Part shown: positions 1 to 64,000 of the stretch, one piece after another
How the letters are laid out: each line of letters begins with the position of its first letter
How positions within the stretch are numbered: position 1 is the stretch's first letter
Made by a program: the position numbers and the translations under genes
Assembly: GCF_033568475.1 (NCBI RefSeq)
Contig: NC_133121.1
Coordinates: 7,006,001-7,070,000 of the forward strand
Length of the DNA stretch: 64,000 nucleotides
Direction of reading: 5' to 3'
From: Henckelia pumila
Lineage: Eukaryota; Streptophyta; Magnoliopsida; Lamiales; Gesneriaceae
Notes under the pieces: model-generated
Seen by the model: the letters and a program-made list of their open reading frames with translations, nothing else
What the model was told of the DNA's origin: nothing
The model's database searches: none

Positions 1-205
1 GTCGGCGGCGTTGGCCGGGGAAGGTGACGGGACACTACGGTGCGCAAGTTTGACCAAATTTAAAAACAAAGTAAATAATTTATCTACCATAGTTTAGCTC
101 GTCATTTTTGTTGTGTTCCATATATATCTGGAGATTATATTAAGTTAACTTGGATCATATTTTTTTCCCCGAGAATAATTTATCGACATCGTCTAAAATA
201 TTATG
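1..205. repeat. Upstream block duplicated at 8016-8190
   Basis: This stretch closely resembles 8016-8190. Both begin with the same GC-rich run (GTCGGCGGCGTTGGCCGGG), then share the GGGACACTA segment, the TTGACCA segment and, about 160 bases on, the TTTATCGACATC / CTATCGACATC segment. The second copy lies about 220 bp upstream of the VQ-motif gene. The block at the window edge may therefore be the upstream region of a paralogous copy lying outside the window, which is inference. No coding potential was seen. Confidence 0.7.
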
Positions 206-753
206 ATACAAGTGCGGAGTAACCCGAACAAGTTAAAGTTGGACAGTTAGTGTGAGTTAGGCAGTAAAATTTGAATTTTTTAGTTAAAAAAAAGTTGAGA
301 AGTGCTTCCTAAAAGCTCTCTCAAGCACTACCGTAGTTGATAATAAAAGAAGTTAAAGTTAAGTAGTTAGTGTGATTTTTAGTTGATAATAATAATTATG
401 ATAGTTACGTTGAATATAAATAGGAGAAAGTAAGAAACAAATGGTTATGCATATTGTACGTATTTTCAAGCTATCTTCTTAAATCTTCAATAAAATTCTC
501 TAATTTCTTTCCCAATTCTACTTTCTTGATCTATTTTCTTAGGAGACTAGCGATCTGGAATTCTCTCTCTATCATTTGGTGCCTCGTTGGGAGTTGGTGT
601 AGAGAAACGGATGACCTAGGAAAGGGCTACCACTAAATGAAAGGTGAGTGAAAGCTCTCTAAAGTAGGTCGTCGCGAACGTCGGCTTCTCAAGCGATCGG
701 CATTAATGTTACGATATATATCTCACATTAAAATACTGAACTAATAAAGAGTT
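206..753 (+). other. Gene-free; possible LTR-retrotransposon primer-binding site at 575-591
   Basis: No gene was recognised. At 575-591 the sequence TTTGGTGCCTCGTTGGG follows a short CA end and resembles the TTTGGTGCC-type primer-binding sites of some plant Ty3/gypsy elements. The preceding bases would then be the end of an LTR. No matching second LTR or gag reading frame was found, so this is a weak call. Confidence 0.25.
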
Positions 754-1010
754 CACTAAAAAAAAAATGATTTTATGCGGCGCAACATCAACGGTGGACA
801 TTAAAAGCACACCGCAAATGTTAATTTTTACGGCGCGCCCATCCAAGTACGCCGTTAATGTTATTATAACTTATACAAACAACGACGTGCAGAAAATAAA
901 TGCCGTAAATAGTTATTTCACCGGCGAGCTATAAATATGTTGTAAAATTTAATATTTACGGCATGCGACATACGCCGTTAATAGTCTTACAATAATTTTT
1001 TTAATTTATA
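754..1010. mobile_element. CACTA-like terminal fragment with repeated CGGCG motifs
   Basis: The segment opens with CACTAAAAAAAAAATGA, resembling a decayed CACTA (En/Spm) terminus. It then repeats short subterminal-like motifs (acGGCGy, aCGCCGTTAATg) in both orientations at about 30-70 bp intervals. Such clustered subterminal repeats are usual in CACTA elements. No clear second terminus was found. Confidence 0.35.
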
Positions 1011-1087
1011 ATAGGATTTATTATTATTTACAGTAATATCTTCTCGAATCAATAAAATAACAAAGTAATAAGAAATTAATTATAACC

Positions 1088-1492
1088 TAGGGGTGCAAAC
1101 AAATCGAATCGAACCGAATAATGGTAAAATTTTAAGGCTCGAATTCGGCTCGATAAGAGTATATTCGAGTTCGAGCTCGATTCGAAGCTCGAAACATTCG
1201 AACCTATTCGTGAACTATTGCTCGGATATTATGGTTCGAAAAGCTCGAAACGTTCGAAAAGGTTCGAAATGTATATATATTTATTATATAATTATATTAT
1301 ATTAATTAAATATTAAGGCTCGCGAATTATTCGCGAACTATCGAACATAATAGTTTTGGCTCGAGCTCGGCTCGAAAAAAAGTTCGAATATGTTCGAATT
1401 CGGCTCGAGTTCGATAAGATCGAATACAAATAAAAAATTTATCAAGCGGACTTGTAAAGCTCACGAACCAGCTCGGTTCATTTGCACCCCTA
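1088..1492. mobile_element. hAT-type MITE, copy 1 of a family (TAGGGGTGCAAAC ends)
   Basis: The ends are inverted repeats, TAGGGGTGCAAAC at the left and TTTGCACCCCTA at the right. The interior is rich in short TTCGA/TCGAA (GCTCGA, TTCGAG) palindromes. A second copy at 38562-39027 has the same ends and interior and a clear 8-bp target duplication, which places the family in hAT. Around this copy the flanking 8-mers do not match, so its target duplication has decayed or the ends are slightly off. No transposase is encoded. Confidence 0.7.
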
Positions 1493-1539
1493 GTTTAGTG
1501 TCTTATGTTCAACTAGTATGCACACATCGTATATATGTA

Positions 1540-2360
1540 AGGACCGGGACAAAATTTTCAATTTAGTCATGTAAACGTCATATTGTCACGTTCTGAAATT
1601 GGGTCTAGTTGACATCGGCGTTATTTAACGTTTTCATATTAAACAACAAGCTAGCTTCGAATTTCAAAAATGTAAGAAACCAGTCTATTCATTCATAAAA
1701 CTGAAATACATTGTCTTTCATATAAACTCAAAATTTAATTGTCTTTATAATCCTTAACTGAAAACAATTAAACTTAATACGCAGCAGCTTATTACAATCA
1801 AATGGAAACAAAAACAAAACATCATCAGTCAATTGTCTTCTTGTCAACCTCATAACTGGTTTTGCTCGTCATCCTCCATCTCTTATTCGTTTTTATCTGA
1901 GATGGTTTTGGGTGGGTGAGTGATATGGTTGTCACTCAATAAATGGGGAAAAATTATCCCAGCTTTTAAATCGTTTTTCAAAAACTTATATACATATACA
2001 GAAACATAACAAAACTGAACATTTATATACTTAACAGAAAACAAAATCACGTTATGCACCAATTTACTTATGAATTTTGTTGCTAACTTATATCAGACCC
2101 TTATATGTTTATCCCCGGGAGAGGAATCAGAACATAACAGAAGAGAAGAGAACATAAACATATATAATAGAGATTCATAATATATATTCCTACCACTAGT
2201 TCACAAGATTTAGTGCATCAGAAATCAGTTTCGAAATTGATACTTTGAAACCGGAAGACTACTTATAGTAGATTGCTAAACTGAATTTTGGTTGGTCTTG
2301 CAACTCTGCCCTTTCCTGACTGAACACTTCTCTTTGCTCGCTCAAACTCACTTTTGCATG
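1540..2360 (-). mobile_element. Degenerate Gypsy-type LTR-like sequence
   Basis: The stretch begins near TGTAAGGACCGGGAC and contains a GGGTGGGTGAGTGATATGG block that I associate with large Ty3/gypsy LTRs in plants. A GGGACCGGGA-type terminal motif also occurs at the end of the solo LTR at 21418-22801. No reading frame and no clear second border were found. The call rests on recognition of composition and motifs only. Confidence 0.3.
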
Positions 2361-2529
2361 TGATTAGCTCATAATATTGTGTAATTTTTATCCAAAAATC
2401 TGAGTGTTAATCATATGGAGAAATCTGACTATTAGGATCCCCATTAAATGTCATTATTTATCATAATTATGAGTTAATGCATTAGTTACAAATCTGAAGC
2501 AACTTGGATTTCAGTCTAGCTACTAAACT

Positions 2530-2695
2530 GGTCTTCGTCAATTCAATTCACATCGGTTTAGTTTATCTCAATCTAGTTTATCTCGAATCAGTCTACCTCA
2601 TTTCAGTCTACCTCCATTCAGTTTACTGAAATCAATCTTCTTCATTTCAGTCTACCCGGGTCAATTTACTAAAGTTTAGTTTACTGAAATTTCTG
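2530..2695. repeat. Degenerate tandem repeat, unit about 15 bp
   Basis: About nine loosely conserved units of the type TTTCAGTCTACCTC / ATTCAGTTTACTGA follow one another. Unit length drifts between 14 and 17 bases. A similar degenerate array on another motif occurs at 23595-23780. No coding potential was seen. Confidence 0.5.
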
Positions 2696-4884
2696 ATTCT
2701 CACACGTAGTGTGATATTTTTAATCATTTTTTAATCGATTAATATGTTTTAGTAGGCAATAACTATGTGTTAACGATCAGTTTAATTTAATACTTGTCGT
2801 ATAAATCATGTAACTAAATGACTAAGATATTACTAAATTTTGTAATTACATGGTTGAAAAAATATATCGTAACATGCACATGCCTTTAACAGCATAAATA
2901 CGTAATTATAAAAATTTAGCAAGTATTTTAATCATTTAATCACATTATTTTGACGAGAACGACTATAATTGATTGTCAAAATATAATTACGATACTATAA
3001 TTGATTCAATAATTAAAAAAAATATACAAAACTAATAATATCGTACCTCGATATATAATGAACGAAAAAAACCTTTTTTTTAAAAAAAATTATCTTTTAA
3101 TTATGTATATACCCTCCTATTACTTATTAGTGTGTTGGGGAACATTTCTGCTTATAAAAGTTATAAACCATACCAGGTAAAAAATTCTACAATGAATGTT
3201 ATTACGTATTATCTAGTATCTATAAAAAGTAAGGGCGGACATGATTGATACGTTAGAATAAAATAAAATAGGAATGAATTAACTTTGGAATAAAATAAGA
3301 TTCTGAATGTAATGGTTGTTATATATATTTCATTCAAACGATTATGACAGATAGAAATAAAAAAAAAATAGAATGAAATTATTTTTAATATTAAAATCAT
3401 ATTCTAACTACATATATCAAAATAATAGATATTTATACTATTATTATTATTATTATTATTTTATTATTATTATTATTAGTATTATTGATGATGTATTAAT
3501 TATTATTTTCAAAATAATATTAAATAATAATATTATTATAATACATAAACAGTAATAATATTTTTTATTAATACTTTATATAAATAATAATAAATAAATA
3601 AATCATAATACTAATAATTAATATTAAAACATTATTATTATTAATATAATTATATAATTATTTGTAATTTATATATATTATTATAATCATATAGGTTAAT
3701 ATTAGTTTAATAATCTAAAAATAGAAAAGATTTACATGTAAACATGAAAATGAGAGGTGGCAATAACCATTCTCGTCCAAAATAGATGCAATCGCTATTC
3801 CCATGAATATGAGAATTGATATTCTCATTGCCATGTCAACCAAACATAGGTATAGGGAATGAGATAGGAATGTTCATTTCATTCTCACCTCATTTCCTCA
3901 TACTAGAATGCCGTAATAGAAATTATATCGAAAAAAAAAACTTTTATGATATCGTCACGCGTTTAATTTTCTTAGACTGATCTCCTGCTCGAGCCAGTCT
4001 ATAAATAAAAAAATGTATAACTTTTATGTTAAAAAAGTACTATTATTCACTCTAAATATAGATCTAGCCGACTTGTTTCACATGAGACCTATTCAAATTA
4101 GATATGTATGCTTGATGAGAATTGTTATTTACACTTCACTACTTGTTATTGTACTAAAATTTTAATTTTTCTTATAGAAATAGACTGTAGTATCCTCCCA
4201 TTGATTGCTCTTCTTGTTTAGGTAAGTTTACTAGTAATTTTTTTTCCTAAAATAATTAAATTATATGGGACTTTAGTGATTCAATTTTTTAAAATTATTT
4301 AGTCATACCATATTTTTAAACATAGAACAATATGAAAATATTTTTTTGTTGAGTAATTACAAATATTATTCGACATATATAACGAGTGTTTGTAATAATG
4401 TTCTATTTCTAATTTTAGAGTAAATATTTCATTATTATGTTTTTCATAATTTATTCCATACGTTTTCTTATGTTTTTATTGCAACTTATAAAGTCAAAGT
4501 TTAATTTTATTACAATATCTTATAAACGAGCATATTACCAATAAAATGTAATTTATCAAAATTTTAGTTAATATATTAGTGTATTAAACATTCTTCTAAA
4601 CAAAAAATAAAATAGGAAATTATTGTTTTTAATAAATCTATATGAAATGAATGAGTTCAAAAAAAAATCTATATGAAATGAATAAAATTCAAATAATATC
4701 TTTATATCGTTATAATTATGCACTTAATCACTAGCTAGATTATGCGCCGCCAAAAATATTGTGAAGTTATAAAATTTTTTACCTTTTAATAATAATTTTA
4801 ATATGTATAAATTTAAATCATACCCCAAGAAATTTAATAAACTTTTGGCAAATCAAAATTTTGTAAACCCCGTATTTTTTTGTA

Positions 4885-4935
<51 letters not shown>

Positions 4936-5370
4936 GACTTAAATTTTTCATACCCTACAAAATTTTGAATAAAATATGAATAATTAAATTTTTAGATCAA
5001 CAAAAGATTTTTTTCTGTTTTTTTATAATTTATTAAAACCATGAAATTTTTCCGAGATATTAAAAGTTTAGATGTTGACAAATAAAATGATTTAATTTGA
5101 GGTGTTTTTTATGGTAAATAGAGATTTTATAACATAAGGAGAGTAACATTAAGGGTAATCTTGTAAATAAAAAAAATTAATTACGTAAGATGGAGTGTTA
5201 TTTTATTATTTTTTTTAAAAAAATAAGATGGAGTGTTATTAACATTTTTTAGAGTGTAAGTAACACTCCCTTAAAATGATAAATTTATATTTCTGTTGGA
5301 GATAGACTAATTTATTTTGAAGATTATTATTTTTTATTGGGAATTATAAATTTTTCATATTAAACTTAGA
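2696..5370. other. AT-rich intergenic DNA with microsatellites
   Basis: No gene was recognised. It contains a (TTA)n run at 3439-3478, an (AT)n run at 4890-4933 and many homopolymer tracts. The part from about 3200 to 3910 has loosely inverted GGAATGA/TCATTCC motifs and may be an old MITE, but its ends could not be set. Confidence 0.5.
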
Positions 5371-5373
5371 GAA

Positions 5374-5661
5374 AGGAAATAATTTTTGGTTCAATAATTT
5401 ATCTAATTTTGAGTTTTGGTTCACTATGTTCCCAGAATTCAGTTTTGATATATTAAATTTTAATTTTTTTGTAATTTTGGTTTAATTGTTGTAGTGGAAA
5501 AGTAGGTGATTTCCAATGTTATATTAGAATTTTTGTTCCATGTTAACACTCCAAATAAATAGGGGAAAAAATCAAAATTAATGTACCAAAACAAAACAAA
5601 ATCTTAGTTGTCCAAAATACAAAATAATTAAACTCACTGAATTAAAAATATTATTTTCCAT
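5374..5661. mobile_element. Diverged relative of the foldback MITE at 5999-6300
   Basis: The left part (GGAAATAATTTTTGGTTCA) and right part (AAAAATATTATTTTCCAT) resemble the inverted ends of the next element. The interior keeps the same order of GTTTTGGTTC and CCAAAAC motifs. It is heavily mutated and no target duplication was found. Confidence 0.3.
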
Positions 5662-5998
5662 ATTACGGATTCTATCTTTTGCATATCAACAATTGAGAAT
5701 ACGATTATATCATAATTTAATTTTTAACAAAACCAAAAAAATTAAACATTTTAAATGGTCTCCTCTCTTTTAGCCTTTGTTTTTTTTTCTTATTACCAAA
5801 ATGATTTACTTTGATGACTCTTTGTTTATGAAAACTATATTTTTTTTTAAAAAAAAAAAAAAATTCGTTAAAAAAACATAGTAGAAGCACATGATGCTTA
5901 TACCGTAGTACTCCTTTAAATAATACCCAACACGATACAATTTAACAGTTATGTAATGAATTTATATTAGTTCGAGAATTGATCCAATAATGTACAAT

Positions 5999-6300
5999 GG
6001 GAAAATAAGTTTTTTGGTCCAGTAACTTTACCTCTTTTGGGTTTTGCTCCATTAATTTTTTTGATGTGGGTTTTGGTATACTAATTTTGCATTTTTAGTA
6101 TTTTTTGGTCCAACTGCATACGTGTCAGATTCTGATTGATCCACGTCATCATTTTGGACCAATCAGAAGTTAACACGTATATAATTGGACCAAAAAATAC
6201 TGAAAATGCAAAGTTAGTGTATCAAAACCCACATTGTAAAAGTTAATAGACCAAAACCAAAATATAGATAAGTTAAATGGACCAAAAAACTTATTTTCCC
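5999..6300. mobile_element. Foldback MITE with inverted repeats of about 30 bp or more
   Basis: The ends are GGGAAAATAAGTTTTTTGG and its complement CCAAAAAACTTATTTTCCC. Pairing continues inward through the CAGTAACTT / AAGTTAAATGG segments, then GTGGGTTTTGGTATA against TATCAAAACCCAC, and on to a central CCACGTC / GACC region. Almost the whole 302 bp could fold back on itself. The flanks TACAAT and TATAAT are similar, so a short target duplication is possible but not proven. No coding capacity. Confidence 0.65.
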
Positions 6301-6517
6301 TATAATTTTCTTGTGTGCATGGAGCAATGCTTGGACAACGTGAAATCAGATGCGAGGAGAATAGCTAGCGGTGGAGTAGTATCAAATAAATGCATCATGA
6401 TGAATTCTTTATACAAGGGTAATTTCCTTAGTGCTACTCACACAAGTGGAATCATTAATTGAGTAATTAGATATTGATGGAATTATTAATGTGCACCATG
6501 TGTTGTGAATTTGAAAT

Positions 6518-7178
6518 CAGGGGCGGATTAGATGTAGGGCAAAGGTGAACAATTGCCCGGTAGGATTTTTGGCCAAAATATTTAGGTAGTCTAACCCAAC
6601 AAAAATATATCCAAATTAATAGAAACTATCACATTCTAATTTAACAACAAATATGTTACTATTTTTTTTGGTTATTTTCACGTTTTCCCCTTATTTGGTG
6701 ATGCATTTTATTTCGTGCATGCTTAATTTTTATAATATAGTTTTTGCAATTTTGAATTGGACTTATGATGATATTTGATTTTATAGCTTTATGTACATGG
6801 TTAAATATGTAGGTTGGAAGGAAATTTCATTTTGGCATGAACATAATTTGTTATATATGTGTTGAATGATTGAAAAGTAGTTGATAAAATGCATGTATGC
6901 ATGAATTTTTGTGTTAAGATCTTGCAATTTTGGGTTTTTTGTTTAGCTTAAAATTTAACTATTGCTGAAATAGAATTATAGAACCATGTAACTTTATTGT
7001 TTTGTAACCGATTATATGAGCTAATGATTGGAATGAACACAAAAAAAAAAAAATTTAATTTCTCATATATATTAATTTTGCAAATTGATGATATGATTCA
7101 AAATTTTTTTGGCAAAAAAAAAAGGTTATAATATTTTCAAATTTGCCCACCTGATAAAAACATCTGGCTACGCCCATA
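6518..7178. mobile_element. Non-autonomous hAT element, 661 bp
   Basis: The element begins CAGGGGCGGATTAGATG and ends CTACGCCCATA, imperfect inverted ends of the CAGGGGCGG class. It is flanked by a perfect 8-bp direct repeat TTTGAAAT (6510-6517 and 7179-7186), the target-site size of the hAT superfamily. The interior is AT-rich and without reading frames. The hAT element at 13789-14724 has similar ends and retains a piece of transposase. Confidence 0.8.
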
Positions 7179-7358
7179 TTTGAAATAATATGATAAATGA
7201 TCATGTGAATGTTTTTCCCCGCAAATCCAAGTACTTCATGGTACGTAGATTGACTGAATATAATAATTTTATAGTGTTTAGAAAAACATTCAAATCACTT
7301 ATTTTTAGAGTTAGCAAACACTACCTGAAAAAGGAAAAGAGCGTGTTAATTCCTATGA

Positions 7359-7796
7359 TCAGAAAGAATACGTGAAATCCATGCAAAGTGAAGGAGGAGA
7401 CACGCTAAGCGCGCGCGGACTCGTCGGATCTCCGAAACTAATCATCTCCACTGATCGCCGCTGCTCTCCTTCGGCAAATGGCGGTGCGTTTCGCATGTGG
7501 TCATGATGAGCCAGTGGAAACCACTCATGCGGCAGTGGCGCCGCCGCCTCGTGCAGCCGAGTGGGCTGGAACTCAGGCGCACCAGTGAGCTTCTGGACAA
7601 CATCCCTAAAGTCGACAGGCGCCACTTTGTACACTTTGGGCGGGGTTCGTGGCCAAGGCGCAATCGGTTTCTTCATGATCTTATGATCCTTGGCTGCAGG
7701 GATCTTGCGGAGTCTTTTCGCGCTCTTTTCTTCTTTGTGATGATTATAATTATCAGAAATATAAGCGCCGGAAGGAGAAGAGAATGAGTACATCAT
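7359..7796 (-). CDS. VQ-motif-containing protein
   Basis: An intronless gene of 145 codons. The first in-frame ATG on the minus strand is at 7796, directly followed by a second ATG; the codons before it lack an ATG. The protein carries FRDVVQKLTG around residues 62-71, matching the VQ signature FxxxVQxxTG of plant VQ proteins. The motif is preceded by a basic stretch (KSAKRLRKIPAAKDHK) that could act as a nuclear signal. VQ proteins are nuclear cofactors, many binding WRKY factors and modulating defence, light or growth responses; that is family knowledge, and nothing here shows the partner. The length fits a small intronless VQ protein. I cannot name the orthologue. Upstream DNA contains a TATATATA stretch near 7878-7886 and, further out, a block repeated at the window start. 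Confidence 0.88.
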   Translation of the reverse strand: MMYSFSSPSGAYISDNYNHHKEEKSAKRLRKIPAAKDHKIMKKPIAPWPRTPPKVYKVAPVDFRDVVQKLTGAPEFQPTRLHEAAAPLPHEWFPLAHHDHMRNAPPFAEGEQRRSVEMISFGDPTSPRALSVSPPSLCMDFTYSF

Positions 7797-7875
7797 GATC
7801 AAAATTGCTAATTAATTACAAAAACTTAGGGTAAAGTTACGGATTAATTTTAGTTGGTTTAATTTTGGTGGTGGC

Positions 7876-7888
7876 TTAATTTATATAT
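7876..7888 (-). promoter_or_regulatory. Candidate TATA box of the VQ gene
   Basis: On the minus strand the sequence reads CTATATATAAAT about 85 bases upstream of the start codon at 7796. Position and sequence fit a plant TATA element. In AT-rich DNA such matches are common, so confidence is moderate. Confidence 0.4.
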
Positions 7889-8015
7889 AGTGGTACGTAC
7901 GTTGCTAGTAATTTCTATGGAACTTTCGAGGCAAATGGAGAGGGAAGAAGAAAGGGACTCCCCCTTTTATTGGGGGGGTTCTTCCGTTTTTTATTATATT
8001 AATTTGTCAGCTAGG

Positions 8016-8190
8016 GTCGGCGGCGTTGGCCGGGACGGGACACTATAATATTGCACAAGTTATTGACCAGATTTTAAAACAAGTGATTGTTGTGTTGCAT
8101 GAATATCGGATCAAGATTTTATTAACTTGGATATCAGATTTTTCTCAAAAATAATCTATCGACATCTAAAATATTATTAATCAAATTTAA
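8016..8190. repeat. Second copy of the block at 1-205
   Basis: It aligns with 1-205 over nearly its whole length with small indels, from the GTCGGCGGCG start to the CTATCGACATC / AAAATATTAT segment. It sits about 220 bp upstream of the VQ gene start, reading away from the gene. Confidence 0.7.
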
Positions 8191-8483
8191 AATAAACTTG
8201 TCAGTGAAATAGGATACGTACGTTCTATATTTTTTTTTCCCCATATAATTTATACATTTCTTTAAAAAAAATTTAATCATGTTATCGGTTAATTCACGCT
8301 CTTAATTTACTAACTTTTTGTGGTGACATCAGACACATTAACAATATTGTTCATCACCATATATCAACATTTTCAGATGACACATTATCAATATTTTTCG
8401 GTGTCACCTGTCACGTCAAGATTCCGATGGAATAAGTACGTTTTTACCTTTGAACGTAAGACACATACGACAATACATTGCAA

Positions 8484-8514
<31 letters not shown>

Positions 8515-9289
8515 CATGGTTTTTGTTTCAGTTCGATTAATTAAAAATAAAAAAAAACGAACCAAACCAAAAATATGAAAAACTGAAAATGAAAACAAAT
8601 CGAGTTTCAGCTCAATTCAGACGGCTAAACAATCCATAAACACTCCTAGTTATTAGACCTCATATTCAAGAATAAATATACACCCTCAAATGCCACAAGG
8701 GTGGTATCATGTCTTCAAACATGGGGTCGTCTCCTCGTATTAGACAGGTATGGAAATTAAGGAGTGAAATTGATTCATAAAATGACAGAGCAAAATCAAT
8801 ATATCACTGTTTAGTGTCCTATGTTACATAACTTGAGGTGTCAAAACAACTAACGGGGTGGATCGGCCCACAATCCATCATAATCCACCATTAGGCAAGA
8901 CGAGCCGACCCACCTTTTAGGCGGGTTGGAAAAACATCAACTCACTTATTTTAGGTGATGAGATGGCACAACCTGAACGCGTCATTAACAACGTAATTAT
9001 AAAAATTTAACAAAAAAATAAAGCATTTAACTACATTATTTTGACGAAAATTAATGACTAAACTTGATTGTCAAAATACATTACAAGACTATAATTGAGT
9101 CAATATAAAAAAAAATATAAGACGAATAAGAGCATACCTCAGTATATAGCTAGACATTTTGCCTATATATAATATTGCACATGTATTCCAGACGGTGGCC
9201 AAGTCAGAATCTTGTTTAGTTCTAAAATGGAATTGATATATGACATCCATTTCTTTCGTAATTTTAATTATATGAAAATATATAAGTAT
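8191..9289. other. AT-rich intergenic DNA
   Basis: No gene or bounded repeat was recognised. It contains an A-rich run at about 8481-8505 and nothing that reads as a conserved protein on either strand. Confidence 0.5.
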
Positions 9290-9297
9290 AGAGTTAT

Positions 9298-9978
9298 TAG
9301 GGTGAGAAAGATATCGAATATTTGGTATATCAAGATTATCGTATCAAAAAAATATTGAATTTATTGAATTTTCGGTATACCAAATATTTCGATATGGTAT
9401 GGTAACGATATCGAATTTTTTGGTATTATAACGGTATGAAATTTGACAATTTCAGTATATATGTCGAAATACTAGCTAAATACCAAAACAAATAAAAATA
9501 TAAAAATATCTAATATTTTTTAACAATAAATTTATCAATTTAAAAATATATATAAGGTTTTTTTTGTATAAAAAGATATATAACGATATTGTATCGAAAC
9601 TAGTGGTATGCCGTAAAATTTTGGTATAGTCGGTATGCTAGTTATAAAAATTTGATATAATCAGTATGCTATTTACATACCGAAAATTTTGGTATGATAT
9701 CGGCAGTGGCGGAGCCTCATGTTAGGTTTTAGTCCATATGACCCAATTTTTATTAAATTTTTGTATATATTAATTTTATAAAATTTTGGATTAATTTGAT
9801 ATTAGCCCGAGTAACTCGATTCAAAAAATTAAATGATTTAGGAATTTAAAATTTTAGCTCGGGTATATTTTTAATCTTAACTCCGCTATTAGGTATCGGT
9901 ATAAAATTTTCCTATGCCGTAACTTTCGATATGATATACGATATATGATTTTCGTAGGTGTTGTATATACCACCCCTA
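9298..9978. mobile_element. hAT-like MITE with GGTAT/ATACC interior, interrupted by a second element
   Basis: The ends TAGGGTG and CACCCCTA are inverted and the flanking 8-mers AGAGTTAT (9290-9297) and CGAGTTAC (9979-9986) agree at six of eight bases, fitting an old hAT target duplication. The interior repeats GGTATACC, CGATATCG and TTTGGTAT motifs in both orientations. The element at 9704-9891 is inserted within it. No transposase is present. Confidence 0.55.
9704..9891. mobile_element. Small hAT-like element nested in the MITE at 9298-9978
   Basis: It begins CAGTGGCGGAGCC and ends AACTCCGCTATTA, which are inverted to each other. The flanking 8-mers GATATCGG and GGTATCGG match at seven of eight bases. 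Removing it rejoins the GGTATGATATCGG motif of the host MITE. Confidence 0.6.
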
Positions 9979-9986
9979 CGAGTTAC

Positions 9987-11170
9987 TGGAAAGCGAGATT
10001 GGTAATTTGATAGATGAATTTTAAATGGCTCAAAGATTTATGAAAGTTTAAAATTCATTGCATCGATTCATAAACAAGTTCATAATGAAAAATGACGATT
10101 CTATAAATTCAAAACGATACGGGTACTCGAAGAACTCACGATGATCATTTTTTTTAAACCTTGTTTAAAAAAAATATATATTGTCTTACAGCCACTCAGC
10201 AAGGATACGGTACCATTTATATATATTACATTCTTAAAATTTATAAATAGATGGTCTGATATATACGTTGAGGTACGTACGATATATAATTGCTTTTGTT
10301 GCATAAAACAATTGAAATATGACGTTTTAGTTGTTATTCGATTAAAAATATTTGAGTTTCATCATTATCACCAAATATAATTTTTTGTAAAGTAACAAAC
10401 TCGACCATACACAATACATATGATAATTTTAAATAAAAAAAATTAGGAAAAAAACAAACAAACAAATTTGAGCAAGCCAAATTCTCCAACTACTTACTTA
10501 TTTATCAGTTATATTACTGAGCAATCTCTGGAGGATGTCAAATTCCAAGTCAAGTTTATGCCATATCGGAAGCATCCTATATCTTGCATAGACCTAAGCA
10601 CTGACGTGTGAGACTAGGGATACTTGCAAGTTGAGAGTTATATATATATGGACGAATAAATTCAAAATTGTAGTGATATGTTCAATTAATTAAATCCATA
10701 TATGTACAAAACTGATATAAATTTAAAATTTTACATCTTGACATATATATTTATATAATTTTTTTAAACAAACGTTTTCCTAGTTGAATAAAAATGTTAA
10801 AAATATGTATCACCCATACTAATAATAACAACCCTAAATTTGCACAGGATTTGTTGTATATGGTTTTTCTGGTTAGTTTAGTTTGCAAACAATTGTGTTA
10901 TCGATGTTGACCCAGTGCTCATTGAAAAATAGTGATTGTGAGTTCCCGCATCATAACAAAAACAACAAAATAAATTTATATAACAAACTTCTTTAATCAG
11001 TCTTGAAGAGTTGAATCATATGCTGAAAAAAAAAAGTTGAAGCATATACATTGAGTAAAAATAAAATTTATCAAAATATATATATTTTTAAATCTATGAA
11101 CTATAAATAAATATTATAGTTTGTAAGCAATTCATTGATTCGGTCAGAGTAAAATATTTATAAAAGTCTC
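9987..11170. other. AT-rich intergenic DNA
   Basis: No gene, RNA or bounded repeat was recognised on either strand. Confidence 0.5.
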
Positions 11171-11186
11171 TTATTGGGTATATGAG

Positions 11187-11390
11187 TTGTTGAGTACAGG
11201 TCGTGAACATTTGACAAGTGATCATATAGGTTGCCAACAAATTTTTCGACTGAGTTCTGTGTTGCATGTTGTTGGTGTTGAGCATGAGGTGCCTATAAAG
11301 AAATTGGCTCATTGTCTGCTTTTTGACTTATCAAAATCTTCTATGGTTTTTCTCTTATCATTTTTTGGTTTGAAAATGTTGCTAGGTTAA
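11187..11390 (+). pseudogene. Unrecognised gene-like fragment
   Basis: An open stretch here reads as ordinary soluble-protein sequence (for example GREHLTSDHIGCQQIF and VVGVEHEVPIKKLAH) and is less AT-biased than its surroundings. It has no start context or flanking exons that I can identify, and it lies a few hundred bases before CACTA-derived sequence. It may be a host-gene fragment captured by a transposon, or chance. I do not recognise the family. Confidence 0.2.
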
Positions 11391-11973
11391 AGGATAGGGC
11401 ATATATGCGTTTGTCACTCTTGTTGAAAGTGTTCTTTACAGTGATGAGCTTCGGAGAAGTATTATTATAACTGTAAGAAAGAAGGTGCATTGAAATTCCC
11501 TATCTTATTTTACCTTGGATACTATGGCCGCATGCAAATTCGTTTACAATATTTTGTAGGCACCAATATTCCTCATGTCATTTTCCTGATTTGCAGGAAA
11601 AATTAGAGATCTGATCAACATGCACATGATATTTTTTTAATTTGATTTAACATATAATTCTTGGGTCAATTCAAAACATACGAGTTGTCTCTTATGAAGC
11701 TGTTATCATGTGAACTATCAGATTGGAGCATTCGCAGCATCTGACAGAATCTGTGGGGCTCCTGCTAGCTCTACCTTTATTTTATTAGTTAGTGTTGTTG
11801 TTTTGTCGATTTCTTATGAAATTTATTTTGAATGTTATAGATATTATTTTCGAATGGTGGAAAATCTTATATTAAATTTTATTTTTGAATTTTGTATTTT
11901 AATTTGAATGATATATAATACTAGAAAATTATATATTAAAATTTATTTATTTTTTGTTTTTTATTTGAAAAAA

Positions 11974-11996
11974 GACAACAGTTTTTCACTGTTGTC
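11974..11996. repeat. Perfect hairpin GACAACAGT-ttttc-ACTGTTGTC
   Basis: A 9-bp perfect stem with a 5-base loop. A related stem, GACAACGG-tgaaaaa-CCGTTGTC, lies in the adjoining CACTA MITE near 12221-12243. Both are probably subterminal repeats of the same CACTA family. Confidence 0.6.
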
Positions 11997-12080
11997 GTAG
12001 GATTTTAAAACTGTTGTTGAAGGTTGTCTTGTTAAATGTCACGCTTAAAGGCAACGATTTTACAACAGTGTAAAATTGTT

Positions 12081-12262
12081 CACTACAGGAAAACAAGGCT
12101 TCAAAGACAGAAAAATTCGTCTCTAAAGCTCTTTTTTCTGTTTCTGAAATATGTTTGAGACGGAAAATTCCGCCTCAAAAATCCGTTGTTGAAAGCCTCG
12201 TCTCTGATTCTGACACGGACAACGGTGAAAAACCGTTGTCTTTAACCTTTTTTCTTGTAGTG
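12081..12262. mobile_element. CACTA-type MITE, 182 bp
   Basis: The left end CACTACAGGAAAACAAGG and the right end, which read from the other strand is CACTACAAGAAAAAAGG, are classic CACTA (En/Spm) termini. Inside are short inverted motifs based on GACGGA/TCCGTC and on ACAACGG/CCGTTGT. The 3-bp flanks GTT and AAT do not match, so the target duplication has been lost. No coding capacity. The 100 bases to the left carry related hairpins and may be part of a larger, older CACTA element. Confidence 0.75.
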
Positions 12263-12852
12263 AATGTTTGGAAAAGTAAATTTTGCGAAATTTTTTTTTT
12301 TTTGTATTTTGCTCTTATTTAATGAATATTTTAACAAAATAAAATAATTTACAAGTAGTTAACAATATTAACTTAATAAAAGTAAATTGATAAAATAGTG
12401 CGGAAAATAACATTAAATCTGAAAACTAGACTATATAATGAGACGTATAAAAAAATAATATATAGTCTAAATAAATGGTATGAATGGTGTAAGTTTAAAA
12501 TTACGCATCAATTACCCTTATCTTAAAGATCCCATGGGAATTTACCTTTAATTTTCTTTTCTTTTTTTTTGGTTGAAAAATAATTATGATTTTATTTTTT
12601 TTAATATATGAAGAGTTGTTTTATATTATTATATTAATATTTTTTAATATATTATACCATTTAAATATTTTTTTGTCAGAAATATTGAATATTTTCTAAT
12701 TAATAGTGAAATAACAGGTTCCTTCTGGTCTCTATGGAGTTCGTTTTCAGTCATTGACACATGATAAAATATTCAATTGTCGATACAAATTTTTTAAAAA
12801 AATAATTTTTTGCCAAATTGTAACATAATATTTGATTCTAAAGTGTTCTTAA

Positions 12853-13265
12853 ATCTATACAAAATATAGTCAGCCCAAAAAAAACTTTTTTTGGGCAGAT
12901 TGAAGACACGATATTTGGTGTTTGAATATGTCTAAATCTATGCGGAAAATACTCGGCCCAAAGAAAGACTATTTTCTGGCCAGATCATAAACACAATATA
13001 TATTTTAGTTAAGTTTGTTACATCTATGCAAAAAATAATCGGCCCAAAGGAATATTATTTTCTGGCCAGATCGTAAGCACATCTATCCTACGATATTAAA
13101 TTGTGTTCAATTTATGTGAAAAATAATCTGCTCAAAAGAAAATTATTTTCTGACCAAATTATAACATATATAATGTGTGGTATTAAATATGTGATGATTT
13201 TGGAGTTATCCATGCATACAATATGTCGGTCCAAAGAAAGACATTTTGTTGGCCGGATTTATTAT
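12853..13265. repeat. Tandem repeat, five units of about 84-98 bp, each with an imperfect hairpin
   Basis: Unit starts (variants of TCTATGCAAAAAATA) lie at about 12853, 12937, 13023, 13111 and 13208. Each is followed by a (C)GGCCCAAAGAAA segment and then a TTTTCTGGCCAGAT segment, which can pair imperfectly (GGCC...AAAGAAA against TTTTCT...GGCC). Between units lies a variable AT-rich linker with an ATATTTGGT / GATATTAAAT remnant. It encodes no protein that I recognise. Confidence 0.7.
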
Positions 13266-13788
13266 CCATATTTAACAAACGTACATGATATTAAAGTATA
13301 CCACTTACGAGTTGTTATCTATGTCAAAACACTAAATTTTAATGTTGTGTTATGAATTTTTTACGGACCCACCACCTTGATGTATGTATTTTCTTGTGGT
13401 TTATTAATTTAAATATATACATTGACTATTATTTATTGTGAGTTTTTTGTTCTATTTTGTTGTAGCATCTTTTATATCTGTTAATCTAAACGACATTCCA
13501 GTACTTAATAGCTCAATTTTTTTTCTGAAATATCAAGAGCATGTTATGATTTTGCTCGATTGTATGATTTAGACTATGCGCTGAGGAAGATCTCCCGCAT
13601 CTCTGACTAAAGAAAATTCTGCTGATCAAATGGGTGTTTTAAAAAGTGGGAGCAGTCAAATTGCATGAGTTTAATATTTATTAAAGTTCTACGTTAGATA
13701 TCATAATGGGTACAATTAATTTTTAAAATTGTGTCATTTTTTTTTTTACTATAAACACATCAAGTTTTGGGACTTCACAGCATGTGGG

Positions 13789-14582
13789 CAGGGGCGGCCC
13801 TGGCCCCGGGCAGCCAGGGCATGCACCCAGGGCCCCACCAATGTGTGGGGCCCCAATTTTTTTTAAAAATTTATTATTTATATATATATATATTTATTTA
13901 TATATAAATATTATATATAATGCGATAATACTTTGCTCTTTTGTTAGTTTGTGGCTGCGTGTGATTACGTGAATTGACTATCAATAGTTTAAAAATTTAG
14001 AAAATAGAGAAGTACAAAATTTACGAAAATACACAAACGCATTCAACAAAACGATTCAAGGTATGAATTACAAGACTCTTGTTCAATTTTATTTTATTTT
14101 CGAATTTTGATATATTGTTTAATCTTATTTTGATTTAATGTTTTTTTTCTCATTATTTTGGTTTAAGGTAAGATGTTAATATTTGTTGTAATTTCACATA
14201 GATTTTGAAAATTCGAGGATTACAGATCTGAAAATGAATATTTTTCCTATTATCGTGGTTGCGTATTTTTATTGACTATTCCTATGACTGTAGCATCAGT
14301 TGAAAAAAGTTTTTCCAAGTTAAAATTATTGAAATCTTATTTGAGAACCACAATGAGTCAAGAAAAACTAAATGATTTGTCGATCCTCTGCATAAAAAAA
14401 ACTTATTGGAAGATATATCTTATGACGACACAACTGATGATTTTGTTTCAAAAAACATAAGAAGAGCCAATTTTAAATAATATTTTTTATTGATTATTAT
14501 TTTAAAGAATTATGTAAACCTTCTTTCATTTGTGTACTTTATTGATTTATGTATTTTGGTTTGTTTTAATTATGTTATTCTA

Positions 14583-14651
<69 letters not shown>

Positions 14652-14724
14652 TTTTCAAGTTAATACGAAAGGGCCCATAGTTTAAAATTTGCCCAAGGCC
14701 TCGTTTTTCTTAGGACCGCCCCTG
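13789..14724 (+). mobile_element. hAT transposon relic, 936 bp, with perfect 8-bp target duplication
   Basis: The inverted ends are CAGGGGCGGCCCTGG at the left and GGACCGCCCCTG at the right. Both sides are flanked by the identical 8-mer CATGTGGG (13781-13788 and 14725-14732). The interior keeps the end of a hAT transposase (see 14255-14458) and an (AT)n run at 14586-14648. The left end is unusually GC-rich with repeated GGGGCCC-type palindromes. Confidence 0.88.
14255..14458 (+). pseudogene. hAT transposase C-terminal (dimerisation) fragment, frameshifted
   Basis: The translated sequence LTIPMTVASVEKSFSKLKLL followed by LRTTMSQEKLNDLSIL matches the C-terminal dimerisation region of hAT transposases, including the conserved SxERSFS-like block. 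After this, the frame breaks in a run of A residues at about 14393-14401. In the next frame the expected acidic tail resumes (LLEDISYDDTTDDF) and ends at TAA near 14480. The upstream catalytic part is missing, so this copy cannot make transposase. Confidence 0.8.
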
Positions 14725-14732
14725 CATGTGGG

Positions 14733-15400
14733 CAATGGAAATACGATAAGGTGATAACTTATTTATTTTGCAATAAAGTTCAATAGCATGTGCATAAGGA
14801 TTGTCTCATATGCGTTAATTATCGGTTAAAAAAAGTGTTGTCTCAGCTACCGGTCGTCAATTAGTGATGAAATATACATCTATATGGGAATATGACAATA
14901 AGATTGTCGTGAATGCTAATGATATTTTTAAGATTTATTGAGGAACTGAGTTTTATTATTTGTTGTTGAACAATATTTTTATTGTACGATCATTTAGATA
15001 AAAATTTAGTTTTAGTTCCATTTTGGAAAAAAAATCAATTTATTCATTTGGTTATGAAATTTCAAGTTTTGTCTAAAATTCAAATGTGATTTGTATTGGT
15101 TCCTTGAATTTTTTTGAAATGGGCACGCAAAATTTATCTTCAAGGTTGTTGACTTTAGTGGGAGAGTACATTGGGAAAGTCAATATTACGAAAAAATATA
15201 TTAATGTTTATATTATTGCAATTGATTGTTACATATATCTCATGTTCAATTGGAGTGTTGATGCATGCATAAGTTTATACACGTCTGGATATTGTGTACA
15301 TTGTTGGAATATTTGACAGATATTTAAGAAACACGATGTTGGATTATTATTTGGGTTATGCGATATTTAAATTGAATTCAAGATTTTATCCTCACATATT
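14733..15400. other. AT-rich DNA, probably retroelement interior too decayed to read
   Basis: No protein was recognised. It leads without a visible border into the copia relic that follows. Confidence 0.35.
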
Positions 15401-16180
15401 TGAGATCTGACATTTGGATATAGTCGGATATATGGACTACAGATAAAGCTGCGACATTTTATCACCAGAAATGTTCACTAGTTTAATAAACCATTTTGAT
15501 GATCAATTGTGATAATAAATTTGTCACGTTATATTTAAAGTGCAACTAAATCTTGTCGAGGTCAAAGCATATTGACTTGAAGTTTTTGGTTGTGAAGGAA
15601 ATAATTCAGAGTGATTGTGTATCAACTGAGCATAATTTTTCAAACTCCATCGTTGCGAATGCGCTTATTATGGGTTGGCTACCCAAGATGTTTTTTCTGA
15701 GCATATGACACATATCGGTGTTGTCCATATGAATGTTATGCCTGTATAGTGGGAGTTATATTCAGTTTGAGCATTGACTCATTTGACATGATTTATGTTT
15801 CTATACAGACTTATAAGTTTTATTTGAATTACTCTAAAATAAATTTATGGCTTTCATTGCAGTTAGCATTTGGTTGAAAGTTTGTTATTGTACTTCTTGA
15901 GTCATTACGAGGACAAGTTGGAAATACATGTTTTATTTTTGGATCACGTTTATGTATTTCCATGCTACACATCCATACTTGATCTATGCTATTGGTTATG
16001 CTTTTATTGTGATCACTGATGGGTATAGTGATTTATAAAAGTAGCGAAAGCCTCTTTGGTTCTATATTGACATAATCAATAGACCAGATTGTTAAGAAAT
16101 ATTTTGGTTTCGATAGTAAGATTTCAATCCAGTTTTGCATGTACAATATCCGAATAACTTATGTAGCCCAAGTGGGAGAT
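15400..16180 (+). pseudogene. Ty1/copia pol 3' end (RNase H) relic and polypurine tract
   Basis: Around 15558-15700 the plus strand can be read as RSKHIDLKFLVVKE, then VSTEH and a WLPKMF-like block, matching the end of copia RNase H. Several frame breaks and stops interrupt it. The segment ends with AAGTGGGAGAT at 16170-16180, a standard copia polypurine tract, immediately before a TGTTGG LTR start. Gag, protease, integrase and most of reverse transcriptase were not found, nor was a 5' LTR. Confidence 0.7.
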
Positions 16181-16665
16181 TGTTGGAACTATTTTAGTGG
16201 GCTCACATAAATTAATTAATTGTACATAGACTGATATCTAATAAATAACCCAATAAAGTGATGTGATTAATTATGAGTTTTCAAAATATTAAAATAAATT
16301 GGTATGGTCCATCTTATGTGTAGAAGCCCAGCCCAATTAGATCTTCTGTGATGGGTGGAAGACTGCTTATGTTATATACATATGGTTATGGCCCCCAAGT
16401 CGCAAAAAATAATTACAAAATATATACGGCTCACATATTCTAGATCTCTATCTTGGTTCCATCTCAGACAAGAATAAGGTGGTCGATTCTCTGTTATCTT
16501 GAAAGATCCATAACTCTGACGCTAAATCAATCAATGGATTCATGTATGCATTTACTTAAGTTATTTTCTTTTAACTCAACATGAATGCCTATTTGTTATG
16601 ATATTTGGTTCAATCTTAATTATTATTAAATCTCTATCAATCTATACATATATATAGAACCAAAC
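16181..16665 (+). mobile_element. Ty1/copia 3' LTR (right border approximate)
   Basis: It begins TGTTGGAACT directly after a polypurine tract, as copia 3' LTRs do. The right end is set near an ACCAAACA motif but is uncertain because no 5' LTR is available for comparison. Confidence 0.55.
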
Positions 16666-16791
16666 AATTAGTTTAATTCTCATACTATGGCGGCTAAATA
16701 AGCTTATGTGTCTCGTACAAACAAACTGTTTTGGTTCAACTTCATTACATCAATGTAAGTTTACATGTGTGTGTGTTGAATACAATTGTTG

Positions 16792-17125
16792 AGGTTTCAT
16801 TTGAACATATAATTTAAAAATATTTTTAGTATTTTATAAGTAAAAAAAAAAAAAAAACTTAAAGTTTTTTTGGATAAAATTTTTGTAAAATATTTTTTAA
16901 AAAGTGTTCTTCAAGCATATTTTTTTTGAGAACAGTTGAGATATGTTTTTAGAATGACACTATAGAAGGCAAAGAAGAAAAATGTTATTTTTGAAATGTT
17001 AAAATATTTTTACAGAATATTTGTCCAAACACATATTAATTTATTCTTAAAACAACTTTTAAAATATTTTATAAAAAATACTTTTATAAAAATATTTTAA
17101 AAATTATATGTCCAAACGAAATCTT
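16792..17125. mobile_element. AT-rich foldback MITE (GGACATATAATTTT ends)
   Basis: The left segment TTTGAACATATAATTTAAAA and the right segment, which reads TTTGGACATATAATTTTTAA from the other strand, are inverted repeats. Much of the interior can also pair (AAAATATTTT-type motifs). A partial, diverged copy of its interior lies at 18735-18865. No coding capacity. Confidence 0.5.
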
Positions 17126-17216
17126 AGTATTTAGTCTCATTGTTCACTAGATCGTTTATAACTATATGTCCAAACGAAATCTTAGTATTTAGTCTCTTTG
17201 TTCCCTAAATTATTTG
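17107..17216. repeat. Direct repeat of about 55 bp
   Basis: The segment ATATGTCCAAACGAAATCTT with its following GTATTTAGTCTC...GTTC occurs twice in tandem, about 55 bp apart (17107 and 17163). An inverted version, AAGATTTTGTTTGGACGTAT, occurs at 17819-17838. Confidence 0.6.
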
Positions 17217-17237
17217 ACATAATGTGGCACCTAGAGA

Positions 17238-17290
17238 TGTTTGCACTTCAGCATCGCATGTGTCGGCCACTAATATATATTAGATTTAGA
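17238..17290. repeat. Segment repeated at 18890-18940
   Basis: CACTTCAGCATCG[C/A]ATGTGTCGGCCACTAA and its AT-rich continuation occur in both places in direct orientation, about 1650 bp apart. The bases before each copy also correspond (the ATTTGTCCAAA and TTATTCTTAAAA segments). This looks like a small direct duplication enclosing the LTR-like piece between them. Confidence 0.65.
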
Positions 17291-17934
17291 GGGTGTTTTG
17301 TTGAGTTTATAAGCTTCATAAAACAACTTATAAGTTGTTTTGGAACTTATAAGCTCTTCCAATTTGTTTGGCAATAATTAGGTCAAACAGCTTATAAGCG
17401 GTCAAAATAAGTTGTTTTTAAAAAATTTGAGGTGACCTTAATTTTTTTTAAAAAAATCTTATTTTAAAATTTAATTTTTCCAAAATAACTTTCTATATTT
17501 CTATAAATCCTTGTCAGGTCTCCATTTATAAAATATTAAATATTTTTTAAAAGTAAAATTTCCAAAGAATATCAAATTTTCTAAGTTAAAATATGAAATA
17601 TTTTTATTTTTTTGTAATATATGTTTAATACTTATGATAAAATTTTAAAACTATTTTTAAATAAAATTCATAGTATTATACCCTTTTTGGTAATTTTGAC
17701 AATAAAAAAATTTTACAATGTCAAACACATCAACAACATTAATTCGTTTAAAATAAGTTCATACAAACACTTTAACATGTTATTTTTAAAATACGTGACA
17801 ACTTATAAGACTAAATACTAAGATTTTGTTTGGACGTATAATTATAAAATGATTTAGTGAACAATGATTGTCTGTTTATAGGCTTTTAGATAATAAATAG
17901 TGTACAATGATTATTTTTTTTATATAGACTTGGA

Positions 17935-18690
17935 CTAGAGGACTTGTATCGACAGGTTGCTTACTTTGAGGTACAAACATACTATCTGAGATACACTGAT
18001 TTAGTATGCATTTTTTATGATTGCATGTTTTATGTGGCATTGATTATATATGCATTTATTATGTCACGGATACATTAGCACGTTGAGCATGTATTTTATT
18101 GATACCACCAGTAGAGGGGTCGCTCAATCCCATGTTATATTTGTGGATGGATACCATAGTTTTGGATCCGGTTAGTCCACGGGTTTATGCCTTTATGGTA
18201 TGGGAGTGCCTCCTGATGCGACGACCTAGCGTACTACATATCATGACGCCTTTGTCTGAGCAGTGATTTCTGGATAGGTTTTCGATACTCTTCACTTGCA
18301 TTAGCATTCACAACACTTGTATACTCATGTTTTCGTACTGAGCATTTTATGCCCACGTCCTCGGTTTTGTTCTAGACACCTCATTCCACGGGGCAGGACT
18401 CAGGTTGGATTGATCGGGTGGTACCGGTCGTTGAGCTGCAGCAGGGTGGACTTGTACTGTACCAGGTTTCTGTTGTATTTGGGATTTTAGCTTTATCTTC
18501 GATGGGTTTGTATAACAGTATTGATTTTTATTAGTATTTGCTTAGACCGGTTGTATTCTGTCGGTAGGCTTTAGTGGTTTAAATTAAGTTTTCGCTGAAT
18601 TTTTGATTTACCGTTTTTAAGTTGATATGCATGCTTTAAGCTTTGGTTAATTGGTGATTCTGGGTTGGATCACTACAAAGTTTATATAAG
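17935..18690 (+). mobile_element. Gypsy-type LTR fragment, plus orientation
   Basis: The run TATACTCATGTTTTCGTACT, then GAGCATTTTATGCCCACGTC, then CATTCCACGGGGCAG at about 18320-18396 is the reverse complement, with changes, of a block in the solo LTR at 21418-22801 (about 21613-21690). The two are members of one LTR family in opposite orientation. Neither border of this copy is clear and no internal genes are attached. Confidence 0.6.
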
Positions 18691-18940
18691 GATAATATGG
18701 AGAATTACATTATCAAAATAAGATCAATCTTTAAAAAGTGGTAATGAACAACGTTACTTTTGAAATGTTAAAATGTTTTTATAGAATAATTGTCCAAAAA
18801 TATATTTATTCTTAAAATAAGTTTTTAAAAAAAATTAAAAAATATTTTATAAGTATATGTCAAAAACTTAGTGTTTGGTATCATTGTTCGTACTTCAGCA
18901 TCGAATGTGTCGGCCACTAATATATATTAGATTTAAATAG

Positions 18941-21269
18941 CCTTACTAAAGCTTTGTAGACCAAGGCAATTAGTTATTGTAAAGCGAATCTAACAGTATT
19001 ATTTTTTTCATATTCAAATTGAAATTCATTTTTTTTAAGAATAAACTATTTTGAATCCAAGATATGCTCCCAATTTCAATCCAACACATGTAAGCGAGCA
19101 CGTCATACATCAATGCTGTTCAGAGTTGAGAGAAGTGATCAAACTTCTATAAATTTTTATTTTTTTGGATTGCTTACCAAAATGTTTTTAGATTTTTATT
19201 ATATATAAATTTTCAAAATTTTGTGTAGAAAAAAAATTCAGAAATACTTTTCTAAACAATCTCAAACACTACTTTATTCACTTGAAAATTTGCGTATCAA
19301 TTATCAATTAAAAAATTACAAGCCGCATGTTACAGCTATTAAGATTGTACGAAATGAAACATTATTGATCGGTCAAACTTACAAGTTTATTACAAGGCAT
19401 TGAACGACTTACAAAATTATGAACTAAACATGTATTTCCGTGAAATAAATATTTTATTTGATATTTCTTATGAAAAAACTGTATTCTTGGTCCTTTAATG
19501 TTGTTATTTCCTGATTTCGTGTTTTATGCTATCAAATTTTAGTTTCAATCCTATATTTTTAAAATTGTTGATAATATTAGTCATTTTTATAGGGAATGTT
19601 GATGTGACATTTTACACGTCAGTGCAACATTAGCACTTCAATAGTGGCATATCCACGTCAAGTTAAAAAATGAACTAAAATTTGAAGAAAAAAAAACAAA
19701 ATAAATAAAGTAAAGATAACGAATTAAAACTGATTTGACAACATAGATGATCAAAATCACAAAAAAAAAATAAACATGTAGGAAAAAAAACATCTTTTTT
19801 AAATTTTTATGTGCATTAGATATAGGGTCACACCGAAGATAAGAATCGAGAGATGTCATATGTCGCATGACCGATTTTTAAAGAGGCCTTTAAAAAATTT
19901 TAAAATATAATTACATTGGATACAATAGGTTTCAAATCAATATAAGCATGGGATTGTCAATCACAAGTATTCGAGTTGGTAGAGCATCTTGATCGATTGT
20001 TATGAATTCAATTCTTTGCAATTATTTTCTCGAGCAAATACGTACACAAAGGATTTGGCCAGTATAATTTATCGAGTTAGTATAATTTGCAGACCATCGT
20101 TTTAGCTTGGTGTTTACTTAGGTATACAATTAATGATAATGACTGTGAATTTCATAGACATAAAAAAATTATTACCATAGTCAAAAGAAAAATAAGTTTT
20201 TTTTAAATATAACTTCCTGTTTTTGTAAACAAATTATCATTTCGCGAATAAAAATTATCGCCCGATGTTCCAAAAAAATAATAACGAATATGGTCAATCA
20301 ATTTAGAAGGTGTTTGGTATTAAAAACAGTTTATAAGCTATTTTATGAGTTTATAAGCTGTCATATTTTATTTTAAAAATAAGTTGTTAAAGTGTTTGGA
20401 TGAAATAATTTTAAACAAATTAAAGATGTTAATGTGTTTGGTATTATACGATATTTTTATTGTCAAAATTACTAAAAAATGATATAATACTTGAAATGTA
20501 TAACATATACAAAATAGTTTTAAATTTATTATAAATATATATTATTTATATACAAAAACTCGGGTCAAAATAATTAATGATATGGGCTTTGACTGCTCAC
20601 AGTTTAGAAAAGCTCGAAATCGGGTCTGGGCCCATTCAAAAACGGTGGAATAGAACTTGCGATAAATAAAACTTAAACTTGATTTATGATTATTATCGAC
20701 CATAATTTTTTTATTTTTCTTTCTATAAAACGGAAAAATCCCAATCTTACCATAATAACAAATTATTTATTCTTTAAAAAAGAACACAAACTAATGCAAT
20801 TTATTTATGTATGGAAAAAAAATTAAATGGGTGTTACACATGGCCGGTTGACGGGATGATCTCAGATGGAGGTAGTCTTGAAGTTGTCTAAAATATCCTT
20901 CAACTTCTCAAAATAACTACTTTACGATTTTACTATATTATAATAATTTTTTATTTTATTTTATCTCCTACTATTTTAATTTCAAAAACTAATAACTTTG
21001 ATTATAAAATTTTTAAAAATATTTTATTTTGTATTTTGTTACAGAACACACGTATTACTTGTACCACGATCCTATAATAGCTAATTAAATAAAATATATA
21101 TTATTATATTACTAATTAAATAAATATTAATAAAAGACTAAAATAAAAGTTTTGGAACAATTTTATCACTCTCTAACTTTTTGTTTTTTAAATAAATCCC
21201 TTCAAGTTAATTTAAAAACATAGGCCCTCATAATATTTGTGAGATCCATGTATATTTCTCATTAAAAAA
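18941..21269. other. AT-rich intergenic DNA with an old GTGTTTGGT-type repeat
   Basis: No gene was recognised. At about 20310-20480 GTGTTTGGTATT...CAGTTTATAAGCT resembles the sequence at 17290-17400 (GTGTTTTGTTGAGTTTATAAGCT), probably two old copies of a MITE. The stretch near 19975-20020 is weakly tRNA-like; see the rejected list. Confidence 0.4.
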
Positions 21270-21417
21270 TGTTAGGATCGAAAATGCGTGTGTAAAGGAG
21301 GGGGTGAATACATAATTTAAAATATTTCAGAGTTACAATAGTTCTTTCTTGAAATGTTCAAAAATGAACCGAGCACCGAGAGATAATATCGAATTCGGTT
21401 TTCAAACCGAGCGAAAG

Positions 21418-22801
21418 TGTAGTGACTCACACCGTGATCACCTACTAATCAGAAACTTAGGCATGCAATTAAATAATAATTAATCATAATCAGAGATAAA
21501 CTGCAAAAACTAAAATATCTTAATACCAGCACGGTAAAACCTAGTGGTTGACCCCGCAATCCTGCCTTGGTCACCACCTAATCTCCAGATCTCTAGAAAA
21601 CTACATGCAACTGCCCCGTCGAATGGGGTGTCCAAAAACAACAGTACGAGGACGTGAACATAAAACGCTCAGTACGAGAGTATGAGTATACAATATTATA
21701 TATGCATGTATGCAAGTGTACTGGATACCAAGACACAAGGTCAAAAATATTTGATCAAGAACAGGCTTGGGCCCTGGGTATATAGCACGATGTGCCGTCG
21801 CTTCAGGAGGTGATCTACATACCCAAACTGATGGTGACCTGACATAAGTCTACGTGTCCAACCAATATTGGTGACCTGACACGAATTTATATGTCCAACC
21901 ATCCACAAACAAGAAAGGATAAATACCCTACTACAGGATAGCATAAGGATATAGCTCAAGATGCTCATGTAATGCAGCATAATAACATGACATGTATATG
22001 CTGATAAAATCATGACATATAATCAAATAAACCATGCAAACACATAAGACATGCATACTCAGTCTGGATATCTCGAACAGTACTTTCATATCTTACTAAG
22101 GCAGTTCCTAGAAGCTCTCATCTAGATTTCAAGCCTACCATGCGGCACTACAATGCAAAATACTCATGCATCATCTAACATGTCAAACATCATCTAGCAT
22201 ACTCTAAAAGACATAACTAAGCTATTACATACTCCCTAACTATTTATAGGGAACTTAGGAATACCTCCCTCCATCATCAGCCCGCTGATGTCGAATGCCC
22301 TAGAGCTTGGGCACAGCCTCGCTATGACCCCTGTACACCTCGTCAAAGCTCCGCAGCTTGGCCATCACTATGGAAACTGTCTGTTATAAAAATACTACTT
22401 CCTACTCCAACTCTTAAAAAAAGAGTCCCAAAACCCTTAAAATAGAGCCATGACGGGAGAGGAGAGGATTCATTTTGCATTTGAAATGAGCCATCTCGGC
22501 CTCTATTTATAGGCCTCGATCGGATGCTCCGATCTATGCATGAATTCCACGTTCCGATCGGACCAGATCGGACGCTCCGATCTGCCCCGTAGCTTCTGAA
22601 CTCCTTTGCTGGCTCCGATCCTATTCGGAGTCTCGGACCCTCCGAACTTCCCGAGCGCAATTAAGCCAATTAACCATTTTTCGGGCGTTATGGACCCAAT
22701 TTCTTAGTCCGTTAGACCATAATAAAATCCTTTAATCATGATTCATTAAATCTAAACATGATTAACAAATTAATCTTGTAAAATGGGACCGGGATACTAC
22801 A
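21418..22801 (-). mobile_element. Nested solo LTR (Ty3/gypsy type), 1384 bp
   Basis: The sequence runs from TGTAGTGACTCACACC to GGGACCGGGATACTACA, giving TG...CA ends. The flanking 5-mers GAAAG (21413-21417) and GGAAG (22802-22806) match at four of five. Read on the minus strand the LTR starts TGTAGTATCCCGGTCCC. It contains the GTACGAGGACGTGAACATAA block whose reverse complement occurs at 18320-18396, so both belong to one family. No internal retrotransposon genes are present, consistent with LTR-LTR recombination leaving a solo LTR. Confidence 0.7.
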
Positions 22802-23594
22802 GGAAGACACTCAAAATATTTCGGAAAAGAATGCAAGTTGAAATGATAGAAACAATTTGGTTGAAGTATTTTATCAAACACTTTGTATGCAATATTTTGT
22901 TATTTTATCAAACACATAAAATGCTTCAACAATACATGTCAAAACAGTAACAAGAATTAAAAACAAATAAATAAAGAGACACGAATTTGTTTATGGAAGT
23001 TCGAAGGTCAAATCTTTCTATATCTCCCCTTCTTCCGTTTTCGAAATCATTCAACTAGAAGACTTTGAATTATACAAACCTGTTGTACACTCCCAATCCA
23101 ACCGATGTCACTCTTTCGATTAGAAACTCCTAGCATACTCTCAATGTTCATGATCGACAACAATTCAACAACCAACTACACATTCTTTAACATTTTTGTG
23201 CAAAGACTCTCAGTTTCTTACTCAACTATTCTATGAAAGACATCTCTCTTTTGTGTGAATGAGCTCTCTTCAAATGATGTATTCTTCAATACTTGAACAT
23301 GAAAGAGTATTTTACCAACTTGATTTGGTGTGGAGGATTTAAATTTGAAGCCCATCTCTCTTCTTGTTTCTCACACCTCACTTTCTTAGGCTTGCTTTCA
23401 CTCTAGCTTGTTTTTTTTCCCTATATTATGTCCATTCTTTTATCTCCCATCAAAAGCTTGTAAATTATCTTCAAAGTGTTGTATTTATGGGCTCCAAAAA
23501 TGATATGAACATTAGATTCAAGAATATGATCGTTTGGAAAGTTTATGTATGCTTTTTGGTGTTGAAACTGTCATATTTGAATTGCTGGTAATTT

Positions 23595-23780
23595 TCTGAA
23601 GTTGAGCTGATTTTACCGTTTATCGAACTGGTTTGACCAATCTAGTCTGGTCAAATTTTGATCTGGTCTGTTTGAACTAATCTGGTCCATTCGAACTGAT
23701 ATGGTCTATAGTTGAGCTGGTCCAATTCAAGCAGGTTGTCTGGTTTGGTCCAAATTGATTTGATCTATTCACTTGATTAT
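23595..23780. repeat. Degenerate tandem repeat, unit about 16-18 bp (CTGGTC motif)
   Basis: Units of the type GAACTGATCTGGTCCA recur about ten times with heavy drift. The array lies inside the candidate outer LTR at 21270-24457; related CTGGT motifs recur at 24110-24200. Confidence 0.5.
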
Positions 23781-24457
23781 GTCTCTTGATTCATTGATTT
23801 TTGGGCAAAGTGATTAACACAAAAGTTGCATCCATTTGTCTTGGATTTCCATAAGATTAAGAATCACTCAATTTTGAGTTTGTACGAGAGAGATATTCTT
23901 GAAATACAAGACCGTATACAGACTTGAATTCTTTCCTCATCCTGTGCAGAATCAGAAATTTCATCATGATTTATCAGCTTCTTAACTTCCGATTCAGGCT
24001 TATACTTGTGAAAATAATTTTTAGATCATTGTCTTAGCTTCTTAACACATATTGAATTGTTTTATTTGGATAATCGATCTGGAAGATATGACCAAAATAC
24101 CAGAGCTGGTAATTTTTGATCTGGTTGCTACATCAATTGCTTCCAGCTTGATCTTGCGACCACCATATCACCTGGATAACATCCGAACTAACTGATCTGG
24201 TCTGAAATATGACTTGCACATATTTGAGTTGGATTTTCAACCGTTTTGGCGTCTGGTAATTTGGATCATTGAGCTATGAGATATATTTGAAAAAATAAAC
24301 TGCGCCAGAATTTCAATTTGACTAAATTTGAGTTTCAGCTTCTCAAAACTTCCAACTTTTGATATTCTAACTACACACTTGATTAAATATGTTAGTAACA
24401 TAATAACAAGTTTTGTTATCATCAAAATCAAGATTTCTTGTATTTTCGAACACAACA

Positions 24458-26843
24458 AACAACATAAAGATCGATTTTATGCACAAAAAAAAAAAAAAAG
24501 ATACATAATATTAATTACTTTTGGAAAAAAATTTAATAAATTATTTCACAATTTCACAAATAAAAAACAGCTGCATAAAGTATAGTTTAGAGTTTTTTTT
24601 TGCATTTGATATTTCGGCACAATCACTATAATTCCGAATATATATTAAACTATTAAAATTGCTACGACTATTCCAGGAAATTGGAAACATAATAAATTAG
24701 TATGTCATGTGTATATCATATATTAATTAGATTTATTTACTATCTCGGTGTTTATTATAACTAGCGATTTGCACATGCAATGCGTGTGTTTGTTAATATA
24801 TGTATATTATTAAAATATAGACGATAAAATATATATATGTAATAGTTGTTATTATTTTTATGATTTTTTTTAAAAAAATATCCTCAAACAGTTAAACACA
24901 TAGTGAGAGTTACTTTTCAAAATCTGAAAATCAACACATTTGATTTTTTTAATTAAAAATTACTTTATTAGATGGAGGGTAATTTTGGAAATTTACTTAA
25001 AAATACCAAAACAGTTACTATAATTTTCTCTCACTTCATTAAATAGTAATATAAGTAATAGATAATAGAGTGTGGATTTTGAACCCTTAAAATTAAAAAT
25101 ACCATTCTCAAGAACAAAAATTATAAATACAATATGACGAACTAAAATAGAAAATTTATGTTTCAATATTTATTCGTTAAACATTGATACAAATTATGGT
25201 CAAACTTTCAGCACTAATCTAATCACTGATTAATTTGAGAATGGGTAAACAAAAAAAAAAAAACAAATCAAACATAAATATCTAAACATAATCTTTTAAC
25301 CACGAATGACTAATGTACCCATTAAATTTGACTTCAAATGTTAAGGGGACTACATCATAAACGTCGAATCCTTGTATCCATTTAAATAAAAAGCTGTCAA
25401 CTTATTTGGTAAACTCTCTTTCTCATCCGAATGGAGTATTAAAACACAAATTAAATCAATTATTAGATGATTATATTTCCTTAGTTTTCAAATGCATACA
25501 ATAATTGGGTATCTCTTTTTCAAAGACAACAATAAATAAATGGGTAGATGTCTTGTGACTTGCGACTTGCGAAACAGTGAGAGCGAGCAGAGTCAATCTT
25601 GCTCATATTTACAATAAAATGTAATATTTTTTTGCATAAAAAATTAATACGTTTTTATGAGTGATCCAAATAAAATATTTCATAAAATTAATCGGTGAAA
25701 ACGTATCACATGTGTTTTTGTGTAAATAAAATACTCTCAATATATACTCATATTTTATCATCGGTTGTTCAAATAATTTGGACGTAATTGATGAATATTC
25801 AAATCACATTCATAGGCAGAGCAAACAAGTAAGAACAATTATCACTTTTTCTTTCTTTCTTTCTTTTCCATACGTCTCAAATCCATCAAAATATATTACT
25901 AGTGTACAAACGAATTAAATCGGCCTCCGTATCTAATTTATTTGTATATATATCAAATATAAAACATTATCGATGTGTAGGAACTAGGATGTTTCGGTCC
26001 ACGTTCAAAATGTTGGGAGTAAAATATCTATAATTTAATTAAAAAATATTATTAAGATATGATAATATAGAAGGGTCAAATAAATCAATTCAAAGTTAAG
26101 AAATGAATGTGTAATGCGAGGGAGTAAAAAAAAATGAAATAAATAAAACAAATCATACAGTCCTTGTCTAGTTATCTTAGCCAGTAGTCCAATTGCTGGC
26201 TTTCCCATTTAATTCATTAATAGCGTGGAAATCTTGAACTTCATTCGATTTTATATCAAGCAAATTATTTGCAATATATTCTGAAAATCAATACACTAAA
26301 ATTAATCTTTAAATCGTAAAACAAGTCAAACGTTACATGAAAATCCCTCTCCCAACCGAAGCAATCATTATTTTTCACAATTATTTCTCAATAATTATAC
26401 CAATTACAATTAATAAGAATCGGACCATTTTAGTACAAGATTTCGCCGTTTTACAAAAAAATTATAGTTACTAGTGAGTCTAGTGATAATACAACTCAAT
26501 ATTTGAAATCGTATAAAAAACGATTAAAATATCCAGCACACAGTTATGGACTTAATTTTTCAAGGTTTTCAAATCTTTTTCTTTTTTTTTAAGTCAGATA
26601 GTTATACATTATTTATTGATACGTGCAAATATTTAATCGGGTGTAATTTTTTTGGAAGGTCCTCACATTAATTAATGTATCGGCTTTAATACGGCACAAT
26701 GCTCTCCAAGTCTCCGGTCCACAAAGGCGAAAAAATTGTTTAAGTCTAATTGCGTTATAACGAGTGTATCTTATTTACATATAATAATTATTCTATTATC
26801 GTTTCCACATACGAAACATGACATAGAAATTCAAGTTCAATTC
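24458..26843. other. AT-rich intergenic DNA; possible Helitron-like piece at 24755-25075
   Basis: No gene was recognised. The segment starting ACTAGCGATTTGCACATGCA and carrying TGGAGGGTAATTTTGG resembles, loosely, the one at 35790-36010 (GCACATGCATGATGCATTGC ... GGTATTTTGGTGTCC). Together they might be remnants of one non-autonomous rolling-circle family, but no CTRR hairpin end was established. Confidence 0.3.
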
Positions 26844-26853
26844 ATATATATAT

Positions 26854-27024
26854 ATAGAGTTTCTTTCAAGTGTCCACCTACCATGCCCACCACCATGTCC
26901 ACCAATGATGTGTCACTATTCTATTGGATGTGATAAAGATGTGATAAATTGTAGGTCCAATAGAATAGTGTCACATCATTAATGGGCATAGTGATGGGCA
27001 TGGTAGGTGGGCACTTGAAAGAAA

Positions 27025-27030
<6 letters not shown>
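26854..27030. mobile_element. Full-length foldback MITE with arms of about 75 bp
   Basis: The left arm starts AGAGTTTCTTTCAAGTGTCC and the right arm ends with its complement GGGCACTTGAAAGAAACTCT. Pairing continues through CCTACCATGCCCA, then ATGATGTGTCACTATTC and TATTGGA, leaving a loop of about 25 bases around 26937-26955. Both sides are bordered by (TA)n, so TA or TATA target duplication is likely but cannot be resolved. Transcribed, it would form a long hairpin RNA. No coding capacity. Confidence 0.8.
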
Positions 27031-27060
<30 letters not shown>

Positions 27061-27531
27061 TAATTTAATATTACGTAATATACTGACTATGAAACACAAT
27101 TGGTGTAACTTACATTTAATTAGTTAGAGTCACAAAAGTGACATTATAATTCATTAAATGATACAATTGATTTTTTTTTTTAATGCAATGATTCGCATTT
27201 CACTCTCTGCTTTCTAAATATAAGAAGAAGAAAAATCGGTAGAAGCCATCCAAAAATTTCAATTTCTAAATTTGAGATGATGCATATAAACAGTTTACCA
27301 TTCTTAAAACTATTTGTCTTTTTTATGAATAAAAAGATCGTTAAATAAAAAATACATAATATCAAGACAAATCAAGATTTCTAATTTCTTTATTGCAAAT
27401 AGATGACTCTCAACAATACTTACGACCTTAGCAGTATGGAAACCCATTTTTGGTAAAACAACGACAACTGATAACAACTCAAACTCTATCCATTAATAAA
27501 AACTTTATTCCATAATCTTTACATATTTATA
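27031..27531. other. AT-rich intergenic DNA
   Basis: An (AT)n run at 27027-27057 is followed by sequence without recognisable genes or bounded repeats. Confidence 0.5.
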
Positions 27532-27880
27532 GGTACCGTTTGGTACATTGGATGAAAGTGAAATGATTCACAAATTTTTACTTATCTCGTATTTCTTTCA
27601 TTTTTTTGTTAACTCAATTTCATCTCATGACCCGGTATGACATTATATGTAGGTTTGATGAAAAATACATTCAAACTCATGGTATTAGTGGAGGGTGAGT
27701 ATAAATTAAAAAGAACAATTAAGATATTCTATAGTAATAAACACAATAATCTTACAAAATTAAAAATATACAAAACAACATATTGTTAATATTTATGTAT
27801 TGTATATTCATATTTTATCATATTTTTATCATATTTATATTCATCTTTTATACATATTATCCATGAAACCAAACGATATC
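27532..27880. mobile_element. Probable MITE (CCGTTTGGT ends)
   Basis: The left end GTACCGTTTGGTACATTGGA and the right end, which read from the other strand is GATATCGTTTGGTTTCATGGA, are imperfect inverted repeats. CGTTTGGT-type ends are common among plant hAT and PIF MITEs. The target duplication could not be fixed and there is no coding capacity. Confidence 0.45.
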
Positions 27881-28031
27881 ATACAGTATATCTTGAACCT
27901 TCCAAGCACCACTCTCTATTAAGCGAAAATTCTCTAATTTAATGTTTTTTTTAACATATTCCGTAATAACAAATATTTTTATAATGATAATTTATATAAA
28001 ATGGTTGTTTATATTATGATTCTGAATGCGA

Positions 28032-28039
28032 TATAAAAT
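28032..28039 (+). promoter_or_regulatory. Candidate TATA box of the gene at 28213
   Basis: TATAAAAT lies about 175 bases upstream of the start codon and is followed by a CT-rich leader (about 28083-28150), a usual plant 5' UTR composition. Confidence 0.5.
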
Positions 28040-28212
28040 GGGACATTACATTCACTCCCCCACAGAAAAGCTCGGTATCAATCATTTTCTTCATTTCCTC
28101 CTCTGTTTTCTTCTTTCATTCATATCTTCTAACCCAAAAACTTTTTCTTCTGTGCGTTTCGCGTAAGCTAGAAAAAAAAAAAAAAAAAAAAGGTAAATTC
28201 TTGGAAGAATCG

Positions 28213-28674
28213 ATGAGCACGAAAACAGTTGGCAAAGGGAGCAAAATCGTCAGGTACTTGAAGGCGCCCGCCAGGATTCTGGCCCGAGCCCGAGATTTCT
28301 ACGTCAACAGCATGATGCGCTGCGCCGGCCACGTGGGACAGAGCAGCGCCATTGGCTGCTCCGCCCCCCAATTCTCCACCCTGCCCAGAAGCTTCAGCGT
28401 TGGCTCGTCGTATTCAACCGGCTCGGAGGAGGATCTGCGGGAGCTCATTCGGGTCGCCTCCACTCGCAGCCTCGGCGGGAAGATCGAGTCGGAGCTCCTC
28501 CGGGCGAAGAGGCCGTCGCCGCTTCGCGTCGGCGGAGGCGTGGCGGTTGTGCCCAGGAGCCACACGGTGGCTATTGGGAGAATCGACGAAGACAAGCCGT
28601 GTGAATTCGGGGTTCACGAGGTGGATTCTGTTCCCAGGAGTAGAACTTATGCAGGTTGGCGGGGGAAGAGGTAA
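28213..28674 (+). CDS. Small conserved plant protein of unknown function
   Basis: An intronless gene of 153 codons in a sharply GC-rich island amid AT-rich DNA. The first ATG in frame is at 28213 (MSTKTVGKGSK). The N-terminal part contains YLKAPARILARARDFYV (about residues 14-30) followed by SMMRCAGH, a basic amphipathic block that I recall from a plant-only family of small uncharacterised proteins. The middle is serine-rich with SFSVGSSYSTGSEEDLREL, and the C-terminus has repeated VPRS-type motifs (VPRSHTVAIGRIDED, SVPRSRTYAGWRGKR). I see no signal peptide or membrane segment. No function is assigned. A CT-rich leader and poly-A tract (28171-28190) precede the start, and the stop TAA is followed by AT-rich sequence. 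Confidence 0.85.
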   Translation: MSTKTVGKGSKIVRYLKAPARILARARDFYVNSMMRCAGHVGQSSAIGCSAPQFSTLPRSFSVGSSYSTGSEEDLRELIRVASTRSLGGKIESELLRAKRPSPLRVGGGVAVVPRSHTVAIGRIDEDKPCEFGVHEVDSVPRSRTYAGWRGKR

Positions 28675-30053
28675 ATTAATGGTTTTTGTCCTTTTGGACC
28701 CGATAATTTGGTTGGATTGATTTGACGTTAAATTAACATGAATTTCAAGTTCATTTAATAATTCTGTCGTTTGAAGTTCATTCTATATTAGATTTGTATA
28801 ACGAATGAAAAAAAATTAAAAGAAAGAGCGCAACGTTAGAGAATACTCGATCCAAATTCATTGGGTTAATGTTGTAATTTCACACCGTGTAAAAAAAGGA
28901 GAAGGTTTTTGTTGACTTACTTGTTTTTTATGGAATTGAAGTACGATGTTTGATGGCAATAATTTTGTTGTTAATTGGACAAGAAGTGGTTTTCAATGAA
29001 GGTTTTGGTTTAGCGTAAGTGCGCGCGCAATGATCCGTTGATTTGTATCTTTGAAAAACCTCAATGAACATGAATATTGTAGGATGAATATTTGGAAACT
29101 TGTGTCGAGTATTCACACCGAAATTGCTTGGTTTAATTGATTGGTTTGCCAACTACAATTTTGCGTGCATGGGCATTCCATGAATTTTGAGGGTACATGA
29201 TTTGACAAAAATTTAAATGTCAAAAGTGATATCAGCCATCGTGATCGAAATTATTTATAAAGGATTATAATTTATTTTTTTAATAGAAATTTATATTAAT
29301 CATTTTAATTTTATGTGAACGAATATGGAGAAATTGTTATGAAAAAAATATGGTGTGAGATTTGGATTTGTTTTATGGGTAATGCTACATGTACACAAAG
29401 TGTTACAAGTTGGATTACACATTGCACTTGAAATTACATGATTATCCTCCATGCATTTTTAAAAATATATTTTATATATATATATGTATATATTTCGAAA
29501 ATAGAAATCTTCTCCTATCCAAAATTTCAAATTTTTAGCATGTAATACATGTTTTCTTACATTTTGTGTTTTAATTGGAAAATTAGTTCACATATCAACA
29601 ACCGCAATCTCAACCTGCCCAAAGAAGTAATTGGCGGTCGGTGCACCAACTATGGCAATTTGGCAAATGTCATTCTTCCCCATGTCAATGTGAAGGAAAT
29701 ATTATTATTTATTATTTTTTGGAAGTCGGAAATATAAACTTTTATTACTTCTATGTTTATTTATTTTTACATGCAAATTATTAAAATATTTAACCCCTCG
29801 AACTCGTATTTCAATTACACGTCAGCAAAGTAGTTAGTTCGTTAGAAGACGGTTAGATGACTTAATTTATTTGTTATTAATCTATACAATATTATAATGC
29901 AAGAGGGTTATAATAACCGTTTTGGTCATTTTAATGGTTGTACAAAAATAATCCTACTATTTTCACTAAAAAAAAAAAATTTTGAGAGGAGCAAAATTTG
30001 AAGATTACTACCCCACTTTCTCAACTATTTCATCATGTTTTTTTAATCAATCA
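28675..30053. other. 3' flank and AT-rich intergenic DNA
   Basis: No further gene was recognised. It includes short AT repeats (29467-29485) and nothing with clear transposon borders. Confidence 0.45.
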
Positions 30054-30245
30054 TGTTGGAGTGGTGCTAAGAAACAAATCATATTAATTATATATATACT
30101 CTATAAATTATAGTTAATATTTCTGTATTGTATCACACACGTGCATTTCTACTAATATGTATAAAGTGTATATGTTGTATTGTTTCAATACAGATCATCT
30201 TCTTTATTCTCTTTTCTCATGCGATCTTAGTATGGTATCAGATAA
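30054..30245 (+). mobile_element. Short Ty1/copia-like LTR with primer-binding site, truncated
   Basis: It starts TGTTGGAGTGGTGC, a usual copia LTR beginning. About 180 bp later TATGGTATCAGATAAC (30231-30246) resembles the copia primer-binding site for initiator tRNA-Met (TGGTATCAGA). No gag reading frame follows before the HHP gene. The LTR right border between them is not resolved. Confidence 0.45.
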
Positions 30246-30600
30246 CATGATACTCGCAGAAATTTTTCCTATCACGCGAAGGGCTTGCTCGTCCCAACCG
30301 AACTTATTAGATACAGATATTGTTTTGTTACAGCTTTCTTCGCCGAAGAAAATAACCAAATTTGAATACCCCAGATTTGTATAACATGGAAACAAGAGCA
30401 CAAATCCACAATTCACCAAAGCAATGTTCAATTCAGTACAGTGGCATGCCATATTATAAAATGTGTCTTATGTATTTTTCTTGTCTATCATTTATTAAGT
30501 TTGTTACATTTTCTTCATAATCTGATGAAATTAACCTAGTCAAACGTATAACAAAGAGAGGCAACAGTGAGAGGAACACATTCCCGTATCTAGTTAACTT

Positions 30601-33106
30601 TCAGCATCCCTGCAAGTCCCGCCACCTGAGATATACGAGCCCGGCCCGGTAATGTGTGTAAGCACCTGCAACTACGAGTACATGAAACAGCTGATGGCTA
30701 TGCCCAGCAATGTCAAATTTTCCCGGCATCCATCTCTCTGGAACTCTTGTTGCATAAACGAGAGCTCCAAGACCGTAAAGGGATCCCATCAAGATTTCAT
30801 ATCCTGTTGTGTGAAGCGCCACCGGATGGTTCCAGAATAAGATAAGTTTGTGCAGAATCGGTGCAACACCAGACAAGCCCATTGCAAGGAATAACAAGGC
30901 TCGGAAGTTACGGTATTCAGGATTTTGGAACACTGGTAGGAGAGATACTGAGATTGTACCGATTCCTAGCAGGGTAATGAATCCCAGATAGAGATTGCAA
31001 AAGAGTGGATAACACATAAAAGAGTAGTACACAGGAGGATAAAATGAGGTGGAAATTAGAGCAGCGATTCCTGCATAATCGAGTCTAAGCAGAATGTAGG
31101 ATACGCGCTTTGAATGGCAAGAAAGTAAGTGGCAAGTGCTGCTAGCTAACAAGCAAAACATGGCTCCACCCAGGAAAGCGAAAAACGGCCAACGTGTGAT
31201 TGGCCGGACCATCAGTGGTGCTATTATGTTCGCCACGTCTTCCTTCATGCTACGCTGGAAAAAAAAAAATTAAGCCAGGGAAAATTGCATTAACAGGTGA
31301 TAGAAATGTTATGTTTCCAAAATGATATTAACACACTTGAAACCATGTTGGTAATCTACAGGCAGTGGCATGGCTGTATACAATGACACCTCAATCAAGA
31401 GGGGGAAAGAGTAAAACTATAAGTAAAAAAATTTAAAAATTTTAATAAATAATTTTTATCACGTGAATTTGCTTTATGAAACCAAAATCACATGTTTTAA
31501 AACCTTATATTATCATAAAATTTCATTGTTTTTGTCTTCTCAAGAAACTTTGTATTGTATGCTAAAAAAATGAAACTTTGTATTGTAATCAAAGTTATGG
31601 AATAACGCTGAGGAATTGAAATGCATAATAAATACTTCAATCCAAATGAATGAAACCAAAAGTACCAGAACACAAACATCGGTATGGTTGATGTGTGAAA
31701 AACGCTCAGGTACACAGTTGGAGAGCACTTCCATAATATGCCAGTCACGCATGTGTCGCAGAGACGGAAGACAAGTTGCAAGTTCAGTTCTCAATTTTTG
31801 GAAATCTGCTTTTCTCAGCACGTTTGGCAAATTTTGTAGTGTGGGAATGTCTACCACGGCCGGAACCATCATAGCTGTATAAATGGTCAGAGCGAGAAAC
31901 AAGAAGAAGCCTATCAAATGCCTGCAGATAAATAAAACCATGAATCAAGGTGGGAAAATTACACAACATATATATGATACAACACAATACCAGCATCAGA
32001 AGAAAAGTAAATAAGGGTGATTCACAAAAGAAACCTGGTAATTTTCCCATGGTATAATATAGTCAACCCACACAACATGGATCGATAGAATTATGAAGCC
32101 ATGATTGTGCCTATCTATCAAACATGCCACTCGAAAGATAATCCAAATCCTAAGATTGCTCATTGCATTGAGCCATTGTCTGTGGCATACAAATCATTCA
32201 TAAAGTCAAGCCATTGGAGTGTGGTCTACAAATTTGGAAAAACGGCATCACGGATCAGTTCGATAAACCAAAAAAAGTGCAAAAACAGCTGCAGCCAAAA
32301 AATAGCTCCATTTTAGCAAGAAATCTCTTCAGGAACCCTTTTTTTACTGTCATCAACCTCAAAATCTACGAACAACATGATGCTAAAAGGCCAATCTTCA
32401 CATCTCAGAGAAAGCATCTGCACCCGATGAATCAAATGGGTATCTCTTGCATCATTTTCTGGAGAAGTGCTAATGTCAAAGCATGCGAAGATCTTCAAAT
32501 TCAAGATTCAGAAGGCAATTGTTTTCTAGAACAACTTAATGATCCACACAGACCACGCGCACTTTTCTCTACTCTTTTCCACTTACTATGATATCAATGC
32601 CAAATTGGACAACACGAATAAACTAATCAAGCGAACAATCGATCAATCGAACATGAAGCAACAAAAGAACTTAAAATTGAACAATAAACTAATCCTTCAA
32701 ATACATACGTCCGAACATCATTAGAAAGTAGCAAACTAGCATAGCCACAGATACAGAAGTATCAACACAACAAAGCCCCATACTTTTTGAGAAAATCTAA
32801 TACCAGAGGAAAGAACAGAATTAAGCTAAGGCAAAATACTTACGTCCAAACATTAAGGGTCTCGTTGTGAATAGTAAAAACACTGAGCAAGACCTGCCTC
32901 AAAGGCCATTCAGACCTATAATGGCCAAGAATATACTCATTGTCCTTCAAATATCCAGGCAGTGAGTGGTACTCCACCAATTGATACTTCACTTTCTTCC
33001 ACAATCTAGTTCCTTTACCTTCCTTGGATGGAGAAATAGCCCTTTGATTCTCATCTAATTCACCACCAGATTTTACCTCTTCAAAATTTGCTTGATTCTT
33101 GCCCAT
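30601..33106 (-). CDS. HHP: Heptahelical transmembrane protein (HHP, adiponectin-receptor/PAQR family)
   Basis: A three-exon gene encoding 390 aa. Exon 1 is 33106-32844, exon 2 is 31921-31666, exon 3 is 31254-30601; the introns begin GT and end AG, and the joined length (263+256+654) stays in frame. The ATG at 33106 begins MGKNQANF; a stop codon lies further upstream in that frame. The cytosolic N-terminus (about 1-85) contains the YLKDNEYILGHYR block and NETLNVWTHLIGFF, leading into the first membrane segment. Exon 3 carries HLLSCHS, RLDYAGIA and the C-terminal GHSHQLFHVLVVAGAY, giving the histidines and aspartate that bind zinc in PAQR proteins. Several hydrophobic stretches fit seven helices. 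Family members are membrane receptors; plant HHPs have been linked to osmotic, sugar and hormone responses. The usual length of plant HHPs is similar, so the model looks complete. Confidence 0.9.
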
Positions 33107-33275
33107 TCTTGAATCAACCCAACAATCCAAACACAATAATATAAACGATCGGCAACTTGTTGAAATATCAAATGGGAAATCAAGAAATAACCTAATTAAA
33201 TCTTTTTTTGTCCATGCATCTGTTATTACCCATGTTCCAATAAACTAATAATATTGAAAGGTAAAGGTACCTGAA
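33107..33275 (-). other. Probable HHP 5' UTR intron
   Basis: Upstream of the HHP start the minus strand has a good donor context (GATTTCAG followed by GTACCT, border near 33271) and an acceptor-like TTCAAG just before the ATG. This suggests a non-coding first exon above 33271 and a short leader intron. Only transcript data would settle it. Confidence 0.4.
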
Positions 33276-33687
33276 ATCGAAGATGAACACCACCCACAAG
33301 GAGAGAGACCAAAAAATCTGATTTTTAAAAAGAAAATTCAATTTCCGTATTTATCTATATCGCTCGAAGGGATCGTTTCAACTTTCAACGCATTTTTCAG
33401 GCGAGTATACGAATAATTGAACAGGAGATATAGGCCAAGAAATTAGGAAAGAAATTGGGAACCAAACAATCCGTTAAAAATACTTGAAGAACAATAAATG
33501 CATTATAAATTTTCAGCTCCGTCTGTTTTAAAATTTCTTTAGTGCATAGAAAAAGGAATACAAAAGCTGCCGATGAAAAAGAGACACCGATGGAGAAAAC
33601 AAAAAGAAGATGCCTCGGGATGATTCGGAAATGAGAGTGAACGAAACGGCACCTTTTCTCGATTCCTTATCGAAACTCTCCCGTCCA

Positions 33688-33738
<51 letters not shown>

Positions 33739-34300
33739 CAATTGTGTGAAACTAATGATGTTCAATTCGTCTCTTATCACTAAAATCCGATACAATGTTT
33801 TAATTATGCGAAAAATAAAAAAAACAATTAAAACCCGATATGTCGAGGACGAGACGGAAAAATATTGTTAGGCAACTTTATATATATATATATAATTTTC
33901 TTGAAGGATAAATACATTTAAAAAAATAATTTTATAAAAAAACACAAAAAAATAAAGAAAAACAAGTGACAAAATTGAAAATAAAGAATGTACCGGAAAA
34001 GTAGATGACGACAAAAAAAATTAAGATAAATAATAAAATTATAAAAATGGGGAAAAAAAGGTCAAACCATCATATAAAAAAGTCCGTAGAACATGCACAA
34101 CGTAAATAACTAGCAACCGTTGCATATATATTTACATGCATGTGTAACCGATATCCAATATCTAAACTAGTGGATTTATCATATTTAAAAAATGAAAAGT
34201 AGCTGTTGTTAATTAGTTCTGATCATATCACATATGATATATCAAAGACACTTAAAATTATAATCAACTTTAATAATAATAAGTAAGATATTTAAATTAC
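33276..34300. other. HHP upstream region with (AT)n microsatellite
   Basis: It probably holds the HHP promoter. A pure (TA)n run at 33690-33736 lies about 420 bp upstream of the proposed first exon border. Beyond it the DNA is A-rich and without recognisable genes. Confidence 0.45.
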
Positions 34301-34304
34301 AACC

Positions 34305-34960
34305 TTGGCCATGTGGAGCATCTGGCTAGGAATAATGTCTTTTGGAATGGGAAATGTTCTCCTGCCATTAAGGTATATCTATCAGCTTTGGAACTCCATT
34401 CTCAATGGTATGCTACTCATCACTACTCTACTAATCCCAACACAATGTTCATGCGTTGAATACTATCACCAGTTGGACTAAACCTCCCAAGAACATGCTC
34501 AAATGCAATGTTGATGCAACTATTCTTCCAAATCCTCCTCATGCTGAATATGGTTGCATTATCAGAGACCACCATGGAGTTGTTCTTGCAGCTTTCCAAG
34601 GCAGAATTAATGGTAATCAGGATCCCACAATAGCAGAAGTTCTCGCCATTAGAGAAGCTCTCAGCTGGTTGAAGAACTTTCATTTCTCATCTATCATTGT
34701 GAAATTTGATTCTCTTGTCACAATTGAAGCACACAACAATGCTGCAATAGACCGATCATCTTTTGGTTTTTTAGTTGAAGATTGTAAACTCCTTGTTCAA
34801 GGAGTCTCATCTTGTTCATTTGTGTTTATTCGTAGATCAGCGTATTAGGCTGCTGATGATTTAACTAAGACGACTGCTTCTATGTTTGATTTTGTAGAAA
34901 GGATTCTTACTCATCCTACTATCATTTGGCATGTAATTATACCGGATTTATCTTCTTAAT
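34305..34960 (+). pseudogene. LINE-type RNase H domain relic (non-LTR retrotransposon 3' part)
   Basis: The stretch begins with a WSIWL motif and, after a frame break, NNVFWNGK, as in the zinc-binding end of plant LINE reverse transcriptase. After another break comes an RNase H domain of the RVT_3 type: PPKNMLKCNVDA (first catalytic Asp), EVLAIREALSW (Glu) and IIVKFDSL (second Asp). An in-frame TAG at about 34845 interrupts the end (FIRRSAY, stop, AADDLTKT). With at least two frameshifts and a stop it is non-functional. A short A run at 34981-34986 may be the degraded tail. A related fragment lies at 60830-61090. Confidence 0.8.
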
Positions 34961-34986
34961 AATATTATTTCTTTTGTTTTAAAAAA

Positions 34987-36264
34987 CAGTATAATATATG
35001 TGTACGTGCGCGAGTGTATATAATCAATGCAAGATTGTAACTATTTCCATGTGCTGCTGACAAGTATACATCTTTATCCAATTACGTGTACTCCTGAGAT
35101 TAATTGGTCAAAAGTAATCTGGTATTACAAAGCACTGTTTTATTGGCTCGATAGTTGGAAATTAATTTAAATTACTCATATTTAAATCAAATATTTAAGT
35201 TTTGGATTAGCTTTATCGATTGCCTTCATTTAGTTTGTGGGGAACATTTTTTTTATGACAACGAGGGTATGCGTGTTTGTTCTTACCGGGTTGGATCTTG
35301 TAACCACGAGAAAAAAACATTATGTTATTCCAAACTTGTGTGCAATGGAAATATAATGGATTTGTTCTAGATAAGGAAAACAATTCAATAAAAGTTATCA
35401 AGTGAAAATAACAAATTTTATTATAATTATTCTAACTATTCTAACTGTATAAACACGAAACACGTCATATTATATAATGTTAGCGTCTCAATGTCCACAA
35501 TGAATGCATACATATTAAATTTTTTTGGTTTTAAATAATTATATTTGATAGTGAATTTAGTTATTTTATGTCATATAAATATTTTAAAATTCAAGAATAT
35601 AGTTAAAGATAAAATATAATTTATGAGGATATGATAGTTTTAAATAAGATATATATTTACTAAAAATAAGTTTTTATAATTTTATTGTTTAATAAAAATA
35701 AAAGGCTTTATAATTTGAGAAGGGGATTTTTTTGCTTCATCGAAAAATACATCAACACATCAAAGTTAACTTCTCTAATATGCTCAATTTTAATAATATA
35801 ATAATAGTAAAAATGCACATGCATGATGCATTGCATGTATAAAATATAGATTTTTTATATGTAATTTTTTTTAAGCAAAATATGGAGTGAGTGAGAGGTT
35901 TTTAGTGAGATAGTGGATAAGAAGAGATAATTATGGAATGAGGTATTTTGGTGTCCTCAAAGTTAGTTGCTATAATAGATTCATCTTTTATATGTAGGGA
36001 ACTATATATATAGGGTTCCTTCACACGCGTTGTGTGTTTGTACGGTTATAATAATTATTTAAACATGATAATTTTTTTTATTTTCAAATTAATAAATTTT
36101 AATATTATTTTTTTTATTAAGACTGATAACCATTTAAAATTTTAGAAGTATAAATATGAATTTAAAAAAAATTTAAAAATAGATAGTGTTATATCAAGAC
36201 AACAAAAATAATTATTTAAAGGGTTTAATGCTATATAATATAATATAGAGGTTGCTTCAAAATA
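34987..36264. other. AT-rich intergenic DNA
   Basis: No gene was recognised. The part at 35790-36010 resembles 24755-25075 and may be a remnant of the same repeat family. Confidence 0.4.
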
Positions 36265-37166
36265 GGCTCCGCTTGGTACATGTGATGGGATTATTAATGT
36301 AAAGATAAGTTATGGGATATGTATATTTTAGTAATAATATTTGAAATAATAAAAAATATACATCAATTTGTTTGGTTGGTTTTTTATGCGAAGGATTAAG
36401 AGTTGGATAAGAAAATTGTACCCAAATTGCCCTTGGTCATCGTCCGATCACACTCTCACTTCAGAGAAAACATAATCACAAATCTCTTCACACTACTCCT
36501 CCTCTTTCGACACCCACAAACACACAGTTGCATCATCGGGTAATTTGAAATTGAAGGAATACATTATATCATAGTTTTATCCGACTGAAATCTCCTTCGT
36601 CGTCCCATCTCAATTATTAAACAAATCTTCGGTTGAACACCACAAAATTAAAACAAAAATCAATCTAAATAATAGTTTCAGAAAACTAGCTGCCTAAAGT
36701 TAACAAAAAGAATGAAAGCCCACCCGATTCAAAAAAATTAAGATGCTCAAGTGGATAAATCACCGTTTCAAGAAATCTATCCGGGAGGTGTGTTTTTTGG
36801 GAAGGTGACGCCTTTTATTTCGAACCAAAAAAAAAAGTGGACAAAGATTTACACTTTACCTTCAAAAAATCGCTCCAGATCTGTTGAAAGAGCTAGAAGA
36901 AGATTTCGGTAAAAGCTTGAAAGTGAGGTGGGTTGGTATAGTAGGGCACAAAAAAGGGATAAATTGGTAATTGAGCATTATTCTCCCGAGTACTGTACAA
37001 ATGAGAACTCATAATACTTGCTCTCACGTGGGTTTCATATTCCATCTTTTTCAAGCCCATACAGTGAATTGTGCCGGGCCCATGGTTATCCAAGAATGTG
37101 TTAAAATCAATTCAAACGTTGGACTACTTGCTAATCATTTAATTATCAACCTTACCAAACGCTGCC
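36265..37166. mobile_element. Candidate PIF/Harbinger-like element, 902 bp
   Basis: The left end GGCTCCGCTTGGTA and the right end, which from the other strand is GGCAGCGTTTGGTA, are imperfect inverted repeats. Both are flanked by ATA, compatible with the 3-bp target duplication of this superfamily (usually TWA). The interior carries CT-rich sequence but no transposase. Ends are plausible rather than proven. Confidence 0.4.
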
Positions 37167-37637
37167 ATATAGTATAGAGGTATACATACAGTATAGATAG
37201 GATATAATATTTATATACCTGTTGTTTGGAATATGGGCCGAATAGCTTGAAATTTATATTTTGGACTAAACTTTATTGGACCAAGGCATTTGTGAAAGAT
37301 CCAGTAATATCTACAATCTCCCACCATCCTTTCGCAGTTTTCGCTAACAAATCCCAGAAAAATGGGCTTCAACAAACGATAAATCGCTTCTCAAAAGAAA
37401 AAAAACAAACAAACAAAAAAAATGAGAAATTGCGTTCGCGACTCATGCATGCATGGCGCACGCCTGAGACACTGACGCATTTGACGTGGGGATGCTAAAA
37501 AAATTATTTACTGATTTTATAAAAGTGTTTTTTTTAAAGAATTTATAAAATATTTCAAAATTTGTTTTAATAATAAATAAGTGTTTGAATGTATACATGG
37601 GCGGATGGAGGGGTGGCTGGCCTGGGTTGATTTGGCT

Positions 37638-38276
37638 TAGGGATGTCAAAACTCAACTCAACCCAACTCAACCCGTCAATCCGACACGATCCAACCCGAA
37701 AAATATCATGTTAGGGTTGGGGTTTTTGGGTTTGGTTCGAATCAGGTTGACTTTCGGGTCAACCCGAAAAAATTAATCGGGTTTGGGTTGGTTAGGTTGA
37801 CCCAAAATAACCCGAAACTTTTAATTATTATTATTTTTATATAAAATTACTACAAAAATATGTTGTATGTTTGAAAAAAAATTATTATATATTAATATAA
37901 TATATTTTCTTAATTTAATGTTTATTTTGTACAATTTTTATTTTTTAAAATATATTTTTTATTTTGTTGTAATAAGTATACTTTAAATTTTTTATAACTG
38001 AAAGTTCAAATTTAAATTATATATAAGTTTATATTTTGGTATTATTTGTTTTAAATTAAATATTATTATTATTATGTTTTTTGAATTTTTATTTATAATT
38101 TTGTTTAAAAAAATAAAAAAAATTGGGTTGGTTCGGGTTGATCGGGTTAGTTGGGTTCGGGTTCGGGTTCAGTTGAGCATTTTCGGATTGGTTCGGGTTC
38201 GGGTTGAAAAATTTTTTAGAATTATTTTCGTCAACCGGACCCGAACCCACCCGACACACCCGAGTTGACTCCCCTA
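37638..38276. mobile_element. hAT MITE, 639 bp (GGGTTGGTTCGGGTTG interior)
   Basis: The ends TAGGGATGTCAA and TTGACTCCCCTA are inverted. The flanking 8-mers ATTTGGCT (37630-37637) and ATTTGGCC (38277-38284) match at seven of eight, fitting hAT. The subterminal parts repeat CAACCCGA and TCGGGTTG in opposite senses; the centre is AT-rich. No coding capacity. Confidence 0.75.
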
Positions 38277-38561
38277 ATTTGGCCCATAGTAGATATATTA
38301 AAGGGGCGGATATATTATGTTGGCCACTTTTGCCCAGCATTAATTTAAAATTTTGGGCCAAAAGTTTTGAATAGTTTAGCCCATAATTTTTAAATTGTTG
38401 AAGTGTAAATAACCTTAGCATAATATCGAGAAAATTACGAATCTATTTCTTTTTTTAACAAATATGAAATTTTCGGTTTGTATTAAATATTTGAGAGATG
38501 ATTTTGTTTGATAAAATTTGGGTGTGATATTTTAATATTATTGTTAATTGTATGTTTGCAT

Positions 38562-39027
38562 TAGGATGGCAAACGAACTGAATCGAGCCGAATAATGATA
38601 AAATTTTAAAGCTTGAATTCGATTCGATAAGAGTATATTCGAGTTCGAGCTCGATTCGAAGTTCTATAATCTCAAATATTTTGGCTCGAGCTCGGCTCGA
38701 AATGAAGTTCGAGTTCGAGTTCGAGTTCGGCTCGAAATATTCGAACCTATTCGTAAACTATTCGGATATTATGGTTCGAAAAGCTCGAAATGTTCGAAAA
38801 AATTCGAAATGTATATATATTTATTATATGATTATATTAATTAAATATTAAGGCTCGCGAACTATTTGCGAACTATCAAACAGAATAATTTCGGCTCGAA
38901 CTCGGCTCGAAAAAAAGTTCGAACATGTTCGAATTCGACTCGAGTTCGATAAGCTCGAATACAAATCAAATATTTATCAAGCGGGCTCGTAAAGCTCACG
39001 AACAGGTTCGGTTCGTTTGCACCCCTA
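38562..39027. mobile_element. hAT-type MITE, copy 2, with perfect 8-bp target duplication
   Basis: Same family as 1088-1492. The right end is GTTTGCACCCCTA; the left end (TAGGATGGCAAAC) carries small changes. The flanking 8-mer GTTTGCAT is identical on both sides (38554-38561 and 39028-39035). It has an extra segment of GAGTTCGAGTTCGAGTTCGG repeats relative to copy 1. No coding capacity. Confidence 0.82.
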
Positions 39028-39035
39028 GTTTGCAT

Positions 39036-39373
39036 TATTAATTAATTTTTAGTCAATTTTTTTAATATTCAGTTAATATTTCGTAAAAATATTTTGACAT
39101 GTGTTTTGGAAAGATATGATTGAAGATGAAATAATGAGTATTAGAGTTATTTCATTCAACGGTTTCTATTTGGGTATTTGTAATCAAATAGGGCAATTAT
39201 TTTGTGCGAATTATTTATCATGTCTGGGGAAAATTTAAAAAAATATATTGGGAGGATGACAAAAACAAAGAGACAAAATTTCGCCCACCAAATTAAAAGT
39301 GTATGTCTATGCCCATGGATATATATCTCATTTTTTAAACCAAATTCTTTATCTTTTTAGCGCAAATTGATTA
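39036..39373. other. AT-rich spacer
   Basis: Nothing recognisable lies between the MITE and the solo LTR. Confidence 0.5.
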
Positions 39374-41480
39374 TGTAACGCCCTCAAACGATGAAGATGT
39401 TACAAAACTAACATGACCTTAAAACTGGCGCGGAAAATTTTTTTTTTGAAAGATGTATGCATACATCAAACCTTACTTAAAACAGTTTATAATAGTTTAC
39501 AAGCCAAATGCAAACCTTAAAATTTATAAAACTTGCTTACAACCTTAAAATACATCATAAAGTTGCAAACAACTCAAGACATACCATAGCACACTCAACA
39601 CATAACACACTCATGCATCTCCCGCCGGTCCGACTCCTTGCTCTTCTTCATATCCGACATTAAACTCGTCGACATAAGCATAAATGTCATCCTCATTACC
39701 TGCATCATTCAAGTATAGTGAGTTTAAAGACTCAACAAGTATATGTAGTAAAAATCATTAGATTTCAATTATCATTTAAACGTAACATAACATAACATAA
39801 CATAACATAACATAACATAACATAAACTTATCATTTGGTGACGAATTATGCGAAATTGTGGCAACCGTCATAATGGGCACATTCATTTATTTATTGTTGA
39901 TCAACAAGCATATGACATTAACCTCGTAACATTCGTTCATTCATTTTTGGATGCCCCTCCGGAGCTCATCCCGGAGTACCTAACCCGTACATTGAGCCGT
40001 ATTTGGAGGGCCCCTCCGGAGCCCAAACCGGAGTACCGTTCCTGTATTGCCACCACAAAGACACTTAAGACATCAAAATATTTTCATGCATCAATATATC
40101 ATTATTCTTTCATATCATATCGTTATCATTTCATCATAACATAATCGGTCCACATAAGTCGTTCTTTTCGTTCTTAACGTAAAACTTGAAACTTTTTACA
40201 TAAAAGGTCTTAAAATTAATTTAAACACCTTAAGAGTGAATTTAGAACATCATTTGCGAAAATAAAAATTCAATGAAATCAGAAGAGGTCTTTGCACAAG
40301 GCGTGGGCGCGCCAAAAATTTAAGAGTAAAAATCAGAAGAGGTTTTTGCACAAGGCGTGGGCACGCCTTGTGACTAGTTTACTTCTGCCCAAGACTTCAT
40401 GGAGGAACTTGAAAATTACAAAAACTAATCCTTTAAATTCCTTGCATTAAAAGCACGTCAAATCCTTAACTAAACTTGAAACATCAACACTCAATACATT
40501 AGAAGTCATTCCCAACATCAATTATCAAGTTTTACAAAGCGTTGGATTAAAATAAATACTACAACTTGAACAACTTTGCATCAAAACAACTCAACCAACA
40601 ATATTTTAATAATATTTCAATAATTCAAACTTTAAACATAATTTCTTTTCCCCAAAATCTTAACTTATTTTGCATCAAAAGCTTCAAAACACCACAAGAT
40701 TCCAAAAGATCCAACTACACAAAACATCTATCAAGAATTTCTCAATAACGACTTACATATCATGATATCATAAACATCATGCTTATATGCTTCTCAAACC
40801 TTTAAAATCATGCATAAAATTCATCAACACACATCATTTCTTATCAAAATATATATACCTTGAGTGGTGGTTTAAAAATTCTTTAAAAACTTGTCTTGAT
40901 AGTAGATGGAGTTGATACGGATTTTTGGCAACGAGTTAACCACGAAACGAGTGATATCGGAGCTGAACTTACGCAAAGCTTTGAAAAACCCGTGGAGCAC
41001 AAGAGGGGAATGAAGAGAGCTTGCAGAAAATAATGAAGGAACCGTGTAGGAGAGGGGAGAAGTGAGAGTCAAGGGAGACAAGGGAACATGAAAATAATGG
41101 GGTGGGGACTTGGGTAGATAGATAGGATAGCAATTATATAATATGCATCATGTGTTGATCTTTAAAAATGTAGTCGGTCACACGTCCCGAATCGTCTGAT
41201 AAAAATACTATCCCCCGACTCGTACATAATAAAGATATCAATATTATACTTAAAAAGTTCGTAAAAATGTACTCTATCACTTCGTTTATAGGTTAGTCTC
41301 ATCCCGTGAGTCCAGAATCAAACTCAACCTGACACCATAGCTTGAACAAAACGTTAAACGTAAAATAATCATATCACGTAATCTTATCATATAATCATGA
41401 CTTAAACAATTTAAAGGCATAAAATCATAAAAATTATTTTAAAATCATCGTAAGCGAGTTTAGTGAATTTAGACCTTACA
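39374..41480 (-). mobile_element. Solo LTR of a Ty3/gypsy-type retrotransposon, 2107 bp, perfect TSD
   Basis: The segment runs from TGTAACGCCC to GACCTTACA with TG...CA ends and is flanked on both sides by GATTA (39369-39373 and 41481-41485). On the minus strand it begins TGTAAGGTCTAAATTCACTA and ends GGGCGTTACA. A long LTR without internal genes, with an intact 5-bp target duplication, is the signature of a solo LTR made by unequal recombination. Inside are a (CATAA)n run at 39783-39836 and paired CCCCTCCGGAGC segments at 39954 and 40011. The gypsy assignment rests on length and general LTR look; no protein supports it. Confidence 0.8.
40278..40372. repeat. Direct repeat of about 54 bp inside the solo LTR
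   Basis: AATCAGAAGAGGTCTTTGCA with CAAGGCGTGGGCGCGCC is repeated once with few changes about 54 bp later. It is a local tandem duplication. Confidence 0.7.
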
Positions 41481-42165
41481 GATTATAACACAACCCATAT
41501 TGATTTATTACTTTTAATATATTATATAAATTTTATAAATACATACTTCAAAAATCTTAGTCACTCCTTAGTTTTTTTCTGGCTCCGCCCCTGATTGTGT
41601 GTGTATATATATATATATATATAATTACAATTAGAAAGTACAATGGTTTGTTTTTCCTTATTGATTCCAATTAAAAACACATCTTATTTGTTATATAAAA
41701 ATTATATTTGAAAAAATAACTTTTCAAAAATATTTTTCAAAAACTTTGTACAAAAATATTGTCTAAATACATACTTTGAGTTTTTTTCACTTGTAAAACA
41801 CTAAAAAAAATTAATGCTTTAATTGATATAAAATAAATAATTAATGATTTGATCGAATAGATTATAATTTATTTGATTTGATTGATTAAATTTTAAATAA
41901 AAATGATAAATAACCGTTTTATCCTCAATAATAAATAAAATATGAATAATATTATTTATAAGAGAGAATATAATGATTTAAATTCAATAATTTAATTGAT
42001 GTAAGATAAATAATAGGTAAATTGCCTTAAAATCCCCATACACAAACATAAATTTGTCAACAGTCTCTGTGTCAGAAAACATACATTCCAACTCCCTGAC
42101 CCCACACAATGATTTATTTTAACTCCCTAACAACTCTAAAATACTAAAATACCCTTATTTGAAAC

Positions 42166-43200
42166 GTGATATGCATGTGATTTTTCTTCTTCATCGTGAC
42201 TGCTCCACTCTTATTTCATTATTCATCTCTATCATATTTTTCCTTTACCCATGAAACAACTTTGTACAAATTAACTATCTTCGTGTTCATCTACAAAAAT
42301 TTTATCTCAGTTTTTATTTTTTTTAAAAAAAATCACTATTCCCAAAACCATTTTATCATACAAATCTATGTTCTTCTTCTCTGGAATCATGGTTGATTTA
42401 TAAAGAAAATATTCTAATCAACAATCCTTATCTATATCCAAGATTTTCCCCAAAATTCATGCTCAGATTAGTGAGACAACCATGGTAACTACCGTAAATA
42501 TTTCAAATATTTGATAACAAATGCAAACTAAATAAATTTTGAAAAATTAGAATTTTTGGACTTTGTTGCGTGTTTTTCATTTTTAAATAAATATTTTGTG
42601 TAATTAGTTAGAATATGATAGATAGGTTCTCGCATTGGCATATCAACTTATATGCCTACTAGTTATTCGTATAAATGCTGTAAAAAAAAAAAAAAAAAAA
42701 AGTAAGAGCCCATGCCTACTAGTTGTTCGTATAAATGCTGCAAAAAAATTTGAACATGAGCAAATATGTATGTATGTAATAGACATTTGATACACAAAAT
42801 TTTTTACATTGTTTCTTTGTGTGTGTATGCACATAATTTAATTGTGACTCAAAATCAAAATTTAAATTACTAAATCAAAATATTTTGTTGCTAACCTAAT
42901 AAATTGACCACATGTCCAATTTAAGGTTGGTTGGTCATTGGTCAAGAAGTTATTCATCATCTCATAGTTTTGTGTATTGAATTATTAAAAAGATTGACCC
43001 AAAATTTCAACATCACACAAATCCACGTATGCAAAAAGAAATAAAGAATTTGCAAGATGTCGCAATTAATTTTTTGAGTTCTTCTGTACTTATCGTGAAC
43101 CTAAAGTATTTTATATCTAATTTATTTTCGTAAACAGGAAAAAATAATGATAAAGTCGCAAAAAGAATGAGTGGGATTATGGAAAAGATGCACACGATCC
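42166..43200. other. MULE interior, AT-rich, no gene
   Basis: No protein was recognised. A short inverted or repeated motif (CATGCCTACTAGTT[A/G]TTCGTATAAATGCTG) occurs twice at about 42651 and 42712 around an A run. Confidence 0.4.
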
Positions 43201-43208
43201 ATAATCAT

Positions 43209-43680
43209 TTTTTGTACCTGATAATGTGTCCGGTTCTCAACGTTTTGTACTTATTTGGTTCGTGATTGTCTCAAATTTGGGTACTTTTGTGTCAAAAGTT
43301 AGCTATCTTGTATCAATAATTTGGTTGATAGTGTTTTATTGCGAAAAGTTAAAAACAATGATAAGAAGTTCTTTTTCATTACTCATATTTATTGATTAAT
43401 TAAAAGTGTTTAAAAGAAGTGCTCGTTGTTCCCCTAAGTTTATGTGTTCAGTTCTCAATGTTTTATACTTAATTGGGTCCTTATTGTTACAAATTTGGGT
43501 AAATTTGTGCCAAAAGTAAGCTATTTTGTAACAATAATTAAGTTGATTGTGTCTTGTTGCGAAAAGATAAAAATGATACTCAGAAGTTCTTTTTCATTGC
43601 TCTTATATATTATTAATTGTACTATACTCATGTATACATTGTACTCTATAACAAAACCATTATACTCAATCTGATCGATT
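43209..43680. repeat. Tandem repeat, two units about 219 bp
   Basis: The segment GGTTCTCAACGTTTTGTACT (43230) and its diverged copy AGTTCTCAATGTTTTATACT (43449) start two units that continue to align through GAAGTTCTTTTTCATT. It leads directly into the 169-bp array. Confidence 0.65.
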
Positions 43681-44400
43681 TTGTACCTCGATAATGTCAC
43701 ACTATAATTTCATCCGGCAAATAAGTTGTGTTCATTATATTGGTTAATATGGACTCACTCTGGGTTTGTGCTCGATCTACAAAATATTGTACTGTACTCA
43801 TGGTACATTGTACTCTAGTACAAAACCATTGCACTCAATCTGATCGATTTTGTACCTGACAATGTCACACTATAACTTCATTTGAAACAGAAATTGTGTT
43901 CATTATATTGGTTAATATGGGCTCACTTTGGGTTTGTGCTCGATCTACAATATATTGTACTATAATTATTTGCACATTGTACTCTATTACAAAACCATTG
44001 TACTCAATCTGATCGATTTTGTACCTCGGCAATGTCACATTATAACTTCATCCGCCAGATATATTGTGTTCATTATCTTGGTTAATATGGACTCACTCTA
44101 AGTTTGTGCTCGATCTACAATATAGTGTACTCTACGAATGATATATTGTACTCTATTACAAAAAATATTGTACTCAATCTGATCGATTTTGTACCTCGAC
44201 AATGTCACACTATAACTTCATCGAAAAAGTAATTTTGTTCATTATCTTGGTTAATATGGACTCACTTTGGTTTCTGCTATATCTACAATATATTGTACTC
44301 TACTCATGTGTACATTGTACTCTATTACAAAACCATTGTACTCAATCTGATCGATTTTGTACCTCGATAATGTCACACTATAAAAACTAATGTACTCAAT
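43681..44400. repeat. Tandem array of 169-bp monomers
   Basis: The block TTGTACCTCGATAATGTCAC starts at 43681, 43850, 44019, 44189 and 44357, spacings 169, 169, 170 and 168. Each unit continues with TTGGTTAATATGGACTCACT and CTCAATCTGATCGATTT. The fifth is cut short and joins the tail of the 436-bp unit. No conserved protein is encoded. Confidence 0.9.
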
Positions 44401-46717
44401 CTGAACTTGTTTATACTCGATAATTTCGCTAGTTGTCCCTCACAAAATAAGATATTAGCTCGATCAATTATTTGAATCGATATGTTGGAATTTACCTTGC
44501 AATAAAATCTTGTACATTTTAGATGCTGGTGTATATCACATCAAGTGATGGTACTATATAATGGTAATATTTCTTCAACATTACTAGTGAAATATTGTAT
44601 CTTATATAGATTCATCTCTATTGAAGTTCTTGTATCCATGATATCTTGAAGTTTTTAGATGTTTACTGACCATTATTTTGTACCTCAACAATGTCACACT
44701 ATAACTTCCTCTGGAAAAGAAATCGTGTTCCTTATATTGGTTAATATGGACTCACTCTACATTGTGCTAGATCAAAGACAGATTGTACTCAATTCATGTG
44801 TACGGTGTGCTCGATTTAAAAATTAATATACTCAATCTGATCTTGTTTGTACTCTATAATTTCTCTAGTTGTCCCTCACAAAATAAGATATTAGCTTGAT
44901 CAATTACCTGTATGAATATGTTGGAATTTACCTTGTAACAAGATCTTGTATATTTTAGATGCTGATGTATATCACATCAAGTGATGGTAGTCTATAATGG
45001 TATTCTTTCCTCAACATTACTATTGAAATATTGTATCTTATATAGATTCTTCTCTATTGAAGTTCTTGTGTCCATGATATCAAGAATTTTTTGGATGTTT
45101 ACTGATCATTATTTTGTACCTAAAAAATGTCACACTATAACGTCATCCGAAAAATCAATTGTGCTCCTTATCTTGGTTAATATGGACTCACTATACCATG
45201 TGCTCGATCGACGACATATTGTACTCAATGCATGTGTACGTTGTTCTCGATTTAAAAATGAATGTACTCAATCTGATCTTGTTTGTACTCAATAATTTCT
45301 CTAGTTGTCCCTCACGAAATAAGATATTAGCTTGATCAATTACCTGTATGAATATGTTGGAATTTACCTTGTAACAAGATCTTTTACATTTTAGATGCTG
45401 ATGTATATCACATCAAGTGATGGTAGTCTATAATGGTATTCTTTCCTCAATATTACTATTGAAATATTATATCTTATATGGATTCTTCTCTATTGAAGTT
45501 CTTGTGTCCATGATATCTTGAAGTTTTTGGATGTTTACTGATCATTATTTTGTACCTAAAAAATGTCACACTATAACGTCATCCGAAAAATCAATTATTC
45601 TCCTTATCTTGGTTAATATGGACTCACTATACCATGTGCTCGATCGACGACATATTGTACTCAATGCATGTGTACGTTGTTCTCGATTTAAAAATGAATG
45701 TACTCAATCTGATCTTGTTTGTACTCAATAATTTCTCTAGTTGTCCCTCACGAAATAAGATATTAGCTTGATCAATTATTTGTATCAATATGTTGGAATC
45801 TACCTTCCAACAAGATCTTGTAAATTTTAGATGGTGGTGTATATCACATCAAGTGATGGTACTATATAATGATATTATTTCTTCAGCATTACTATTGAAA
45901 TATTGTACCTCATACACATTCATCTCTATTAAAGTTCTTGTGTCCATGATATCTTGAAGTTTTTGGATGTTTACTGACTATGATTTTGTACCTCGACATT
46001 GTCACACTATAACTTCATCCGAAAAAGCAATTGTGTTCATTATCTTGGTTAATATGGACTCACTCTATATTGTGCTCGATCGACGACATATTGTACTCAA
46101 TGCATGTGTACAGTGTGCTCGATTTAAAAACTAATGTACTCAATTTGATCTTGTTTGTACTCGATAATTTTTCTAGTTGTCCCTCACAAAATAAGATATT
46201 AGCTTGATCAATTATTTGTATCAATATGTTGAAATTTACCTTGCAACAAGATCTTGTACATTTGAGATGGTGGTGTATATCACATCAAGTGATGATACTA
46301 TATAATGGTATTCTTTCTTCAGCATTACTATTGAAATATTGTTTCTCATATAAATTCATCTCCATCGAAGTTTTTGTGTCCATGATATCTTGAAGTTTTT
46401 GAATGTTTACTGAGCTTGATTTTGTACCTCGACATTGTCACACTATAACTTCATCCGAAAAAACAATTGAGTTCCTTATCTTGGTTAATATGGACTCACT
46501 CTACATTGTGCATGATCGATGACATATTTTACTCAATGCATGTGTACGGTGTGCTCGATTTGAAAATTATTATACTCAATCTGATCTTGTTTGTACTCGA
46601 TAATAGTTGTCCCTCACAAAATAAGATATTAACTTGATCAATTATTTGAATCAATATGTTGCAATTTACCATACAACAAGATCTTGTACATTTTAAATGT
46701 TGGTGTATATCACACTG
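44400..46717. repeat. Higher-order tandem array, 436-bp unit
   Basis: The TTGTACCT block recurs at 44678, 45114, 45550, 45986 and 46422, exactly 436 bp apart each time. Each unit has a head of about 165 bp homologous to the 169-bp monomer and a tail of about 270 bp (GTTGTCCCTCACAAAATAAG, then CACATCAAGTGATGGTA, then GTTCTTGTGTCCATGATATC). Four units are complete; a truncated one precedes and another follows. CACATCAAGTGATG contains an 8-bp near-palindrome (CATCAAGTGATG). The exact period and high identity suggest recent unequal exchange or rolling amplification. No protein function is evident. Confidence 0.92.
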
Positions 46718-48480
46718 TTTTGTACCCAATCACGTTCATGCTCGTTGAAGACCACAATTTTCCTACCGAAAACTCAAATTTGATAATAATGTGCTCTATT
46801 GACTCATATATGTGCTCTGTTTATACTTGGATGCAATGTTATTAAAATCGGATCGGACCGGCCGGTTCGACCGGGAATCGGTCGTCGGTCCGGTCCGAAA
46901 CTTCACCGGAAACTGGAAAACTGGTCCAACCGATCAGAACCGGTCAAAACCGGTCAAGAACCGGTTTTTCAATTTTTTTTTTTTGAAAATTTGTATTTTT
47001 TTATTTTAAAAACTTTAAATTTAATATATTTTTATATATATACATGATTATTTGGAATTTGTACTTCATTAAAAAATTATTTTAATAATTATTGATTTTT
47101 TTAAAATTAAATAATTAATTATTTAAATAATTTAGAAGTATAATTGACATTTTGAATATATTTACATATTTATTTAGTTTTCAAACTATGACAAATATAT
47201 ATATATTTTTTCTATTTATTTATATTTTTGAGTTTTTAAAATTCAAAATATATTATTTATTAGATTATATTATATAAACGATTTTCCGGTTCGACCGTCC
47301 GGTTAAAACGGTCCGACCGGTTGGACCATTTTTTTTAGATAGATCGGTTCGATCACCGGTCCGATTATGAAAACACTGCTTGGATGTACTTGATTTACAT
47401 ACATATGTACTTGTCAATTGACATTAATATAGGTTTTTTTGTATAAATACTGAAACATGATAATTATGTGCTATATTCTCCTCTTTACGTACCTCATTTG
47501 AATATTATTGTACTTTATTTACTTGAATATGTACCCTATTTAAGTGAGTAACTAAATCTTAGATTATACTTGTCATTTGATAAGTGAAACTTGTTTGAGT
47601 AGTTATACATAGTTTTAGTATCTCAAACATAATTTAACTTGCACTCCTAATGATTGGAATATTGGTGATCTCTATTTGAAATCATATCATGTAAACATTA
47701 CATAGACATTCATGGACTACTTGCAAAAATTTGATCACATGTTTGTTAATCTTAAACTATGTGCTTGTGCGAACATCTTATTAATAATTCAATATTTGAA
47801 ACTACTATCTCAAATTATGTTTTGTACCCAATCACGTTCATGCTCGGTGGAGACCAAAAATATTCAAATTTGACAACGATGTGCTCTATTATCACTTATA
47901 TGTGCTATGTTTTTACTTGGATGTACTTGATTTACTTGCATCTGTACTTTATTTAAATTTTTCATTATTTGCTTGTCAATTAACATTAATATAGTTTTTT
48001 TTGTTTAAATACTAAAACATGATAAATATGTATTATATTTACCTCTTTACGTATCTCATTTGAATATTATTGTACATTATTTACTTGAATATGTACTCTA
48101 TTTAAGTGAGTAATTAAATATTTTATTATATTTGTCATTTGATAAGTGAAAATCATTTAAGTAGCTATTACATGGTTTTATTATCTCTAACATATATTAA
48201 CGTGCACTCCTAATTGTTGAGATATTGGTGATCTCTATATCAAATCATATCATGTAAAAATTCCATAGATATCATGGACTACGCAAAAAAACCGATCACA
48301 TGTTTGTCCATCTTTCTATGTGCTTGCATTAATAATTCAATTTTTGAAAATAACTATCTTCAATGGTGTTTTGTACACAATCATGTTCATCTCGGTGGGG
48401 ACAACAATCATACCACCCAATCATGTTCATGTTCGTTGGCTTCATCTTTTTGCCAATTTTTTTTCCCTAAAATGAAATGA
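46718..48480. repeat. Third tandem repeat, 549-bp unit, interrupted by a hAT element
   Basis: The block TTTTGTACCCAATCACGTTC starts at 46718, 47820 and 48369 (last unit partial). The first spacing is 1102 bp, the second 549. Subtracting the hAT insertion (545 bp) and its 8-bp target duplication from 1102 gives exactly 549. Units carry repeated GTGCTCTATT, TGTACTTTATTTACTTG motifs. No protein is recognised. Confidence 0.88.
46834..47378. mobile_element. hAT MITE, 545 bp, inserted in the 549-bp repeat
   Basis: The ends CAATGTTATTAAAATCGGA and, from the other strand, CAGTGTTTTCATAATCGGA are inverted. The flanking 8-mer CTTGGATG is identical on both sides (46826-46833 and 47379-47386). Subterminal CCGGTTCGACCG-type palindromes surround an AT-rich centre. 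The neighbouring repeat copy at 47820 shows the empty site. Confidence 0.9.
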
Positions 48481-48642
48481 CATGTAACAAGATAGTAAAA
48501 AAAAAGTGGAAAAGAACATGATCATCCATTATTTAATCTTTTGAAAAAACGGGAGAAGAACCATTGCAACAAAATCAACCATAATATTTGCAAAAACCAA
48601 GTTCAGAGTTGAAAGAAGTTACAACAAAAATAATATCAATTT

Positions 48643-49417
48643 TGATAGAAATCGTATTGTAATTGTAGGTTAAAATAAAGAGTCAGTGTTGTCCGCGGTG
48701 TCACAACATCAACAACAACACAGTGCAGCGAAAAATAAACAAAAATAAATAACAAGTAAATAATTTTGCACGAGTATAAAAACTCGTGCGGGTGCCTTAG
48801 GGCTAAATATCACCAGTAAACGTAAGATCAGTCTTACAAAGATAATCCTAGTGATTTTATGAAAAATCATTAAATCCTAAATTTCTCAACAAATTGAGAA
48901 ATCAAATTTGCATCCTAAAATACAATCAGAGTATAAAAGAAATCAGATGCAACTCCCGTAGCCTAAATTTGAAGAGACAGTAAAGATCTTCAACAACACA
49001 GTTCCCACAGTGTTGTCTCTGATGTCTTCAACACGAACGGCAGCACGGGGACACTTAGTAATGACGACTACAAAATATCTTCAGAATCTTCGAATTCTTC
49101 AATGTGATTTTTTTCTGAAAGCTCTCTGAATTCTCCTCTGAAGTGTGTTCTTGTTTGTGCGCAGAATCCCCCTCTTTATAGATTAGCTTTCACGTATAAA
49201 AAGGATTTCGTTGTAGAGTCCTACACAATAAGGAAATAAATCTTTTTTAGGAACAAGACTCTTTTAAATATAAATAATACTATCTATCCTAAATATATTA
49301 TCGAGATCATAGAATATTTAACCATTGCCAATCAAATCTTTTGTCTAGAAGGCAAAATTTAATATTCTAATTAGCACGCTTAAGGAAAAGATTTTCAAGG
49401 AATTAATATTTCTTTCA
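48643..49417 (-). repeat. 3' LTR of the Sirevirus-like element (775 bp)
   Basis: It runs TGATAGAAATCG to TTTCTTTCA on the plus strand. It is collinear with the LTR at 56234-57195 but lacks about 187 bp present there. By eye only a few per cent of aligned bases differ. It holds two copies of the GTGTTG palindromic motif (48686 and 49010). Confidence 0.9.
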
Positions 49418-49525
49418 ATCTCCCCCTTTTTGCCTTTCTGGACAAAACCTGCACAAACAATTCAAACATAAACTCCCCCTGAGTTTAAAACACTTCTCCC
49501 CCTGAATTTTAAGTCTCCCCCTGAA
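49418..49525 (-). promoter_or_regulatory. Polypurine tract and repeated CAGGGGGAG boxes
   Basis: Directly inside the 3' LTR the minus strand reads AAAAAGGGGGAG, the plus-strand primer of reverse transcription. Three more GGGGGAG boxes follow within 100 bp on the inner side. Multiple such boxes upstream of the tract are known from Sireviruses. Confidence 0.75.
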
Positions 49526-49739
49526 GGTGTTGTTCCTCGTGTTGGCAACACCAAGGATAACATACACATTGATACTTAGGGATTCTATAATTCATATATC
49601 AGAGCATAAGTGGGGTAGAAGTAGTTAGTCTAGTTAAAGAATATCAGAGCAATTAAGGCACATAACTAGAACAAAATAAAAACAGATATAAGAATCAGAA
49701 AATTAAAGCAAAGATGATATAAGGAAAAAATATGAGGTG

Positions 49740-52181
49740 ACACCAATCAATCTAAAATTGATCAGTATATGATCCCTCCTGATCTTCAGTGTCCTCATCT
49801 TCATCGTTCTTAGTCCCAGATGGACCAGCCTCATCTTGTGCATTCTCTCCCCCTTTTTGGCAAGAAATGCCAAATCTTGTACAACAATCACCTAAAAAGG
49901 CTCCATAAAGATCCAAGTCCTCCTGGGCTTGGGCAAACAGCTTTCAGCATGAACCATGAGAGCTTAAATGGTAGAAACAGAAAATTCCAAAGGAGAGGGT
50001 GTATGCATAATTTCTTCAGTTTCTTCAGTGTTGTCTCCCGTGTTGGCAACACCGGGAACAACATCAGCACCATTAACAATAGCAGTAGATTCAGACCAAG
50101 GAAGATCAAGGACAAGCTTTATCTTTCCTCTTAATAAAGCAGCTGCAACCTGCAGATCTTCAGTCAGTTCAGAGATACCTTCACCAATCACAAAGCAAAT
50201 CTTGAAACTCCAAAATTCCATAGATCAAAGATGGAAAAAACAGAGTGATGGATTTTAATATTCATATGCAAACTGGAGTATAGTCTTGAATACGAGTTTG
50301 CTAAAATTGAAAGTGCTCTCAGTCTCTATAGAAAATGACACAAATGCTTGTGGTCGAGTCACCACGTTGAAGCTTGTAGAAAGCATCCAATTACGTACAG
50401 CTATTTTGTGTGAGATAGAGTAAAAGGATGTGAGCTTTACAACAGAGAGTTGTCCAAAAAACTTTTGAGCAAACCACTAATGAGTAAGCATTAGCTTCAT
50501 GAATATCAGGGTGGTTCCCTACTTCAACATCCGGTGTGTCATAAAGAATATTGATGATGGCAGGGTTGAACAAAAAAAACTTTACTCTCACCAAAAATTC
50601 CAGCACTGGTTTCCTGATGTAGGGCACCACTGGAGTAAAACTATGAAATAGCTTTTGAGCCTTTCAAAAATTCAACCAAATTGAACTTTCCATAGGCATC
50701 CGCATCGATATTCTTCTCATCAATCAGCCTCGATTCACATACAAGAGTCACACAGAAGTATCTTTTCCATAGTAGAACTTGTGGGAAAAGACAGTAGTCA
50801 AATAAAACTCAGCATCAACCGTGTTGTCTGTGATGTTGCCAACACCATCAGCAACACCAGCATCAACATCAACATCAACATCAACATCAACATCATCTTC
50901 CTCGGAAAACTTGATTCCTCACTAGCTTAAGCATCATAATCATCTTTAAATGTGGAGGAATTATCAGATACATAAGACCTGATTACAGCAAATTATTCAA
51001 CATCTCTTTATCAAGCTTATCATCGGAAGGTTGAGCAAAAACAACCACAGAAATATCAGCCTTCCCTTTCTTTAGAATGTCTAGAACTTAAGTCAAGGAA
51101 GCTTCATCATCATCATAAAATACAATTTCCTCAGTAGCAATAGGAGGAACAAAAACATCAAATTCAATCATCAATCGATATTCGGCCAATAAGGCTTCAT
51201 AGTATACATTGTCTTCCTTCTCCTCTCTTATTTTCTTCACTACATGATCCATCAAAGATTGTACAAGAGCATGAGTGATCTGCAGAAAATCAGCTGTGGG
51301 AGCAGTGTTGCACGCAGTGTTGGCAACACGAGGCACAACATCAAATTCAGACCAAGTAGGTCTATTTTCCTTTTTCAGCAAAATATGAGCAACCTTCAAT
51401 TCTTCACCAACCAGAGACACAGACTCATCAATGTCTCGGATAAAGCCATATAATTCCAGAATCCTAAAGATGAGGGATGGAAAAGGCAAATTTGTGAACT
51501 TTAAAAACCTTCATCAGCAAATTGGAATATGAACTTGAATATCAGGTTCGCCAAACTTGAAGGGACTTCATGTTCCAACTGCAAAAAGTACTAGAGCTTG
51601 TACTTGGTTACCACAATAAAGTTGGTTGAAGGAGTCTCGTTCTTCACAATACTAATTGATTTTCAGCAGAACTCCTTTCTCTTCAACATCAAAAGTGCGA
51701 TATAGAGCAGTGATAACAACTGAATCAAACATATATTCGCTCATGCACAGACACTCTGTCAAAATTGGTAGATTGCTCAGCACCTCGAGTCTTGAACAAA
51801 TTTAACCAAATTCTGCCTCTTGCAAGCATCCAGATCAATCTTCTTCTCTTCAATGAACTCATAATTGACATACAGATGTCAATCAACAGTAGAAGCTTTT
51901 GAATATAAATTATGAGATAAGGAAAGTGACATGTCACACTCTCCATAAATAGTGTTGCCTCCAGTGTTAGCAACACCATTCACAACATCATCACCAGCAG
52001 AATCTTTAGCATTCGCTTCCTCAAATTCGTCATCCTCAGAGATGAAAGATGAACTACCATAAATATTTGGCCTGTTATCTGCAAGTTTCTGTTGCATATC
52101 TGCATCACGCTCTTCCTCAATGACAGCAGAAGTAGGCACATGTTTGAAGAAACCAAAACAAAAAAACAATCTGATTAGCAC
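49740..52181 (-). pseudogene. Env-like (extra) region of the retrotransposon, internally duplicated and broken
   Basis: Between RNase H and the polypurine tract, minus-strand open pieces lie at about 52181-51879, 51489-51088 and 50221-49964. The second and third correspond to each other: ILELYGFIRDIDES and GEELKVAHILL against MEFWSFKICFVIGEG and TEDLQVAAALL, followed in both by SEF or GAD, then DVVPxVANT. More distal parts correspond too (near 51700 and 50530, ALYRTFDVE and ILYDTPDVE). The region therefore holds two copies of a segment of about 1.1-1.3 kb. At the 3' end a highly acidic tail (NDEDEDTEDQEG) is readable at about 49765-49815. Position suits the env-like ORF of Sireviruses; no signal peptide or fusion motif was seen, and function is unknown. 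Confidence 0.55.
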
Positions 52182-53217
52182 AGAAAGCAGATAAGCTTAA
52201 ATAAAATCAAAGAGAGAGAATGTAGGAAGGCAATTTGATGACTGCAAAAACCAATTAAGCATAAGAATGATCAAATCCATGAATAATATATGCTTAAAAG
52301 AAATCCATTGGTCAGTAAAAGAAATTCAAACAATCAAACATTCACCTTCTAACAAACTAATCCAGAAACACTTACCAATGAAAATTCTTATGGGTAAAAC
52401 TTTTCAAATCGAGGAAATAAAATCCAACCCAATTATGAAAATAATCCGAGATTGAAAGCAATCAAAAATTCCCATAAGTAACTTCACATCGGCTCAACTC
52501 CACTAAATCATTATTAATCACAAAAATTCAATTTTTAGTAGATAGAGTATTTCACCAAATTTGTTCGTTTAGAACGTCAAACCCTGAACAGAAAATATTC
52601 ACAATTCTGAATGCATATGCATGTCTTATTTTATGCCTAAAACAGAATGTAACTTAAAAATAAAATGCAACCACATGCACATGATATGTTCACAAGTGTA
52701 GTGTTGCCTCTCGTGTTGACAACATCATCAAAAACACCATAGTTTTTCAAAAAGTATTTGAAGCTTACACACTTGATTACCCTTGATTTCAGAAAATTTC
52801 CAGAAGTGGTAGCCTGCACACTAAAAGAACAGTCTTCATTGGACTCAATTAGGTAGCTTTTTTCATTTTCTTCCGATTATTTATAAAGTTTGTACATATG
52901 ACATTGGTCATCAAACTTATTAAAAAGTTGAACACTGAATTTGTGAAACCACATTTCACATGGGACAAGAACATGGAATACACGTACATCCCTCAACTAC
53001 TTAGTGGTTTAGTCAGAGTTCCATAAACAAGGGACAGTGTGTATTAAAAAATGTTCTGCAGAAAAACTTGGCGTCAGTCGAATCACTGCAACAGAGATTA
53101 AAACACTACACATCACAAAATGAATGCAAAATGCCTAAAATCCTAAACGTGCATGAAAAAGAAAAAAAACAGTGTTGTCTATGGTGTTGTAACACCGGCG
53201 AAAACACCAGCAAAGGA

Positions 53218-54858
53218 TTATAATGCACACATGCTGAGAGACCTCCAAAGAGTATAGAAGCTCTCGAAAACTAAAATTTTTGTAAATATAACTGCCAGTT
53301 GGTTATTAGTTCCAACAAAATCCATTCGGATAACACTTTTTTCTACCAAATCTTGAATAAAGTGACGCCGAATGTCAATGGGTTTTGTGCGAGAGTGTTG
53401 AACTGGGTTTTCTGAAATGTCAATCGCACTCAAATTATCACAATAAAAAATGGGGGGTTGACTTTTAAATCCACAATCCTCTAACATTTGGTTCATCAAA
53501 AAAGGTTGTGTACAAAAAGTTCTATCTCCAAGACAACAACACCCTCCCATAGTGCTTTTACTATCATTAAAATCTCCAGCACAATCAACACAACCAAAAT
53601 CGACAAGATTGGTATCCCTAGTATACCACAATCCCAAATCCATTGTACCCGAAACATATTTCAAAATTCTCTTAACAACTTTTACATGGGTTACCTTTGG
53701 ATCAGATTGGTACCTAGCACATAAACACACACTAAACATGATATCAACATGAATTGCAGTTAAGTACAAAAAACTTCCAATCATGATGTGGTACATGGTG
53801 TTGGCAACACCGGCCGCAACACCATTCTTACCTAACTTTTCACTAGATCCCATTGGTGTTTTCATGCTTTTAGTATTCTCATAACAGAACTTTTTCACCA
53901 AAATTTCAACATACTTGCTTTGGGACAGAAAAATACCATCATGCATTTTCTTAACATCAAAACCAAGAGAATAACTCAACTCAACTACCATGCTCAATTC
54001 AAAGATGGAAGACATGTATTCAACAAAATCATCAACATGCTTTTGATCAGAAGAAGCACAAAAAATGATGTCATCCACAAAAACTTGGCAAACAGGTATT
54101 TCACCTTTGTACTTATGAATAAAAAAGGTTTTATCAACCTTACCTCGTTTGAAGCCAATTTCAAGATGATATTCAATCAACCTTACCTCGTTTGTGGACA
54201 TGAAACTCGAGCATACTAACCCAATTACCTTGAGGTAGTTCACTTTGTCCTTCATTCGAGTTTGCATTGTTCCAGAAGCATCTTCAATAATCTGTGATGA
54301 TGGATAGTTCTTTTGTATTTTGCTTGAAATGTCCTTACCATCATTTATCAAAACAACATCATCATCGCTTGGTTGATTATTCTCAGGTTCAGTCACTGTT
54401 GGACCCAGTGTTGTGCTTGATGTTGCAACATCAGAGGCAACACCTAAATCTTTCAATGGACTGAAAATTTCCAGCAGATCATCCTTAGTAGTTTTTCCTT
54501 TGATATCTTGGATAGCTTCATACTTACACAGATTTTTCAATGTCTCCAAATTTACATGACACAACTTTTGGTGCCATAAATCAAGATCATCCACTTTCAT
54601 GTGGTTGCAGGCAAGTTTCTCTCCAAGTTGGTAGTACTTTGATGATCTTGTACCTATCAAAACACATATGTTAGCATTATCAAAAACTTCACAAGTATTT
54701 TTATCAAACTTGACATGAAAATCATCATCACACAATTGACTAAAAGAAATCAAGTTTGAGTTTAGTCTCTTTGACATGTAGCACATTGTGAAACTTTGAA
54801 AATCCTTCCACGTTCGGTGTTCCTTTGCCACCAATCCTTCCTTTTGCACCACCTCCAT
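53218..54858 (-). pseudogene. Retrotransposon pol remnant: pre-integrase zinc region, partial RT, RNase H
   Basis: An open stretch of 546 codons. It starts in the region between protease and integrase (RLNSNLISFSQLC), then has LWHQKLCHVNLETLKNL (the GAG-pre-integrase block). The integrase DDE core and the N-terminal half of reverse transcriptase are absent: the frame passes through a short, unrelated acidic stretch to EIGFKRGKVDKTFFIHK and VFVDDIIFCASSDQ (the RT active-site box, normally YVDD). Next come IGSFLYLTA, the RNase H block FGCVDCAGDFNDSKSTMGG, and the terminal TKPIDIRRHFIQD. Two palindromic motif copies are read in frame (GVAAGVANT and GVASDVATS). The open frame despite deletions suggests recent decay or selection-free chance; no activity is expected. 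Confidence 0.88.
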
Positions 54859-56164
54859 AAGTCATTTTACCACATATTTGTTCAATATGGTCCATGAGAT
54901 GTTCTTTCAAACCTGTAATGTGGCGTGAGCTTCCACTATGAGAGTACCAGTGACCTGCAATGTTAGTTTTCAAGGAAGTATAAACAACAAAATACTGAAA
55001 ATCAAACTTTAGTACCCAAATTTTCTTTGTTGTGGGTCTGTTTTTGGTGGTGTTGCGCCTGGTGTTGTGCAACACGGGGGGCAACATCAGCTTTGACTTC
55101 CAATACATGCAGTCATTCCTGATCTTGAAACAAAAAGACCTGATGTGATCTGGTTTGAAACAGTAATGACACAAAAAATGGCGCTTCCATTGCTTTGGCT
55201 TTTGAGGAGGAACACGCTCTTTTGATGAAAAATTCTTGAATGGCGGAGCGACAATGGGTGCGCTAGAAGTATTGCTACCTTCTTTCACAAACACAGTTGG
55301 TTTTGATGATTCTCCAACTTCAAACACTCTGTTAACTAACCCTAGACCAGCCTTACCATTTTTACCCATTATAAAATCAAGCTTAGATGTACTTGAATTA
55401 AACTTAGCAAGATTTAGAGTTACCTTTTCAAGCTCCCCCTTATCCTTGCAGAATTCAAGATTTTTCTTACCTAGAATCACTTCAAGCTTGACCATGGCAG
55501 ACTTCAAATCAAAATTTTCTTTAGAGAGTGTTGTATTCAAATTGTTCCGTTTGATCCGATCAACATACAACTCCTCATAAAGTTCCTGCACACACTCTAG
55601 AGTTATATCATCATTGACAGCTTCCTGATCAATAAAATTACCAAGAGTAGATGTATTCAAGCAAACTGATTTTTCACTGGTGTTGCGACTTGGTGTTGTA
55701 ACACCGAAGGCAACACCCAGTGGGTTGACTTGAAAACATCTCTTTTCTTTCAGCAATGCAGCCAGGGGGGTATGATCTTCTTCATAATTCTGTTCTTGAT
55801 CTCTGTCAGAGTCATCATCTCTCAAGAAAACAGCCATACCTTTGTGGAATCGATTTGCACATTCAATTGCATAGTGTCCATATCCATTGCATTCCCTGCA
55901 TTGCACATAATCAAAATTCTTGGTATTAGATTCATAATTAACAACATACCTTGGTCGAGATGGTTCTCGAGTAGGTGACACCCTCAACAGATTTTAAGGA
56001 GCAGGAAAATTAGGGTGCTTAGATTGTTGTCCAACTTTCTGTTTGTTTCTTCTCTTCAAATAATCTTCAAACTTCTGTGTGATCAAGGAAATTGAATCAT
56101 CACATAAATCTGACTTATTGACTTTCGGTGGTCGAAATCTGACATCAACAACCGGCACGTCCAT
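54740..56164 (-). pseudogene. Retrotransposon gag-protease remnant
   Basis: Gag begins at the ATG at 56164 (MDVPVVDVRFRPP), just inside the primer-binding site, but most of the capsid domain is missing: the frame moves at once to DSISLITQKFEDYLKRR near the gag C-terminus. An in-frame TAA lies at 55994-55996. The CCHC knuckle CRECNGYGHYAIEC follows at about 55885-55925. The protease region has WYSHSGSSRHITG, in which the catalytic Asp expected in the DSG motif is His, so the protease should be dead. Near 54790 a frameshift separates this frame from the pol stretch at 53218-54858. Motif copies at 55680 and 55050 are translated in frame. Confidence 0.85.
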
Positions 56165-56219
56165 GATAAATCTACAAAATAAAAATAACCAGAATCTCTC
56201 TTAGTAAAGTCAAGAGTTG

Positions 56220-56233
56220 GCTCTGATGCCACG
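56220..56233 (-). promoter_or_regulatory. Primer-binding site (initiator tRNA-Met type)
   Basis: Immediately inside the 5' LTR the minus strand reads CGTGGCATCAGAGCC, close to the TGGTATCAGAGC complement of initiator tRNA-Met used by copia elements, with one change (C for T). Confidence 0.8.
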
Positions 56234-57195
56234 TGATAGAAATCGTATTGTAATTGTAGGTTAAAATAAAGAGTCAGTGTTGTTCGCGGTGTCACAACAT
56301 CAACGACAACACAGTGCAGTGGAAAATAAACAAAAATAAATAACAAGTAAATAATTTTGCACGAGTATAAAAACTTGTGCGGGTGTCTTAGGGCTAAATA
56401 TCACCAGTAAACGTAAGATCAGTCTTACAAAAATAATCCTAGTGATTTTACGAAAAATCATTAAATCCTAAATTTTTCAACAAGTTGAGAAATCAAATTT
56501 GCATCCTAAAATACAATCAGAGTATAAAAGAAATAAGATGCAACTCCCGTAGCCTAAATTTGAAGAGACAGTAAAGATCTTCAACAACACAGTTTCCACA
56601 GTGTTGTTTCTGATGTCTTCAACACGAACGACAGCACAGGGACACTTAGTAACGACGACTACAAAATATCTTCAGAATCTTCGAATTCTTTAATGTGATT
56701 TTTTCTGAAAGCTCTCTGAATTCTTCTATGAAGTGTGTTCTTGTTTGTGCGCAGAATCCCCCTCTTTATAGATTAACTTTCACGTATAAAAGAGATTTCG
56801 TTGTAGAGTCCTACACAATAAGGAAATAAATCTTTTTTAGGAACAAAACTCTTTTAAATATAAATAATACTATCTTGATAATATTTGATAACAATAATAC
56901 ACAATAATTCCTTATCAAGATAATATTTAATCTAGACAAATATCTATCTCAATATTTTCGATAATAACATATAAATATTTAGCCTATCATATCAAATCAT
57001 ATCTTGATAATATAAACATAAATCCTTTCAATTCGATATCAGATATAATTAAGTTAAATATCTATCCTAAATATATTATCGAGATCATAGAATATTTAAC
57101 CATTTTAAATCAAATCTTTTGTCTAGAAGGCAAAATTTAATATTCTAATTAGCACGCTTAAGGAAAAGATTTTCAAGGAATTAATATTTCTTTCA
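56234..57195 (-). repeat. 5' LTR of the Sirevirus-like element (962 bp)
   Basis: Collinear with the other LTR, with an additional segment of about 187 bp (about 56875-57062) that begins after AATACTATC and ends before TCTATCCTAAATAT. The short CTATC/TCTATC repeats at the two edges suggest the other LTR lost the segment by slippage or recombination between them. It carries motif copies at 56277 and 56601. Confidence 0.9.
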
Positions 57196-57907
57196 ATTTT
57201 TTTGCTGCAAAATCACAATGAATTCAAGACTTCAATATTCGACCCATGAAATCACTTCTTCACAATAAGACGACCAATTATCCGAGTCTAAAAATTAATT
57301 GAAATGAAACTTTAATGCTTTGACATAATGACAATCCTAAGAGAAGCAAGAACAAATATTTATTAACTGGGGAATTTTCTTTCTATGAATTTTTTTGCTC
57401 AAATTTATTCAAAATATTGTGTTTATAATAAAAAACTAAGAAATAAATATTAAATCATAGAAGATGTTCCCAATGATTTTAAATGTTTAAAAAGAATATT
57501 CAAAATCATTTATTCGGAGTTCCTTCATTTTTTTTTCTAGAATCATAATAATTTCCACCTTTAGATTCTAATGTCACGTTATTTGAAGTGCCACAAGCAC
57601 TCCACACCGCTAAATCGTCTCTGCCGCTATTTCTCTTGTGATTCTCATCACTTTTACAAATGTATATATCTCGGTGATTAATGTTGTTTTTAGGTTTGAA
57701 TTCATATGTTTATGTGTTGTTTCATCATATTTCATTCTTATGATATGCAACCCATAATACACATCTCGTGAAAATTATGTGATGATACTGTGACGGTTTG
57801 GTGGTTGGAAGCACAAATAAATTGGAAAAAAAAGATTTTTTCAATATCAGAAGAAGAAGATTAAGTTACTTAAAAAAAAAGAAAGGAAAGGGTATTGGAG
57901 GGTTTAC
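57196..57907. other. MULE interior right of the retrotransposon
   Basis: No gene was recognised. This is the continuation of the sequence interrupted at 48642. Confidence 0.4.
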
Positions 57908-58070
57908 ACAAATATAGAAGGGCATTGTTGTATTTTGATAGGCTTTAGGGAGTTTAAACAATTGAAATGATTGTGTCAGTGAGTGAGAAAAACTTTTCTC
58001 TGCCACAGGGACTGAAAAGAAACACAAGTTTGGTTTTAGAGATTTTAGGACCATTTACCGATAAATGATA

Positions 58071-58933
58071 AATAATTAATGATTTAATTGATGTAAAATA
58101 AATAATTAATAATTAAATAAATAATATGATAAAAAGAACGCAAAATTGGATAAAATAAATTATACATAAATTATTTAACCATTGTACCAAACGGTTATAA
58201 GTATAGACACATGTAAGACAATTTAGTAAAGTATGACTCTAGTGTTGTGTTTTTCCTTCAAATTTCTCTCATTCGATATTCAGATGCGTTCGAAATCTTT
58301 GACAATGTATCTCGAAATGCAATTTTAAAAAATCTGAATAATTATTATTGCTTTGACGAATTTTATCTGATCAGACAATATAATATTATTTAATTACTAA
58401 AACAATAAATACACTTGCTTATTTTCATAAATATATTAATACACACGTTAATGAAACATAATTATTTTTTTGTTATTAAATTTATTTTTCTAAATTAAAA
58501 AATATCCTTAAAATAATAAATTATCGATTTATCGATTAATTAAATTTACACAAATGAAAAAAATATCATGGCATCAATATTGTCGATGTACATAATTTTT
58601 ATGTTATATTTTAATTGGGTTAATTGCATCAACACCCTTGTGAAAAGTTAGAAAAGACACTTTATGTAAAATTAATAGCATATTAGACCCTTTTAAAAAA
58701 AAACATATTAAACTTTATGTTTTAAAAAATTTAGCATAAAACTCCATACCAGAGGCGGTAAATGTGCCCGAGTTTGTATAACACAAATGTGAAATGTGCT
58801 ATGTTTTTTTAAAAATGAAGGATTCATTGGCCTATTAATATTTTTTAGAGAATTTTATGTCTTTTAGATTCTTCACATGAGAAATTAATGCAATTAGCTC
58901 TATTTAAACATTAAGCGATAATGGGATTTGGAT
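58071..58933. other. AT-rich intergenic DNA
   Basis: The first 70 bases (TTTAATTGATGTAAAATAAA) resemble the sequence left of the MULE block at 41820-42010, consistent with one older repeat into which the MULE inserted. No gene was recognised. Confidence 0.4.
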
Positions 58934-59152
58934 AAAGAATAATGCTAGAGGTACAACCAATATATCGTACAACGATATTTACAACAATTATGTCGTGATA
59001 TTTTGCTATTATCTCGTGAGATTTTGATATGATATCGTGAGATTTTGTATTCAATGTATCGTGAGATTTGATAAATTAAAATTTTGTATTGATTTTTTTG
59101 TGGTGTAAAAATTGTTATACAAATTTGGTTGTACATATAGCATTGCTCTTTG
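58934..59152. mobile_element. MITE with internal ATCGTGAGATTTT repeats, 219 bp
   Basis: The left end AAAGAATAATGCTAGAGGTA and the right end, from the other strand AAAGAGCAATGCTATATGTA, continue into ACAACCA on both sides, giving inverted repeats of about 26 bp with few changes. Inside, ATCGTGAGATTTTG or close variants occur four times. The target duplication was not resolved. No coding capacity. Confidence 0.65.
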
Positions 59153-60352
59153 ATAAAACCAAACATCAAATCAGGCATCTATATAACTATCAATCAAGAT
59201 CATATACTACACATGATGCTACATTCTAGAACTACACTAATTAAACCTAAAAACTTGTAATTATTTATTATTTAATAGGTATGTAAATATTGCTATTTTT
59301 ATGGGATTCTAAAACATTTGTTCAATTTTCAACAGAAGCCATTGCTCATTTTCTTTTAAAGACCTATTTTGTATATTTTGGAATAAAAACTTATTTATTA
59401 AATGTAATATAAACTCATGATTTCTAATTATTTTATATAGTAATTTTGTTTTTAAAAAAGTTGATAAAATTTTTAATTGATAGTAACACAAAAACTGCCA
59501 AACCTCGTGTTCATTTAATAATAACGTGAAAGAGTACAAACTGGTGTTCATTTATCATTACTTGTATTGTAACGTCCACTTCATTTTGTTGATTTTTGTT
59601 TTGAAAAAAAAAAACCATAGAAACTAAGTATTATATTCAAATAAATAAATTAAGTGGAAAAAACTTTATAAATATTTGAAGTAGCATGGCCTCAAGGGTG
59701 GTTCGACTTCGATATATAACATCTGTCCAATAATATATATTAGTAATCGAAGCACACGCTTTGTATGTGTACTGAAAATTAATTATTATGAAGTAAAATT
59801 TGATTTTTGTAATAATCAAAAAGTAAATTTGAAGAACTAATTTATGAAATTGAGACGTGAAGTAGTGGAGATGTCAGAATGAGATTTGTCTTTTTGGTTA
59901 GTAGTTGGGGATAAGAATGGTAATATAAAAACTTTTAAACATTTAGACTTTAAAAAGAGAAATCAATGTAAAACATAAAAGATAATTGTGGAAGAATATT
60001 TTGATGTCTTATATATATATAATATATATATATAATATAGATGATATTCGTTTAACCATTTTAAATCAAATTTATTTTTAAAGCTCTAATAAATAAAAGG
60101 TTTTCTTTTTGAAGTATTAAAATCAAAGGTTAAATAATAAATATTAAAATTAAAGAAATATATATCAAGATCTTGAATAAACAAAACCAAGAATATGTAA
60201 TCAGTCAAATTGTTTGATGTCATATTTAGCAGTTTTTGTGATATAACTATGGATTAAAAAAAAATTTTAAAAATATATAATTAATAAATAAAATAAATTG
60301 AAATCATGGTTTACATTCTATTCATATAAACATTTTTAAAAAATATAATATA
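59153..60352. other. AT-rich intergenic DNA
   Basis: No gene was recognised. A (TA)n palindromic run lies at about 60010-60040. Confidence 0.45.
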
Positions 60353-60361
60353 TATAATTAT

Positions 60362-60538
60362 GAGTAACACTCATGTGAGACGGTTTCATCCGTGAGACGG
60401 GTCAACCCTACCCATATTTATATTATTAAGTAATATTTTTGACATAAAATATAATACTTTTTAATGAATAACTCAACTCATATAAGAGACTCGTCTAAAA
60501 AAAATGACTTTTGAGACCGTCTCATAGGAGTTTTTGCC
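60362..60538. mobile_element. Mutator-type MITE, 177 bp, with perfect 9-bp target duplication
   Basis: The ends contain CATGTGAGACGGTTTCA at the left and TGAGACCGTCTCATAGG at the right as inverted repeats. The flanking 9-mer TATAATTAT is identical on both sides (60353-60361 and 60539-60547), the usual target size for Mutator-like MITEs. No coding capacity. Confidence 0.8.
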
Positions 60539-60829
60539 TATAATTATATATCTTTACTAATAGTAAAGTGTGCGTTGCTTAAAAAAAAAAGAGTAGCAAA
60601 GTGTGCGAATAATCAAAATAATTGATAAAGGTGGGCAGTATAAGGTGAAAATAATGATAATTGTATTGATTGTTAATGAAAGATATTATCATAAAATATT
60701 AGGCACAAAATATGGAGACAAATCATAACAAATACATGAAAATATATGCAAATTTATGCCAACCGGCAGAGTAGGTGCTGAATGTAATAAATTTGTAAAG
60801 AAAATCAAGAATCATATTACAATCTTATC

Positions 60830-61090
60830 ATTGACGCTATTAATTTATCGTCTTTTGATCCGTCTTGTTTGGATTTGTTAGTTGATGATTGTAAATTCCT
60901 GGCACAAGGAATTTCTTCTTGTTTGTTTTTTTTGTTAAGCAATCAGCGAATCATGTTGTTTATGTTTTGAGCAGAGCAGTTGATTTTATGACTGATTTAG
61001 AGGGTCGAATCACTCCGCTGCCTTCTTTAATTTTTGATGTAATTTCGGTTAATCTAGCTTAATGATATCCTCCTTTTTCAAAAAAAAAAA
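60830..61090 (+). mobile_element. 5'-truncated LINE fragment with poly-A and target duplication
   Basis: The segment can be read as the end of a LINE RNase H domain (LLVDDCKFLAQGISSC, then in another frame SANHVV and RAVDFMTDLEG), resembling the relic at 34305-34960. It ends in an A run (61080-61090). The flanks TATTACAATCTTATC (60815-60829) and TATTACAATCTCATC (61091-61105) match at 14 of 15 bases, a target-site duplication. The insertion ends about 140 bp before the NAGS start codon. Confidence 0.82.
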
Positions 61091-61247
61091 TATTACAATC
61101 TCATCGAAATAGTAAAAATATCTATTAATTAAAATTGGTGTCACAAGTATAGTAAAGAATACTTTGACCGGCTTGTCGCCCCGCCACCGCCGCCAGCCCC
61201 ACGGCCACCGCCGATAGTTAATAACTTCCGAAGGGTTCTTTAAATCA

Positions 61248-63702
61248 ATGGCCGCTTCATCTTCACCACCTTGCACTCCGATCCAGAACCGAAGTTACGG
61301 CCGGGAATCTTGTTTCTCTAGGACCCCAGTTGGGTGGCCAAAAAGCGGCAAAAATCAGCTCACAAAAAGGTACTCTGGGATACAGTCGGTAAATATGTCT
61401 TCCTTGCATAGTGTTGATTGTGGAAAGAAGAATAATGTGATGGAAGAAGCAGATAAATGGGAAATTGAAGCGTCTAGCGCTGTTAAAGCTGAGCTTTTTG
61501 TTCGGTTCTTTCGCGAGGCGTGGCCTTATCTTCTGGCTCATAGAGGCAGCACTTTCGTTGTGGTTGTTTCTGCTGAAATTGTTGATAGCCCTCATTTGGA
61601 TCATATTCTCAAGGTACTTTTTTTCTGTTTCTTTGATTCGGTCACTTTCTTAGAACAGATATTTGTGCTGTATTTATTTTGCCTCTCAGCAGCAGATTGA
61701 ATGACATCTTTGTTTACAAATTATCTGCTTTGCTTGGTGTTGTTTAGGATATTTCTCTCCTTCATGGGCTGGGAATCAAGTTCGTTCTTGTTCCAGGGAC
61801 GCATGTTCAAATCGACAGGCTTCTAGCCGAAAGAGGTATCAAAATCATCACATTTTTGTTATGCTTTGATTTACTTGCAGATAACTGGAGTTCTGTATTT
61901 GGTGAGCTTCTGTGTCTTGATGCACCTCTATATATATAAGACTCTTGGGGGTTCCATTTATCATTAGAAGTGTTTTATTTCGTGTGTTTGTTTTTTCTAT
62001 TCTTCCATAGTGTGTAATTAAATTGACGTGCACCGTGTGCCAGGGTTCGAACCAAAGTTTGTTGGTAGCTACAGAGTTACGGATCCTGATTCTCTTAGAG
62101 CGGCAATGGATGCTGCAGGAAGGATTCGTTTTCTGATTGAAGCAAAGCTGTCACCTGGACCTTCTTTAAGTGGCGTTCGACGTCATGGAGATAATAGTCG
62201 GTGGCATAATGGTGTCTGCGTTGCCAGTGGTAATTTTCTTGCCGCTAAGGTTAGAAATTCTGGCATTTGGAGTCTGGTTTTTATTTTCTTTGGAATGCAT
62301 ATGATTGAATAATATTAGTTTGATGGATACTATTGGTGTTTAGCTTGTGATTTCATTGTTATCATTCTTCATTTGCAGAGAAGGGGAGTGTTCGAGGGTA
62401 TTGATTACATGTCGACTGGTGAAGTTAAGAAAATTGATGTTGCTCGCATGAAGGAGAAGCTTGATCAGGATGGTATTATAATTTTAAGCAATCTCGGTTA
62501 TTCGAGTTCTGGGGAAGTATTAAATTGCAAGTACGGTATATATCTTTTGATAGGCATTTTGGTTACTACATGCAGGATGTGTGTACTCCCTAATATCCTT
62601 TGGATGAGTTTTTCAAATCCTATGACTGTTAAAGCAAAATATAGATGATCATGATGATATGGTTCCAGTCTCGAAATATTTTTGGTTATCAAATTTATGA
62701 ATTTTATCTTCATAGAAGATGAAATATATACCTTTATTAAGTTGTTTTCACTATAATTCATGAATGAGTTATCATTGCCTTTGAAATGTCAAAGTAACAC
62801 TTGGATGCGTAAAAGTCAAGGATTTAAAATTCAAGTCGATCTTGGATGCGTAATTTCTAGATCTTCGTTTTCCAATGTATTCCTGATCTGTATGTGTATA
62901 CCTTGGATGTTATGGATATTAATTTGTGGCATATATAACCTGGTCCCCAACTTGTTAGGGTGCGTTTTGAAGTACAATGATGTCGTTCTACCATCTCAAA
63001 AGAGCTAGAATTTTCGAGAAAAGTAGTTCTAACTTAATTTGTTTTTACCACCATCTCTTCTGGAAGTACATGTGCCAATAAATATATTCTGCTTTCCCTA
63101 TGATGCAGCACCTATGAGGTTGCTACAGCATGTGCCTTGGCTCTTGGTGCGGAGAAACTAATTTGCATCATTGATGGGCCAATCGTGGATGAGTTTGGAA
63201 GACTTATTCGGTTTTTATCGCTTCAAGATGCGGATGTGTTGATTCGGGAAAGAGCTAAACAAAGTGAGACGGCTGCTAAATATGCAAAAGCTGTTGCTCA
63301 AGAAGATCTTCCTTCTGTTGCATATGAGAATTCAGATCACTCCTTCCCTTTTCTGAAAGGGAAGGCTTTTAGTCCCACTCCTAAATTTCAAAATGGTGTT
63401 GGCTTTGACAACGGGAGCGGATTTTGGTCAAGTGAACAAGGTTTTGCTATTGGAGGTCAAGAAAGACTGAGTCGATCAAATGGTTACCTTTTGGAATTAG
63501 CTGCCGCAGCTTTTGTCTGCAGAGTAAGACTTCATGATTTGACAATCTCCTTTTACTCATCTCTAACTATTTTATTCTATATTTGTTCTTCTATATGTTA
63601 TTAGGGTGGTGTCCAGAGAGTTCATTTACTGGATGGTACTGTTGGTGGTGTTCTACTACTAGAACTGTATCAAAGAGATGGAGTCAGTACGATGGTGACT
63701 AG
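61248..63702 (+). CDS. NAGS: N-acetylglutamate synthase (amino-acid acetyltransferase), chloroplastic; 3' part outside window
   Basis: First enzyme of arginine synthesis: transfers acetyl from acetyl-CoA to glutamate, in plastids of plants. Exons read here: 61248-61613, 61748-61835, 62044-62249, 62379-62530, 63109-63523 and 63605-63702; all introns have GT/AG borders and frames join (441 codons so far). The N-terminus [18 protein letters not shown] is Ser/Arg-rich as in a transit peptide. Then [20 protein letters not shown] opens the amino-acid-kinase-like domain, with [51 protein letters not shown] and [17 protein letters not shown] in order. The last exon ends in a split Arg codon (MVTR) before GTATGT. 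The C-terminal GNAT acetyltransferase domain must lie beyond 64000. In plants the kinase-like domain is regulatory. A LINE fragment sits directly upstream. Confidence 0.93.
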
Positions 63703-64000
63703 GTATGTATGTCTCTTTAGCAGATGAATGCAAATCATTCTCATGTGGTATGTTTCAGCTTTACCAGATGCTCTTTTTTCACACATCAAAACTGGAAACC
63801 AGATTCCCAATTCGATGAGCTGCGTATTTAAAATTTTAAGCCTGTTCAGCACAACACAAGGTTCTCTATGCAATTTTATAGTGTGTGTAGAACTGCAAAT
63901 TCTATTGCTAAAAAAAAGGAGTGAAAATTTCAGTCTAAGGGGTCTTGAACTTGAGCTTGAGGCGGCTCATAACCACATATTTGTGGTGTTTTCTTACTAA
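63703..64000 (+). other. NAGS intron (incomplete)
   Basis: Sequence after the sixth donor site (GTATGT at 63703). No further exon was recognised before the window ends. Confidence 0.6.

Follow-up and report, generated by a model that had tools for sequence, protein, structure and literature searches.

The element and its motif array

The window, the 64 kb stretch of Henckelia pumila DNA analyzed here, contains a Sirevirus-like LTR retrotransposon with a copia-type pol remnant (RVT_2, E 2.1e-11; gag_pre-integrs, E 1.4e-6) and four-part palindromic sites running from one LTR to the other (Table 1). Two Sirevirus features are present: multiple polypurine tracts beside the 3' LTR, and an extra open reading frame (ORF) between pol and the 3' LTR, seen in relatives (L010, L024, L029-L032) and as fragments in the window. 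The AGGGGGAG core of the tracts occurs at six places in 10 kb, four of them in the roughly 105 nt beside the 3' LTR and the extra ones near 49854 and 55440. The region originally read as env-like does hold motif sites, and in better-kept relatives it is occupied by a third ORF matching Pfam Transposase_32 (E 8e-24).

Table 1. Coordinates of the retrotransposon and its motif sites in the window
Feature	Position	Strand	Detail
3' LTR	48643..49419	-	repeated directly at 56234-57198; aligned blocks 96-98% alike
Site 1, 3' LTR	48686..48721	.	21/24
Site 2, 3' LTR	49010..49046	.	20/24
Four polypurine tracts	49418..49522	-	AGGGGGAG core, adjoining 3' LTR
Site 3	49527..49563	.	22/24
Site 4	50028..50064	.	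23/24
Site 5	50821..50857	.	23/24
Third-ORF fragment	51088..51489	-	with site 51305 (VPRVANTACNT)
Site 6, third ORF	51305..51341	.	23/24
Third-ORF fragment	51879..52181	-	with site 51952 (VNGVANTGGNT)
Site 7, third ORF	51952..51988	.	22/24
Site 8	52701..52737	.	22/24
Site 9, immediately beyond pol end	53172..53207	.	22/24
pol remnant	53218..54858	-	GAG-pre-integrase part and C-terminal RVT_2 part; sites 53786 and 54408 inside
Site 10, RT-RNase H	53786..53822	.	22/24
Site 11, pol linker	54408..54443	.	22/24
gag and pol start	54740..55987	-	broken open frame; sites 55050 and 55680 inside
Site 12, gag-protease side	55050..55087	.	23/24
Site 13, gag	55680..55716	.	23/24
Primer binding site	56220..56231	-	TGGCATCAGAGC; sense 1769
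5' LTR	56234..57198	-	direct repeat with 3' LTR
Site 14, 5' LTR	56277..56312	.	21/24
Site 15, 5' LTR	56601..56637	.	20/24

We scanned the window with the pattern GTGTTG-N5..7-GTGTTG-N0..2-CAACAC-N5..7-CAACAC, scored over its 24 half-site letters, and found 15 sites at or above 19/24, with actual scores of 20-23/24 and no further site at that threshold in the 64 kb. All 15 dispersed copies of the original prediction are thereby recovered, 14 at exactly the predicted start and one, placed at 53785, really at 53786. The predicted architecture was also borne out: each site has four half-sites (preference about R-RTGTTR-Y), with 12-13 nt from outer to inner half-site in each arm and a central gap of 0-2 nt. 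No copy in the window reaches 24/24, and the motif as first written is therefore an idealised form; the four LTR copies score lowest, at 20-21/24. Other sites of 17-18/24 occur in the window only at 23476, 37629 and 48383.

Simulated elements (60, Markov-1) gave a mean of 0.75 sites at or above 17 and 0.017 at or above 19, with a maximum score of 19. The 13-nt core alone, allowing up to three mismatches, yielded 21 window matches against 10.8 expected, a count equalled in 1 of 100 shuffles. The signal is the geometry of the four half-sites, and the core by itself is far weaker. Spacing of the 15 sites is even, as was proposed (mean 565, SD 138, CV 0.244), compared to a mean CV of 0.94 for random placement, and 0 of 20,000 random draws were as even as observed.

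Spread and conservation of the motif

Across the Henckelia pumila genome we counted 3,919 exact three-half-site matches (1954+1965) against 0 for the reversed pattern, and 868+878 for the other pattern form against 0+0 in reversed controls; a check with randomised sequence had been proposed, and both the simulated elements and the reversed patterns came out near zero. Loci chosen by motif carried 4-16 sites each in 20 of 20 cases, loci chosen by pol carried 6-12 sites each in all 6 copies, and the three motif places checked beyond the chosen stretches (L001, L002, L007) fell in these same elements. The motif sits at homologous positions in at least four related Sirevirus-like families, with a fifth tentative. 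As predicted, other copies hold it at the same positions: after masking of the query's own site, a site lay within 30 nt in 402 of 429 cross-family rows, which share ancestry and so are not independent, versus 12 of 2,574 shifted controls. Motif-bearing copies form one clade with support of 100/98 in a 32-row tree built without named references such as SIRE1/Opie.

Exact matches outside plants were considered and rejected. They comprised single matches in 7 viral and 24 prokaryote stretches, which we take as chance, and no second site at or above 20 was found in any of the 31 loci; the motif form intermediate between the two counted genome-wide yielded only 24 stretches, in the prokaryote contig collection.

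Within coding DNA the motif is conserved overall at the nucleotide level. Identity at third codon positions was 0.660 in half-sites, 0.526 in flanks and 0.337 in spacers, and 29 of 33 query sites surpassed shifted pseudo-motifs at these positions. Half-sites did not exceed flanks at every site: third positions gave 0.524 versus 0.511 for S4 (37 rows), 0.250 versus 0.359 for S9 (5 rows) and 0.438 versus 0.436 for S10 (2 rows), and in the comparison of family A with family C, half-sites (0.547) were less alike than flanks (0.613; 62 rows). Out-of-register rows account for part of this unevenness. Homologous sites in family A (VLPHVLHNTKRNT) and family B (VLPKVLATPSHNI) differ by a 1-nt shift of the right arm with the half-sites retained. 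Two codon phases are in use (21/34 and 13/34), and the proposed coding reading GVAxGVANT holds at some sites while others use the second phase, for example MLPPVLHNTRRNT. These two phases and the differing peptides rule out a repeated peptide as the conserved unit; overall, selection appears to act on the DNA, and none of the refuting checks proposed beforehand went against the array.

The third ORF and published systems

All 11 third-ORF rows matched Transposase_32. Neither DUF1985 nor DUF287 was among the families listed for these rows at E 10, where HMMER filters drop most weak matches; no DNA-binding domain was recognised in the third ORF by Pfam, in which only Transposase_32 passed, and a PDB profile search returned no credible relative. 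The product has a basic RRSKRQ-like patch, an acidic middle, the Transposase_32 domain and, judged by eye, a C-terminal coiled coil. Codon position 3 is far less alike across families than positions 1 and 2, and the ORF is evidently under purifying selection, though it evolves faster than pol. In the one sister-clade copy examined (L066, 7 kb) we found no motif site even at 17/24, but rather CGG-CCG palindromes of the published type (four ATCGG-N3..5-CCGAT) clustered ahead of its third ORF. That ORF also encodes Transposase_32, with 24% identity over 207 columns (E 5e-5) to P0124, which represents an annotated third-ORF protein of Primulina eburnea. The domain is thus common to both clades and does not by itself predict the motif.

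The nearest published counterpart is the RM boxes of Sireviruses (Bousios et al. 2010, PMC2829016), the sole near match by title and abstract when we searched for Sirevirus palindromes, anti-silencing, Transposase_32 and Henckelia pumila in a literature collection outside which most subscription journals lie; a full-text search for the 13-nt core, with the same coverage, gave no match. As described there, RM boxes are palindromic, present in many copies per element, closely alike within an element, and located in the LTRs and third-gene region. Most of their cores, however, are CGG-CCG palindromes some 10-20 nt long, clustered in the LTR and ahead of ENV, with a few more at the ENV start in two elements, whereas the sites here have four GTGTTG half-sites and stand singly through gag, pol and the third ORF, evenly spread rather than clustered. 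We reject identity with the published motif, as a scan for its CGG-CCG core in the form TCGG-N2..5-CCGA gave no match in the window element or in L029. The palindromes described as small-RNA hotspots in maize Sireviruses, tied to the host epigenetic response, are, as described in PMC5311732, confined to LTR regions, unlike the present array.

A second likeness is to VANC of the VANDAL transposons (Hosaka et al. 2017, PMC5735166), where a mobile element likewise holds many copies of a short motif and, by the analogy proposed here, an element-encoded protein works on the whole element; the faster evolution of the third ORF relative to pol is a further likeness. VANC proteins carry DUF1985/DUF287, and their motifs, of 8-9 nt, lie in tandem repeats in the non-coding parts of DNA transposons; here, by contrast, quadruple half-sites are dispersed through largely coding DNA of an LTR retrotransposon that encodes Transposase_32.

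Retroelements are also known to hold repeated sites for one protein in insulators, as in Drosophila gypsy, and in other clustered binding arrays. Such arrays form one cluster in non-coding DNA, in contrast to an even array that runs through genes.

Candidate explanations for the array

Our leading explanation, tentative and put at a little less than an even chance, is that the motif forms an array of DNA-binding sites maintained along the element by selection on DNA. We infer that protein binds at the sites, and DNA binding fits best among the roles originally suggested. Two tandem half-sites opposite two more, about a flexible centre of 0-2 bp, would suit either a dimer of dimers or a dimer whose chains each touch the DNA twice. 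As sites recur every few hundred bases across the full element, both LTRs included, hardly any part of the provirus would be distant from a bound complex, and such dense coverage fits an effect on whole-element chromatin more readily than a role at a single promoter. As binder, the element's own third-ORF product would be likeliest, and the likeliest effect would be that the element is kept open or demethylated, by analogy with the action of VANC on VANDAL transposons.

Alternatively, a host transcription or chromatin factor could bind, recruited by the array for transcription, insulation or nuclear positioning, a serious though rather unlikely candidate. The half-site resembles CAACA, the RAV-type AP2 site, and its R-RTGTTR-Y preference and the presence of sites in the LTRs and the body alike suit such a factor. 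Stress-related factor sites were the main matches that the RM study reported for its own palindromes (PMC2829016). Against this, a promoter factor has no need of sites every few hundred bp within pol, the half-sites are retained while peptides change, and wider genomic use was not seen among the three extra places, a very small sample.

A role in RNA, with hairpins along the genomic RNA serving packaging, protection or translation control, seems improbable. A hairpin is possible at each of the 7 window sites tested, two of them clearly beating shuffles (z -2.96, -2.53), but the other five were not clearly better (z -0.17 to -1.68), and complementarity of the spacers (0.376) was barely above shuffled (0.358, SD 0.013). 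Double arm changes, in a test biased by the site-collection score threshold, which disfavours them, showed no excess in outer pairs (24, of which 9 complementary, versus 25.6 expected) or inner pairs (18 versus 15.6); all 18 inner changes were complementary, though a change there is almost always G to A. This lack of paired changes weakens the RNA and packaging roles that had been suggested.

About as improbable, in our estimate, is a service to double-stranded cDNA before integration, in condensation, nuclear import or integrase loading: the even spread across the whole element, both LTRs included, would suit it, but no comparable array is present in the 7 kb covered of the related copy L066. 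Functionless spread, through a mobile mini-palindrome inserting repeatedly or gene conversion of one copy, would account for many similar copies within each element and is nonetheless highly improbable, as spacers vary between sites and have diverged further than the flanks. Motif-bearing and motif-free proteins are equal in length at the one site tested, that in RT-RNase H (KLSKDGVAKGVDNTLYRS, KIHRDLHGKSVDQTLYRS), and the motif there therefore arose by substitution. Chance, or shared ancestry without function, is scarcely credible: related families would be expected to share positions, but not to produce the site counts, the third-position excess and half-sites retained amid changing spacers.

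Returning to an array of protein-binding sites, we consider possible, if doubtful, a broader reading in which a Lamiales clade of LTR retrotransposons has its own chromatin-coating system. The third ORF would encode a sequence-specific nuclear protein, and gag, pol and the third ORF would have been rewritten so that quadruple sites, evenly arrayed, cover the provirus. Sister Sireviruses, with the same kind of protein and a different, clustered palindrome, would then suggest that protein and motif co-evolve. Two studies call the role of the Sirevirus third ORF and the purpose of the palindromes open (PMC2829016, PMC7264820), and a motif retained at fixed intervals in coding DNA despite peptide change offers a specific and cheap handle on both questions. 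If the third-ORF protein binds the motif, LTR retrotransposons would possess a chromatin or anti-silencing system that acts over the whole element and seems independent of the one in VANDAL DNA transposons; whichever protein binds, the array shows that a mobile element's coding DNA can hold dense information at the DNA level.

Peptide echoes of the motif put Primulina and Castilleja elements in the motif clade. VDNT alone is not diagnostic, and several Tanacetum proteins carry ESVDNT at the corresponding RT-RNase H position but lack the DVAxG part.

An evenly spaced palindrome array

The 15 palindromic sites predicted for the Sirevirus-like retrotransposon were all recovered by a mechanical scan, each matching 20-23 of 24 half-site letters (two tandem GTGTTG, mirrored as CAACAC), and no other site of at least 19/24 was found in the 64-kb window. 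Simulation yielded 0.017 such sites per element versus the 15 real ones. The regular spacing was borne out as well, with a mean of 565 nt and a coefficient of variation (CV) of 0.244, compared to ~0.94 under random placement. Arrays in three other H. pumila copies are even, but less so than the window's (CV 0.425 in L029, 0.307 in L030 and 0.314 in L013; gaps up to 1,398 nt). Across 205 sites of at least 19/24 from 21 loci, the half-site consensus approximates R-RTGTTR-Y, and the commonest geometries are 6/1/6 (87), 6/0/6 (38), 6/0/7 (21), 6/1/7 (17) and 7/1/7 (16).

The window copy is a broken element: domain searches of its pol matched GAG-pre-integrase and only the last part of RVT_2, and its third ORF, the env-like frame between pol and 3' LTR, is split into fragments. 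The LTRs are 96.3% and 97.8% identical in two aligned blocks, which, assuming 1.3e-8 substitutions per site per year, would very roughly date the element to ~1-1.5 million years. Clustered polypurine tracts, as found here, have been described as a mark of Sirevirus.

Features of the window element and its surroundings, in window positions
Feature	Position	Strand	Basis or remark
3' LTR	48643-49419	minus (element strand)	pair with 5' LTR
5' LTR	56234-57198	minus	pair with 3' LTR
PBS	56231-56220	minus	sequence
Four polypurine tracts	adjoining 3' LTR	minus	sequence
~180-nt segment	56876-57058		present in 5' LTR, absent from 3' LTR; insertion or LTR deletion
Region of sites 50028 and 51305	50028-51341		each resembles the group A site found late in the third ORF; suggestive of partial third-ORF duplication or recombination in the window copy
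~305-nt stretch, twice	47404-48272		86-88% alike, 562-563 nt apart, next to the element's 3' LTR
Composite satellite array	43224-46714
Satellite array, first part	43616-44383		168/338-nt units
Satellite array, second part	44381-46714		436-nt unit x5.4; sequence common to first part
Dispersed repeats	1088-1496 and 38562-39031		87-92% alike, ~37.5 kb between
Short-loop inverted repeat	5999-6299		145-nt arms 76% complementary; possibly MITE-like
Short-loop inverted repeat	26844-27040		85-nt arms 92% complementary; possibly MITE-like

Copies in the genome and relatives elsewhere

In the 884.7-Mb assembly, where the window spans C2:7006001-7070000, GTGTTG-N6-GTGTTG-N-CAACAC has 868+878 matches and a looser pattern (N6-7, N0-2) 1954+1965, whereas the reversed pattern, used as a control, has 0 genome-wide. 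An intermediate form (N6-7, N) occurs in 24 stretches of a prokaryote contig collection (257 billion bases) and 7 of a viral collection. We surveyed the first 100 places among the matches listed, all on sequence C1, and 20 stretches picked by eye from these, favoring clusters, held 4-16 sites of at least 19/24. All eight loci cut from the match list fall within such elements, matching fetched copies at 76-92%, although five are inside hand-chosen stretches (L009, L010), leaving three independent (L001, L002, L007). Among distinct spacers of listed matches, 42 of 44 were within one letter of fetched-element spacers, compared to 41% for random 6-mers.

Grouping by RT-RNase H similarity, under working names, gave the window's own group W (window element, L014, L015), A (L009-L013, L016, L017), B (L018-L022), C (L023-L026) and a tentative D of degraded copies (L027, L028). 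A tree keeps W, A, B and C separate, and across the 140 residues that surround the RT-RNase H site, identity to the window is ~52-90% (44% for L027). Because hand choice favored motif-rich places, we drew a motif-independent sample by using a Prunus pol protein as the genome-wide query (78 matches, 54 places scored, 6 of 54 taken). All six loci, from groups A (L029), B (L030-L032, L034) and C (L033), carry 6-12 sites, and several keep long open frames.

Outside H. pumila, the putative motif is known from peptide echoes alone. Among the best 120 of 611 protein relatives of the window pol, the RT-RNase H peptide is echoed in three Primulina eburnea proteins and also in P. tabacum and Castilleja, with no echo at that place in the displayed Prunus, Vitis, Rehmannia and other rows and only VDNT in common in Tanacetum rows. 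Gesneriaceae and Castilleja rows formed one group (support 100/98) in a 32-row tree combining 11 H. pumila copies with 21 of these 120 proteins, from which P0051, a protein relative, and L027 were left out as too short. The word pattern NT..DN is present in 8 of 14 third-ORF proteins; those without it are mostly fragments, but include two from H. pumila that are 351 and 377 residues long.

A Rehmannia-type Sirevirus, for which the H. pumila genome gives at least 100 matches, was sampled at a single locus (L066, 7 kb, LTRs outside the stretch), where no site was found even at 17/24. Its third ORF matches Transposase_32 (E 2.7e-18), and four ATCGG-N3..5-CCGAT palindromes (L066:5170-5453) lie upstream of the first Met of the third reading frame, a layout matching that reported for the repeated motif (RM) boxes of Sireviruses (PMC2829016). 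L066 represents a second Sirevirus clade that is abundant in H. pumila, its Transposase_32 third ORF being preceded by a cluster of CGG-CCG palindromes.

Fixed positions and conservation of DNA

Site positions proved to be fixed between copies. The peptides flanking 61 query sites were mapped to other families with the sites themselves masked. Of the resulting 429 rows, 402 had a site of at least 18/24 no more than 30 nt from the homologous place, compared to 12/2,574 at shifted places, with the caveat that copies are related by descent, so row counts overstate independence. Collapsed to target positions, a site was present at 85 of 97, and 11 of the 12 without one were in the third-ORF region. 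LTR sites are also common to groups: the distance between the two is 306-325 nt in the six copies examined from W, A, C and D, and 843 nt in the one B copy examined. Between these groups LTR alignment is only partial, except for W with A and C with D.

Overall, half-sites are more conserved than their flanks at third codon positions and less conserved at second positions, which track protein. For 34 coding sites, compared in 224 rows between families, identity at positions 1/2/3 was 0.721/0.671/0.660 for half-sites, 0.705/0.758/0.526 for flanks and 0.538/0.488/0.337 for spacers. By script-assigned keyword labels (S1-S10), third-position identity of half-site versus flank was 0.623 versus 0.498 at gag S1, 0.713 versus 0.567 at S2, 0.649 versus 0.513 at S3 and 0.841 versus 0.561 at RT-RNase H S5, with no excess at S4 (0.524 versus 0.511, 37 rows), S9 (0.250 versus 0.359, 5 rows) or S10 (0.438 versus 0.436, 2 rows). 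Of 33 query sites, 29 scored above shifted pseudo-motifs. A cruder count over all positions (429 rows) gave 0.690 for half-sites, 0.473 for spacers and 0.609 for flanks; in the comparison of A with C (62 rows), half-sites scored 0.547, below the 0.613 of flanks. Masking conceals small shifts and thereby depresses half-site and spacer values alike.

The conserved unit seems to be DNA, not protein. The first half-site uses two codon phases (21/34 and 13/34), and at homologous sites of A (VLPHVLHNTKRNT) and B (VLPKVLATPSHNI) the right arm is shifted by 1 nt and the peptide differs while the half-sites are kept. The RT-RNase H site of A-C copies mostly has three half-sites and then codons for YRS or YHS, and that of the window element and L014 has YHI with a fourth half-site closer to CAACAC, as if DNA and protein demands compete.

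A candidate binding target and the third ORF

Judged by their sequence, the sites are very probably DNA-binding sites. Two tandem half-sites mirrored by another two, with a flexible centre between the pairs, would suit a multimeric DNA-binding protein, and the even coverage of the provirus would favor a whole-element effect rather than a promoter. Folding of seven window sites indicates that each can form a hairpin. In an arm-change test of the 205 sites, whose score threshold biases it against double changes, outer arms had 24 (9 complementary) versus 25.6 expected and inner arms 18 (all complementary) versus 15.6; spacer complementarity was 0.376 versus 0.358 shuffled (SD 0.013). These comparisons suggest action at the DNA rather than the RNA level.

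The leading candidate binder is the element's own third-ORF product, since palindromes and a third ORF frequently occur in the same elements. Linker palindromes are reported only with ENV, 77 of 79 preceding it (PMC2829016), and each of the two clades here, the sister clade judged from L066, pairs a third ORF with its own palindrome. Against this, the same source describes six ENV-containing Sireviruses without RM boxes (PMC2829016), and we regard the assignment as tentative, at somewhat less than an even chance. VANC, the anti-silencing system of VANDAL transposons, shows that sequence-specific proteins against silencing can be encoded by mobile elements of plants (PMC5735166); an anti-silencing effect may likewise operate here, with a slightly lower probability than the third-ORF assignment.

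Transposase_32 was matched by 11/11 aligned third-ORF rows, with no other credible family match among them, and by a 607-codon open stretch in L010 (E 8e-24). A Transposase_32 match is also reported for the additional ORF of Athila (PMC11728184), and the roles of additional ORFs have been termed unclear (PMC7264820). Full-length relatives all begin with a DIRSEM-like sequence and carry a basic patch (RRSKRQAG or similar) as well as an acidic region rich in serine, and by eye a C-terminal coiled coil seems likely. Cross-family identity at codon positions 1/2/3 was 0.53-0.58/0.63-0.67/0.37-0.44 for the N-terminal part of the third ORF (7 rows), 0.57-0.66/0.57-0.73/0.35-0.40 for its C-terminal part (6 rows) and 0.81-0.84/0.86-0.90/0.53-0.55 for pol (8 rows). 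The third ORF is therefore subject to purifying selection and changes more quickly than pol.
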